Under the pieces are notes generated by a model. It searched no databases. It saw only the letters and a program-made list of their open reading frames with translations, and was not told the DNA's origin. Positions 1-44,313 of a DNA stretch of 44,313 bases are shown here, piece by piece. Numbering within the stretch: the first letter of the stretch is position 1; each line of letters opens with the position of its first letter. The stretch comes from Nitriliruptorales bacterium (GTDB lineage Bacteria > Actinomycetota > Nitriliruptoria > Euzebyales > JAHELV01), in NCBI GenBank assembly GCA_024644015.1, contig JAHELV010000029.1, positions 1 to 44,313 of the forward strand, written 5' to 3'. The translations under genes were made by a program, and so were the position numbers.

Positions 1-594
1 TCGTCGGCGTTACGGCCATGACGTAGGTCGCGTCCGCGCACACCTACGGAAGACATTGTGTGGTCGAGCCGGCGGTGCGGAACGTGCCCATCTGGGCGTC
101 GAGCCCAGCACATCCGCGACACGGTCGACTTCGACACGCCCGAGTCGACGCCGAGTGCCCCTTGCGCGTCAGCGCACCCGGAACATGGCGATCGTGATCA
201 CCGCCCCAAACGTCCAGTCGAGCCAGCGGCAAGGCTCCGACAAGCTGGAGAAGAACGAGCCCGCGCGGGTCTTGAGGATCGCCAGCTCGACCTCGCCGCA
301 GATGTCGAACAGCGTGCGCGGACGGTGCCGCGGCGCGCTGCGACGCGCACCGCGGGGAGAGGGCACGTCGTGCGCACAGCGCACGGATACTTCGGGGGAA
401 TCCGCGGACTGCCGCTGTTGCACGGCGTTGGTCCGGACGTGTTCCGCCAGTTTGGTTAAGCCACGCGACCGCGCTCCCGACATGCCAGGCACAACAGAAG
501 AGACGAGGTGTGGATCCCGGTGGCTGCAATCTGGTCGCCTCGCTGCCGGGGGAGCCAGTGGCGAAACCGGCGTCTTGGGCATGGAGGAGCACAC
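1..594. other. upstream region without a confident gene
   Basis: No confident gene can be called before the first protease. Several frames are open on both strands, but most read as Arg/Pro/Ala-rich shadow translations of GC-rich DNA. The only stretch with protein-like composition is the end of a minus-strand frame (see 169-483). The last 100 bases presumably hold the promoter and leader of the protease operon, but I see no convincing -10/-35 pair. Confidence 0.5.
169..483 (-). CDS. possible small or decayed gene, function unknown
   Basis: A minus-strand frame from an ATG at 483 to a TGA ending at 169 would encode 104 residues. Its first half is Arg/Pro-rich and unconvincing. Its last 48 or so residues have balanced composition and high GC at third codon positions, with a stretch reading FDICGEVELAILKTRAG and a hydrophobic end (LDWTFGAVITIAMF) resembling a C-terminal membrane anchor. 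No ribosome binding site is visible at the ATG. It may be the 3' end of a decayed gene, a short tail-anchored protein, or chance. No family was recognised. Confidence 0.2.
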   Translation of the reverse strand: MSGARSRGLTKLAEHVRTNAVQQRQSADSPEVSVRCAHDVPSPRGARRSAPRHRPRTLFDICGEVELAILKTRAGSFFSSLSEPCRWLDWTFGAVITIAMFRVR

Positions 595-2247
595 ATGCGC
601 AAGACCACGTACGAACCCGGCACGATCGTCAGGTGGCGCATCGATGCCGATCCGACACCCCGACCGACTGCGTCCCACGCCCTCGACGGCGGATCATGGA
701 CCTTGACCGAGCATGCTGCCACGGGCATGCGGTACCTGCGCACGCTGGTGGCGCTGTTCGCGACGCTGGTCCTGTTCGCTGCGGGCACCATGCCCGCCCT
801 CGCCGGCCCCGGCAACGGCAACGGCAACGGCGGTGGCGGTGGCGGTGGCGGTGGGACTCAGAGCTGCAGCAACGTGCTGGGCGAGTTCACCACGACGTCA
901 CTGACCGAGGTCCGCCAACAGATCGGCGCGGACACCGCGCCGAACCTGACGGGAGCCGGCGTCGGCGTCGCCGTGATCGATACAGGCATCAACCGGGTCA
1001 ACGGCCTGAACGGCAGCGGCAAGGTCATCGACGGGCCCGATCTGTCGTTCGACGCCCTCAATGCCAACCTGCGGCACCGCGACCTGCACGGGCACGGCAC
1101 CAACATGGCCGCGATCATCGCCGGGCAGGGCACCACGGGCGGCAACGGCGTCGCGCCGGGCGCGCACCTGGTCAACGTCAAGGTCGGCACGGGTGACGGC
1201 ACCGTCGACGTGTCGCAGGTGATCGCTGCGATCGACTGGGTCGTGCAGAACAAGTCCAGCCACAACATCCGGGTGATCAACCTCGCGTACGACACCGACG
1301 CCTCCCAGAGCTACATCCTCGACCCGCTGTCCCACGCCGTCGAGAACGCCTGGAAGGCCGGGATCGTCGTGGTGGTCGCCGGCGGCAACGACGGCCGCGG
1401 CATCCGCCGGCTGGGCAACCCCGCGACCAACCCGTTCGTCATCGCAGTCGGCGCCACCAACGACTCGGGGTTCAAGGCGGCGACGTGGTCGACGACCGGT
1501 GATGGGGTGCGCAACCCCGACGTCGTCGCACCCGGCACGAACGTGCTCAGCGGCGCGGTGGCCGGTTCGTACCTGGCCGACACCTACCCCGGAGCGCTGT
1601 GCGCCGACAGCCAAGGCGTCCTGTCGCTGCGCGGGTCGGGCACGTCCCAAGCGGCAGCGGTCGTGTCGGGCTCCGCCGCGCTGCTGCTCGAGCAGCGGCC
1701 GAACCTGACGCCCGACCAGGTCAAGTCCCTGCTGCGCAGCACCGCGGTGAACCTCGTTGGCGGCGAGACGCAGGGCGGCAAAGGCAGGATCAACCTGTCC
1801 GCCGCGTTCGCCGCGCCCACCCCCGGCCTGACCGCAGTGCAGACCCACGTCCCGTCGACGGGGCTGGGGTCGCTCGACGCCGCGCGTGGCAGCTTCTACG
1901 TGGGCACGTCGGGTGACTACCTGAATGGTGAGCTGACCGCGTTCGGCGGCACGTGGACGCCGCTGACGTGGAAGACCGCGTCCGACGCGGGGGCGGCGTG
2001 GACCAACCAGACGTTCAGCGGCGCCACCTGGTCCGGTGGTACGTGGATGGGCGCGACCTGGTCCGGCGCAACCTGGTCCGGCGCAACCTGGAGCGGCGCC
2101 ACCTGGAGCGGCGCCACCTGGAGCGGCGCCACCTGGAGCGGCGCCACCTGGAGCGGCGCCACCTGGAGCGGCGCCACCTGGAGCGGCGCCACCTGGTCCG
2201 GCGCCACCTGGAGCGGCGCCACCTGGTCGGGTGCGACGTGGCTGTAG
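595..2247 (+). CDS. secreted S8 subtilisin-like protease with SGATW repeat tail
   Basis: This is a subtilase-family serine endopeptidase of about 550 residues, predicted to be exported. The triad is visible: Asp129 in VAVIDTG, His167 in HGHGTNMA and Ser351 in GSGTSQAA (GTSQ instead of the common GTSM). A Gly/Asn-rich linker follows the export signal. After the catalytic domain come about 60 residues ([19 protein letters not shown]) and then 15 units of SGATW to the C-terminus. The ATG at 595 has a strong Shine-Dalgarno (GGAGGAG, 583-589), but it puts about 44 residues before the hydrophobic signal. The ATG at 727 gives a textbook signal peptide ([17 protein letters not shown]...ALA) without a clear ribosome site. 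An ATG at 508 is also in frame. It is the first gene of a three-gene operon; the next protease starts 50 bases after its stop. Confidence 0.88.
2017..2241 (+). repeat. 15-bp tandem repeat encoding 15 SGATW units
   Basis: Fifteen in-frame 15-base units encode Ser-Gly-Ala-Thr-Trp. The second unit is SGGTW and the third MGATW. Units 6-12 are identical at the DNA level (AGCGGCGCCACCTGG), while outer units use TCC or TCG serine and GCA or GCG alanine codons. The homogeneous core with diverged edges is the pattern expected from slippage or unequal crossing-over. A fixed period of five with one Trp per unit suggests a regular solenoid or cell-wall-binding surface; that role is inference. Confidence 0.97.
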
Positions 2248-2297
2248 TCACGGTCAAGCCAGGACGGCAGGCCAGACGACACGGAGGGACGACGGCC

Positions 2298-3956
2298 ATG
2301 AGCAGCACGACACGGACCGCGCACCGGCAGTGGCTTGCCGTGCTACTCCTCGCGGCGCTGGTGGTGGGGCTGGGCGCGAGCCCCGCCGCCGCCGCCCGCG
2401 GCGGCGGCAAGGGCCCCACCAGGAACACCGACACCGCAGACTCCACCACGACCGCGTCGTATGACCCAGTCGCCGCGTTGGGGTCGCTGTACAACGTCGT
2501 CGACCAGATCAACGCGCGCCCACTGTGGGAGCACGGCATCACCGGCGACGGCGTCGACGTCGCCGTCATCGACACCGGCGTCGCGCCCGTCCCCGCCCTG
2601 ACCGGCGCGGACAAGGTCACCGCCATGGTCGACCTGTCCTTCGAGGCCGAGGTGCCCGAGGCCACCTACCTCGACACCAACGGCCACGGCAGCCACATGA
2701 CCGGGATCATCGCGGGCCGCGACCCCGGCGCCGACCCCGCCACCGCCCGCCGACGCCCCCACGAGTTCCTCGGCGTCGCACCCGACGCCGGCATCGTGTC
2801 GGTCAAGGTCGGCGACAACACCGGCGCCGTCGACGTCTCACAGGTCATCGCCGGCATCGACTGGGTGATCGAGCACCGCACCGCCGGCGACCTCAACATC
2901 CGCGTCATCAACCTGTCCTACGGCACCGACTCGACACAGAACTACCGCGTCGATCCCCTCGCCCGCGCCGTCGAACGCGCCTGGGACCACGGCATCGTCG
3001 TGGTCGCCGCATCCGGCAACGACGGCTGGAACAACTCCACCGGCGGCATGACCAACCCCGCGAAGGACCCCTACGTCATCGCCGTGTCGGCCGCCGAGGC
3101 CACGAAGCGCGGCATGACCATCCCCCGCTGGGCCAGCGCCGGTGACTTCTACTCCACCGACGAGAACGGCCGCAAGGCGCAGTACTGGCAGGACGGCTTC
3201 ACCGGCCGGCTGCCCGACGTCGTCGCCCCCGGCGCCCACATCGACAGCCTGCGTGTGCCCGGCTCCCGCGTCGCGACCGAGCACTCCGAAGGCTACGTCA
3301 CCGACCTGCTGCAACGTGGCAGCGGCACCTCCCAGGCCGCCGCCGTGGTCTCCGGCGCAGCCGCGCTGCTGCTCGACCACCGCCCCGACCTGACCCCCGA
3401 CCAGGTCAAGGCGCTGCTGCGCGACACCGCCACCCCACTGGGCTGGGGCGAAGCCATCGAAGGCCAGGGCGTCATCGACATCGCTGCCGCCGCCCGCACC
3501 GCAGCCCCCCACGTCACCCAGACGTGGGAACGTTCCACCGGGCTGGGGTCGCTCGAGGCCGCCCGCGGCACCCAGCACGTCACCGTCGACGGCTCCGTGC
3601 TCGAGGGCGAAACCACCGCCTTCGGCTCGGCATGGGACGCCCAGGCGTGGACCGAAGCCTCCGCACTCGGAGCGTCGTGGACCGGCGCCAGCTGGACCGG
3701 CGCCTCCTGGACCGGCGCGTCGTGGACCGGCGCCTCCTGGACCGGCGCGTCGTGGACCGGCGCCTCCTGGACCGGCGCCTCCTGGACCGGCGCCTCCTGG
3801 ACCGGCGCCTCCTGGACCGGCGCGTCGTGGACCGGCGCCAGCTGGACCGGCGCCAGCTGGACCGGCGCGTCGTGGACCGGCGCGTCGTGGACCGGCGCCA
3901 GCTGGACCGGCGCCAGCTGGACCGGCGCCTCCTGGACCGGTGACCGCTGGTCGTGA
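2298..3956 (+). CDS. secreted S8 subtilisin-like protease with TGASW repeat tail
   Basis: This 552-residue protein is a tandem paralogue of the preceding protease. The ATG at 2298 has a GGAGGG site nine bases upstream and begins a classical signal peptide ([21 protein letters not shown]). The subtilase triad is Asp92 in VAVIDTG, His130 in NGHGSHM and Ser345 in GSGTSQAA. Sequence between the triad residues matches the first protease closely ([24 protein letters not shown]). The region after the catalytic domain repeats the other protein's linker ([19 protein letters not shown]). The tail is 17 TGASW units ending TGDRWS. Its stop overlaps the GTG start of the cyclic di-GMP enzyme, so the two should be translated together. 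Confidence 0.93.
3681..3935 (+). repeat. 15-bp tandem repeat encoding 17 TGASW units
   Basis: Seventeen consecutive 15-base units encode Thr-Gly-Ala-Ser-Trp, followed by one degenerate TGDRW unit. The protein sequence is invariant while the DNA is a mosaic: the Ala-Ser codons occur as GCC-AGC, GCC-TCC or GCG-TCG in mixed order. An invariant protein with varied synonymous codons points to selection on the amino-acid repeat rather than only recent expansion. Confidence 0.97.
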
Positions 3957-6544
3957 CCATCCCCGAGCAGACTGGCGCCGGCGTACCGTTCGCCGCGCCA
4001 CAGAGCAGGATCTGGCTGCTGTCAACACTGGCAGCCGGATCCGCTCTGCTGCTGCTCACGGCTATCCCCGACCCAACCCAAGCCCTCTACGAAGCAGGCT
4101 GGTGGAGCGTCGCGGTTGTGTTCGCCGGCTTCATCGTCAGTGAACCGATGGTGTTCCACGTCGAAGCCCGCAACGAAGCCGTGAGCTTCTCCCCGAGCGA
4201 GATACCACTGGCTTTCGGACTGCTCTTGCTGTCCCCGCAGACCCTGCTGATCGTGCGGATCGGCGCAGCGGCGATCGCGCTGGCCCATTGGCGTCGGCCG
4301 CCGCCGTTCAAGCTCGGCCTGAATCTGGCGGCGTTCGCCGTCGAGACCGTCGTCGCGGTGGCCGTGTTGCGCACCGTGGTCGGTGCCGGCGCCGGCGTTG
4401 GGCCAGCGTTGTGGGCGGGACTCATCGCGTCCCTGTTGGCCGGGCTCGTTGCCGGTGGCGTGACCATCGCCACGGCCATCTCGTTCTTCGAAGGGTCCTT
4501 CACCGAGCGCGTACGCAAGGAGTTCACGCACAGCTACCTCTTCTACCTTCCCGGTGCCGTGTTGGGTGCGTCCACCACGACGCCCTACCTCGTCGACAAA
4601 TGGCTCGTGCTGGTCTTCGTCTTGCCTGCCCCCCTCGTGTGGCTCGTGCTGCGGTCGCACGGATCGCTGATGCACCGCTACGTCGACCTCAGCCAGATCC
4701 ATGCGTTCAGCAGCCAGGTGGGCCGGTCGACGCACCTCGGGGACATCGCCGAGACGGCCGTCAAGGAGATCTCCGGTCATCTCCGGGCCGCAACCGTCGC
4801 GCTCGTGGTGTACGACGAGGCCGGACGGATGGTCGAGGCCTCTCTTGGCAATCGCGGCCTACTCGACGCGCTCCCGGACGGACCCGATGACGGTGTCTGG
4901 TGGGCGAGGATCCAAAGCCCCACCCTGTTCACCGTCAACGCCCAGAGCAACGATCCACTGGCCCGGTCCCTGGGCGACGCCGGTATCGAGGACGCCATCG
5001 TCGTGCCGCTCGCCGACGACACCGACTCGGTCGGCGTGCTCGTCGTCGCCGATCGCCGTGGGGCGGTCAAGCACTTCGACGCCCACGACCTGGAACGGCT
5101 CCGTCCGCTGAGCCAGCAGCTGACGGTCGCGTTGCGCAAGGGACAGCTGCACGTGCAGATCCAGCACAAGGCGCTCCACGACCGGCTGACCGGGCTGCCC
5201 AACCGCGCCTACTTCGATGCATGGGTCGGCCAGTGTCTCAGCACGGCCGGAGGCCAGCGCGCGGCGGTGCTGATGATCGACCTCGACCGCTTCAAAGAGG
5301 TCAACGACACGCTCGGCCACCATGCCGGCGATCAGCTGCTCATCGAGGTCACCAACCGCCTGTTGAACGTGGTCGACGACGCCGCCATGGTCGCGCGCTT
5401 CGGTGGCGACGAGTTCGCCGTGTTCGCTCCCCATGTCCGCGAAGGCGACATCCACAGGCTCGCGGAGGACATAAGCGAAGCCCTTGAAGAGCCCATAGCG
5501 CTCAAAGGCACGTCGGTGGCCATCGCGGGCAGCATCGGAGTCGCATTCGCGCCGGACCACGGTACGGACAGCGACACGCTGCTGCGCCGGGCCGACATGG
5601 CGATGTACGAGGCGAAGCGCCGGCACGAGCGGTCGGAGGTCTTCCGTCCCGAGTTTGAAGGAAGCGATTCGGTGCGCCTCGCGCTTCTCGGCGATCTACG
5701 CGGCGCGCTCAGTACGGGAACGATCGCCGTGCACTTCCAGCCCCAGATGGACCTTCGCAGTGAGGTCGTGCACAGCGTTGAGGCGCTCGCACGCTGGCAG
5801 CACCCCGCCCACGGCGAGATAACCCCGGACATCTTCATCCCGCTCGCCGAACAGGCGGGACTCATCGGCCGGCTGACGCAGCACGTACTGGACGAGGCCC
5901 TCGATGCGGCCCGTCACTGGCTGGACAACGGCGACGAGATCGGCGTCGCGGTGAACGTCAGCGCACAGAGCCTGCTCAACGAGAGCCTCCCCCGCGCGGT
6001 CTCCGGCTCGCTTCGTCGCGCTGGAGTGCCGGCGCACCTGTTGACGCTGGAGATCACAGAGGGTGCCATGATCGGAGACTCGTCCAGGACGAAGGACGTG
6101 CTCGAGCACCTCGATCAGCTGGGCGTGAGGATCTCGGTCGACGATTTCGGCACCGGCTACTCCTCCATGATGAACCTACGCCATCTGCCGATCTCCGAAT
6201 TGAAGATCGACCGCAGCTTCGTCTCCGAGATGCTCGTGGGGTCCAACGACCGGGTCATCGTCAGCTCGGCCGTCGATCTGGGCCACAACCTCGGGATGTC
6301 GGTGGTCGCCGAAGGTGTCGAGACCCGCGAGGTCGAGGCCCAGCTGCGCGCCCTGGGATGCGACCTCGCCCAGGGCTACGGCATCTGCAGGCCACTGCCG
6401 CTCGACAAACTCGACCTGTTCCTGGACTCGGCCGCGACCCGGGCCACCCCGCCGGGACCGTCGCGCACACGCACCACCCCGCTCGCACCGACGCCTTCGC
6501 TCTCTCAGCTCGGGCCGGATGTCGCATGGCCCAGGTCACCGTAG
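3953..6544 (+). CDS. membrane GAF-GGDEF-EAL cyclic di-GMP enzyme
   Basis: This 863-residue bifunctional-type cyclic di-GMP protein starts with a GTG that overlaps the upstream protease stop (GTGA). About 230 N-terminal residues form six to eight membrane segments (for example WWSVAVVFAGFIV, LAFGLLLL, LVLVFVLPAPLVWLVL). A GAF-like sensor domain spans roughly 250-395. The diguanylate cyclase domain has an intact RFGGDEF motif near residue 483, preceded by HDRLTGLPNR. No RxxD inhibitory site is visible at its usual place before GGDEF. The phosphodiesterase domain has EALARWQHP near 610, LEITEG, DDFGTGYSS, ELKIDRSF and AEGVET, so its metal and catalytic residues look intact. Both synthesis and hydrolysis are possible; the net activity cannot be read. 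Its operon position suggests control of, or response to, the secreted proteases. Confidence 0.92.
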   Translation: MTIPEQTGAGVPFAAPQSRIWLLSTLAAGSALLLLTAIPDPTQALYEAGWWSVAVVFAGFIVSEPMVFHVEARNEAVSFSPSEIPLAFGLLLLSPQTLLIVRIGAAAIALAHWRRPPPFKLGLNLAAFAVETVVAVAVLRTVVGAGAGVGPALWAGLIASLLAGLVAGGVTIATAISFFEGSFTERVRKEFTHSYLFYLPGAVLGASTTTPYLVDKWLVLVFVLPAPLVWLVLRSHGSLMHRYVDLSQIHAFSSQVGRSTHLGDIAETAVKEISGHLRAATVALVVYDEAGRMVEASLGNRGLLDALPDGPDDGVWWARIQSPTLFTVNAQSNDPLARSLGDAGIEDAIVVPLADDTDSVGVLVVADRRGAVKHFDAHDLERLRPLSQQLTVALRKGQLHVQIQHKALHDRLTGLPNRAYFDAWVGQCLSTAGGQRAAVLMIDLDRFKEVNDTLGHHAGDQLLIEVTNRLLNVVDDAAMVARFGGDEFAVFAPHVREGDIHRLAEDISEALEEPIALKGTSVAIAGSIGVAFAPDHGTDSDTLLRRADMAMYEAKRRHERSEVFRPEFEGSDSVRLALLGDLRGALSTGTIAVHFQPQMDLRSEVVHSVEALARWQHPAHGEITPDIFIPLAEQAGLIGRLTQHVLDEALDAARHWLDNGDEIGVAVNVSAQSLLNESLPRAVSGSLRRAGVPAHLLTLEITEGAMIGDSSRTKDVLEHLDQLGVRISVDDFGTGYSSMMNLRHLPISELKIDRSFVSEMLVGSNDRVIVSSAVDLGHNLGMSVVAEGVETREVEAQLRALGCDLAQGYGICRPLPLDKLDLFLDSAATRATPPGPSRTRTTPLAPTPSLSQLGPDVAWPRSP

Positions 6545-6659
6545 GCGTCATGCCCGAGGCGCGCACCCGGTGACACCCGCGCGACGCCAATGGCCGCGCG
6601 TGCGACATCCGCGGGCACCGTGGGCGCGACACCCAGCGCGCGGCGTGTCTCCGGCGCTG

Positions 6660-7100
6660 TCAGCCGAGACCGGCGTCGTCTCCGTCCTGCCCGAACCAGA
6701 GGTGCCCCAGGCCCGCGCTGTGAGCCGCTGCACGCATGGTCGCGTGACGGGCCTTCGTGCCACCGTCGCGGAACGCGGCGATCGCTTCGGGCACCTCGCT
6801 GGCCCGGACGGCCGCCGTCGCCCCACCCATCAACACCGCGACGCCGGCGGCCTCCAGAACCTCCTGATCCGTGGCACCGACCGCGAGCGCGTCGTGCACA
6901 TGTACCGGAATGAGCCGGTCCTCCGGGAGCGCGACCGCGACCGCGACCGCCACCAGTTCCTTTGCCTTCGGCGACAGCGCGCCAGCGGCAAGGGTTTCGC
7001 GCTGCAGGACCGCGAGCCCCTCGATCGGACCCGGCAGGGCGGCTCCCAGGCGCCCCATCGCGTCGCGCAACCTGGTCCACGCCGTATAGACGTCGCTCAC
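6660..7100 (-). CDS. carboxymuconolactone decarboxylase/AhpD-fold protein lacking CxxC
   Basis: This 146-residue all-helical protein starts at GTG 7100 with GGAGG five bases upstream. The core resembles the carboxymuconolactone decarboxylase family: LSPKAKELVAVAVAVAL, then HVHDALAVGATDQEVLEAAGVAVLMGGATA. Family members with peroxidase or disulfide activity carry CxxC just before the HVxDAL segment. Here the corresponding residues read EDRL, so both cysteines are missing. The protein is therefore unlikely to be an AhpD-type thiol reductase and may belong to a non-redox branch. It is divergent from the F420-type iron-sulfur gene and convergent with the cyclic di-GMP gene. Confidence 0.8.
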   Translation of the reverse strand: MSDVYTAWTRLRDAMGRLGAALPGPIEGLAVLQRETLAAGALSPKAKELVAVAVAVALPEDRLIPVHVHDALAVGATDQEVLEAAGVAVLMGGATAAVRASEVPEAIAAFRDGGTKARHATMRAAAHSAGLGHLWFGQDGDDAGLG

Positions 7101-7384
7101 ATCGGCCTCCTGCGCTCGGCCGGTCGGTGGGCTCCGCAGGACCGTGCGCGGCCATCACTGTCGCACGGCGCCCGGCCCGCTCGGGTCGCGAAGGTCCCGA
7201 CGACGTCAGGCACATCGGCCCCGGTTCGTGCGCTCGGGACGACACGGTCGTGCCGGCCGGCGGCGGTCTCCTCAGCGGTCGGGGCCCCACTGGCTCGAGT
7301 TTCACGGACGTCCTGCGCCGGGAGTGTTGTCACGGGCCGCGCCGCCTGCGACGCTGTGATCTGACCGGCGCGGAGGAGACCCCG

Positions 7385-8515
7385 GTGGCAGACCGCGACA
7401 ACGTGCACTGGCACGAACTGTTCCACGAGGTCGTCGACACCGGGCTGTGCACCGGCTGTGCCGCGTGTGTCATGGCGTGCCCGCGCGACGTGCTCGGCTA
7501 CACCGACGAATACTGGCCGGTCCAGATCGGCGAGGGCAACGCGTTCGACGGGTGCTGGATCGGCGACCGTGGCTGCGACATCTGCACACGGGCGTGCCCA
7601 CGGTTTCGCGCATGGGAGTCCGATCTCGACACCGAACTGTTCGGCCGGCGGCGCGAACCCGACGAGGTGTACGGCATCGCCAGGTCGCTGCTGCTGTGCC
7701 GGGCGACCGACGAAGCGGTGCACGAGGCGGGGCAGGACGGCGGCCTCGTGTCGGTCCTACTGATCTGGGGGCTGGAGAACAACAAGATCGAAGCCGCGCT
7801 GACCTCGCAGATCGTGGACAAGCGCGGGCCGTTCGATTCCGAGCCGTTCCTGGCGCGGACCCGCGAGGACGTGCTCGCGACCGCCGGCTCACGCTACACG
7901 TACTCGGCCAACCCGCTGGCGATGGCGGAGGCCGACGATCAGCGGCTGCGCCAGATCGCGTTGGTCGGCATGTCGTGCCAGGCGTCGATCAACGGGACGC
8001 TGCCGGCGTACGGCGTCAACAAGTACAAGAACAAGCTCGCACTGACCATCGGGCTGCTGTGCTCGAAGACCTTCACGTACGACGGGCAGAAGGAGGTCCT
8101 GGCCGAGCACGGCATCGCGATCGCCGACGTCATCAAGATCAACGTCAAGGGTCGCTACATGGTCTGGACGCGGGACGGCGGCTACTACGAGATCCCGTTG
8201 AAGGAACTGCACCCGCACACCCGCGAGGGGTGCAAGAAGTGCCCGGACTTCGCCGCTGAGCACGCTGACATCTCGGTCGGCGGCATCGGCGCCGACGACG
8301 CGTGGACGCTCACGATCGTGCGCACCCAGCGGGGCGAGGAGTGGATGTCGGGCGTCATCGACGCCGGCCTCATCGAGGCTCGTCCCGCCGAAGACGACGA
8401 GGTCGCCATGAAACTGCTGCGCAACCTGTCGATCAAGTCACGCAAGCGCTGGCCCACCGACGTGCTCGCCGGCCGCGAGGCACCCGGCCTTCTGCCGATC
8501 GTCGACGCTGGCTGA
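7385..8515 (+). CDS. coenzyme F420 hydrogenase/dehydrogenase beta subunit-family protein
   Basis: This is a 376-residue FrhB-family oxidoreductase subunit. The GTG at 7385 has GGAGGAG just upstream (7373-7379); the open frame reaches further upstream but has no protein-like content there. An N-terminal ferredoxin-like cluster, CTGCAACVMACP (about residues 20-31), is followed by CDICTRACPRF. Later come a flavin-domain region (GQDGGLVSVLLIWGLENNKIEAAL, VGMSCQASING, GLLCSKTF) and a third cysteine group, EGCKKCPDF. The family couples F420 to various substrates through Fe-S and FAD. The substrate here is unknown because no partner hydrogenase, formate or glutamate-synthase subunit is adjacent. Its presence implies the cell makes F420, which fits an actinobacterium. 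Confidence 0.87.
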   Translation: MADRDNVHWHELFHEVVDTGLCTGCAACVMACPRDVLGYTDEYWPVQIGEGNAFDGCWIGDRGCDICTRACPRFRAWESDLDTELFGRRREPDEVYGIARSLLLCRATDEAVHEAGQDGGLVSVLLIWGLENNKIEAALTSQIVDKRGPFDSEPFLARTREDVLATAGSRYTYSANPLAMAEADDQRLRQIALVGMSCQASINGTLPAYGVNKYKNKLALTIGLLCSKTFTYDGQKEVLAEHGIAIADVIKINVKGRYMVWTRDGGYYEIPLKELHPHTREGCKKCPDFAAEHADISVGGIGADDAWTLTIVRTQRGEEWMSGVIDAGLIEARPAEDDEVAMKLLRNLSIKSRKRWPTDVLAGREAPGLLPIVDAG

Positions 8516-8523
8516 CCCCCGGA

Positions 8524-8547
8524 CGGCTCCGGTTCGTCGGGGAGCCG
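8524..8547. terminator. hairpin between convergent genes
   Basis: A perfect 7-base stem (CGGCTCC / GGAGCCG) with a 10-base loop lies just after the F420-type gene and about 80 bases from the end of the convergent helicase gene. There is no T-tract, so it is at best a weak or actinobacterial-style terminator. Confidence 0.4.
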
Positions 8548-8626
8548 ACCGCGCACCCCGGAGAGCCGGCCCGGCGTATCGACGGGCCCGAACCCCAACC
8601 TGACGGGTTACCTCCCCGCGACGCCG

Positions 8627-11600
8627 TCAGCCCGCGTGGATCGCCGCGGTGAGCGCTTCGACGATACGGGGGCCGCGGCGTTGGTAACCCAGCTCACCCA
8701 TCAGTTCGTCGATGAGCTGCTCTTCGGTCCGCAGCAGCGTGTCCGACGTGACCCACCGGACCAGGCCGACGAGCTCGTCCTGGCTGTACTGCGTGATCGG
8801 CGCGCCCGGACGGATCACGGGCCGACGCCCATGGCGGACCGGTGTGACCGGCACGGGCGCCTCCGGTGCCGGTGCACCGTCGTCGTCGCCCGCCGCATCC
8901 CGGCGAGCCGGCGCGTCCAGGTCACGGCACGCCTCGTCATAGGCCATCGCGATCTGGTGTGCCTGCGTCACCGGATCGGCGCACCAGTCGGTCGACCAGA
9001 CCCGGTGATGCCGCCACCCGAGGCGTTCAAGGACGTCACGGCGGAGCCGGTCCCGGTCGCGGGTCGTCGGGGCCCTGCGGTAGCCCGCGCCATCAGCCTC
9101 GACGGCCAGCACCATCTGCTCCGGGTCCTCCGGGTGCGCGAGCGCCACGTCGACGCGCAACGCCGACGCGCCGTAGCCGGCGGTGGCAGGCAGTCCGATG
9201 TGCTCGAGGTGCTCGACGATGTCGGCGGCCAGCGCATCGACGGCGTTGCCGGTCTGGCCGTGGTCGATCGGCTGCCCGCCTGATTCGACGTAGTGCAGGT
9301 ACCGCCGCAACAGCGTGACTCCGGCCGCAGCCGAGCGGCCCGCATGCATGTCGGCGTGCGCGAAGGACGACACCACCGTGAGCCGTCGCCGCGCGCGGGT
9401 CATGGCCACGTTCAACCGGCGCTCGCCGCCATCGGTCACCAGCGGACCGAAGTGGTACCGCAGCTGCCCGTCGGACCCCTTGCCGTAACCGATCGTCAGG
9501 ATGATCGCGTCGCGTTCGTCGCCCTGCACGCGTTCGAGGTTCTTGACGAACGCGCGCTCAGTCGCGTTGTCGTCGAAGAACCGCTCGAGCTCGCGGTCAC
9601 CCTCGGCCGCGAGCCGGTCGCGCAGCGCCGCCTCGACGCGGTCGGCGTGGTGGCGGCCCAGCGCGATCACGCCGAGCGACTCCGCCGAGCGGCGCCGGGC
9701 GTGATCGAGCATCAGGTCGACGACGCGGCGCACCTCGACGTCGTTGCTGCGCGTGTCGGTCACGGCACCGGGACGCTGCCGGACCAGTTCGTGGCGCAGG
9801 CAGTCGGGGGTGTTGGCGCCTGGGAAGGTGATCAGCCGCCCGTCATAGATGTGGTGGTTTGCGAACGCGATCAACGGCTCGGCGCGGGAACGGTAGTGCC
9901 AGGTCAACAGGTAGCTGCGCAGCAGGGTGTCGAGCACGTCCAGGATCGACTCGAACCCGATCGTCAGTCCCCCAGCGTCAGCCTCCGCGTCGTCGTCGGT
10001 CTCGCCGGTGTCGGTGTCGAAGAACCTGGTTGGCGGCAGCTGGTGGCGATCGCCGGCGACGACGGCCTGGGGTGCGCGCAACAGCGCCGGAACCGCGTCG
10101 GCAGGCAGCACCTGGCTTGCCTCGTCGAAGATCACCACGTCGAAGAGCGGCGCCGCGGGAAGCGTCTGCGACACCACGAGCGGTGACATCGCCCAGCACG
10201 GCCGCAGCGCCGTCAACACGTCAGGCGCCTGTTCGAAGAGTGCCCGCAGCGGCAGGTGCCCGCGTTTGCGACGGACCTGTCGCGCGATGAGGTCGTCCTG
10301 ATCGCCGTGCCGGTCGCGGACGCGGGTGGCGTGCTCGGCCACCGCGCGGAGAACCCGTGCCGCGGTGACGTCGACGTGCCGGCGGTCGGCCGCGCGGAAT
10401 CGCTCGGCATGGTCGTGGAGCAGCGCCCCGTCGAAGTCGGACAGTCGCGGATCCTGCGCGGTGATGGTCATGCGGATCGACATCAGCCACATGTGATCGA
10501 ACACGACACCCGCGTGCTGGCCGTCGACCTCGCCCTCTGAGAGCGCTCGCAGCAGTGGCGCCAGGTGGTGGTCGGCCAGCCAGGCCTCCAGCTCGAATAC
10601 CCGGGGCAACCGGAACAGCATGATCTGGTCGGCGAGCAGCGCGTCGAGATCGACGCGAAGCTTGCTGTGCGGCCGCACGGTCAGATCCCGGCGCCCCATG
10701 TGCGCATTGAGCGCGCCCAGCTGCTGCATCAGGGTGTCGTAGGCCGCGAGCGCCCCGTCGATGTCCGACGGCTGTGGCGGACCGGTACCACCGAGCTGCC
10801 GCCACTGGTCGAACTGGTCGCGCGCGGCCACGGCCGCATCGCGCAGCTGGCGGGTGCTTGGCTTGGACTCCCCGGTCCAGCATCCCAGGAGGGTCTGACG
10901 GGCGGCGCGGAAGGACTTGTCGAACAGGGTCGCCGCCGCACGACGCGGCCAGCCGGCGACAGCGGGACGTAGTGCGCTGAGCAACCCGCCGAGGTCGAGG
11001 TCGAACACCCTCGCGTCGAACCGGGCGGCCGTCTCGGCGAAGCCCCGCAGCAGGCTGAGCGGCTGAGCCCACGCGTCGATGGTCGGCGGTGGCGGCAGGT
11101 CGGTTTCGGACAGCAGCCGCTCGAGGTGCGCGACCGCCGCGGGCGCGGTGGTGTGGGCCAGCGTCGTCACGAGCTCGAGCGCGGCTCGCGCGTCGGAACG
11201 TGTCGTGACGACGGCCCCGGTCCACGCCGACTGCTGGCAGATCAGCGGCTCACAGAGCCGGACCCACTCGGTCAGCGCATCCCGTGCCTCGCGGGCCGTC
11301 TGCGCGTTGAGGTCGTCGAGCTGCGAGCCGGCGAGGCGCAGAGGCGTCTGAGCGTCGGCGGGCAGACCGAGCAACCGCTCGTTGATGGTGAACAGCGACA
11401 CATCCCACGGCGGCCGCACCTCGTGCACCGCGACGGCGTGGCCTGTCAGCGCCCTGCGGCTGGTCAGCAACTCATGATGCAGCTCGGCGTGGTCGGCAGC
11501 GGGGACGCGGCCGATTCTGTCGAGTGTCGCGCCGAGCTCGCCGGCGAGCTCCTGCCTGGAGGTCACGCCGCCGTGCAGGTCCATGACCAGGTCGCTCAGC

Positions 11601-12685
11601 CCGACACGGCCGAGGCGCGCCGTGACCGCCTCGATCGCCGCCCGCTTCTCGGCCACGAACAGCACGCGCCGACCGTTCGCAGCCAACGCGCTGATCAGGT
11701 TCGCGATGGTCTGCGACTTGCCGGTGCCCGGTGGCCCCTGGATGATCAGCGGCTGTCCGTCGAGCGCCGCGTTGATCGCCGCCTGCTGGGACGCGTCGGC
11801 GTCGAGGATCAGGTACTCGTCCTCGGGTGGGGTGCGGTCAGGGCGACGAGGGTCGACCTCGTGCGCCCGCAACTGACGCAGCGCCTGCTGGGCGCCCTCG
11901 ACGCCGGCGATCGCCGCAATCACGTCGTGTGCGGCGAGCCGGTCGACGTTGTCCCGCAGGTCGGTGACCATCGGCAGTTTGGTGTAGGCGAACGTGCCGA
12001 CGATGGTGTTGTCGCGGACCGCGAAGTCCGGCACGTCGGCCGCCGCGTCGCTGAGCTGCGCGAACAGCGCGGCCGGGTCGATGTCGGCGTCGCTCGACGC
12101 GTCGAGGGCGCCCAGCAACTCGTCGGCGTCGATCATGGTGGCGAACTCGGAGCGCAACAGGTGCAGCAACGTCTCGTTGACCTGCCAGTCGCCGTGCACG
12201 CGGACGTCGAAGTCGGCACGTGCGGCACCGCGCGGGGTCAGGCGCAGCGGACGCAGAAGCACCGGCGCCGCCGGCGTCGCGGCGCTCGTGGTCGCGCGCC
12301 AGGTCGCGAGGCCAAGGGCCAGGAACAGCGTGTCGATGCCGCGTTCCTCGAAGTGTGCCCGCGCCTTGCCGTAGATGGTTCGTGCGCGCGCGACAGCGTC
12401 GTAGTCGTCCGTGTCGTCCGAACCGTACAGCTGGGACAACCGCACCGGCATCTGCGACATCAGCGCTGCCACCGACGGTGCAGAGGCGTGCCGGAGATCG
12501 AGCGTGCCACGCGCGAGGGTGCGGTAGTACAGCAGCTGGTTGCGGCCTGACAGGTCGATCAGCTGATCGGTCCAGGCCTTGACCGCCCGCGTCAGGGTGA
12601 CGCGCCGGCGGTCGCTGACCAGTGCGGACCCTTCACTGCCCTGCCCGGTGGTGGCACGGTCGTGCAGCTGTTCCACGGGCACCAC
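8627..12685 (-). CDS. DUF4011-superfamily 1 helicase-Vsr-like nuclease-DUF3320 protein
   Basis: This is a 1,352-residue multidomain protein. The GTG at 12685 is preceded by GAGGTGATCA, a near-perfect anti-Shine-Dalgarno match. Domains in order: DUF4011 N-terminus (WTDQLIDLSGRNQLLYYRT, about 35-60); superfamily 1 helicase with Walker A GPPGTGKSQT near 315; Walker B region FDVVIFDEASQVLPAD near 855 and DRHQLPP; helicase motif VAMTRARRRL near 1095; a PD-(D/E)xK/Vsr-like domain (RVDVALAHP, VLAVEADGAGYR, RDRDRLRRDVLERLGW, VWSTDW) near 1185-1230; and a DUF3320-like end. I recall this order being reported as a single-gene antiphage system named Hhe, which should be verified. All key residues look intact. 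It is divergent from the unknown membrane protein, 224 bases apart. Confidence 0.88.
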   Translation of the reverse strand: MVPVEQLHDRATTGQGSEGSALVSDRRRVTLTRAVKAWTDQLIDLSGRNQLLYYRTLARGTLDLRHASAPSVAALMSQMPVRLSQLYGSDDTDDYDAVARARTIYGKARAHFEERGIDTLFLALGLATWRATTSAATPAAPVLLRPLRLTPRGAARADFDVRVHGDWQVNETLLHLLRSEFATMIDADELLGALDASSDADIDPAALFAQLSDAAADVPDFAVRDNTIVGTFAYTKLPMVTDLRDNVDRLAAHDVIAAIAGVEGAQQALRQLRAHEVDPRRPDRTPPEDEYLILDADASQQAAINAALDGQPLIIQGPPGTGKSQTIANLISALAANGRRVLFVAEKRAAIEAVTARLGRVGLSDLVMDLHGGVTSRQELAGELGATLDRIGRVPAADHAELHHELLTSRRALTGHAVAVHEVRPPWDVSLFTINERLLGLPADAQTPLRLAGSQLDDLNAQTAREARDALTEWVRLCEPLICQQSAWTGAVVTTRSDARAALELVTTLAHTTAPAAVAHLERLLSETDLPPPPTIDAWAQPLSLLRGFAETAARFDARVFDLDLGGLLSALRPAVAGWPRRAAATLFDKSFRAARQTLLGCWTGESKPSTRQLRDAAVAARDQFDQWRQLGGTGPPQPSDIDGALAAYDTLMQQLGALNAHMGRRDLTVRPHSKLRVDLDALLADQIMLFRLPRVFELEAWLADHHLAPLLRALSEGEVDGQHAGVVFDHMWLMSIRMTITAQDPRLSDFDGALLHDHAERFRAADRRHVDVTAARVLRAVAEHATRVRDRHGDQDDLIARQVRRKRGHLPLRALFEQAPDVLTALRPCWAMSPLVVSQTLPAAPLFDVVIFDEASQVLPADAVPALLRAPQAVVAGDRHQLPPTRFFDTDTGETDDDAEADAGGLTIGFESILDVLDTLLRSYLLTWHYRSRAEPLIAFANHHIYDGRLITFPGANTPDCLRHELVRQRPGAVTDTRSNDVEVRRVVDLMLDHARRRSAESLGVIALGRHHADRVEAALRDRLAAEGDRELERFFDDNATERAFVKNLERVQGDERDAIILTIGYGKGSDGQLRYHFGPLVTDGGERRLNVAMTRARRRLTVVSSFAHADMHAGRSAAAGVTLLRRYLHYVESGGQPIDHGQTGNAVDALAADIVEHLEHIGLPATAGYGASALRVDVALAHPEDPEQMVLAVEADGAGYRRAPTTRDRDRLRRDVLERLGWRHHRVWSTDWCADPVTQAHQIAMAYDEACRDLDAPARRDAAGDDDGAPAPEAPVPVTPVRHGRRPVIRPGAPITQYSQDELVGLVRWVTSDTLLRTEEQLIDELMGELGYQRRGPRIVEALTAAIHAG

Positions 12686-12909
12686 TGATCACCTCATCCC
12701 GCCGACGCCACAAGAGACTCCTGTGGGTTATCAGACACTTACGCTACGTCAGCAGTTCGGGCCTGGCCAGGAAGCTGTGTCGACATCAACGGCTTGTTCG
12801 ATCAGCGAACCGGGTGCATCGTGTTGCACAGGCACACGGCGACGGCCCGCGGCGGGCCCGCGGCCGGCGTGGAACGCACGCCGCGTCGGGCCCCGGGGAC
12901 GGGGTGACC

Positions 12910-15279
12910 ATGCAGCTTTCGCGGCTCGTACGCACCAAGGCGATCTGGATCGACTGGCGGCTCGAGCGCGACTCGTGCGACGACTTCGTCCGCCTGCTCC
13001 GAGGCCTGGTCGTCGACGTCGCGGATCCCGGCGAGCGCTGGCTCGGCGTCTACGGCGACGCCGGTGGCGCGGACGAGCGCCGGCACCTCGAGTGGGTGAC
13101 GGGGGGTGACCAGGCTCGGACACACGTCACCCGCGTCTACGAACGCCTCCTGAACTGCCTCACCCGGTATCCGGGCGATGTCCTTGATCACCTCAACCAG
13201 GCCGAGTGCCAGGTGCTCCTCGGCCCGTCGGCAATCGCGGCGTTGGTCGGCGAGGACCAGACGCCGCACACCACGTCGATGTGCGCGCTGGTCGATCTCG
13301 ACTTCCAGCGGTCGCGACGCCTCAAGACCGTCGATTACCGCTGCAACATCCGGCTGTCGATGTGGAGCGGCTGGCCGAACGGGCGGACGCTGCCCGACCC
13401 GCCGGCCGCGGCGCAACACCCTGGCTTCGACGGGATCACCGACCAGGCGCTCGTGCGGTTCCGCGACGGCACCGACGCGGTGCTGGCCGGCTTCTCCGGA
13501 TTGCTGGGCAGCTGCTTCGACGAGCAGGAGCTGCACATCTTCGGCCGGCGCTACCTGCCACCGCAGTTCTTCATCGCTGTGCCTGCCGGTGACATCTCGC
13601 TGCCCGGACTGCTCAGTGGCAACGGGTCGGATCCGTCGCTGCTGACGATGGCACGGCGCTTCCTCGACGCCGGCCACGTCGACGACACGACGGTGGCGAT
13701 CAGCGTCGTCAAGGGCGAGCTGATCGCGCTGCGCAGATTCGTGCCCAGCCAGCGGTCACGAACGGACGAGCCGTCGTACGTGATCGTGCAGACGTGGCCC
13801 GGCGGTCTCAAGCTCGCCGAGCAGAGCCCGATGCTCATCTGGCGGCGTGCCCACGGCGCGACCGAAGGAAGCGACAAGACGCCGGACGACGAGCACGTGC
13901 ATCCGGCGGTGCGCTCGTTCACCGAGCTCGAGCGGCAGGTCGCCGACAATCTGTTGCGTCTCACCGCCGATACGCGGCTGTATCAGCACCACGTGGACGT
14001 GTACAGCGCCATCGCCCGACGTGTCGGCCAGCTGTGGGACGGTCTGGCGCTGCACATGCCGACCAGCAAGGGCGCGACGCTCGAGCGGGTGCACTCGGCG
14101 CTGCAGGTGCTGCATGAGATCCTGCTCCAGGGTGTCGCCGACCTGGCGGAGATCGTCAGCTCGATCGGCAGGACCCGGGCGGAGTACGAACGCGTCCGTG
14201 AGACCCTGATGCAGCGCTACCAACGCGCCATCAGCGAACGGCCGGGACGTCGCAATCCCACCATCGGCATGTCGATGGTCGACACTGGCCACTTTCGACG
14301 ACTCGCGACGTCGATCGAGTCGGCCCGCGCCCGTGCACAGCGTGTGCAGGACGGCTACGCCGGGCTGCTCGACGCGATCAACAAGGCGTTCGACGAGCGG
14401 CGTGCCCGCGAATCCGACGTGTTGGAGCGATCGTCCTTCCAGCTCGGACGCGCGCTCGGTCTGCTGGCGATCGTGACGATCGCCGACTTCCTCGCCATGC
14501 AGGCCGAGTTGCCGCTGTCGCCGTTGGCACAGCAGGCGCTGCGGGTGACCGGCGTCGCGATGGCCGCGTATGTGGTGCTTTCGGTCGCGAGATCATACCG
14601 CCGCGCCAGGGTCGCCGGCCGGATCATGCGCCCGCGGTTCGCAAGGACGTTCCGCGATCTGCAGCTGTTCCTTCGCAGCGTCTCGACCCCGCGCCTGACC
14701 ACCTTCGGCCGCGACGTCGAGAACACGGCGGTCGGCGCGCGGGCAGGCCGGACTCCGCTTGACCGGCTCCGCCGGACGGCCGCATCGTCCGCCCAGCAGC
14801 AGTGGAGACGCAAGGATGCCGAGCTCGCCACCGCCTTTGCCGAACTGTGGGATCGCGCCGTCACCACCAGCGACCGCCCACGATGGCAGGCGCTGCGGAC
14901 GGCGGTTCGCAGTGGCCGGGCCCGACGCCTCGAGGCCGACCTCATCGAGATCGAGGACGACATCCGCGCGTGGACCGTCCGTGCGCTGCTGGCCAGCGAA
15001 CGGCCGCGGGAGCTGCACCACTTCCCGCTGCTCGAACTCGCCTGCATGTACCGGCTGGTGCATCACTGCCGGGACGGCTTGAGCTTCGGCGACCTGTCGC
15101 TGCTGTCGCCCGCGGAATGGTCGCAGATCACGCGTTCGTTCGGCATCCTCGACTATGAGCGCGAACTGGACTGGTGGGCGCAGCAGCACAGCCCATGGCC
15201 GTCGGCAGAAGCCTTGCTCCGTGACGTGCGGTCACGCCTGCTGCTGCTCGGTCGGGTACCCGGGCCGGTCGCCAGGTGA
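12910..15279 (+). CDS. unrecognised 789-residue protein with central membrane hairpin
   Basis: I do not recognise the family. The ATG at 12910 (or GTG 12904) follows a G-rich stretch; upstream sequence in the frame reads as noise. About 500 soluble residues come first, including an early Trp-rich segment (IWIDWRL) and a region like LVDLDFQRSRRLKTVDYRCNIRLSMW. Then come long, charged, probably coiled-coil helices (about 410-510). Two hydrophobic segments follow (GRALGLLAIVTIADFLAM and VTGVAMAAYVVLSVA, roughly 515-560), then about 230 mostly helical soluble residues rich in Arg and Trp. A long stalk ending in two membrane helices resembles CorA-type topology, but no GMN signature is present. 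Codon use matches the neighbours. The shared divergent promoter region with the helicase-nuclease makes a defence role possible, though unproven. Confidence 0.8.
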   Translation: MQLSRLVRTKAIWIDWRLERDSCDDFVRLLRGLVVDVADPGERWLGVYGDAGGADERRHLEWVTGGDQARTHVTRVYERLLNCLTRYPGDVLDHLNQAECQVLLGPSAIAALVGEDQTPHTTSMCALVDLDFQRSRRLKTVDYRCNIRLSMWSGWPNGRTLPDPPAAAQHPGFDGITDQALVRFRDGTDAVLAGFSGLLGSCFDEQELHIFGRRYLPPQFFIAVPAGDISLPGLLSGNGSDPSLLTMARRFLDAGHVDDTTVAISVVKGELIALRRFVPSQRSRTDEPSYVIVQTWPGGLKLAEQSPMLIWRRAHGATEGSDKTPDDEHVHPAVRSFTELERQVADNLLRLTADTRLYQHHVDVYSAIARRVGQLWDGLALHMPTSKGATLERVHSALQVLHEILLQGVADLAEIVSSIGRTRAEYERVRETLMQRYQRAISERPGRRNPTIGMSMVDTGHFRRLATSIESARARAQRVQDGYAGLLDAINKAFDERRARESDVLERSSFQLGRALGLLAIVTIADFLAMQAELPLSPLAQQALRVTGVAMAAYVVLSVARSYRRARVAGRIMRPRFARTFRDLQLFLRSVSTPRLTTFGRDVENTAVGARAGRTPLDRLRRTAASSAQQQWRRKDAELATAFAELWDRAVTTSDRPRWQALRTAVRSGRARRLEADLIEIEDDIRAWTVRALLASERPRELHHFPLLELACMYRLVHHCRDGLSFGDLSLLSPAEWSQITRSFGILDYERELDWWAQQHSPWPSAEALLRDVRSRLLLLGRVPGPVAR

Positions 15280-15314
15280 GCTCCTTCACCGCCCGGTCGG
15301 CCTGCGTGGGCCGC

Positions 15315-16859
15315 TCAGCGGTACACGGTGTCGATGCTGTCGAACGCGCCCAGCGCGTGGTCGGCGACGAAGTGCCTGTGGTCGCGGCGGACCCGCTGCG
15401 CGGCCTCGTCGGCGAACCGCTGGATGTCGTCGATGAACAACTCGTGGGGCCCGATGGCCTCGACGATCTTCGGCTCGATGTCGTGGTCGAGCTCACCGAT
15501 CTCGTCGGACAAGGCGTGCGCGTGCGCCAGCGCCCGGCCACAGATCTCGGCGTACCTGCGCCATTGCTTCTTCGACAGGTCGTCCACGTCGATGCTGTCG
15601 CGGTACGGGGCCCGCTCGCGAGTCATGAAGCTGAGTCCCTCGAACTCGATGCCGCCGTAGAACAGGTCACCGCGAACAAGCTGCACGCCGTGGGCGTGGG
15701 CGATACGTTCGCCCTCGCCGCCGAACCCGAAGTCCGAGGGCGGAACGAGCCCCGCGAGGGCGGAGCGTCGCGCCTGCTTGAACTCGATGATCAGGTCGTC
15801 GGACGCGTCGGCCCGCTCTCCTTCGATCAGCACGTAGTACCGCTCGAGCCCCAACGATGCCGTTCCCTGCCCACGCCGGACCGCGACGTCCTTGACGCGC
15901 ATGTCGCCGGCCCGCGGGGGAACCTGGACGTCATTCTCCTCGACGAACCGTTGGATCAGCTCCTGGAACTCGTCGCGCCGGCTGGTGATCGGAACCAGTT
16001 CGTCGTCCGACCGGAACCCCCGACCGAACTCGTCGTGGTAGTCCGAGGCAAGCCACGTGCTGCGATGTTCGAGCGCGTTCTCGATCAGCTTGCGGATGAG
16101 CTTGGGCGCGTTGTCGATCCGGAGCTGCTCGTCCTGTTCGGTCTCGTCGGTCGCGAACGTCGTGATGCCATCGATGTAGCCACGCACGAAGCGCCGCGCG
16201 ATCACGCGCTGATGCTTGCGACCGTACCCCCCCTCCTGGGCGGCGATCATGAACCCGACCGCGCCGCGCTTGAGGTCCCAGGTGAACGGCGCGTAGTAGG
16301 CCTCGTCGAAGTCGTTGACACCGAAGATCGGCACGTTGTCCGCGCTCGGCATCACGCCGAAGTTCTCGGGGTGCACATCGCCAAGCGTCAGGACGGTCGG
16401 CATCCACGCGTCCTCGCCGGCGAGGTCGCGATAGAACAGCAGGGAGGTGCCACGGAAGAACGAGTACAACGAGTCCGCAAGCTTGTCGAACTTGGCCTTC
16501 GCGTCCTGACTGCGCTGCGCGATGCGCGTCCTGTGGTCCTCGCGCAGCGTCTGGCGCACGTGGACGCGACGGTCGTTGCCGCGCAAGCTGCGCGGCAACA
16601 TGACCATCTCGCCGCTCGCTCGCGCCTGGGCGATGCGACTGAACGCGTCGAAACGGGAGGCGACCACCTCCTCGACGTCCGCGATCTCGCTCTGCTCGGC
16701 AGCAGGAGGGGCGGGTGGCGGGACCCCGTCGTCGCTGCCGCGCAGGGCAGCGATCAGCTCCGCCTTGGTCATGCTCGAGCGTCCATCGATGCCACGCTGC
16801 CTGGCAAGCTTGTAGAGCTGCTTGTGCGACGCCGAGCCCAGCGATGTGTTGTCAGTCAT
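15315..16859 (-). CDS. DUF2252 protein with N-terminal Rho-N-like domain
   Basis: This 514-residue protein starts at ATG 16859. Residues about 10-40 (HKQLYKLARQRGIDGRSS, MTKAELIAALR) match the small Rho-N/SAP-like helical fold that binds nucleic acid or partner proteins. A Pro/Ala linker follows, then a full-length DUF2252 domain with the family's kinase-like motifs: SFFRGTSLLFYRDL, LTLGDVHPENFGV (compare the phosphotransferase GDxHxxN loop) and GVNDFDEAYYAPFTWDLKR. The family's biochemical role is not established; the fold suggests phosphotransfer. It is convergent with the 789-residue unknown gene (35 bases apart) and divergent from the SGNH hydrolase with only 34 bases between starts, so their promoters must overlap. 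A second DUF2252 gene lies at 35.7 kb. Confidence 0.87.
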   Translation of the reverse strand: MTDNTSLGSASHKQLYKLARQRGIDGRSSMTKAELIAALRGSDDGVPPPAPPAAEQSEIADVEEVVASRFDAFSRIAQARASGEMVMLPRSLRGNDRRVHVRQTLREDHRTRIAQRSQDAKAKFDKLADSLYSFFRGTSLLFYRDLAGEDAWMPTVLTLGDVHPENFGVMPSADNVPIFGVNDFDEAYYAPFTWDLKRGAVGFMIAAQEGGYGRKHQRVIARRFVRGYIDGITTFATDETEQDEQLRIDNAPKLIRKLIENALEHRSTWLASDYHDEFGRGFRSDDELVPITSRRDEFQELIQRFVEENDVQVPPRAGDMRVKDVAVRRGQGTASLGLERYYVLIEGERADASDDLIIEFKQARRSALAGLVPPSDFGFGGEGERIAHAHGVQLVRGDLFYGGIEFEGLSFMTRERAPYRDSIDVDDLSKKQWRRYAEICGRALAHAHALSDEIGELDHDIEPKIVEAIGPHELFIDDIQRFADEAAQRVRRDHRHFVADHALGAFDSIDTVYR

Positions 16860-16893
16860 GCCTATGTGCTACCCGACTGAGCACTGATGCAAC

Positions 16894-17733
16894 ATGTCCG
16901 GTATGTCATTGGCTGCTGTGCTGCGGGCCCTCGGCGCCGCTGTGACCACGGTGTGGCTGCTCGCGGTCGGCCGTGATCTGCGACGTGCACGACGGGTCAC
17001 CACCCTCCAGCCGCCGGCGCCGTGCATCGACCTGCGCGTCGACCCTCCGACCACGGCTGTCGACGACAGCGTCGTGCCCGGCGCGCCGGCTTCTGCCCCA
17101 GAGCCGGTCCGCCTCGCGGCGCTGGGCGACTCGTCGATCGCTGGCGTCGGCGCGGTCCGGCTGTCGGGGTGCCTGGCTGTCCAGGTTGCCCAACGCGTCG
17201 CGGCGAGCTGTGGTCGACCGGTCGATGTCCGCGGCTACGGCGCGTCCGGTGCGCGCACAGCGGACGTCACGCGTCAGGCGCTGGACGTCGATCCAGCCGA
17301 GCCGCCCGACGCGATACTCGTGGTTGTCGGCGCGAACGATGTTGCACACCTCACGCCGCCATGGCGCTATGCGCGCGCCGTGGCGAGCGCCAACCGCGAC
17401 CTCCGGGGCCGGTTCGGCGTCCCGGTGATCGTCTGCAGCCTGCCGGAGTTCCGAGTGATCACCGTCGTCGGCATGCCGCTGCGTCTGCTGGCCGTCGGCT
17501 ACGGACGTCTGCTGGGCACGGTGCAGCAGTGGGTGCTGCGGCGGGTGCCGGGGGTGTGGTGGGTTGACGCGCGACGACAAGCAGGCCCGACGTTTCGACG
17601 TCTGCCGCACGCCATGAGCCCCGATGGCTACCATCCCTCGGACCTCGGCTACGCGCTGCTCGCCGACGCGCTCGCTCCAGCCGTTGTCGCCGGCCTCGAC
17701 GGGATCGCTTCTGTGCGCCATTCGCTCCATTGA
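16894..17733 (+). CDS. membrane-anchored SGNH/GDSL-type hydrolase
   Basis: This 279-residue protein has an N-terminal hydrophobic segment (AAVLRALGAAVTTVWLLAVG) likely to be a signal anchor, a Pro-rich linker, and then an SGNH hydrolase domain. Block I is LAALGDSSIAGVGA with the nucleophilic Ser in GDS. Gly and Asn are in GYGASGA and VVGANDVAHL. The C-terminal Asp-His pair is in MSPDGYHPSDLGY. The family hydrolyses esters (lipids, acetylated sugars); the substrate is not predictable. The start could be ATG 16894 or ATG 16903; neither has a strong ribosome site. Confidence 0.85.
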   Translation: MSGMSLAAVLRALGAAVTTVWLLAVGRDLRRARRVTTLQPPAPCIDLRVDPPTTAVDDSVVPGAPASAPEPVRLAALGDSSIAGVGAVRLSGCLAVQVAQRVAASCGRPVDVRGYGASGARTADVTRQALDVDPAEPPDAILVVVGANDVAHLTPPWRYARAVASANRDLRGRFGVPVIVCSLPEFRVITVVGMPLRLLAVGYGRLLGTVQQWVLRRVPGVWWVDARRQAGPTFRRLPHAMSPDGYHPSDLGYALLADALAPAVVAGLDGIASVRHSLH

Positions 17734-17749
17734 TCGAACGTACGTTCTA
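17734..17749. promoter_or_regulatory. LexA/SOS-box-like palindrome
   Basis: TCGAACGTACGTTCTA contains a perfect 12-base palindrome and matches the actinobacterial LexA operator TCGAAC-N4-GTTCGA at 11 of 12 specified positions. TACACT at 17748-17753 could be an overlapping -10 element for the small ORF starting at 17787. It sits directly after the hydrolase stop. Confidence 0.5.
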
Positions 17750-17786
17750 CACTCCAGGATGGCACTCCCCCCAACGAAGAGCTGCA

Positions 17787-17969
17787 ATGGTGTTCGTCAG
17801 ATGGCACTACCGCGACGGCGTGTACGTGCGTTCGCACTACCGGCGCCGCCACCCGCCGCCCACCGGACAGGCGGTGCTTGTGGGCTGGCCACCGCTGCGT
17901 CAGCCGCCGGCGCCCAGGTCGGGGCCGGGGTCGCCACCCGTGGCGCACACCGCGAGCCGTGTGAGGTAG
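17787..17969 (+). CDS. small basic/aromatic protein downstream of an SOS-like box
   Basis: A 60-residue frame starts at ATG 17787, with GAAGAG a few bases upstream. The N-terminal half has a distinctive pattern, MVFVRWHYRDGVYVRSHYRR, recalling short actinobacterial ORFs with repeated Tyr-Val-Arg-x-His motifs. The second half is Pro/Gly-rich and overlaps the antisense SRPBCC remnant, so it may be partly fortuitous. Earlier in-frame starts exist (17730) but would overlap the palindrome. The LexA-like operator about 40 bases upstream suggests induction by DNA damage; this is inference. Function unknown. Confidence 0.45.
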   Translation: MVFVRWHYRDGVYVRSHYRRRHPPPTGQAVLVGWPPLRQPPAPRSGPGSPPVAHTASRVR

Positions 17970-18199
17970 TGCTCCCACCCGACGCGGTGCACATCCGCGT
18001 GCTCGGTCGGCATGTCGCGGTGGGTCAGGCGCACGAGTGTGCCGTCGCCGTCCTGTTCGAGATCGATCTCGACGATGGTCGAGCCGGGCGGGAGATCCGG
18101 CATGTCGATCCAGCCCCATGTGAACACCCCCCGCTTGTGTGGCGACCGGTCGTTGGAGCCCGAGATGTGGTGACGTGGCGGTGCAGAAGTAGGTAGGCA
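17900..18199 (-). pseudogene. 5'-truncated SRPBCC/AHSA1-type domain remnant
   Basis: The minus-strand frame encodes the C-terminal two thirds of an AHSA1-like SRPBCC domain: HKRGVFTWGW, LPPGSTIVEIDLEQDGDGT, VRLTHRDMP, HRVGWEHYLTRLAV and GGDPGPD. An intact protein is about 150 residues. Here the frame is closed by a TAG at 18202-18200, only about 20 residues before the FTWGW motif, and no N-terminal half is found in any frame before the oppositely oriented small gene at 18267. GTG 18127 is the only internal start and would leave 75 residues, too few for the fold. It is best read as a decayed gene whose 5' part was lost. Confidence 0.7.
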
Positions 18200-18266
18200 C
18201 TACCCATGGCGGCACAGCCGTTGCGGCACAGGATGCGGCATGTCATCTGGCCACAGGAGCACCGCC

Positions 18267-18419
18267 ATGTCACACCACGAGTACCACGTCAACGCCATCA
18301 TCTCCGACCGCCTGCGCGAGGCCGAACTGGCCCGCCGCCGCGCCAGCCTCCGCCGCGCACGCCCGTGGGCACGCCGGCGTGCGCGGCTGGGGCGGCGCCC
18401 TCGCGTACGGTACGCCTGA
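18267..18419 (+). CDS. 50-residue Arg-rich small protein
   Basis: An ATG at 18267 with AGGAG six or seven bases upstream begins a 50-residue product: MSHHEYHVNAIISDRLREAE, then an Arg/Ala-rich amphipathic stretch with about 18 Arg in the last 30 residues. The first 20 residues have a normal soluble composition and helical heptad character, and codon third positions are strongly G/C. Short Arg-rich proteins with a similar layout are widespread and uncharacterised in actinobacteria. Possible roles such as nucleic-acid binding are speculation. Confidence 0.5.
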   Translation: MSHHEYHVNAIISDRLREAELARRRASLRRARPWARRRARLGRRPRVRYA

Positions 18420-18548
18420 CCACCGGCCTCGAAGGGCGCGCCCCCGCGGATCCCGTCCGGCCACGAGCGAGCGCCTCCGGGCGCAACAAGGGCGATCTCG
18501 TGGCCGTGCTCGCGTCATCGAGCAGCTCGAGACAGGACACGAGCCGTG

Positions 18549-18983
18549 ATGCAGCTCTCGGCATCCCAGATCATCCAACGACCTGCCGACGAGGTGTTCG
18601 CCTTCGTCGCCGATGCCGGCAACAACCCGCGATGGCAGCAGGGAATGCAGTCGTGCGAGTGGACGTCACCACCACCGTTGACCGTCGGCTCGACCTACCG
18701 GCAGCAGGCCACGTTCCTGGGTCGTCGGGTGGTCACCGAGTTCGAGGTTGTCGGGCACGAGCCCGGCCGATCCGTGACGATCCGTTCCACCAGCGGCCCG
18801 TTTCCCATACGGGTGCGACGGTCCGTGACGCCGATCGATGCGTCGACGAGTCGCGTCGACGCGGAGATCTCCGGTGATCCCGGCCGTTTCTTCCGGCTCG
18901 CTGGTCCACTGGTGCGGCGCCTCGCCCAGCGGTCGGTGACGGCCGACTACCGTCGCCTCAAGGCACTGCTCGACGGCGTCTGA
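18549..18983 (+). CDS. SRPBCC-family protein
   Basis: This protein of 144 residues (145 if the GTG at 18546 is used) shows the polyketide cyclase/START-like pattern: N-terminal strand MQLSASQIIQRPADEVFAFVADAGNNPRW, middle strands ending FEVVGHEPGRSVTIRS, and a long C-terminal helix (AQRSVTADYRRLKALLDGV). Such proteins bind hydrophobic ligands in a helix-grip cavity; no specific ligand or reaction can be assigned. It is not closely similar to the truncated remnant or to the SRPBCC gene at 30.95 kb. Confidence 0.8.
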   Translation: MQLSASQIIQRPADEVFAFVADAGNNPRWQQGMQSCEWTSPPPLTVGSTYRQQATFLGRRVVTEFEVVGHEPGRSVTIRSTSGPFPIRVRRSVTPIDASTSRVDAEISGDPGRFFRLAGPLVRRLAQRSVTADYRRLKALLDGV

Positions 18984-19134
18984 TCGCCAGCCTGGCTGCC
19001 CACGCGGGTGCACCCTCGACCGCATCCGCACGCAACCGCACCCTCGCCAACGCCGGCTCCTTCCCCGCTGTGGAATACCGGGGGGGCCACGATCGTTCCA
19101 CACGTTGGTCGCCCACCCGAGCGCAGGAGCCGCC

Positions 19135-20133
19135 ATGCCCGCCGTAACCGTCGAGGACATCACCGCACTGCCGCGTATTCACGGCACCGCGCCGGATGCG
19201 GTCGCTCGCCCCGTGCGGTCCGTGACCAGCGCACCGCGCGGCTTCGAGGGCGAGGGCTTCCCGGTGCGCCGAGCGTTCGCAGGTGTACCGCTGGAGGATC
19301 TGGACCCGTTCGTCCACATGGATCAGATGGGCGAGGTCGAGTACGCCCCCGGCGAGCCGAAGGGCACGCCGTGGCACCCCCACCGTGGCTTCGAGACGGT
19401 CACCTACATGCTCGACGGGATCATGGAGCACGCCGACTCCAACGGAGGTGGCGGCGTCATCACCAACGGCGACACGCAGTGGATGACCGCCGGAGCGGGC
19501 ATTCTGCACATCGAGACACCACCCGAGCACCTCGTGGTCAGCGGCGGACTGTTCCACGGCGTGCAGATCTGGGTCAACCTCCCGCGTGAGCTCAAGTGGT
19601 CACCGCCCCGCTATCAGGACATCCGCGGTCAGGACGTGGCGCTGATGGCGTCCGCCGACGGCGGGGTACTGGTGCGGGTCATCGCCGGCCGCGTGGCCGG
19701 TCACGACGGACCCGGGTCGACGCACACGCCCATCACGATCGCGCACGCGACGGCATCCCCGGGCGCCCGGGTGACCGTGCCGTGGCGTCACGACTTCAAC
19801 GCGCTGGCGTACGTGCTGGCAGGCCAAGGCACCGTCGGCACAGAGGAACGTCCGGTCACCAAGGGTCAACTGGCGGTCCTCGGTAGCGGCGACACCATCA
19901 CGCTGACCGCCGCCACCGGCCAGGCCAGCCATGAGCCCGAACTGGACGTGTTGCTGCTGGGTGGGCGCCCGATCCGCGAGCCCGTCGCGTGGATGGGGCC
20001 ATTCGTCATGAACACCCGCGCGGAGGTGGTGCAGGCGTTCGAGGACTTCCAGGCGGGGAGGCTGGGCAGCGCCGCGGCTGTCCACAACACGCCGACCGCG
20101 GTGGTCGAGACGTCCGAGGCCCAGCGCGACTGA
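19135..20133 (+). CDS. pirin family protein
   Basis: This 332-residue bicupin starts at ATG 19135 with GGAG upstream; an ATG at 19105 is in frame but lacks a ribosome site. The N-terminal cupin has the pirin metal signature: DPFVHMDQMG, then WHPHRGFETVTYMLDG and a later His/Glu pair (GAGILHIETPP). The C-terminal cupin (PWRHDFNALAYVLAGQGTVG, VLLLGGRPIREPVAWMGPFVMN) is complete. Bacterial pirins include quercetin dioxygenases and redox-linked regulators; which applies is unknown. The length is slightly above the usual 280-300 because of an N-terminal extension. Confidence 0.9.
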   Translation: MPAVTVEDITALPRIHGTAPDAVARPVRSVTSAPRGFEGEGFPVRRAFAGVPLEDLDPFVHMDQMGEVEYAPGEPKGTPWHPHRGFETVTYMLDGIMEHADSNGGGGVITNGDTQWMTAGAGILHIETPPEHLVVSGGLFHGVQIWVNLPRELKWSPPRYQDIRGQDVALMASADGGVLVRVIAGRVAGHDGPGSTHTPITIAHATASPGARVTVPWRHDFNALAYVLAGQGTVGTEERPVTKGQLAVLGSGDTITLTAATGQASHEPELDVLLLGGRPIREPVAWMGPFVMNTRAEVVQAFEDFQAGRLGSAAAVHNTPTAVVETSEAQRD

Positions 20134-20170
20134 CTGCAGCGTTACGGCTGACGCCGGGGCGCCCGGTACG

Positions 20171-21190
20171 ATGTGCGCGGTGGCAGGTTCCGCGCGCGAC
20201 GTGACGATCGACGGACGCACCGTCCGGGTCACGAGCGCGGACAAGGTGTTCTTCTCCGAGCGCGGCGAGACCAAGCTCGATCTCGTCGAACACTACGTCC
20301 GGTGCGCCGAGCCGCTGTTGCGCACGATGGGCGGGCGTCCGGTGCTGATGCAACGCTTCCCCGAGGGCGCGGGCGGACCCTCGTTCTTCCAGAAACGCGT
20401 CCCGAAGAACGCACCCGACTGGCTCGAGACGACCATCGTCAGCACCCCGAACGGCACCACGTCGCGCGCCATGATCGCCGCGGACGTCGCGCACGTGCTC
20501 TGGGCGGTCAACATCGGCTGCCTGGGATTCCACCCGTGGCCGTATCTCGCCGCAGACCCCGACCACACCGACGAGCTGCGCCTCGATCTCGACCCGCAAC
20601 CCGGAACCGAGTTCGCTGACGTCGTCGCCTCCGCCCGCGAGCTGCGAACACTACTCGACGAGGTGGGCGTCACGGGGTGGCCCAAGACGACCGGCCGGCG
20701 GGGTCTGCACGTCTACATCCGCCTCGAACCCCGCTGGGACTCCTACCAGGTCCGCTCTGGGGCGGTGGCCATTGCCAGGGAGCTCGAACGGCGACGCCCG
20801 GACCTCATCACGGCGGCCTGGTGGAAAGAAGAGCGCGGGGAGCGGGTGTTCGTCGACTACAACCAGAACGCCCCGCACAAGACGGTGTTCGCGGCATGGT
20901 CGGTCCGCGCACGGGTGGGCGCGCAGGTGTCGACGCCACTGCACTGGGACGAGCTCGACGACATCCACCCGGACGAGCTGACGCTGGCGACCATGCCGGC
21001 GCGCCTCGCGTCCGTCGGCGACCCGTGGGCCGGCATCAACGACGAGCCGCAGTCGCTCGAGCCCTTCCTGGCGATGCACGAACGCGACCGCGGGAACGGC
21101 CTGATGGACGCGCCGTGGCCACCGGTCTATCCGAAGCAGCCCGACGAGCCTCCCCGCGTGGCACCGAGCCGCGCCCGCAGCACCGACTGA
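20171..21190 (+). CDS. stand-alone LigD-type DNA primase-polymerase domain protein
   Basis: This 339-residue archaeo-eukaryotic primase-type polymerase resembles the polymerase domain of bacterial NHEJ ligase LigD, without ligase or phosphoesterase domains. Motifs: SADKVFFSERGETKLDLVEHY; LMQRFPEGAGG and FFQKRVPKNAPDW (nucleotide/end binding); the metal-binding pair in LRLDLDPQPGT; KTTGRRGLHVYIRL; and VFVDYNQNAPHKTVFAAWSVR. All metal ligands appear present. Stand-alone paralogues in mycobacteria are thought to act in repair gap filling with ribonucleotides. No Ku or LigD is in this window. The start could be ATG 20171 or GTG 20180. It is likely the first gene of a unit with the two small genes downstream. 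Confidence 0.88.
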   Translation: MCAVAGSARDVTIDGRTVRVTSADKVFFSERGETKLDLVEHYVRCAEPLLRTMGGRPVLMQRFPEGAGGPSFFQKRVPKNAPDWLETTIVSTPNGTTSRAMIAADVAHVLWAVNIGCLGFHPWPYLAADPDHTDELRLDLDPQPGTEFADVVASARELRTLLDEVGVTGWPKTTGRRGLHVYIRLEPRWDSYQVRSGAVAIARELERRRPDLITAAWWKEERGERVFVDYNQNAPHKTVFAAWSVRARVGAQVSTPLHWDELDDIHPDELTLATMPARLASVGDPWAGINDEPQSLEPFLAMHERDRGNGLMDAPWPPVYPKQPDEPPRVAPSRARSTD

Positions 21191-21305
21191 GCTACCGCCG
21201 GGCCCGGCTGCGGCGGCCACGTCCACCAGTCAGGACGGTGCATCCGCCAGACCGCCGGCGCGCGAACCACATCATGACCGACCATCTGGATGACGAGGAG
21301 CAGTT

Positions 21306-21542
21306 GTGACCAGTGACGTAACCGACTCGTACGTGACCAAGGGTGGCACCACCTCGTTCGCCGACTTCGGCAAGGAGATGTGGAGCTTCCTCACCGGCAA
21401 GGGCGCGGTGATCAACTACACGTTCGACGACATGATCGTCGAAGTGCCCCGTGAGACGGGTGCCGACGCTCCGCGCGCAACCTGGCGACTGCACGGCACG
21501 CTGCGAATCACGACGACCGACGAGGACAACGGCGGATCGTGA
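21306..21542 (+). CDS. 78-residue hypothetical protein
   Basis: The GTG at 21306 has GAGGAG upstream, but it also overlaps the stop of an 11-residue open frame starting at ATG 21274 (MTDHLDDEEQL), so it may be translated by coupling to a short leader. The product has a Trp-containing N-terminal helix (FADFGKEMWSFLTGKGA) and a beta-rich second half (INYTFDDMIVEVPRET, ATWRLHGTLRITT). It vaguely recalls small amphipathic Trp domains, not firmly. Its stop overlaps the start of the next gene (GTGA). Function unknown. Confidence 0.65.
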   Translation: MTSDVTDSYVTKGGTTSFADFGKEMWSFLTGKGAVINYTFDDMIVEVPRETGADAPRATWRLHGTLRITTTDEDNGGS

Positions 21543-21964
21543 GTGACGCGGCGATCGGCGGCCGCCTGTCGATCGACGCCGATCTGCAGCTGTCGATTGA
21601 CGGCGTCGACGCGACGCTCGCCGGAGACGGTGACGAGCTGACGCTGCGGACGGACAACCCGGCACAGCTGTCGGCGGCGCTGCGCCGCAGCGGCCTGTTC
21701 GGCCTGCTGCGCCGCGTCGGCGAACACGCCGACAGGACAGATGTGCGCCCTCCCTCGCTGACGGTCGAGGGACCCCGTGGCCGCGTGTTACGGCTCGACG
21801 GGGGGACCCGCGGCATCCTCACACGCCCGCTGGCCGGCCACACGGCGGTGACGGTCTACCGGCCGCAGGATCTGGTCCCGTCAGCGTGGCGGCGTCGGGT
21901 CGCCGCCACGCTTGTCGCCCTGGCGGTCGTCGCGGTGTGGGTGCGCCGGCGCTTGCGCCGCTGA
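21539..21964 (+). CDS. tail-anchored hypothetical protein
   Basis: This 141-residue protein starts at a GTG overlapping the preceding stop by four bases. The soluble part is beta-rich and regular (GRLSIDADLQLSIDGVDATL, LTLRTDNPAQLSAALRRSG). The C-terminus is one hydrophobic helix (RRVAATLVALAVVAVWV) followed by RRRLRR, giving a tail-anchored topology with a positive cytoplasmic end or a single-pass protein. Coupling to the 78-residue gene suggests the two proteins form a pair, perhaps the first acting on this membrane partner. No family recognised. Confidence 0.7.
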   Translation: MSDAAIGGRLSIDADLQLSIDGVDATLAGDGDELTLRTDNPAQLSAALRRSGLFGLLRRVGEHADRTDVRPPSLTVEGPRGRVLRLDGGTRGILTRPLAGHTAVTVYRPQDLVPSAWRRRVAATLVALAVVAVWVRRRLRR

Positions 21965-21995
21965 GTACCACGCGGCCCGCCCTTGCGGGTCGTCG

Positions 21996-22391
21996 TCAGT
22001 CGCGGCGGCGCAGCGGGTGGTCGATCGGCGTTTCGGTCAGTACCAGCACGAGCCCGTCCGGATCACGCACGACGGCCTCGATCAGACCCCACGGCTTGCG
22101 TTCAGGCCACTCGACGATCGCGACGCCGCGTTCGTCGAGCTCGGTGCACGCCGCGTCGGCGTCGGCGACCTGCAGCCAGAGCCGGACTCCGCCCGGCGCC
22201 GGCGGCCGCGGCTGGCCGGGCGACGTCTCGGTCAGCTCGAGGTACCCGCCACCGAGGAAGTAGACGATGCCTCGGTGGGGCCGGGTCCCCCACTCGCGGT
22301 AGCGCACCAGCCCGAGGCGGTCCTCGTAGAAGTCGATCGCCACATCGAGGTCGGCGGGTCGCAGCAGCACCCGGGCGGACAGCACGTGCAT
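21996..22391 (-). CDS. VOC (glyoxalase/bleomycin resistance) family protein
   Basis: This 131-residue protein has two beta-alpha-beta-beta-beta modules: HVLSARVLLRPADLDVAIDFYEDRLGL then GIVYFLGGGYLELTE, and VRLWLQVADADAACTELDERGVAIVEWPERKPWGLIEAVVRDPDGLVLVLTE. The metal ligand set is plausible (N-terminal His, Glu in the YLELTE strand, C-terminal acidic position). VOC members catalyse isomerisation, dioxygenation or drug sequestration; the substrate cannot be told. It lies just downstream of the GGDEF-EAL gene on the same strand. Confidence 0.87.
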   Translation of the reverse strand: MHVLSARVLLRPADLDVAIDFYEDRLGLVRYREWGTRPHRGIVYFLGGGYLELTETSPGQPRPPAPGGVRLWLQVADADAACTELDERGVAIVEWPERKPWGLIEAVVRDPDGLVLVLTETPIDHPLRRRD

Positions 22392-22436
22392 CCATACACC
22401 GTACCGACGGCTTCAACCGGCGAGCACCGGCCCGTC

Positions 22437-24623
22437 TCACCCGCGGCGCGTTGACCCGACCGGCAATGGCTGCCTGCCGAGCAGCCTGCCGACACCCGCG
22501 GCGTTGACCGCCGGTGAGAAGTAGGAGCCCTGCGCCAGGTCGCAGCCCAGCAGCCGCAGCTGCTCGACCTGCGTGTCGTCGCGCACCCCTTCGGCGACGA
22601 CGTCAAGGTCGAGATCGTGGGCCAGTCGAACCAGCGCGGCAGTCACCGCGCGGGCCTTCTCACCGCCGGACGTCAATCGGGACAGCGGGCGCACGAACGC
22701 CGCATCGAGCTTGAGCGTGTCGAGCGGCAACGTGTGCAGGTAGACGAGGTTGGAGTAACCGGTGCCGAAGTCGTCGACGGCGATGCGGACGCCCATGTCG
22801 TCGAGTGCCTGCAGCGCTTCGAGCGGCCTGCCCGGTGGCCCCATGACGGCGCTCTCGGTCAACTCGAGCTGGAGCGAGGAGGCGGGCAGGCCGGTGTTCC
22901 GCAGCACCGCGGCGACCTCGTCGACAAGATCGTGCTCGTGCAACTGGCGGACCGAGACGTTCACGCTGATGAACAGCTCCCGCTCGGGGGCGGCCCGCCG
23001 CCACTGTTGCAGCTTGCTGCAGGCGCGCTCCAGCACCGCTCGACCGAGGGCGACGATGGCTCCGGTGTCCTCCGCGATCCTGATGAACTGGTCGGGCGGG
23101 ACCCGGCCGATGTGGGGGTGCTGCCAGCGGACCAGCGCCTCGGCGCCGCGGATCACGCCGTCGTCGGTCGAAACGATCGGTGCGTAGTCGATGACGAACT
23201 CGTCACGCGCCAGCGCGCCGGGCAGCCTGGAGGCCAGCGCCAAGCGGTTCGAGTCCCGCCGGCTCCGCTCCTCGTCGTAGACCTCGCAGTGGCCGCTGCC
23301 CGCGTCCTTCGCCCAGTACAGCGTGACGTCGGCCGCCTTCATCACGTCGGCTGGTGTGGTGCCCACGACGGGGCGCTCGACGACCCCGACACTGGCGTTG
23401 AGCACGACCCGATGACCGGCCACCGCGAACGGCTCTGCGAGGGCGCGCTGCGCGGCTGTGGCGAGCGCGAGCACCCGGTCGACGCCGGATGTGTCCTCGA
23501 CGAGCATGGCGAATTCGTCGCCACCCAATCGCGCGACGAGGTGCTCGTCGGCGGCCTGCTCGAGCCGGCGGGCGACCGCACCCAGGAGCTCGTCGCCGAC
23601 GTCGTGACCAAGCGAGTCGTTGACGGGCTTGAACCCGTCCAGGTCGAGGTAGCACACCCCGACCCGCCCCTCACCCAACTCCACCGCCGACCGCAGCCTG
23701 TCCATGAACACGACGCGGTTCGGCAGGCCAGTGAGCGCATCGTGTCGTGCCTGATGCTCGAGGCGTTTGCGAAGCGTGCGCTGCTCCGAGACGTCTTCGG
23801 CCATCGCCAGCAGCTGCTGTGGCCGGCCGTCGGCGTCACGGATCAGAGAGATCGTGAGGTTCGTCCACACCGTCGAGCCATCACGATGTGTGTAGGGCCA
23901 CTCGAGCCGAACGTGGTCCCGCCGCCCGTGCGCCAGGTCCGCGTACAAACGCTGCGCGGTGGGATCGGCCCGCTGGTTGACGAACTCGGTCACCAGGTGA
24001 CGACGGAACTCCTCGACCGTGTATCCCAGCATGTCTGCGAACGCACGGTTGACGTCGACGATGCGGCCCCCCATGTCACTGACGCCGATACCGACGGCCG
24101 CGTTGTCGAACACCGCCCGAAAGCTCGCCTCGCTCGTGCGCAGCTGCGACCGCACGTCGACCTCGGCCGAACGGATCGCCTCCTGTTGAGCGAACATGCG
24201 GGAGCGAACGGCCTGCACATAGCCGGTTGCGACCGCGCCGCAGACCATTGCGAGACGGGCTCGTGCATCCACGTCATCGCCACATAGCCCGGCCGCGTCC
24301 AGCAGGTCACGCACGAGTACATCGAGCGTACGTCCCAGGGCGCGAGCGCTGACGACGCTTGCCTCTGCGACTTCGGCCCCGACAACGGACGCGCGATCGA
24401 CCGCGACCGTGTCGGCGCTGACGATCTCCACCAGCCGATCCGTCAGGCGCAGGAGCAGCTGCGACAGTTCCTCGTGGCTGAGGGCGTAGTCCCGTCGGTC
24501 CGCCAGCGCGGCCGACCAGGCGGCTGCCATGCCGTTGCGAACGCCGTTTTCTGAGCGCGCATCACCTGAGGCGTTCACCGGCGCACGCGGGGTAGAAGCA
24601 CCAGGGCCCTGCGTCATATTCAT
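22437..24623 (-). CDS. PAS-GGDEF-EAL cyclic di-GMP protein
   Basis: This cytoplasmic-type protein has about 728 residues from ATG 24623; the frame is open to 24749 and an ATG at 24530 is also possible. No start has a clear ribosome site. An N-terminal helical, globin- or RsbR-like region of about 150 residues precedes a PAS domain (FRAVFDNAAVGIGVSD, DVNRAFADMLGYTVEEF, PAC-like YTHRDGSTVWTNLTISLI). The GGDEF domain (HDALTGLPNR, RLGGDEFAML near residue 367) lacks a visible RxxD inhibitory site. The EAL domain (AEALVRWQHP near 497, ELTESAVMG, VDDFGTGYSN, LKLDAAF, VVAEGV) looks catalytically complete. It is divergent from the methyltransferase gene and not closely related to the GAF-type protein at 4 kb. 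Confidence 0.88.
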   Translation of the reverse strand: MNMTQGPGASTPRAPVNASGDARSENGVRNGMAAAWSAALADRRDYALSHEELSQLLLRLTDRLVEIVSADTVAVDRASVVGAEVAEASVVSARALGRTLDVLVRDLLDAAGLCGDDVDARARLAMVCGAVATGYVQAVRSRMFAQQEAIRSAEVDVRSQLRTSEASFRAVFDNAAVGIGVSDMGGRIVDVNRAFADMLGYTVEEFRRHLVTEFVNQRADPTAQRLYADLAHGRRDHVRLEWPYTHRDGSTVWTNLTISLIRDADGRPQQLLAMAEDVSEQRTLRKRLEHQARHDALTGLPNRVVFMDRLRSAVELGEGRVGVCYLDLDGFKPVNDSLGHDVGDELLGAVARRLEQAADEHLVARLGGDEFAMLVEDTSGVDRVLALATAAQRALAEPFAVAGHRVVLNASVGVVERPVVGTTPADVMKAADVTLYWAKDAGSGHCEVYDEERSRRDSNRLALASRLPGALARDEFVIDYAPIVSTDDGVIRGAEALVRWQHPHIGRVPPDQFIRIAEDTGAIVALGRAVLERACSKLQQWRRAAPERELFISVNVSVRQLHEHDLVDEVAAVLRNTGLPASSLQLELTESAVMGPPGRPLEALQALDDMGVRIAVDDFGTGYSNLVYLHTLPLDTLKLDAAFVRPLSRLTSGGEKARAVTAALVRLAHDLDLDVVAEGVRDDTQVEQLRLLGCDLAQGSYFSPAVNAAGVGRLLGRQPLPVGSTRRG

Positions 24624-24698
24624 GCAACATAGCGTGCCGAGTTCTCGAGCGACATTCGACGGGTGCATCGGCGGTCCGCGGGGGGTTCGCTTTGACCT

Positions 24699-24704
24699 AG
24701 ACTC
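24699..24704 (+). promoter_or_regulatory. possible -10 element for the methyltransferase gene
   Basis: TAGACT fits the TAnnnT pattern of actinobacterial sigma-70-type -10 elements and lies 40 bases before the ATG at 24744. No convincing -35 is seen. Weak evidence. Confidence 0.25.
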
Positions 24705-24743
24705 GTCGACGCAGCGCACAAGCCGAGCAGGTCGGGGGACCCC

Positions 24744-25550
24744 ATGCAACTACCCGATTGGGCTCCGGAGGGTGTGGACCTCACCAAGCCGAGCGCCGCA
24801 CGGATCTACGACTACATCCTCGGCGGCGGACACAACTTCGCCGTCGACCGCCAGATCGGCAGCGAGCTCGAGCGCACGGCTCCCTATGTCGCCGAGACCA
24901 TGCGCGCGAACCGGCACTTCCTGCGCCGCGCCGTGCGCTTCCTCGTCGCCGAGGGGATGGAGCAGTTCGTCGACATCGGGTCGGGCATACCGACTGCGGG
25001 CAACGTGCACGAGGTCGCGCAGCAGGAGAACCCCGACGCCCGGGTGCTGTACGTCGACATCGACCCGGTGGCGGTCGCGCACAGCCGGCGCATCCTCAAG
25101 GACGACGATCGCACCGTCATCGTGCAGGCCGACGTCCGCGACGGTGACGCGCTGTTCGAGTCGGACGAGCTCCGGCAGCTCATCGACAAGTCACGGCCGA
25201 TCGCGTTGCTGCTGGCCGGCATCATGCATTTCATACCCGACGAGGACGACCCGGTGGCCATTGTCGGCAGGCTCCGCGATCGGCTCGCACGAGGCAGCCA
25301 CGTGGTGATCTCACATGTGACATGGGAAGGTCAGCCACCCGAGGCGATCGAGGCACAACGCCTGTCCGAACGCACTCCGACGAAGATCATCCCGCGGTCG
25401 AAGGCGGAGATCGCCGCGATGTTCGACGGCCTGACCATGATCGAACCTGGACTTGTCCACTTCCCCCTCTGGCGTCCCGACGACCCCGCCGACGTCGTCG
25501 AGCACCCCGAGCGCTACGGCGCGTTCTGCGGCGTCGGCCGCAAGGACTAG
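24744..25550 (+). CDS. SAM-dependent methyltransferase, DUF574-type
   Basis: This 268-residue protein has the N-terminal signature of the actinobacteria-enriched DUF574-type methyltransferase family: VDLTKPSAARIYDYILGGGHNFAVDR. The SAM-binding loop is FVDIGSGIPTAGNVHEVAQ, with the acidic strand end VLYVDIDPVAVAHSR, then IVQADVRDG and LLLAGIMHFIPD. The C-terminus FCGVGRKD is typical. GGGGGAC precedes the ATG. Substrates of this family are largely unknown. It is convergent with the membrane gene downstream. Confidence 0.9.
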   Translation: MQLPDWAPEGVDLTKPSAARIYDYILGGGHNFAVDRQIGSELERTAPYVAETMRANRHFLRRAVRFLVAEGMEQFVDIGSGIPTAGNVHEVAQQENPDARVLYVDIDPVAVAHSRRILKDDDRTVIVQADVRDGDALFESDELRQLIDKSRPIALLLAGIMHFIPDEDDPVAIVGRLRDRLARGSHVVISHVTWEGQPPEAIEAQRLSERTPTKIIPRSKAEIAAMFDGLTMIEPGLVHFPLWRPDDPADVVEHPERYGAFCGVGRKD

Positions 25551-25588
25551 CCGCGGTCGAAGCGCCCTGTCTCCCGCTCTCGGCCGCT

Positions 25589-25645
25589 GGGGAGCCATTG
25601 CCCATATCGACCGGTTCGCGCCCCACAGCGTTTGGCCGGCTCCCC
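25589..25645. terminator. wide inverted repeat between convergent genes
   Basis: GGGGAGCC (25589-25596) and GGCTCCCC (25638-25645) form an 8-base inverted repeat around a 41-base loop in the gap between convergent genes. It could contribute to bidirectional termination; no T-run is present. Confidence 0.3.
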
Positions 25646-25648
25646 GCG

Positions 25649-26095
25649 CTAGTCTTGCGCCGATCCGAAGATGAGCTTGCCGAGTTCGACGACGATGGCC
25701 ACACCTACCCCGAACATGGCGACGATGAGCACGGACCGCGTCACGAGTGCCCAGTCGACCGCGTACGCGGAGAAGTCGAAGGGGAATACGCGGTAGAGGC
25801 GGACGGTGACCGCCATGCTGATGCCCAGCAGCACGATCTGGCTGGTCGACTTGAACCATCGTCCGTCATAGATCACGTAGAGGGCGTTGAAGACGATGGT
25901 CGCCGCGAGCGAGAAGTTGAGCAGCGGAAGCACCTGGGCGAACTCGTCGGTGAGGAACGGCAGCACGTCCCAGGCCAGCAGGTTGTTGACGACGTAGAGC
26001 AGCGCCGCGTTGACCGCGACGGCCACGACGTAGCCGGCCCGATGACCGGCCCGTGCGGGCGTTGTGCCATGTCGGGCTGGAGTCGTCTGTGTCAT
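25649..26095 (-). CDS. four-helix membrane protein, function unknown
   Basis: This 148-residue protein starts at ATG 26095 with GGGGGAG upstream. It has four hydrophobic segments (AGYVVAVAVNAALLYVVNNLLA, LNFSLAATIVFNALYVIYD, IVLLGISMAVTVRLYRVF, SVLIVAMFGVGVAIVVELGKLIF) and almost no soluble domain. It lies 52 bases after the larger membrane gene on the same strand, so the two are probably an operon and may form one complex. No family recognised. Confidence 0.75.
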   Translation of the reverse strand: MTQTTPARHGTTPARAGHRAGYVVAVAVNAALLYVVNNLLAWDVLPFLTDEFAQVLPLLNFSLAATIVFNALYVIYDGRWFKSTSQIVLLGISMAVTVRLYRVFPFDFSAYAVDWALVTRSVLIVAMFGVGVAIVVELGKLIFGSAQD

Positions 26096-26147
26096 GGCTC
26101 CCCCTTGCGTCCGCGAGGACGAGGCGACCCGGATGCCGGCAGCCCGT

Positions 26148-27113
26148 TCATGGCGCCACCACCGCCGACGGCGGCTGCACGACGTTCTTGAGGATGGCGC
26201 GCACGACGGCGATCGCGACCACGGCAAGAGCCGTGAAGCCCGCGATCGGGCCGACGATCTCGCCCGGATCGAACGACAGTCCGAGTCGCAACTGCGTGAC
26301 GGTGGCGATCGCGATCAGCGGCATCAGCAACGCCTCGAGCACCAGCAGCGACATCGCGATCGCGTAGCCGAGCGCGCGCCGCCGCAGAATCAGGACACCG
26401 GCCGTCACCGTCGTCGGGACGATCACGCTCAGATCGAGCGCATGCGTGAACAGCGTCGTGTAGGTGTCCAGCAGCGCCGGCGGGGCTCCGGTCCGCAGGG
26501 TGGCGATCGGCTCCACGAGCCAGACCGCAAGGGTCACCGCCCCGCTGCCCACCATGAAGCCGCCGATGAACCGCCTCGGGGTCCGCGGCGACAGCACGAA
26601 GGCATCGGTGTCGAGCGCCGCGAAGGCGGTCACGAACGCGAAGAGGCTCGCGGAGAACATCGCGACGTAGACGAGGAAGAGGTCGTTGTACGCCACGGCA
26701 CCGAGCGCGTAGGTGGCGCCGAAGTACACGAAGTAGCCCAGCACGCCGAGCAGCAGCAGATGGCCCCGCAGCGAACCACGCCGGTAGCGGTACAGCGCCA
26801 GCGCCAGCAGGGGGACGGCGAGCGCCAGGGTGACAACGTCGCTGCTGAGGTTGTTGCCGGCGACGAACAGTGTGTCGCGTTGGTACAGCCCGCTGCCGAG
26901 CAGCTCCACGCTCTGGCCTCGAATGGTCGTGACGGACACAACACCGCCGTCACCACGCCACAACAGCCCGACGCTCGCCGCGATCGCACTCAGCAGACCG
27001 GCGGCGGCCGACAGGTAGAAGACCAGCTGTGCCGGCGCTGTGGCCTGTGGGGCGACGGGCGCCCCCGGAGTGGCGTGCGACTCGCGCCCACTCAGTACGT
27101 TCGAGTTGACCAT
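26148..27113 (-). CDS. polytopic membrane protein, function unknown
   Basis: This 321-residue protein has about eight membrane segments after a short Pro/Ala-rich cytoplasmic start (for example LVFYLSAAAGLLSAIAA, VVTLALAVPLLALALY, LLLLGVLGYFVYFGATYAL, LVYVAMFSASLFAFVTAF, LGYAIAMSLLVLEALLMPLI, FTALAVVAIAVVRAIL). A loop of about 30 residues after the first helix (RGQSVELLGSGLYQRDTLFVAGNN) is probably extracellular. ATG 27113 is preceded by a weak AGGGGATG. I see no transporter or enzyme signature. It is likely co-transcribed with the 148-residue membrane gene. Confidence 0.75.
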   Translation of the reverse strand: MVNSNVLSGRESHATPGAPVAPQATAPAQLVFYLSAAAGLLSAIAASVGLLWRGDGGVVSVTTIRGQSVELLGSGLYQRDTLFVAGNNLSSDVVTLALAVPLLALALYRYRRGSLRGHLLLLGVLGYFVYFGATYALGAVAYNDLFLVYVAMFSASLFAFVTAFAALDTDAFVLSPRTPRRFIGGFMVGSGAVTLAVWLVEPIATLRTGAPPALLDTYTTLFTHALDLSVIVPTTVTAGVLILRRRALGYAIAMSLLVLEALLMPLIAIATVTQLRLGLSFDPGEIVGPIAGFTALAVVAIAVVRAILKNVVQPPSAVVAP

Positions 27114-27308
27114 CGCGTCACATCCCCTGCGCCGGCCGACAGCCGGGCAGGGCCACGTCCTGCATCGGGCCGAAGCCGGTGCCGTCGGATGCTCACGCGC
27201 CCCACCGGTCGCCGTCGACCAGCCGGACTTGATGTCAGCCTGCCGCGTCCCCGACGTCAGAGAAGGGCCGTACGACCCGCCTCGTCCGGGACGGACGCAC
27301 CGAAACGC

Positions 27309-27773
27309 TCACCACTGGGAGTACGGGTGGGCGATCAGGTTCGCGTTGAAGTAGCGCGGGTCATCGGTCACTTCGGCGCCGAGCCACTCGGGCGGCGTGA
27401 ACTCCTCGTCGGCGGCGTCCAGCTCGACCTCGGCGACGACGAGCCCCTCGTTGGCACCGGTGAACTCGTCGACCTCCCACGTCGTCCCGTCGACGTCGAG
27501 GACATACCTGGTCTTCTCGATGATCGGCCATTCACACAACTCGTCGAGCATGGCATGAGCGTCCGCGAGCGGAATCGCGTACTCGTACTCTGCACGCGTC
27601 GCGCCCGTCGTGATCCCCTTGATCGTCAGCCAGCCCTCGTCGCCGGCCGCGCGCACCCGCACCGTGCGCTCCTTGACGGTCGACAGATAACCCTGACGAA
27701 ACGCTGTCGACGTGCCGGGACCGCGCCAGGCCTCACCGGTCACCAGGAACTTGCGCTCGATTTCGATACCCAC
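27309..27773 (-). CDS. CYTH-domain triphosphate tunnel protein
   Basis: This 154-residue protein starts at GTG 27773, with AGGAG about nine bases upstream. It opens with the family signature EIERKFLV and has alternating charged strands of the triphosphate tunnel: TVRVRAAGDEGWLTIKG, AEYEYAIPLADAHAMLDEL, KTRYVLDVDGTTWEVDEF and VVAEVELDAADEEF. Bacterial members are inorganic triphosphatases or, more rarely, adenylate cyclases. The short, single-domain form without CHAD favours tripolyphosphatase-type activity. It is the last gene of a three-gene unit, 23 bases after the CYTH-like gene. Confidence 0.9.
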   Translation of the reverse strand: MGIEIERKFLVTGEAWRGPGTSTAFRQGYLSTVKERTVRVRAAGDEGWLTIKGITTGATRAEYEYAIPLADAHAMLDELCEWPIIEKTRYVLDVDGTTWEVDEFTGANEGLVVAEVELDAADEEFTPPEWLGAEVTDDPRYFNANLIAHPYSQW

Positions 27774-27796
27774 TCGTGAAGACTCCTGTCCCGGGT

Positions 27797-28399
27797 TCAG
27801 CGCTCTGCGAACCGCCCGCCGACCGTGCTCCTGATCGCCCTCGGATAGCTGACATTGTCATACCCGTCCAAATCGAGCGTCCGACGGGCCTGCCGCAGTG
27901 CGTTCAGATCGGTCGACTCCACCGCGACGGTCTGGACGTCGCGACCGGCGATCGAGACGTCGCTGATCTCGGCGACACAACCGTTGACCGAGTGCATCTG
28001 TCGACGCTTCGTCACCTCCACCGCGGCCAGGTCGGGCTGGGAGGCCACCACCTCGACGAGCTGGGGCAGCGAATAGGCGTCGCGCTCGAGCAGGGGTGGC
28101 GCCTGCCCCAGGAGTGGGAAGAGCTCGGACGTCAGCAGCGCGGCAGCGACAGGAAAGTCGGCCTTGCAGTGCACGGTCCACTGCTCGAACCCGTCGCGGG
28201 CACCGACCAGCACCTTGATGTCCAACAGGTCGGCTCTGGCTTTCGGATTGACGTCTGTCGCCGATGTGGACACGAAGTACGTCTCGGCGGTCTGTCGGAC
28301 GTCGACGCACTCCGACAGCGCGCGCAGCCGATCACCCACCGCATCGAGACGTTCAGCCCACACCCGGAACTCGAATCGCGCCTCGCTCGCGCTCGTCAT
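27797..28399 (-). CDS. CYTH-like protein, divergent
   Basis: This 200-residue protein's strand pattern recalls a triphosphate tunnel fold: ARFEFRVWAERL at the start, ETYFVSTS, DLLDIKVLVG, EQWTVHCKADFPV, AAVEVTKRRQMHSV, CVAEISDVSI and a C-terminal helix before DGYDNVSYPRAI. The canonical ExExK start is replaced by EFRVW, so catalysis may differ. Its ATG overlaps the stop of the histidine phosphatase gene (ATGA), and the true CYTH gene follows. The context supports a phosphate or nucleotide-metabolism role. The family call is inference from pattern, not a confident match. Confidence 0.6.
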   Translation of the reverse strand: MTSASEARFEFRVWAERLDAVGDRLRALSECVDVRQTAETYFVSTSATDVNPKARADLLDIKVLVGARDGFEQWTVHCKADFPVAAALLTSELFPLLGQAPPLLERDAYSLPQLVEVVASQPDLAAVEVTKRRQMHSVNGCVAEISDVSIAGRDVQTVAVESTDLNALRQARRTLDLDGYDNVSYPRAIRSTVGGRFAER

Positions 28400-28965
28400 G
28401 TCGCCTCGGACATCTCTGCGCGGCCGCCCTCTCGGCCTGGGCGAAGCATGAGGGGCGCGACGTGCACGCTGCCGTCGGCCACGGTCAATTCGACGCCTTC
28501 GCCTTTGCCCAGTGCCCGGATCTCGTCACCGCTGAAGCCGAGCACGGCCGCCTCGTTGGTCGGGCTGTGTCCGACGACGAGTGCACGCTGTCCGTCCTCG
28601 AGCGCGTCCGCGATGCGACGCAGCGCCGCGCCGAGCACGCGCGACTCGTCGTCGACCAGTTCGGGCGCGACGCGGCGGAAGTCGGCCAGCTGACCGCCGC
28701 CCGACTCCCGGTACGCGGATTTCCAGCGGTCCTCGACCTCGGAGCGCAGGCCGGACTCGACGATCACGCCGCCAGGGATCGTGTGGCCCATGCCGGCGAG
28801 AATGTTGGCCAGCGTCTGCGTCGCCCGCTGCGCGCCGGTCGAGAACGCGATGTCGAACGGCCCATCGAGCGCAGCACCCAACGCGACGGCCGCACGCACG
28901 CCGCCCGGGCTCAGGACGTCACCGTCGTTGTCGGTGTGTCGGAGCAGCACGATTCTTCTCACCAC
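28396..28965 (-). CDS. SixA-like histidine phosphatase
   Basis: This is a histidine phosphatase superfamily protein of about 189 residues. GTG 28965 (or 28962) has GGGGAG about eight bases upstream. The phosphorylated His lies in IVLLRHTDND (RHT rather than the usual RHG). LSPGGVRAAVALGAAL and FSTGAQRATQTLANIL match the family's usual LTxxG and SPxxRAxQTA regions. The second catalytic His is in ALVVGHSPTNEAAV. Members remove phosphate from proteins or small molecules. It is the first gene of the unit with the two CYTH-type genes. Confidence 0.85.
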   Translation of the reverse strand: MVRRIVLLRHTDNDGDVLSPGGVRAAVALGAALDGPFDIAFSTGAQRATQTLANILAGMGHTIPGGVIVESGLRSEVEDRWKSAYRESGGGQLADFRRVAPELVDDESRVLGAALRRIADALEDGQRALVVGHSPTNEAAVLGFSGDEIRALGKGEGVELTVADGSVHVAPLMLRPGREGGRAEMSEAT

Positions 28966-29185
28966 ACTGAATCTCCCCGTGAATGCGCGTCGTCCCCTGC
29001 GGACCACGTCCGTTGTCTACGCCGGTCGCGCCGCGCTGGCAAGGGGCATCGGCGTCCGGACCTGCAGGTAGGCCTTGACAGATCGGCGGTTCGATCACAG
29101 CATCGGCTCGGATCCCCCGACCGGTAGCGGACCAACCCGTGGTCTGTGGACGGCAGACACCCCCTCCAGTAGGAGAAAGGTCCGC

Positions 29186-30880
29186 ATGACGCCCGACGGC
29201 CTCTGGCTCCTCGCAGTCGCCGCCGAATCGGGCGCCGAGTCCGAAAGCATCGACCTTTTCATCCTGACGACGACGTTGCTCGGTGGTCTGGCGCTGTTTC
29301 TCCTCGGTCTCGACCACCTCACCGAGTCGCTCCGGCTCGTCGCGGGAAGCCGCATGCGCTCGGTCCTCGGGCAGCTGACCAGGAACCGCGTCGTGGGAAT
29401 GCTCACCGGCGCCGGTGTGACCGCCATCATCCAGTCGTCATCGGTCACGACGGTGCTCGTCGTCGGCTTCATCAGCTCTGGGCTGATGACCTTGAGCCAG
29501 TCCATCGGCGTGATCCTCGGTGCCAACATCGGGACGACCATCACGGCACAGATCATCGCCTTCAACGTCACGAGGTTCGCGCTGCTGCTGGTCGCGGTCG
29601 GGTTCGGGGTGTTCTTCTTCTCGAAGGACGAGGTCCGCCAGACCTGGGGAACGCTCGTGATGGGGCTGGGGCTGGTCTTCTTCGGCATGGCCGTCATGGG
29701 TGAAGCCATGCAGCCGCTCCGCACGTACCAGCCGTTCATCGATGCGATGGCCGCGATGGCCAATCCGCTCGTCGGCATCCTGGCGGCGGCGGCGTTCACG
29801 GCACTGGTTCAGTCGTCCTCGGCGACCACCGGCGTCGTCATCGTGCTCGCAAGTCAGGGGCTCATCACGATCGACGCCGGGATCGCACTCGTGCTCGGCG
29901 CCAACATCGGGACGTCCATCACCGCCGTGCTGGCCGCGATCGGCAAGCCTCGCGAGGCGCAGCGAGCAGCCCTCGTCCACGTCATATTCAACGTGGCCGG
30001 AGTGCTCATATGGGTGTTGTTCATCGGGCAACTCGCATCGCTGGTGGTGGGCTTGGGCGGCGGAACGGCCCGCCAGATCGCCAACGCCCATACTGTCTTC
30101 AACATCGTCAACGCCCTGCTGTTCCTCCCGTTCACCACGCAGTTCGCCGCGTTCGTCGAGCGGGTGATGCCAGACCGCCCGGAGCTGGAGGAGGTCACGA
30201 TCCAGGCGAGGTACCTGGACACCGAGCTGCTTCGCACCCCGTCACTTGCGCTCGATCGCGCGCGTCTCGAGATGCTGCGGATGGCGGACCGCATCCAGAT
30301 CATGCTGGCGGCGATCCTTCCGGCGGTCGTCGACGGCAGGAGGTCCGATCTGGCCGAGGTCGAGGCGATGGACGACGAGATCGACGCGCTGCACGGACAC
30401 ATCATCGCCTACCTGGGGAGCATCTCGAAGACCCGACTCGGCGAGGACGAGACCGACGAGCTGGTGTCGCTGATGGAGGCGACGAACGACCTGGAGGCGA
30501 TCGGCGACATCATCGAGACCAACCTGGTGACGCTCGGCTACTCGCGGATCGACCAGAACCTCGTCGTCAGCGGCGCGACCCGGCAGGTGCTCAAGCAGTT
30601 CGAGGAGGCGGTCGAGGAGGCGTTCGGGTTGTCGATGATGGCCTTGACGCAGAAGAACGAGCCTGCCGCCCGCAAGGTGGTGCTCATGAAGAGCGAGATC
30701 AACTCGTTGGAGCACGCGGCGTCGCTGCACCAGGCCGAGCGGCTCACGGCCGACGAGCCGAACCGGGTCGAGAACTACCGCCTCGAAGTCGACGTGATCG
30801 CCAACCTGAAGCGGATCTACTACTTCTCCAAGCGGATCGCCCGCCTGGCCGTTCGCCAGGAGCTGCGAGCCAGCCTCTGA
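29186..30880 (+). CDS. Na/Pi cotransporter family protein with PhoU-like tail
   Basis: This 564-residue PNaS-type transporter starts at ATG 29186 with AGGAGAAAGG upstream. It has two inverted membrane repeats, each with the family's QSSS motif (IIQSSSVTTVLVVGF and LVQSSSATTGVVIVL) and a following GANIGT loop (ILGANIGTTITAQ, VLGANIGTSITAV). About eight membrane helices precede a roughly 200-residue all-helical cytoplasmic tail (from about 375) that resembles PhoU, containing LVSLMEATNDLEAIGDIIETN. It likely imports phosphate with sodium. It is divergent from the histidine phosphatase-CYTH operon, consistent with shared phosphate or polyphosphate physiology. Confidence 0.92.
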   Translation: MTPDGLWLLAVAAESGAESESIDLFILTTTLLGGLALFLLGLDHLTESLRLVAGSRMRSVLGQLTRNRVVGMLTGAGVTAIIQSSSVTTVLVVGFISSGLMTLSQSIGVILGANIGTTITAQIIAFNVTRFALLLVAVGFGVFFFSKDEVRQTWGTLVMGLGLVFFGMAVMGEAMQPLRTYQPFIDAMAAMANPLVGILAAAAFTALVQSSSATTGVVIVLASQGLITIDAGIALVLGANIGTSITAVLAAIGKPREAQRAALVHVIFNVAGVLIWVLFIGQLASLVVGLGGGTARQIANAHTVFNIVNALLFLPFTTQFAAFVERVMPDRPELEEVTIQARYLDTELLRTPSLALDRARLEMLRMADRIQIMLAAILPAVVDGRRSDLAEVEAMDDEIDALHGHIIAYLGSISKTRLGEDETDELVSLMEATNDLEAIGDIIETNLVTLGYSRIDQNLVVSGATRQVLKQFEEAVEEAFGLSMMALTQKNEPAARKVVLMKSEINSLEHAASLHQAERLTADEPNRVENYRLEVDVIANLKRIYYFSKRIARLAVRQELRASL

Positions 30881-30882
30881 CA

Positions 30883-30913
30883 TCATCGGTGTCTCTGCGC
30901 GTGGACCCGATGA
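30883..30913 (+). terminator. hairpin after the Na/Pi cotransporter gene
   Basis: TCATCGG and CCGATGA form a 7-base stem around a 17-base loop, starting three bases after the stop codon. No T-run follows. Confidence 0.35.
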
Positions 30914-30952
30914 CGTGTATCTCACACCGCGACCTGGTGCGAGACTGGGCGC

Positions 30953-31384
30953 ATGATCTCCACCGAGACGCGTAGCACAGCCGCTCCGGCGACGGTCCAC
31001 GAGCTGTTGATCGACGTGGACGCGTGGCGCGTGTGGTCCCCGCACGTCGCCTCGGTCGAAGCCACCACCCGCCGGGTCGAGCACGGTTGGGTCGGCGCGA
31101 CCCGCGCGTTCTTCTCGCCGGCAGCGACGTCGATGACCGTCGACGATGTGCGTCCGGATGGTGGCTACACCTGGCATTCGAACGTCGGCCCGTGGCGCCT
31201 CGACTACGACAACGCGCTCGTCCCCGACAACGGCGGCAGCTTCCTACGGTTCACCGCTCGACTGACCGGGCCGGCCGCGCAGCCGCTCGAACGCCTCGTT
31301 GCTCCGCTGTCCGCGTACGGTCAGCGTCGGCGCATGGCGCGACTGGCCGCGTTGGCGGAGCTGGTCGAACGCCACGCGCACTGA
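30953..31384 (+). CDS. SRPBCC-family protein
   Basis: This 143-residue helix-grip protein starts MISTETRSTAAPATVHELLIDVDAW, with the typical WSPHVASVE segment next, then strands YTWHSNVGPWRLDYDNALVPD and FLRFTARLTGP, and a long C-terminal helix (RRRMARLAALAELVERH). It resembles polyketide cyclase/dehydrase-type SRPBCC proteins; the ligand is unknown. It may be read through from the cotransporter gene, 72 bases upstream, past the hairpin. Confidence 0.8.
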   Translation: MISTETRSTAAPATVHELLIDVDAWRVWSPHVASVEATTRRVEHGWVGATRAFFSPAATSMTVDDVRPDGGYTWHSNVGPWRLDYDNALVPDNGGSFLRFTARLTGPAAQPLERLVAPLSAYGQRRRMARLAALAELVERHAH

Positions 31385-31642
31385 GCTGCAACCGCAGCGT
31401 GCGCCGCCCGTGCGGTGTGACGCCGTCAGCGGTACCGGTCAACCATTCCATGCGGCCGCCGCCGCACCGGCACGAACCGGCTACGCCAGAGACAACTGCC
31501 CCACTTCGGGTGATGATGGGTCACCCCTGCGACCGGCATGGCTGCCGAGCTGGTGGAGACGGCGGCCGCCGCCGAGGCCGTACGCTCCGGGAAGGCCACG
31601 GGCGACCCGACGGGCTGAGCCTGCGCGCGTCACAGTGGGACG
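31385..31642. other. intergenic stretch before the ribokinase gene
   Basis: 258 bases without a convincing gene. A 26-residue frame from ATG 31538 (MAAELVETAAAAEAVRSGKA...) has protein-like composition but no ribosome site, and may be the end of a decayed gene. No clear promoter elements are seen. Confidence 0.4.
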
Positions 31643-32581
31643 ATGTCTGGCGATCGCATCGTCGTCGTCGGCAGCCTGAACTTCGATCTGGTGGTCGAGG
31701 TCGAGCGACTGCCGAGCCCTGGCGAGACCGTGCTCGGCCATCGTCACTTCGGCAACCCGGGCGGCAAGGGGGCAAACCAGGCCGTGGCCGCCGCGCGGCT
31801 CGGAGGCGACGTCGCGATGGTCGGCTGTGTCGGTACCGACGAATCCGGCGAGCAGCTGCTCGCTGCGCTCCGGGCCGACGGTGTGGCGACCGATCACGTC
31901 CGGCGACGCGCTGACGTGGCGACCGGGCTGGCGGTCATCAGCGTCGATGCCGCGGGCGAGAACGCGATCGTGGTCAGCAGCGGAGCGAACGGCACGGTGT
32001 CGCCGGCTGACGTCGCGCGCGCGGCCGGCGTGGTCGACGACGCCGCCGTCTGCCTGCTGCAGCTCGAGATCCCCGACGCGCCGGTCGTGGCCGCCGCCCG
32101 CCGCTGCGGGGGCCTCGTCGTGCTCGACCCGGCTCCGGCGCGGACGCTGCCGGCGGGACTCCTGGCGGACGTCGACGTGCTGATTCCGAACGAACACGAG
32201 CTGGCCGAACTCGCCGGCGGCAAGCCGTCCCGCGAGGTGGACACCGTGGCGGCGCAGGCTCGCCAGCTCGGGTTCGGCGGCACCACCATCGTGACGCTGG
32301 GCGCAGCGGGCGCCGTTGTCCTGCGCGACGGGGCGTCGACCCACGTCGGCGCTCCGAAGGTCGACGTCGTTGATACGACCGCGGCCGGCGACGCGTTCCG
32401 CGGCGCGTTCGCCGACGCGATGACACGTGGCGCCGACATCGTCGAAGCGGTGCGCCGGGCGTGCGCTGCCGGCGCGTTCGCCGCGACCCGATCGGGCGCC
32501 CAGGCGGCGCTGCCCACGCCCGCTGACATCTCGAACGTGCTGGGGCCTGGAGAAGGTCGCGGCGGTGGGCTCGACTGCTAG
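31643..32581 (+). CDS. rbsK: ribokinase (PfkB family)
   Basis: This 312-residue protein phosphorylates ribose (or a related sugar or nucleoside) with ATP. It begins IVVVGSLNFDLVVEVERLPSPGETV, followed by the first PfkB signature region FGNPGGKGANQAVAAARLGG. Further ribokinase features are VLDPAPARTLP, NEHELAELAG, TLGAAGAVVL and the anion-hole/catalytic loop DTTAAGDAFRGAFADA with the base Asp in AGDAF. The length and motif set fit true ribokinases. No ribose transporter or rbsD is nearby, so it acts alone or serves nucleoside salvage. Confidence 0.87.
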   Translation: MSGDRIVVVGSLNFDLVVEVERLPSPGETVLGHRHFGNPGGKGANQAVAAARLGGDVAMVGCVGTDESGEQLLAALRADGVATDHVRRRADVATGLAVISVDAAGENAIVVSSGANGTVSPADVARAAGVVDDAAVCLLQLEIPDAPVVAAARRCGGLVVLDPAPARTLPAGLLADVDVLIPNEHELAELAGGKPSREVDTVAAQARQLGFGGTTIVTLGAAGAVVLRDGASTHVGAPKVDVVDTTAAGDAFRGAFADAMTRGADIVEAVRRACAAGAFAATRSGAQAALPTPADISNVLGPGEGRGGGLDC

Positions 32582-32662
32582 CCGCACCGTCGCGGCGGCG
32601 CCCGCCACCGTCACGACGCGAGCGCATCGAGTCCGCTGGCCGGCCCAGCGGCCGCAGGCTAT

Positions 32663-32699
32663 CATCCATATGGATGGCATATAGATGTCGTATGGATGG
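32663..32699 (+). promoter_or_regulatory. phased operator of the ribbon-helix-helix regulator
   Basis: A perfect 14-base palindrome (CATCCATATGGATG, 32663-32676) is followed by direct copies of its half-site: TATGGATG at 32669, TATAGATG at 32680 and TATGGATG at 32691, spaced exactly 11 bases apart. This is the layout of operators bound by stacked RHH dimers. The last copy covers the first possible ATG (32696), which supports translation from 32705 and autorepression. Confidence 0.65.
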
Positions 32700-32704
32700 T
32701 GCAC

Positions 32705-33091
32705 ATGAGCGAGACCGAGAAGATCACGATCAACGTGGGCCCGGTCGACCTTGGACAAATCGACCTTCTGGTGCGGGAAGGCTTCTACTCGAATCGTACC
32801 GACTTCATCCGTACCGCCATTCGCACGCAGCTCGCGACACACGCCGACGCGGTCCGCAGCACCGTCGCGCGCCGGATGATGGTGCTCGGGCTCCAGCACT
32901 TCACTCGCGACGACCTCGAAGCGGTGCGCGCGGCCGGCGATCGCCTTGAGATCAGGGTGCTGGGGCTGGCCACCATCGCGGACGACGTGAGTCCCGAGCT
33001 CGCCGCCGACACCATCGGGGCGGTGTCGGTGCTGGGTGCCTTCCGCGCCAGCGCCGCCGTCCGGCGGGCTCTGGCGGATCGCATCCAGTGA
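32705..33091 (+). CDS. ribbon-helix-helix (CopG-like) regulator
   Basis: This 128-residue protein from ATG 32705 (131 from ATG 32696) carries an RHH fold at its N-terminus: the strand KITINVGPVDLGQIDLLVREG, then FYSNRTDFIRTAIRTQLATH with the NRTDFIR turn typical of the family. The C-terminal 80 residues are probably an oligomerisation or ligand domain. Genes of this type are often found directly before a PHB-depolymerase-like esterase, as here, where the esterase frame overlaps its stop. The operator at its own start implies autoregulation, and probably control of the esterase. Confidence 0.85.
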   Translation: MSETEKITINVGPVDLGQIDLLVREGFYSNRTDFIRTAIRTQLATHADAVRSTVARRMMVLGLQHFTRDDLEAVRAAGDRLEIRVLGLATIADDVSPELAADTIGAVSVLGAFRASAAVRRALADRIQ

Positions 33092-33141
33092 CGCACCGAA
33101 GCAGCACATCGCAGACCGCCGAACACGAGGAGCGTGCCACC

Positions 33142-34335
33142 GTGCCAGACAACCATGTCCCCGCGCAGCACACGGTCGCTGAGCAGACCGGCGGCCCACA
33201 GCGAACCGGCATGCTCGACGGCATGCGGGAGGCCACCCGCCTGACCCGCGCCGGTCGGCTGACCGACGCGACCGCGCTCATACAAGGCACGCTCCGCAAC
33301 GCCCGTCCGGAGCCGCGAGACGCATCGGCGGCGCCCGCGCCACCGGCCCGCCGAGGTCGGCCGAGGCGCAAGGCGCCGGCCACGACGCCGGTCGCAGCGC
33401 CCGGACGCAACGCCAGATCCGTTTCCCGATCGAACGCCGCGGGCACGCCGGGACGCTTCATCTCCGCCTCGCACAGCAATCGTGCCGGGACGCGCTCGTA
33501 CAAGGTGTACGTCCCCGGCGGCCCCGGCGCCGGGCCGTCGATGCCTCTGGTCGTCATGCTGCATGGTTGCACGCAGGACGCCGACGACTTCGCGGCGGGC
33601 ACCAGAATGAACGCGCTCGCCGACGCGAAGGGCTTTCTCGTCGTCTACCCGGAACAATCAGCGAGGGCGAACCCGTCCAGGTGCTGGAACTGGTTCAGGA
33701 CCAGCGATCAACTGCGTGAGGACGGCGAGCCGTCGATCATCGCGGACATCACGCGTGACGTCGCCTCGGCACACGACATCGACCGAGGGCGCATCCATAT
33801 CGCCGGCATGTCAGCTGGAGCGGCGATGGCGGTCATCATGGGATCGATGTATCCCGATCTGTACACGGCGGTCGGTGCCCACTCCGGCCTCGGTTACGGC
33901 GCTGCCAGTGACCTCGCGTCCGCGTTGCAGGCCATGAAGCGGGGCCACGAGGCGGGCGGCGAGCTCGACCGTGCGCCAACACCTGGCGGCCTCACGCCCA
34001 CGATCGTGTTCCACGGCGACCGGGATCAGACGGTGCACCGACGCAACGGGGAGCAGATCCTGCGGCCGTGGACGTCCGCCGCGGCGCAACCGGCTGGCGA
34101 CGGGGCCCATCTGCTGACGATCCACCAGGACCAGGTGCCGGGCGGGCACGCCTCCACCCGCTATGTCTACCGCGACGTCGACGGTCGGCAGGTCGCGGAG
34201 GGCTGGTCGGTCCACGGCCTGGGGCACGCCTGGTCGGGTGGCGATCCCGCCGGTTCCTACACGGACCCGAAGGGACCTGACGCGTCGGCGGAGATGATCC
34301 GGTTCTTCGCCGACATCGCGGCCCAGGAGTCCTGA
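33142..34335 (+). CDS. PHB depolymerase family esterase
   Basis: This alpha/beta hydrolase has about 397 residues from GTG 33142 (GAGGAG nine bases upstream). A GTG at 33088 overlapping the regulator stop is also in frame and would add 18 residues. An N-terminal helical and Pro/Arg-rich segment (EATRLTRAGRLTDATALIQGTL) precedes the hydrolase core: VVMLHGCTQDADDFA (oxyanion region), the nucleophile in IAGMSAGAAMAVIM, Asp in VFHGDRDQTV and His in GLGHAWSGGD. No signal peptide is visible, so it may act on intracellular polyester or short-chain esters. It is likely controlled by the upstream RHH protein. Confidence 0.88.
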   Translation: MPDNHVPAQHTVAEQTGGPQRTGMLDGMREATRLTRAGRLTDATALIQGTLRNARPEPRDASAAPAPPARRGRPRRKAPATTPVAAPGRNARSVSRSNAAGTPGRFISASHSNRAGTRSYKVYVPGGPGAGPSMPLVVMLHGCTQDADDFAAGTRMNALADAKGFLVVYPEQSARANPSRCWNWFRTSDQLREDGEPSIIADITRDVASAHDIDRGRIHIAGMSAGAAMAVIMGSMYPDLYTAVGAHSGLGYGAASDLASALQAMKRGHEAGGELDRAPTPGGLTPTIVFHGDRDQTVHRRNGEQILRPWTSAAAQPAGDGAHLLTIHQDQVPGGHASTRYVYRDVDGRQVAEGWSVHGLGHAWSGGDPAGSYTDPKGPDASAEMIRFFADIAAQES

Positions 34336-34569
34336 TCTGCGCGACGCTCATGCAGGTCTCGCAAGGCGGTCGGGCGCGTCGAGCGCAGCGACCCGGCTGG
34401 CGCAACATTGGCGGGCCCGGGGCGACAAGGAGGGAACGACACCTCGGCTTCAAAGCCATCCAGCGTGGCCGGCTTCTCACCCTCGATCGCCGGCTCTTCG
34501 GTCGGTCAACTCCCGGACCCAACCGGCAACCTACACACAGCCAGCGCCGCTGTCGAGCGAAAGTCTTCG
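34336..34569. other. gap between convergent genes
   Basis: 234 bases with no convincing gene. A bulged hairpin GGTCGG...CCCGGACC (34500-34519) is the only structure noted and could help terminate the flanking convergent transcripts. Confidence 0.35.
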
Positions 34570-35049
34570 TCACTGGCTCGTCGGGTGCGCCGCGACCACC
34601 TGATCGAGGCCGTCGCGAATAGCCAGCAGTTGGTCCGCTGTGAGATGGCGCGAGAAGTGCGCATCGATGCCGCGCAGGTAGCTCGGAGCCGCCTCGCGCA
34701 GGGCTCGGCGCCCACGGTCGGTGATCATGGCCAGTGTGGCGCGGCCGTCACCGGGGTCGGCGATCTTGTCCACCATGCCGGCGCGCGCCATGGCGTCGAC
34801 GACGCGGCTGACGCGCGTGCGGCTCAGCACGACCCGTGCCGCGAGGTCCTGCATGCGCAGACCCGTATCGCGCGCGGCGTTGAGTTCGAGCAGCACGTCA
34901 TACCACGAGAGCGCGAGCCCCGTCTCGGCCTCCATCTCGCGCTCCAGTGTCCGAACGACGCGGACGTGGGCCCGAAGGAACGCTGACCACGCCTGCACCC
35001 CGAGATCGTCCGCGTTCGCCTTCCGGCCCGGGCTTCGAGATCGACGCAT
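34570..35049 (-). CDS. MarR-family transcriptional regulator
   Basis: This 159-residue protein starts at ATG 35049. Helices for dimerisation (VQAWSAFLRAHVRVVRTLEREME) lead to the winged helix-turn-helix: LSWYDVLLELNAARDTGLRMQDLAARVVLSRTRVSRVVDAMARAGMVDKI, then the wing DPGDGRATLAMITDRGRRAL. No cysteine suggests a redox switch of the OhrR type. It is divergent from the YceI gene, with two related palindromes between them, so it probably represses itself and yceI. Confidence 0.9.
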   Translation of the reverse strand: MRRSRSPGRKANADDLGVQAWSAFLRAHVRVVRTLEREMEAETGLALSWYDVLLELNAARDTGLRMQDLAARVVLSRTRVSRVVDAMARAGMVDKIADPGDGRATLAMITDRGRRALREAAPSYLRGIDAHFSRHLTADQLLAIRDGLDQVVAAHPTSQ

Positions 35050-35071
35050 GGTGCACCCTACCGGGAATAAC

Positions 35072-35116
35072 GTGCGCGCGCACATAGTTGAGGGTGATAT
35101 GTGCGGACGCACATAT
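35072..35116. promoter_or_regulatory. paired MarR-type operator
   Basis: Two sites share GTGCG-N2-CGCAC. The first is GTGCGCGCGCAC (35072-35083). The second is a perfect 9-base-arm inverted repeat, ATATGTGCG-GA-CGCACATAT (35097-35116). Their centres are 29 bases apart and both lie between the divergent marR-like and yceI-like starts. Size and symmetry fit MarR dimers. Confidence 0.65.
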
Positions 35117-35134
35117 TCATTCGAGGAGGATCTC

Positions 35135-35707
35135 ATGAGCACGACGACCCCTGCAACGCGCTCGATCGACGGAGTCGATCTGCCCGCCGCGGGAATCTGG
35201 AAGGTCGACCCCGGACACGCGGAGGTCGGCTTCATGGGCCGGCATCTGCTGTTCACCAAGGTCAGGGGCCGCTTCGTCGACGTTGCCGCGACGGTACGCA
35301 TCGGCACCGATCCGGCGGACAGCCTCGTGGACGCCACCATCGTGATGGCCTCGGTCAACAGCGGTGATCAGACCCGCGACGACCACCTGCGCTCCCCCGA
35401 CTTCTTCGACGTCGACAGGTGGCCGACCGCGACGTTCCGCTCGACCGAGGTCGACTGGAACGGCCGCGAGGGCACCATGACCGGCGACCTGACCATCCGC
35501 GACGTCACCCGCCCGGTCACCCTCGGCGTCGAATTCCTCGGCGCGGTCGCGGACCCGTGGGGCAACGAGCGGGCTGTGTTCGACGCGCACGGCCGGATCA
35601 CGCGCGAGGACTGGGGCTTGACCTGGAACGTGGTCCTCGAGGCCGGTGGGGTGCTCGTATCGAGCGAGATCGAGATCGACCTCCACATCGAGCTCGTCCG
35701 CCAATGA
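35135..35707 (+). CDS. YceI family protein
   Basis: This 190-residue lipocalin-like beta-barrel protein starts at ATG 35135, with GAGGAGGATC just before. Family features: GIWKVDPGHAEVGFMGRHLLFTKVRGRF, VMASVNSGDQTRDDHLRSPDFFDVDRWPTATF, GDLTIRDVTRPVTL and WGLTWN near the C-terminus. No signal peptide is present, unlike the periplasmic E. coli protein. YceI barrels bind isoprenoid-like molecules; the ligand here is unknown. Expression is probably controlled by the divergent MarR protein through the palindromes in its leader. Confidence 0.92.
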   Translation: MSTTTPATRSIDGVDLPAAGIWKVDPGHAEVGFMGRHLLFTKVRGRFVDVAATVRIGTDPADSLVDATIVMASVNSGDQTRDDHLRSPDFFDVDRWPTATFRSTEVDWNGREGTMTGDLTIRDVTRPVTLGVEFLGAVADPWGNERAVFDAHGRITREDWGLTWNVVLEAGGVLVSSEIEIDLHIELVRQ

Positions 35708-35722
35708 TCGCCGCGCAGGCTG

Positions 35723-37090
35723 TCAGCCCTCGGCGGTTGCGAGCCGCCCGTCGCTGACAGCCTGCAGGAGCTCCTCGTGGTCGCGGTCGTTCTGGTCGGC
35801 GTACCGGCACGCGAACTCGGCGACGGCATCCGGGAAGTTGGCACCCTTTCCCATGTAGGCGGCGATCGCCACGGGATCGCCGGAGCGCGCGTGACCTCTG
35901 GCGAGCGTCCAGCCGCAGAGACGGGCGTACACGGACAGGCCGTCGGGCGCCAGATCTTCGACATCCGCCAAGCCGTTCACAACGCGGAGCTGGCGGAGGT
36001 AGAAGTCGCGACCGAGCCGGCCGCTCGTCCAACCCAGGAAGACGTCACTGGCCGCCTGAATGAGCCGCTGGCCTTCGACGACCCGCTGTCCGTGATGCTC
36101 GTGGACCGACGGCGCCAGGTGCTCCTCGAGCACCGACGACGTCGCCTCCTTCGCCTCGAGGAAGAGCAGGTCGTGCCGGTCGCGTCCCTCGAGGAGCGCG
36201 ATGAAACATCTCGTGCCGACGCTGCCGACCCCAACCACCTTGTGTGCCACATCGACCAGGCGGTACCGGGACAACAGCGTCCGGCGGTCGCCGCTGAGCG
36301 AATCCTGGTAGTCGTCGAGTGCGTCCCGCACGATGTCACCGGCCACCGCGGGGTCCATGATGTCGCCGCCGTCGCGCAGCGGGACCACCTTCGGGGGGTC
36401 GGACTTGATCCGGTACGCGCCGTCGACCTCCACCGCCAGCTCCGACAGGGCGTGCACGCTGTCGCGCCGTTCCGCCTTCGACATCGTCCGCGCCACCGTC
36501 TTCCTGTCTCTGGGCCGCTTGGCCAGCGCTTCGATGTCCTTCGCCTTGAGCCGGGTGTACCAGACCTCGAGCGTCGACATCTGCGCGAACCTGGTCATGG
36601 CGCGCTGGTAGGCCCGCACAGATCGTCGTGCGATCTTGCGGCTCTCCACGTCACCGAAGCGGTTGTTGCGTCCGGCGATCACGAGGCTCGCGGCGAGGCG
36701 CTTGACATCCCACTCCCACGGCCCGAGGAGCGTCTCGTCGAAGTCGTTGATGTCGAAGACCAGCCTGCGGGCAGGTGATGCGAACACGCCGAAGTTGGAC
36801 AGGTGGGCATCCCCGCAGAGCTGCACGTCGATCCCGCTCACCAGGGTGTTCGCGAGGTCACCCGCCATGATCCCGGCGGCCCCTCGATAGAACGCGAACG
36901 GTGTTCGCCGCATCCGACCGTGGCGGATTGGGACCAGCGCATTCACCCGTCCGGTGTTCTCCGCGTCGATCACCCTGACCGGGTCAGGGCGGTTCGGCGA
37001 CGGCACCCATTCGGCGTGGCTCGACCGCGGGACCGCAGCGCGCGCCTCGGCACCCAACAGGCGTCGTTCCTCGACACTCCGATGGCCCAT
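35723..37090 (-). CDS. DUF2252 family protein
   Basis: This DUF2252 protein has about 455 residues from ATG 37090 (AAAGG upstream); an ATG at 37108 is in frame. It shows all the usual family motifs: RMRRTPFAFYRGAAGIMAGDL, VQLCGDAHLSNFGVFASP, LVFDINDFDETLLGPWEWDVKRLAASL and WTLARGHARSGD. The GDxHxxN and DFDE elements recall aminoglycoside-kinase-type active sites; no reaction is established. Unlike the copy at 15.3 kb it has no Rho-N-like extension. It is convergent with YceI, and the SDR gene starts divergently 88 bases upstream. Confidence 0.9.
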   Translation of the reverse strand: MGHRSVEERRLLGAEARAAVPRSSHAEWVPSPNRPDPVRVIDAENTGRVNALVPIRHGRMRRTPFAFYRGAAGIMAGDLANTLVSGIDVQLCGDAHLSNFGVFASPARRLVFDINDFDETLLGPWEWDVKRLAASLVIAGRNNRFGDVESRKIARRSVRAYQRAMTRFAQMSTLEVWYTRLKAKDIEALAKRPRDRKTVARTMSKAERRDSVHALSELAVEVDGAYRIKSDPPKVVPLRDGGDIMDPAVAGDIVRDALDDYQDSLSGDRRTLLSRYRLVDVAHKVVGVGSVGTRCFIALLEGRDRHDLLFLEAKEATSSVLEEHLAPSVHEHHGQRVVEGQRLIQAASDVFLGWTSGRLGRDFYLRQLRVVNGLADVEDLAPDGLSVYARLCGWTLARGHARSGDPVAIAAYMGKGANFPDAVAEFACRYADQNDRDHEELLQAVSDGRLATAEG

Positions 37091-37178
37091 CCAGCACATC
37101 CTTTCCACGTACAGGCATCACACCATCGTCAGCGTCGACTGGCCAGTGTCAGCGGGATGCTCCTCCTACACTCGGCAG

Positions 37179-38042
37179 ATGGTCTGGAACATCGAGGGCA
37201 AGACGGTTCTGATCACCGGGGGCAACTCGGGGATCGGCAAGGCGACCGCAACCGAGCTGGCGCGACACGGCGCCGAGGTGACCATCACCGCCCGCAACCG
37301 TCCGCACGGCACGGCGGCGGCACGCGAGATCGGGGCCGCCACGGGTGCGCAGATCGGCGTCGGACACCTCGATCTCGCCTCGCTCGACTCGGTCCGGGCG
37401 TTCGCGAAGGACTACTCCAGCAATCACGAGTCGCTGCATGTGCTCATCAACAACGCCGGCGTGATGACCGGTCGTCGACGGTTGACCGTCGACGGCTACG
37501 AATGGACGTTCGCCGTGAACCACCTTGGCCCGTTCCTGCTGACCAACCTTCTGACGGACTTGCTGGTGTCGAGTGCGCCGGCCCGGATCATCACCGTGAG
37601 CTCAGAGATCCAGAGAAGCGCCAAAGGCGAGCTGGACTTCGACGACCTCCAGATGCAACGCGGCTACTCGCCGTCCCGCGCCTATGCCGTCTCGAAGCGG
37701 GCGAACATCCTGTTCACCGTCGAGCTCGACCGGCGGCTGCGCAGCTCGGGAGTCAGCGCCAGGGCAGTGCATCCCGGCGTCGTCGCGACCTCGTTCGGTC
37801 GGGACCCGGAGAGCCCACGGTGGATGGGCGCGATGACCGTCATGCTCAAGCCCTTCCTGCGCAGCCCAGCCCGCGGTGCTGGTACGTCTGTCTACCTCGC
37901 CACCGCCGCCGACGACGCGCTTTCCCGGGGCATCTACTGGTCGGACGAGGCGCCGATCGACCCGAGCCCGGCAACGCTCGACGAGCACACCGCCGCCCGG
38001 CTGTGGGACGAGAGTCAGAAGCTGGTCGGCCTCGCGGGCTGA
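37179..38042 (+). CDS. short-chain dehydrogenase/reductase
   Basis: This 287-residue SDR starts at ATG 37179. Rossmann glycine motif TGGNSGIGKATATELA, NNAG motif in LINNAGVMTG, catalytic Ser in ITVSSEIQ and YxxxK in YAVSKRANILF are all present. Arg in TARNRPHG after the second strand favours NADP(H). The longer C-terminal region (YWSDEAPIDPSPA, DEHTAARLWDESQKLVG) resembles retinol dehydrogenase/WWOX-like SDRs. The substrate is unknown. It is convergent with the membrane hydrolase gene. Confidence 0.9.
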   Translation: MVWNIEGKTVLITGGNSGIGKATATELARHGAEVTITARNRPHGTAAAREIGAATGAQIGVGHLDLASLDSVRAFAKDYSSNHESLHVLINNAGVMTGRRRLTVDGYEWTFAVNHLGPFLLTNLLTDLLVSSAPARIITVSSEIQRSAKGELDFDDLQMQRGYSPSRAYAVSKRANILFTVELDRRLRSSGVSARAVHPGVVATSFGRDPESPRWMGAMTVMLKPFLRSPARGAGTSVYLATAADDALSRGIYWSDEAPIDPSPATLDEHTAARLWDESQKLVGLAG

Positions 38043-38111
38043 CCATTCGCGTCGACGCCGCTTCTTCGGTTCGTCGGCTCGTGGCAGACGTCAGCGCGAG
38101 ATCCCACGCGA

Positions 38112-40232
38112 TCACGCGGTGGTGGCCATCGTGTGCCGATGGTCAGGAACCCGGGTGCAACGGTCGGCCTTCGACGGTTCGTCCGGGGAACCGCCGATAC
38201 GTCGCCCGACGTGCTCGACCCACTCCCGCAGCTGCGCCTCACCGTTGTAGTCCGAGTGCAGCGCGAGCATCGCGAAGGCCTCGCGGACCGGGTCCGGCGA
38301 ATCGGCGACCACGTCGGCGAGCGCGAGGTCATCGATGTCGGGTTGCAGTGCCGGATCGTCCAGCACCCGATCGACGGCGTCGTCTCCGGCGAACAGTGCT
38401 TTGCCGATGTAGTCGGTCTCGCGGTAGAAGTTCCGCCAGCTGGCAGCTGGAGCGATCCCGTCATCGAACAGGCGATCACCCAGCCCACGGGTCAGCGTCC
38501 GATGGAAGTAGGCGGGAAAGAAACGCTCGTAGAGCTGCGCGATCGGCGAGCCATACGTCACGAGCGCGATGTGTCGCAGCACATCGCGGTCGGGATCGTC
38601 GGTCCCGCTCGCCGGCATGAACTGCGCCAGGGCGGCGACCGCGATTACCGTCCCCTGGCTGTGTGCCGACAGAATCAGGCCTCGGTCGCGCGTGATGTGG
38701 CTGCAGAGCCGTTCCTGCAGCTCCGGCACGGCGCGCTCGGCGTAGGGGCGGATGGCCCACGGGTGGATCCGGCGCGGCCAGAACGTGAGGACATCCCAGA
38801 TGATGCCGACCTGACGCCGCCTGGCCGTGCGGCGCCCCTCTCTCCACAGAAAGACGAGGATGGTCGACATGCCCATGAAGATGATCGTGTTGCCCAGCGC
38901 GGCGATCCGCTCCTGCCAGAGCGGGCGTAGAGAGAAGCCGAACAGCGCGAGCACCGCGGCGACGAGGAAGAACAGCGCCGGGATCGACAGGACCAGATCG
39001 ATGTTGCGCAGCGCTTCCGACATCGAGCGCGCCCACGCCGTACGTCGCCGCATCGGTTCGCTGATCTGCCGTCGCTGTGGTTCTTCGTCATTGGGTGCAC
39101 GCTGCGCGGTGCCACCGCCGAGCTCGGCGAAGATCCTCCGCTGGACCCGCCAATGCTCGGCGAGCCGCCACGACACCATTGCCGCGAACACGATCGCCGC
39201 AACCCCGAACGCCACGTCGAGGTCCTGGTACGGCGATCCGTCCGACGCGATTCGGGTCCGCAGCAGGCGTTCGACGCCACTGAGGCCGCCAATGGCCAAC
39301 GCCACCGCCACGGTTGCCGCGACGGCCTGCCCACACCAGCGGAAGCCGCTGTGTTCCGTGCCGTCGTAGAGAGCGGACGATCGGCGCTTGTCGCGGTCGA
39401 ACGCGACGCGCTCGATCACGGTCAGCACGGCCAGAACGACCAGCGTGACGACGGTCGCGCGCAGCACCCACGACACCACGACGTCATAGCGCAGCGCCGT
39501 ATCAGATCCCGGCGCGCCCGACGCCAGGCGCAATCCTGAGCGGGCGATCGGGCCGAGTATGACCGCCAGCGCGAGAAGCGAGTGGGTGACGAGCAGCAGG
39601 CCCACACCTCGGCCGTGCTTCCAGAAGGACGGTGCGGCGAGGTCGCGCTCGCCGGCGAATCGCGCGCCGGTCGCGCCTTTCGACACGCTGTTCGCCTCCG
39701 CGGACTTCGCGATCGGCCGGGGCGGGCGCTTGCCTTCGTAGCCGCCCTGCACGTGTCGCGCAATGAGGTACAGCACGGCGACCGCGAGCACCGCCGCGGC
39801 CGCGGCTGACGCAAGGGCGACGGACGTCACGCGGCCGTTGAGCCACCATCGGACAATCACCAGGTCGACGACGAGCACGCCGGTCCACGCTGCGTACACG
39901 CCTGTGAGCAGGTAGCCGAGCAGCCACAGCAGGTAGCGCACCGCCCACCATCCCGACGTCGGCTTCGTGCGGTCCCTGAGCGGCTGATGCATCCACCCGG
40001 CGAGGTTCAGCAAGGTGAACGGCAGCAGGATGATCCACAGTGGCTGAAGCACCGGCGCCGACGTCAGCCGGCCCCACCAGTAGCCCTCGACGCGGCGTTG
40101 CGACCGCCGCGCCCAGAAGCCCGTCGGACCCTCGCCGGCCACGCGGACCGTCTCGGGCGAGGCGACACCGAGCAGCGACTCCGGTGAGCCTCCGCCGACG
40201 CCGTGTACACGGAGTTCAACGACATCGTGCAT
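38112..40232 (-). CDS. polytopic membrane protein with alpha/beta-hydrolase-like elements
   Basis: This 706-residue protein starts at ATG 40232 with GGAGGTG upstream. The N-terminus reads ELRVHGVGGGSPESLLG, a hydrolase oxyanion-type loop. It is followed by about nine or ten membrane helices (for example LWIILLPFTLLNLAGWM, LLWLLGYLLTGVYAAW, VLSIPALFFLVAAVLALFGF, TIIFMGMSTILVFLW). The nucleophile-elbow sequence LILSAHSQGTVIAVAAL then appears near residue 545, with a conserved-looking LVTYGSPIAQLYERFFPAYF and a late His in LALHSDYNGEAQLREWV. This is consistent with a lipase-like domain interrupted by or fused to membrane helices. Substrate and biological role are unknown. It is divergent from the surface protein gene. 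Confidence 0.78.
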   Translation of the reverse strand: MHDVVELRVHGVGGGSPESLLGVASPETVRVAGEGPTGFWARRSQRRVEGYWWGRLTSAPVLQPLWIILLPFTLLNLAGWMHQPLRDRTKPTSGWWAVRYLLWLLGYLLTGVYAAWTGVLVVDLVIVRWWLNGRVTSVALASAAAAAVLAVAVLYLIARHVQGGYEGKRPPRPIAKSAEANSVSKGATGARFAGERDLAAPSFWKHGRGVGLLLVTHSLLALAVILGPIARSGLRLASGAPGSDTALRYDVVVSWVLRATVVTLVVLAVLTVIERVAFDRDKRRSSALYDGTEHSGFRWCGQAVAATVAVALAIGGLSGVERLLRTRIASDGSPYQDLDVAFGVAAIVFAAMVSWRLAEHWRVQRRIFAELGGGTAQRAPNDEEPQRRQISEPMRRRTAWARSMSEALRNIDLVLSIPALFFLVAAVLALFGFSLRPLWQERIAALGNTIIFMGMSTILVFLWREGRRTARRRQVGIIWDVLTFWPRRIHPWAIRPYAERAVPELQERLCSHITRDRGLILSAHSQGTVIAVAALAQFMPASGTDDPDRDVLRHIALVTYGSPIAQLYERFFPAYFHRTLTRGLGDRLFDDGIAPAASWRNFYRETDYIGKALFAGDDAVDRVLDDPALQPDIDDLALADVVADSPDPVREAFAMLALHSDYNGEAQLREWVEHVGRRIGGSPDEPSKADRCTRVPDHRHTMATTA

Positions 40233-40312
40233 CGCACACCTCCACGTCGGAGGAACAGCCAACGCGCGGCCCTTCACGGCCCCTCTGCAGGAGCTGAGCA
40301 GCCACGCAGCCT

Positions 40313-40368
40313 GTTGATACATGTTTCAGACGGCCCGACGTCACGCTGCGCAGGATCGCGGTATCAAC
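40313..40368. promoter_or_regulatory. wide inverted repeat in a divergent promoter region
   Basis: GTTGATAC (40313-40320) and GTATCAAC (40361-40368) are exact 8-base inverted copies separated by 40 bases, between the divergent starts at 40232 and 40407. They could be a pair of half-sites for one regulator or loop ends in a leader. Confidence 0.35.
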
Positions 40369-40406
40369 GGGCCCACGTTCACCCTCCTGTTGGTTGGAGG
40401 GCCGCG

Positions 40407-41918
40407 ATGCGTATCTGGTTCGAGACCGACCGCACAACCGCTCGCCGGGGCGAGTCCGTCTCGCTCGGCGCGTTCATCGAGAACACCTTCGGCACCGCGA
40501 TCGACGTGTCCTGGGCTATCGAATCCGACCCAGCACTCGAGTGGAGCGTGTTGCCGCCGTCACGCCTTCCCGCGCAGACGACGACACCGGTGACCGTGCA
40601 GGTAGAGGTCCCGCGCGATCTGCCGTCCACGCGCACCGCTGTCGCGGTCGAGATGATGGCCCGCCTTGCACACACCGATCTGTGGGCACGCGCGACCACG
40701 GTCATCGAGGTGGCCGGATCGCCTCGCGGATGCGCGGCATACACAACCGCGCCAAGCGTCCGGCTCAACGCGGACGGGACCGCGACGCTGACCGCCGGCA
40801 TCGTCAACTGCGGACCGGTCAACCTCACGGTGGATCTCCGCGTCCGGCACGTCGACGGGTGGGTCTTCGACGTCGATGTGCCAAAGCTCACTTTGGCAGC
40901 AGACGCCGGACCGGTCACCGTCACGACCGTCGTGGGACAGCCCAACGCACTATCCATCGAGGCCGGCGACCATCTGCGCGTGGAGCTGATCGCCGACGGC
41001 AACGTGCTTGCGTCCGCGACCGTATCGCTGCGTGCGCCGGAATCGGATGGGCGACGGCCAGCCCGTCGATTCGTCAGCTCGGGCCTCGTTGCGGCGCTCC
41101 TGGTGCTCGCGGCCGCGGCGATCGGCAACGCGCTCAGCGCAGGCGACCCGCCTGAAGCCCCGCCGATGGAAGTGACGGCTGGCGCCAGCGAGGCATCCGA
41201 CCCGGACGTGCCGCCCCCGCGCGGCGCAGACCCCGCACCGAACGATCCACCACCGGCCGAAGTGCCGCAGAAGCCACCGGCGAAGCTGCCGCCAGACACA
41301 CCGCCCCCAGCACGACCCGAGCACACGATCGTCGAGTTCGACGCCACACCTGGCGAGGACTGTGAGGTGAGCCTCGAGTGGGACACGGCGGGCGAGGGCA
41401 CCGTGCATCTGAGCAGAACGCTCGGTGACGCGCTCGAGGAGCTGCGCGTCGAACCCGGTGCCAACCGAGCGCTCGATCCGCTCGGCGACGTGCTACGTGG
41501 CCTCGAACGCAGCGAGGGTACCGCCGTCTACCGGCTGACGGCAGTCAACGTAGACGGCGTCGAAACAGACACCGAGGAGCGCGAGGCCCAATGCTCGATC
41601 GAGACGCCGCTCCCCGACCTCGTCGTCGTCGGGACCGGTCAAGACGGCGTCGCGCCGTACGCGGTGATCGCGAACAGCGGCGCCGCACCTGCTGGCCCCT
41701 TCGTCGTGCGGATCACCAACCTTGCCTTCGGGGACCCTTTCGCCGAGGAACGGATCACCGTCGACGGCCTCCCGCCCGGCGAGCAGGTCACGGTCACGTG
41801 GGCGTGCGCGCAGGACGAGGCGGCCATCGAGGTCGATGTCGACGATGCGATTGCCGAGCCGGATGAGTCGAACAACTTCGCGAGCCTCAGCAACATCGCC
41901 TGTGAGATCGGCGGGTGA
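40407..41918 (+). CDS. single-pass protein with intracellular Ig-like and extracellular CARDB-like domains
   Basis: This 503-residue protein starts at ATG 40407 after GGAGGG. There is no N-terminal signal. The first 210 residues are beta-rich Ig-like modules (VSLGAFIENTFGTAIDVSW, PVTVQVEVPRDLPSTRTAVAVE). A membrane segment lies near 230-250 (SSGLVAALLVLAAAAIGNALS), followed by a long Pro-rich spacer, a fibronectin-like region (DCEVSLEWDTAGEGTVHLSR, YRLTAVNVDGVETD) and a C-terminal CARDB-type adhesion domain (DLVVVGTGQDGVAPYAVIANSG and VDDAIAEPDESNNF). The layout suggests a bridge across the membrane. It may work with the divergently encoded membrane hydrolase; that is inference. Confidence 0.8.
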   Translation: MRIWFETDRTTARRGESVSLGAFIENTFGTAIDVSWAIESDPALEWSVLPPSRLPAQTTTPVTVQVEVPRDLPSTRTAVAVEMMARLAHTDLWARATTVIEVAGSPRGCAAYTTAPSVRLNADGTATLTAGIVNCGPVNLTVDLRVRHVDGWVFDVDVPKLTLAADAGPVTVTTVVGQPNALSIEAGDHLRVELIADGNVLASATVSLRAPESDGRRPARRFVSSGLVAALLVLAAAAIGNALSAGDPPEAPPMEVTAGASEASDPDVPPPRGADPAPNDPPPAEVPQKPPAKLPPDTPPPARPEHTIVEFDATPGEDCEVSLEWDTAGEGTVHLSRTLGDALEELRVEPGANRALDPLGDVLRGLERSEGTAVYRLTAVNVDGVETDTEEREAQCSIETPLPDLVVVGTGQDGVAPYAVIANSGAAPAGPFVVRITNLAFGDPFAEERITVDGLPPGEQVTVTWACAQDEAAIEVDVDDAIAEPDESNNFASLSNIACEIGG

Positions 41919-42019
41919 CCTGCGCGCCCGATGCATCACGGCCCGGCCACGACGACCTCGAGTCGCGAGGGCGTAGCGTCCCCGAGCACGTTCGACCGGC
42001 GGTGGCGGCCAGGTGAACG

Positions 42020-42787
42020 CTAGAGCAGCGAGCGGGACAGGCCGCCGTCCACTGCGATGACGTCGCCGGTGATGAAACCTGCCTGTTCGCTGGCCAGGAA
42101 CGCCGCGACGGCACCGAAGTCGGCGGGAGCGCCCATGCGCCCGAGAGGGATGTCAGCGGTGATTGCCGACCTGGCTGCGTCATCGTCGCCGAGCACTTCC
42201 TCGAGGCGATTGGTGGCGTGGTACCCGGGCGCCAGCACGTTGACGGTGATGCCAGCGTCGCCAAGGTCGGCGACCAGTGATTTGGCGTAGCCGGCGACCC
42301 CGGCCCGAGCCGTGTTCGACAGCGCCAGCGTCGGGATGGGCTGTTTGACCGAGACCGACGCCACGTAGACCACGCGCCCCCAGCCGGCCGCCCGCAGGTG
42401 CGGCAGTGCCGCCTCGGTGATCGCGATCTGCGACAGCAGGTTCAGCTCGATCGCGTCCCTGTATGCGTCGACGTCGAACGCGGTCGCGCCGCCGGTGGGC
42501 GGTCCGCCGGCGTTTGGCACCACGATGTGCAGCGCGCCGAACTCGTGGGCGGCGGCGTCGATCCACGCGGTGACGGCGGACGTATCGCGCACGTCGACCG
42601 AGGTCGCTGTGACCCGACCGTTGCCCACCGCGTCGAGCTCCGCCCGCGCCTCCTCCAGCCGGCCGCGGTCACGCGCCGCGATGGCGACATCGGCGCCCTC
42701 CGCTGCCAGCGCCCGCGCGATCGCCAGACCCAGCCCGCTGCTGGCTCCCGCAACGGCCGCAGCCCTGCCCCGCAGTCCCAGATCCAT
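42020..42787 (-). CDS. SDR-family protein lacking the YxxxK pair
   Basis: This 255-residue SDR starts at ATG 42787 (GGGGTGAC upstream; ATG 42817 also in frame). Cofactor motif AGASSGLGLAIARAL and VPNAGGPPTGG (NAG) are present. After the usual serine (VVYVASVSVKQPIP) the expected Tyr-x-x-x-Lys reads Ser-Asn-Thr-Ala-Arg (LALSNTARAGVAGYAKSL), so the catalytic Tyr and Lys are replaced. The C-terminus AGFITGDVIAVDGGLSRSLL is standard. A recognised SDR subgroup carries this SN-R pattern; activity may be altered or regulatory. It stands alone on its strand. Confidence 0.85.
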   Translation of the reverse strand: MDLGLRGRAAAVAGASSGLGLAIARALAAEGADVAIAARDRGRLEEARAELDAVGNGRVTATSVDVRDTSAVTAWIDAAAHEFGALHIVVPNAGGPPTGGATAFDVDAYRDAIELNLLSQIAITEAALPHLRAAGWGRVVYVASVSVKQPIPTLALSNTARAGVAGYAKSLVADLGDAGITVNVLAPGYHATNRLEEVLGDDDAARSAITADIPLGRMGAPADFGAVAAFLASEQAGFITGDVIAVDGGLSRSLL

Positions 42788-43199
42788 GTTGTCACCCCGA
42801 TCGGCATGGTCGTGCACCCGCGTCGCACGTAGAGCTCGCGGCCTGCCCCGGACCGCGACCGTAGCTTACGTCCGCTGTCGTCGCGCACTCACGTACGCCA
42901 TCGGGCCCGAGGCACGAACCTGGTCGAGTCGCTTGAGCAGATCGTCGGGGGCCGCCTGCACGTCGTCGTGATCGTTCTGCGCGGCTCGCTGCTTGGCAGC
43001 GATGAGCCCGCTGAGATGCACCTGGCGAAAGCCGCATGGACGCTGCCAGCAGCATGCCCGCGTGTGCGCCGAACGCACGTACATGGCGTATAATCAACAC
43101 TTGTACCAACAACGAGGCGCCGGCGGGACGGCGCCCGGATCGCGACTGTGTCTTGCCACGTACACCAGGCCATACGCGGGCGCCCGAGGATCTCAGCCG
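42788..43199. other. intergenic region before the LCP gene
   Basis: About 410 bases. The minus strand holds a short frame (see 42866-43021). An exact TATAAT occurs at 43089-43094 on the plus strand, about 106 bases before the LCP start, but no TTGACA-like -35 at standard spacing. GTGCG-N5-CGCAC (43064-43078) lies just upstream of it. Nothing else is recognised. Confidence 0.4.
42866..43021 (-). CDS. possible 51-residue small protein
   Basis: From GTG 43021 a minus-strand frame encodes a compositionally normal, helical product (HLSGLIAAKQRAAQNDHDD, then APDDLLKRLDQVRA) with high GC at third codon positions. There is no ribosome site. Sequence further upstream in the frame (to 43084) is Cys/Arg-rich and less convincing. 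It could be a small gene, the 3' end of a truncated one, or chance. Confidence 0.25.
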   Translation of the reverse strand: MHLSGLIAAKQRAAQNDHDDVQAAPDDLLKRLDQVRASGPMAYVSARRQRT

Positions 43200-44294
43200 A
43201 TGGGCGTGACCACGGACGAGGCGAGCCTCGATCTCGAGGACGTCGCCGTCGTCCGGCGGCGCGCGCTGCGCCGCGTGGTGATCATCGCCGGCGTCCTGTT
43301 GGTGTTGTTCGTCGTAGGTGCCACCGGTCTGTTCTTCGAGCGTCAGCAGGCGTACGACCGCAACATCGAACGGATCCCGGACGCCTTCCCGGCGGAAGCG
43401 GGCCGTCCGGAGCCCGCGCCCGACCCGCCGGCACGCGCGATGGCCCGTGCGGAGAACTGGCTGCTGGTGGGCTCGGACCGCAGAACCGAGGAGGGCACCA
43501 CAGGGGAGGATGCCAACGAGCCGTTGTGGCGCTTTGGCGCGCAGCGTGCCGACACGATCATGCTGGTCCATCTGCCGTCGGATCGCCGCCGCGTCTACCT
43601 CGTCTCGTTCCCACGCGACTCGTGGGTGCCGATCAAGGGGCACGGGAACGCGAAGATCAACGCCGCGCTGTCGTTCGGCGGTCCGCCACTGCTCATCGCG
43701 ACCATTGAGGACCTGACAGGGGTGCGGATCGACCACTTCGCGATCCTGGACTTCCAAGGCTTCGAAGCCATGACCGACGCACTCGGCGGCGTGGACGTCC
43801 GCGTCGCCAAGACGGTCACTGATACGGCACGCGACGTTGTATGGCCGGCGGGAACCCACCGTCTGGACGGCGAGCGGGCGTTGGATTTCGTACGACAGCG
43901 CTACAACCTGCCTGGCGGCGATTTCGACCGCATCAAACGCCAGCAGGCCTTCCTCAAGGCGCTCGCCGGCCGGGTCAACGACACCGACGTGCTGGGCAAT
44001 CCACTCCGACTCAACGCGTTCCTCGAGACCGCTACCAAGACCGTCAGCGTGGACGACACCGTCACCGTGTCGAATCTCCGCTCTCTGGCCGTACAGCTCC
44101 GGTCGGTCCGTCCAGACGACGTCGTCTTCATGACGATCCCAACGGCCGGGACCGGGACCGAAGATGGCCAGAGCGTCGTCTACCTCGATCGGACCGAGAG
44201 TCGGCCGCTGCATCGTGCACTGCGCAAGGACGCGGTCGGAGCGTATGTGGCTCGCGTCGACGACTCCGTCAACCAGGTCGACGAGGTTCGCTGA
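43200..44294 (+). CDS. LytR-CpsA-Psr (LCP) family cell-wall ligase
   Basis: This 364-residue membrane-anchored protein starts at ATG 43200, with GAGGATC about nine bases upstream. A short cytoplasmic acidic start and Arg cluster lead into one membrane helix (VVIIAGVLLVLFVVGATGLFF). The LCP domain follows: NWLLVGSDRR, RADTIMLVHLPSDRRRVYLVSFPRDSWVPIKGHGNAKINAALSFGG, FQGFEAMTDALGGVDVRV and GERALDFVRQRYNLPGGDFDRIKRQQAFLKAL, including the Arg/Asp residues that bind the polyprenyl-pyrophosphate substrate. These enzymes attach secondary polymers such as arabinogalactan or teichoic acids to peptidoglycan. The gene is complete and has no partner genes in the window. Confidence 0.92.
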   Translation: MGVTTDEASLDLEDVAVVRRRALRRVVIIAGVLLVLFVVGATGLFFERQQAYDRNIERIPDAFPAEAGRPEPAPDPPARAMARAENWLLVGSDRRTEEGTTGEDANEPLWRFGAQRADTIMLVHLPSDRRRVYLVSFPRDSWVPIKGHGNAKINAALSFGGPPLLIATIEDLTGVRIDHFAILDFQGFEAMTDALGGVDVRVAKTVTDTARDVVWPAGTHRLDGERALDFVRQRYNLPGGDFDRIKRQQAFLKALAGRVNDTDVLGNPLRLNAFLETATKTVSVDDTVTVSNLRSLAVQLRSVRPDDVVFMTIPTAGTGTEDGQSVVYLDRTESRPLHRALRKDAVGAYVARVDDSVNQVDEVR

Positions 44295-44313
44295 TCGCGC
44301 CGGCGCCGTGACG

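Follow-up and report, generated by a model that had tools for sequence, protein, structure and literature searches.

Why would two secreted proteases lie side by side, each ending in a long run of tryptophan-centred pentapeptides, and what could such tails be for? We addressed this question in a Nitriliruptorales bacterium. The window, meaning the whole stretch of 44,313 nucleotides that was analysed, makes up contig C39; the genome comprises 4.0 Mb. It falls in the same order as its cultured relative Euzebya pacifica (G025, recognised by a 100% match to its plasmid), which places the bacterium in the Euzebyales, class Nitriliruptoria, Actinomycetota. The locus is a four-part operon composed of a c-di-GMP riboswitch, two secreted subtilases and one membrane sensor. 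The preliminary description of this DNA had recognised the proteases and their tails, while it overlooked two elements that hold most of the functional information, the riboswitch and a conserved gene for the sensor.

Two secreted subtilases with tryptophan-pentad tails

The protease genes adjoin each other on the same strand:

595-2247, + strand: secreted S8 subtilase 1 (P0001, 550 aa; ORF calling and Pfam)
952-1755, + strand: catalytic domain of subtilase 1 (PF00082)
2017-2244, + strand: tail 1, Trp-centred pentapeptide repeats (TRF, Pfam, unit count, PDB sequence matches)
2298-3956, + strand: secreted S8 subtilase 2 (P0002, 552 aa; ORF calling and Pfam)
2544-3443, + strand: catalytic domain of subtilase 2 (PF00082, AlphaFold, Foldseek)
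3681-3935, + strand: tail 2, 17 TGASW Trp-centred pentapeptide repeats (TRF, unit count, PDB sequence matches)

Both proteins are S8 subtilases by their Asp/His/Ser triad and their Pfam score. Peptidase_S8 (PF00082) matches subtilase 1 with E-values of 2.9e-44 to 8.7e-44 and subtilase 2 with 7.9e-45 to 1.9e-44. The triads are intact (D129/H167/S351 and D92/H130/S345, respectively) and the oxyanion Asn is present in each. In subtilase 2, the AlphaFold model of the catalytic domain has a pLDDT above 90 over most of its length, and Foldseek matches it to subtilisins with an E-value of about 1e-23. Judging from intact triads, Pfam matches and Sec-type signal peptides recognised by eye on both proteins, the earlier picture of two adjacent, secreted and apparently active subtilases is borne out. 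The same holds for the reported lack of common anchors, as the Pfam scan of both proteins found no LPxTG, PPC or SLH domain, and the tails extend to the C-terminus. The genome encodes 7 S8 genes; two other subtilases, on contigs C151 and C101 (L001, L002), carry C-terminal repeats that by eye are SLH-like, unlike the Trp tails.

The unit numbers given before (15 and 17) stand, with one correction: tail 2 consists of exactly 17 TGASW units, but only 13 of the 15 units of tail 1 are exact SGATW, the others being SGGTW and MGATW. TRF places the underlying 15-base arrays at 2017-2226 and 3648-3940. Since three distinct 15-base DNA units in tail 2 all translate to TGASW, its array is not a uniform DNA repeat.

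Tails of the pentapeptide-repeat type with Trp at the centre

The tails had been said to lack any obvious match, and this did not survive the profile search that the preliminary description had called for. Their consensus, A-S/T-W-S/T-G, is of the pentapeptide-repeat (PRP) type with a central Trp replacing Leu/Phe. Pentapeptide_3 scores 27.3 bits on P0001, over its cut-off of 27, and PF00805 falls just below on P0002 (19.7 bits, cut-off 20.2); few relatives match Pfam pentapeptide families. When compared with all PDB sequences, tail 1 matched 17 chains, every one a pentapeptide-repeat protein, and tail 2 matched 21. In that list pentapeptide-repeat proteins take the top 20 places (designed beta1 proteins at E 4.5e-11, Rfr32, QnrB1, Qnr, the MfpA-type 2bm4 and others) and IcmE comes last, at E 4.3. 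Repeats inflate such E-values; a single control, the reversed tail, gave zero matches to PDB sequences. The SGNQW and TGTSW tails of relatives likewise match Qnr and Rfr proteins, and in the alignments Trp falls, in register, on the central Leu/Phe of the PRP unit.

The canonical central residues of PRPs are Leu and Phe (PMC8145042). With 15 and 17 contiguous five-residue units, the tails exceed the eight that define a PRP, but Trp is central in all exact units. Across 50 tails of the family this position is W in 93.7%, F in 2.4% and L in 1.4%. The i-2 residue is Ala in both window tails, and is small in only 44% over 42 sequences; at W+3, where the classical PRP rule asks for a small residue, many relatives have R, N, K or W. 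The full-length AlphaFold model draws period-5 three-residue strands (EEE--) in the tail at low confidence (pLDDT 41-55; 41-56 over all tail models), which leaves the fold putative, and the model of the tail alone is poor (pLDDT 48). Read from its sequence, the tail is a pentapeptide-repeat variant built around Trp. Because of the inflated E-values, the one control and the weak AlphaFold tail, we stop short of classing it with the canonical PRPs. A right-handed quadrilateral beta-helix would be the corresponding fold. The compact solenoid proposed earlier agrees with the PRP-type sequence, while AlphaFold, with and without the catalytic domain, models it with low confidence. Our search of open-licence papers found no description of these repeats or of a subtilase-c-di-GMP module.

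Relatives retain the tryptophan spacing

Homologues at E <1e-40 occur in 17 of the 66 genomes of the class. All homologous loci inspected (29/29) have Trp-pentad C-termini, with variation in the remaining residues of the unit, which speaks against the tail being dispensable among close relatives. A search of 396 genomes of the phylum with the Trp-spacing pattern again returned subtilases, in the true Trp frame; many of the other matches to this pattern were frames of unrelated repeats and were discarded as not being real Trp arrays. The exact-unit DNA pattern matched only the window, because other genomes use different units. Three genomes of the same genus contain neither W-tailed proteases nor the sensor membrane domain described below. 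A distant case was found in Candidatus Polarisedimenticola svalbardensis (L020), where a subtilase at 5500-7323 ends in a six-residue LWSDAV repeat and a kinase carrying the sensor domain lies 1.2 kb downstream.

A membrane sensor gene accompanies the proteases

The third gene begins with a GTG and shares 4 bases with the end of the subtilase 2 gene:

3953-6544, + strand: membrane sensor with an N-terminal multi-helix domain, GAF, GGDEF and EAL (ORF, Pfam)
4013-4666, + strand: conserved N-terminal six-helix membrane domain of the sensor (iterated profile, hydrophobic segments)
5171-5629, + strand: GGDEF domain with an intact GGDEF motif (PF00990, E 1.5e-43)
5693-6394, + strand: EAL domain (PF00563, E 4e-71)

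Residues ~1-220 of the sensor include six hydrophobic segments, and this N-terminal membrane domain matches no Pfam family. An iterated profile built on it showed that the six-helix domain is common to the sensors adjoining W-tailed subtilases, an arrangement seen in dozens of genomes. Among 46 W-tailed subtilases found through protease or Trp searches only, and hence independently of the sensor, 41 share a block with a sensor gene (42 once one of them is read in the wider region L144) and 4 have none nearby. The order, protease then sensor, is conserved. The same membrane domain is joined to GGDEF/EAL in 19 partners and to a histidine kinase in 5, counting those with enough sequence at hand. 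Three S8 genes that have no W tail (L021, L022 and L024) have no sensor gene beside them. The own genome has a single copy of the membrane domain, at this locus, among ten EAL genes. Strong copies of the domain with GGDEF-EAL also occur in L189, L190 and L191, where no subtilase lies within the fetched DNA; as the membrane domain exists with no subtilase nearby, the protease depends on the sensor more than the sensor on the protease. The pairing of protease and sensor is therefore conserved, and its outputs are interchangeable. It suggests contact between the two proteins, for which gene adjacency alone is no proof.

Pairs are repeated at some loci: L145 has the S8-sensor pair three times, L149 has two protease-sensor pairs and L144 shows the order S8-S8-sensor-S8-sensor. 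Elsewhere on the contig of the window, a second GGDEF-EAL protein (22440-24749, - strand) has a PAS domain and is devoid of the six-helix sensor domain. Also on this contig, a large DUF4011 / AAA helicase / MTES_1575 endonuclease protein (8630-12685, - strand) is assigned by PADLOC to the candidate defence family PDC-S37 (E 5e-254) and is also Hhe-like.

A c-di-GMP riboswitch at the start of the operon

Three features lie directly upstream of subtilase 1 or overlap its start:

495-581, + strand: c-di-GMP-II-GAG riboswitch aptamer (RF03169; cmscan, full length)
572-605, + strand: predicted start-codon-sequestering hairpin, arms 572-583 / 594-605 (ViennaRNA)
583-589, + strand: Shine-Dalgarno-like GGAGGAG of subtilase 1, in the hairpin loop region (sequence)

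The aptamer scores 51.0 bits against a gathering score of 40 (E 2.9e-07), it is the sole RF03169 match in the genome, and it is predicted to bind c-di-GMP. The hairpin, predicted at -17.8 kcal/mol for 570-614, holds ATG 595 within its 3' arm, and its 5' arm overlaps the 3' strand of P1 of the aptamer. A similar arrangement exists in an Acidimicrobiaceae MAG (L019), where a c-di-GMP-II aptamer lies just upstream of a W-tailed subtilase and the GGDEF-EAL sensor is divergent. The hairpin there (arms 5853-5861 / 5886-5894, ATG 5887) has the design of that in the window with a different sequence, and in both loci the P1 3' strand can pair with the start-codon region in place of P1. Both are of about -17 kcal/mol, with z of -2.7 in the window and -2.2 in L019 against simple shuffles. 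When the aptamer pairs are enforced in the model, the upper five pairs around the ATG persist, and whether the switch turns expression on or off is therefore only predicted.

No riboswitch was found at the gathering score in other W-tailed loci, and a riboswitch at every locus is rejected, as only the window and L019 have one. Within the class, c-di-GMP-II-like aptamers occur often (27 of 66 genomes, L079-L108); read by eye, they seem to precede genes for secreted proteins and response regulators.

Proposed mechanism and alternatives

We propose that the tail would form a rigid extracellular part, which most likely docks the protease on the exterior of the six-helix sensor or on a shared ligand. 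Protease activity, its products or its occupancy would then set the output of the sensor, which here would be c-di-GMP turnover through GGDEF-EAL. c-di-GMP would feed back on the operon by way of the riboswitch: with ligand bound, P1 should be preferred and the start-codon hairpin weakened, probably freeing the start codon (ON). To this whole reading, a c-di-GMP-regulated secreted protease with a cognate sensor, tail docking and riboswitch feedback, we give an even chance. Its extension to a widespread actinobacterial system, in which a Trp-core beta-helix subtilase acts as dedicated partner to a new sensor-domain class with interchangeable outputs and c-di-GMP riboswitch feedback operates at some loci only, we regard as possible, with the chances slightly against it.

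It could be argued that the tail serves as a display module, binding the wall or a polymer or associating with itself, and is unconnected with the sensor. The sensor would then simply be co-regulated while the protease remodels the cell surface on a c-di-GMP cue. A secreted protease with a Trp-rich tail under riboswitch control fits this idea, and c-di-GMP governs surface proteases elsewhere, such as PPEP-1 of C. difficile and LapG of Pseudomonas. However, 42 of 46 cases show pairing with one particular membrane domain whose outputs are interchangeable, which is more than co-regulation needs, and the Trp side chains would be buried because the central residue of PRPs points inward. We consider this explanation unlikely; binding of the tail to wall polymer, display and self-assembly, as suggested in the preliminary description, gained no support from our analysis. 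A little less probable again is that the protease acts on an extracellular sensor loop, activating or shedding it, and that the tail is a mere spacer or folding aid. The active triads and the conserved order of protease and sensor are in keeping with cleavage of a loop, but a spacer hardly accounts for a tail kept throughout the 29 loci, and a period of five that is retained across differing unit sequences suggests a larger role. Finally, that the tail is disordered low-complexity sequence, expanded from a 15-base DNA repeat and maintained by slippage, is highly improbable, since exact repeats and low AlphaFold confidence are outweighed by a Trp spacing that stays at five while units differ between proteins, by synonymous DNA units within one array, by Phe/Leu substituting for Trp and by PRP matches in register.

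Our preferred reading, a protease docked on its sensor, would connect a protease outside the cell with c-di-GMP or kinase signalling inside it, in a group of actinobacteria that has been little studied, and it provides a concrete candidate pair. The Trp-centred repeats would also extend what the core of a pentapeptide beta-helix may accept. The roles of PRPs beyond gyrase protection and one toxin-receptor case are largely unknown (PMC8145042).

Comparison with known systems

The closest repeat system is that of the PRPs (PF00805, PF13576 and PF13599; Rfr-fold proteins such as QnrB1, 2xtx, Rfr32, 2f3l, and designed beta1, 4yc5). The tails share with them tandem five-residue units in runs of more than 8, in-register matches, and Ala, Ser/Thr and Gly at i-2, i+1 and i+2. 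They differ in having Trp at the centre of almost all units, a departure from the published L/F consensus, S/T at i-1 where PRPs have D/N, a small i-2 rule that is broken in many relatives, and fusion to a secreted protease.

Among S8 subtilases the mycosins (TIGR03921) are the closest by score. They have in common with the window subtilases the subtilisin fold, the triad and the signal peptide, whereas the window proteins have a Trp-repeat tail in place of the C-terminal membrane helix. Assignment to the T7SS mycosins was rejected, as both scores, 144.2 and 155.8 bits, fall short of the TIGR03921 cut-off (278.75).

As in known RF03169 riboswitches, an aptamer above the gathering score lies directly upstream of an operon. 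Here, unlike in those, the target is a protease-sensor operon and the expression platform is a predicted start-codon hairpin.

LapD/LapG resembles the window system by functional analogy only, in combining a protease, a GGDEF-EAL membrane protein and c-di-GMP. LapG is a cysteine protease, whereas those of the window are S8 subtilases, and the sensor differs from LapD in its unrelated multi-helix N-terminal domain, its intact GGDEF motif and the kinase output found at some loci.
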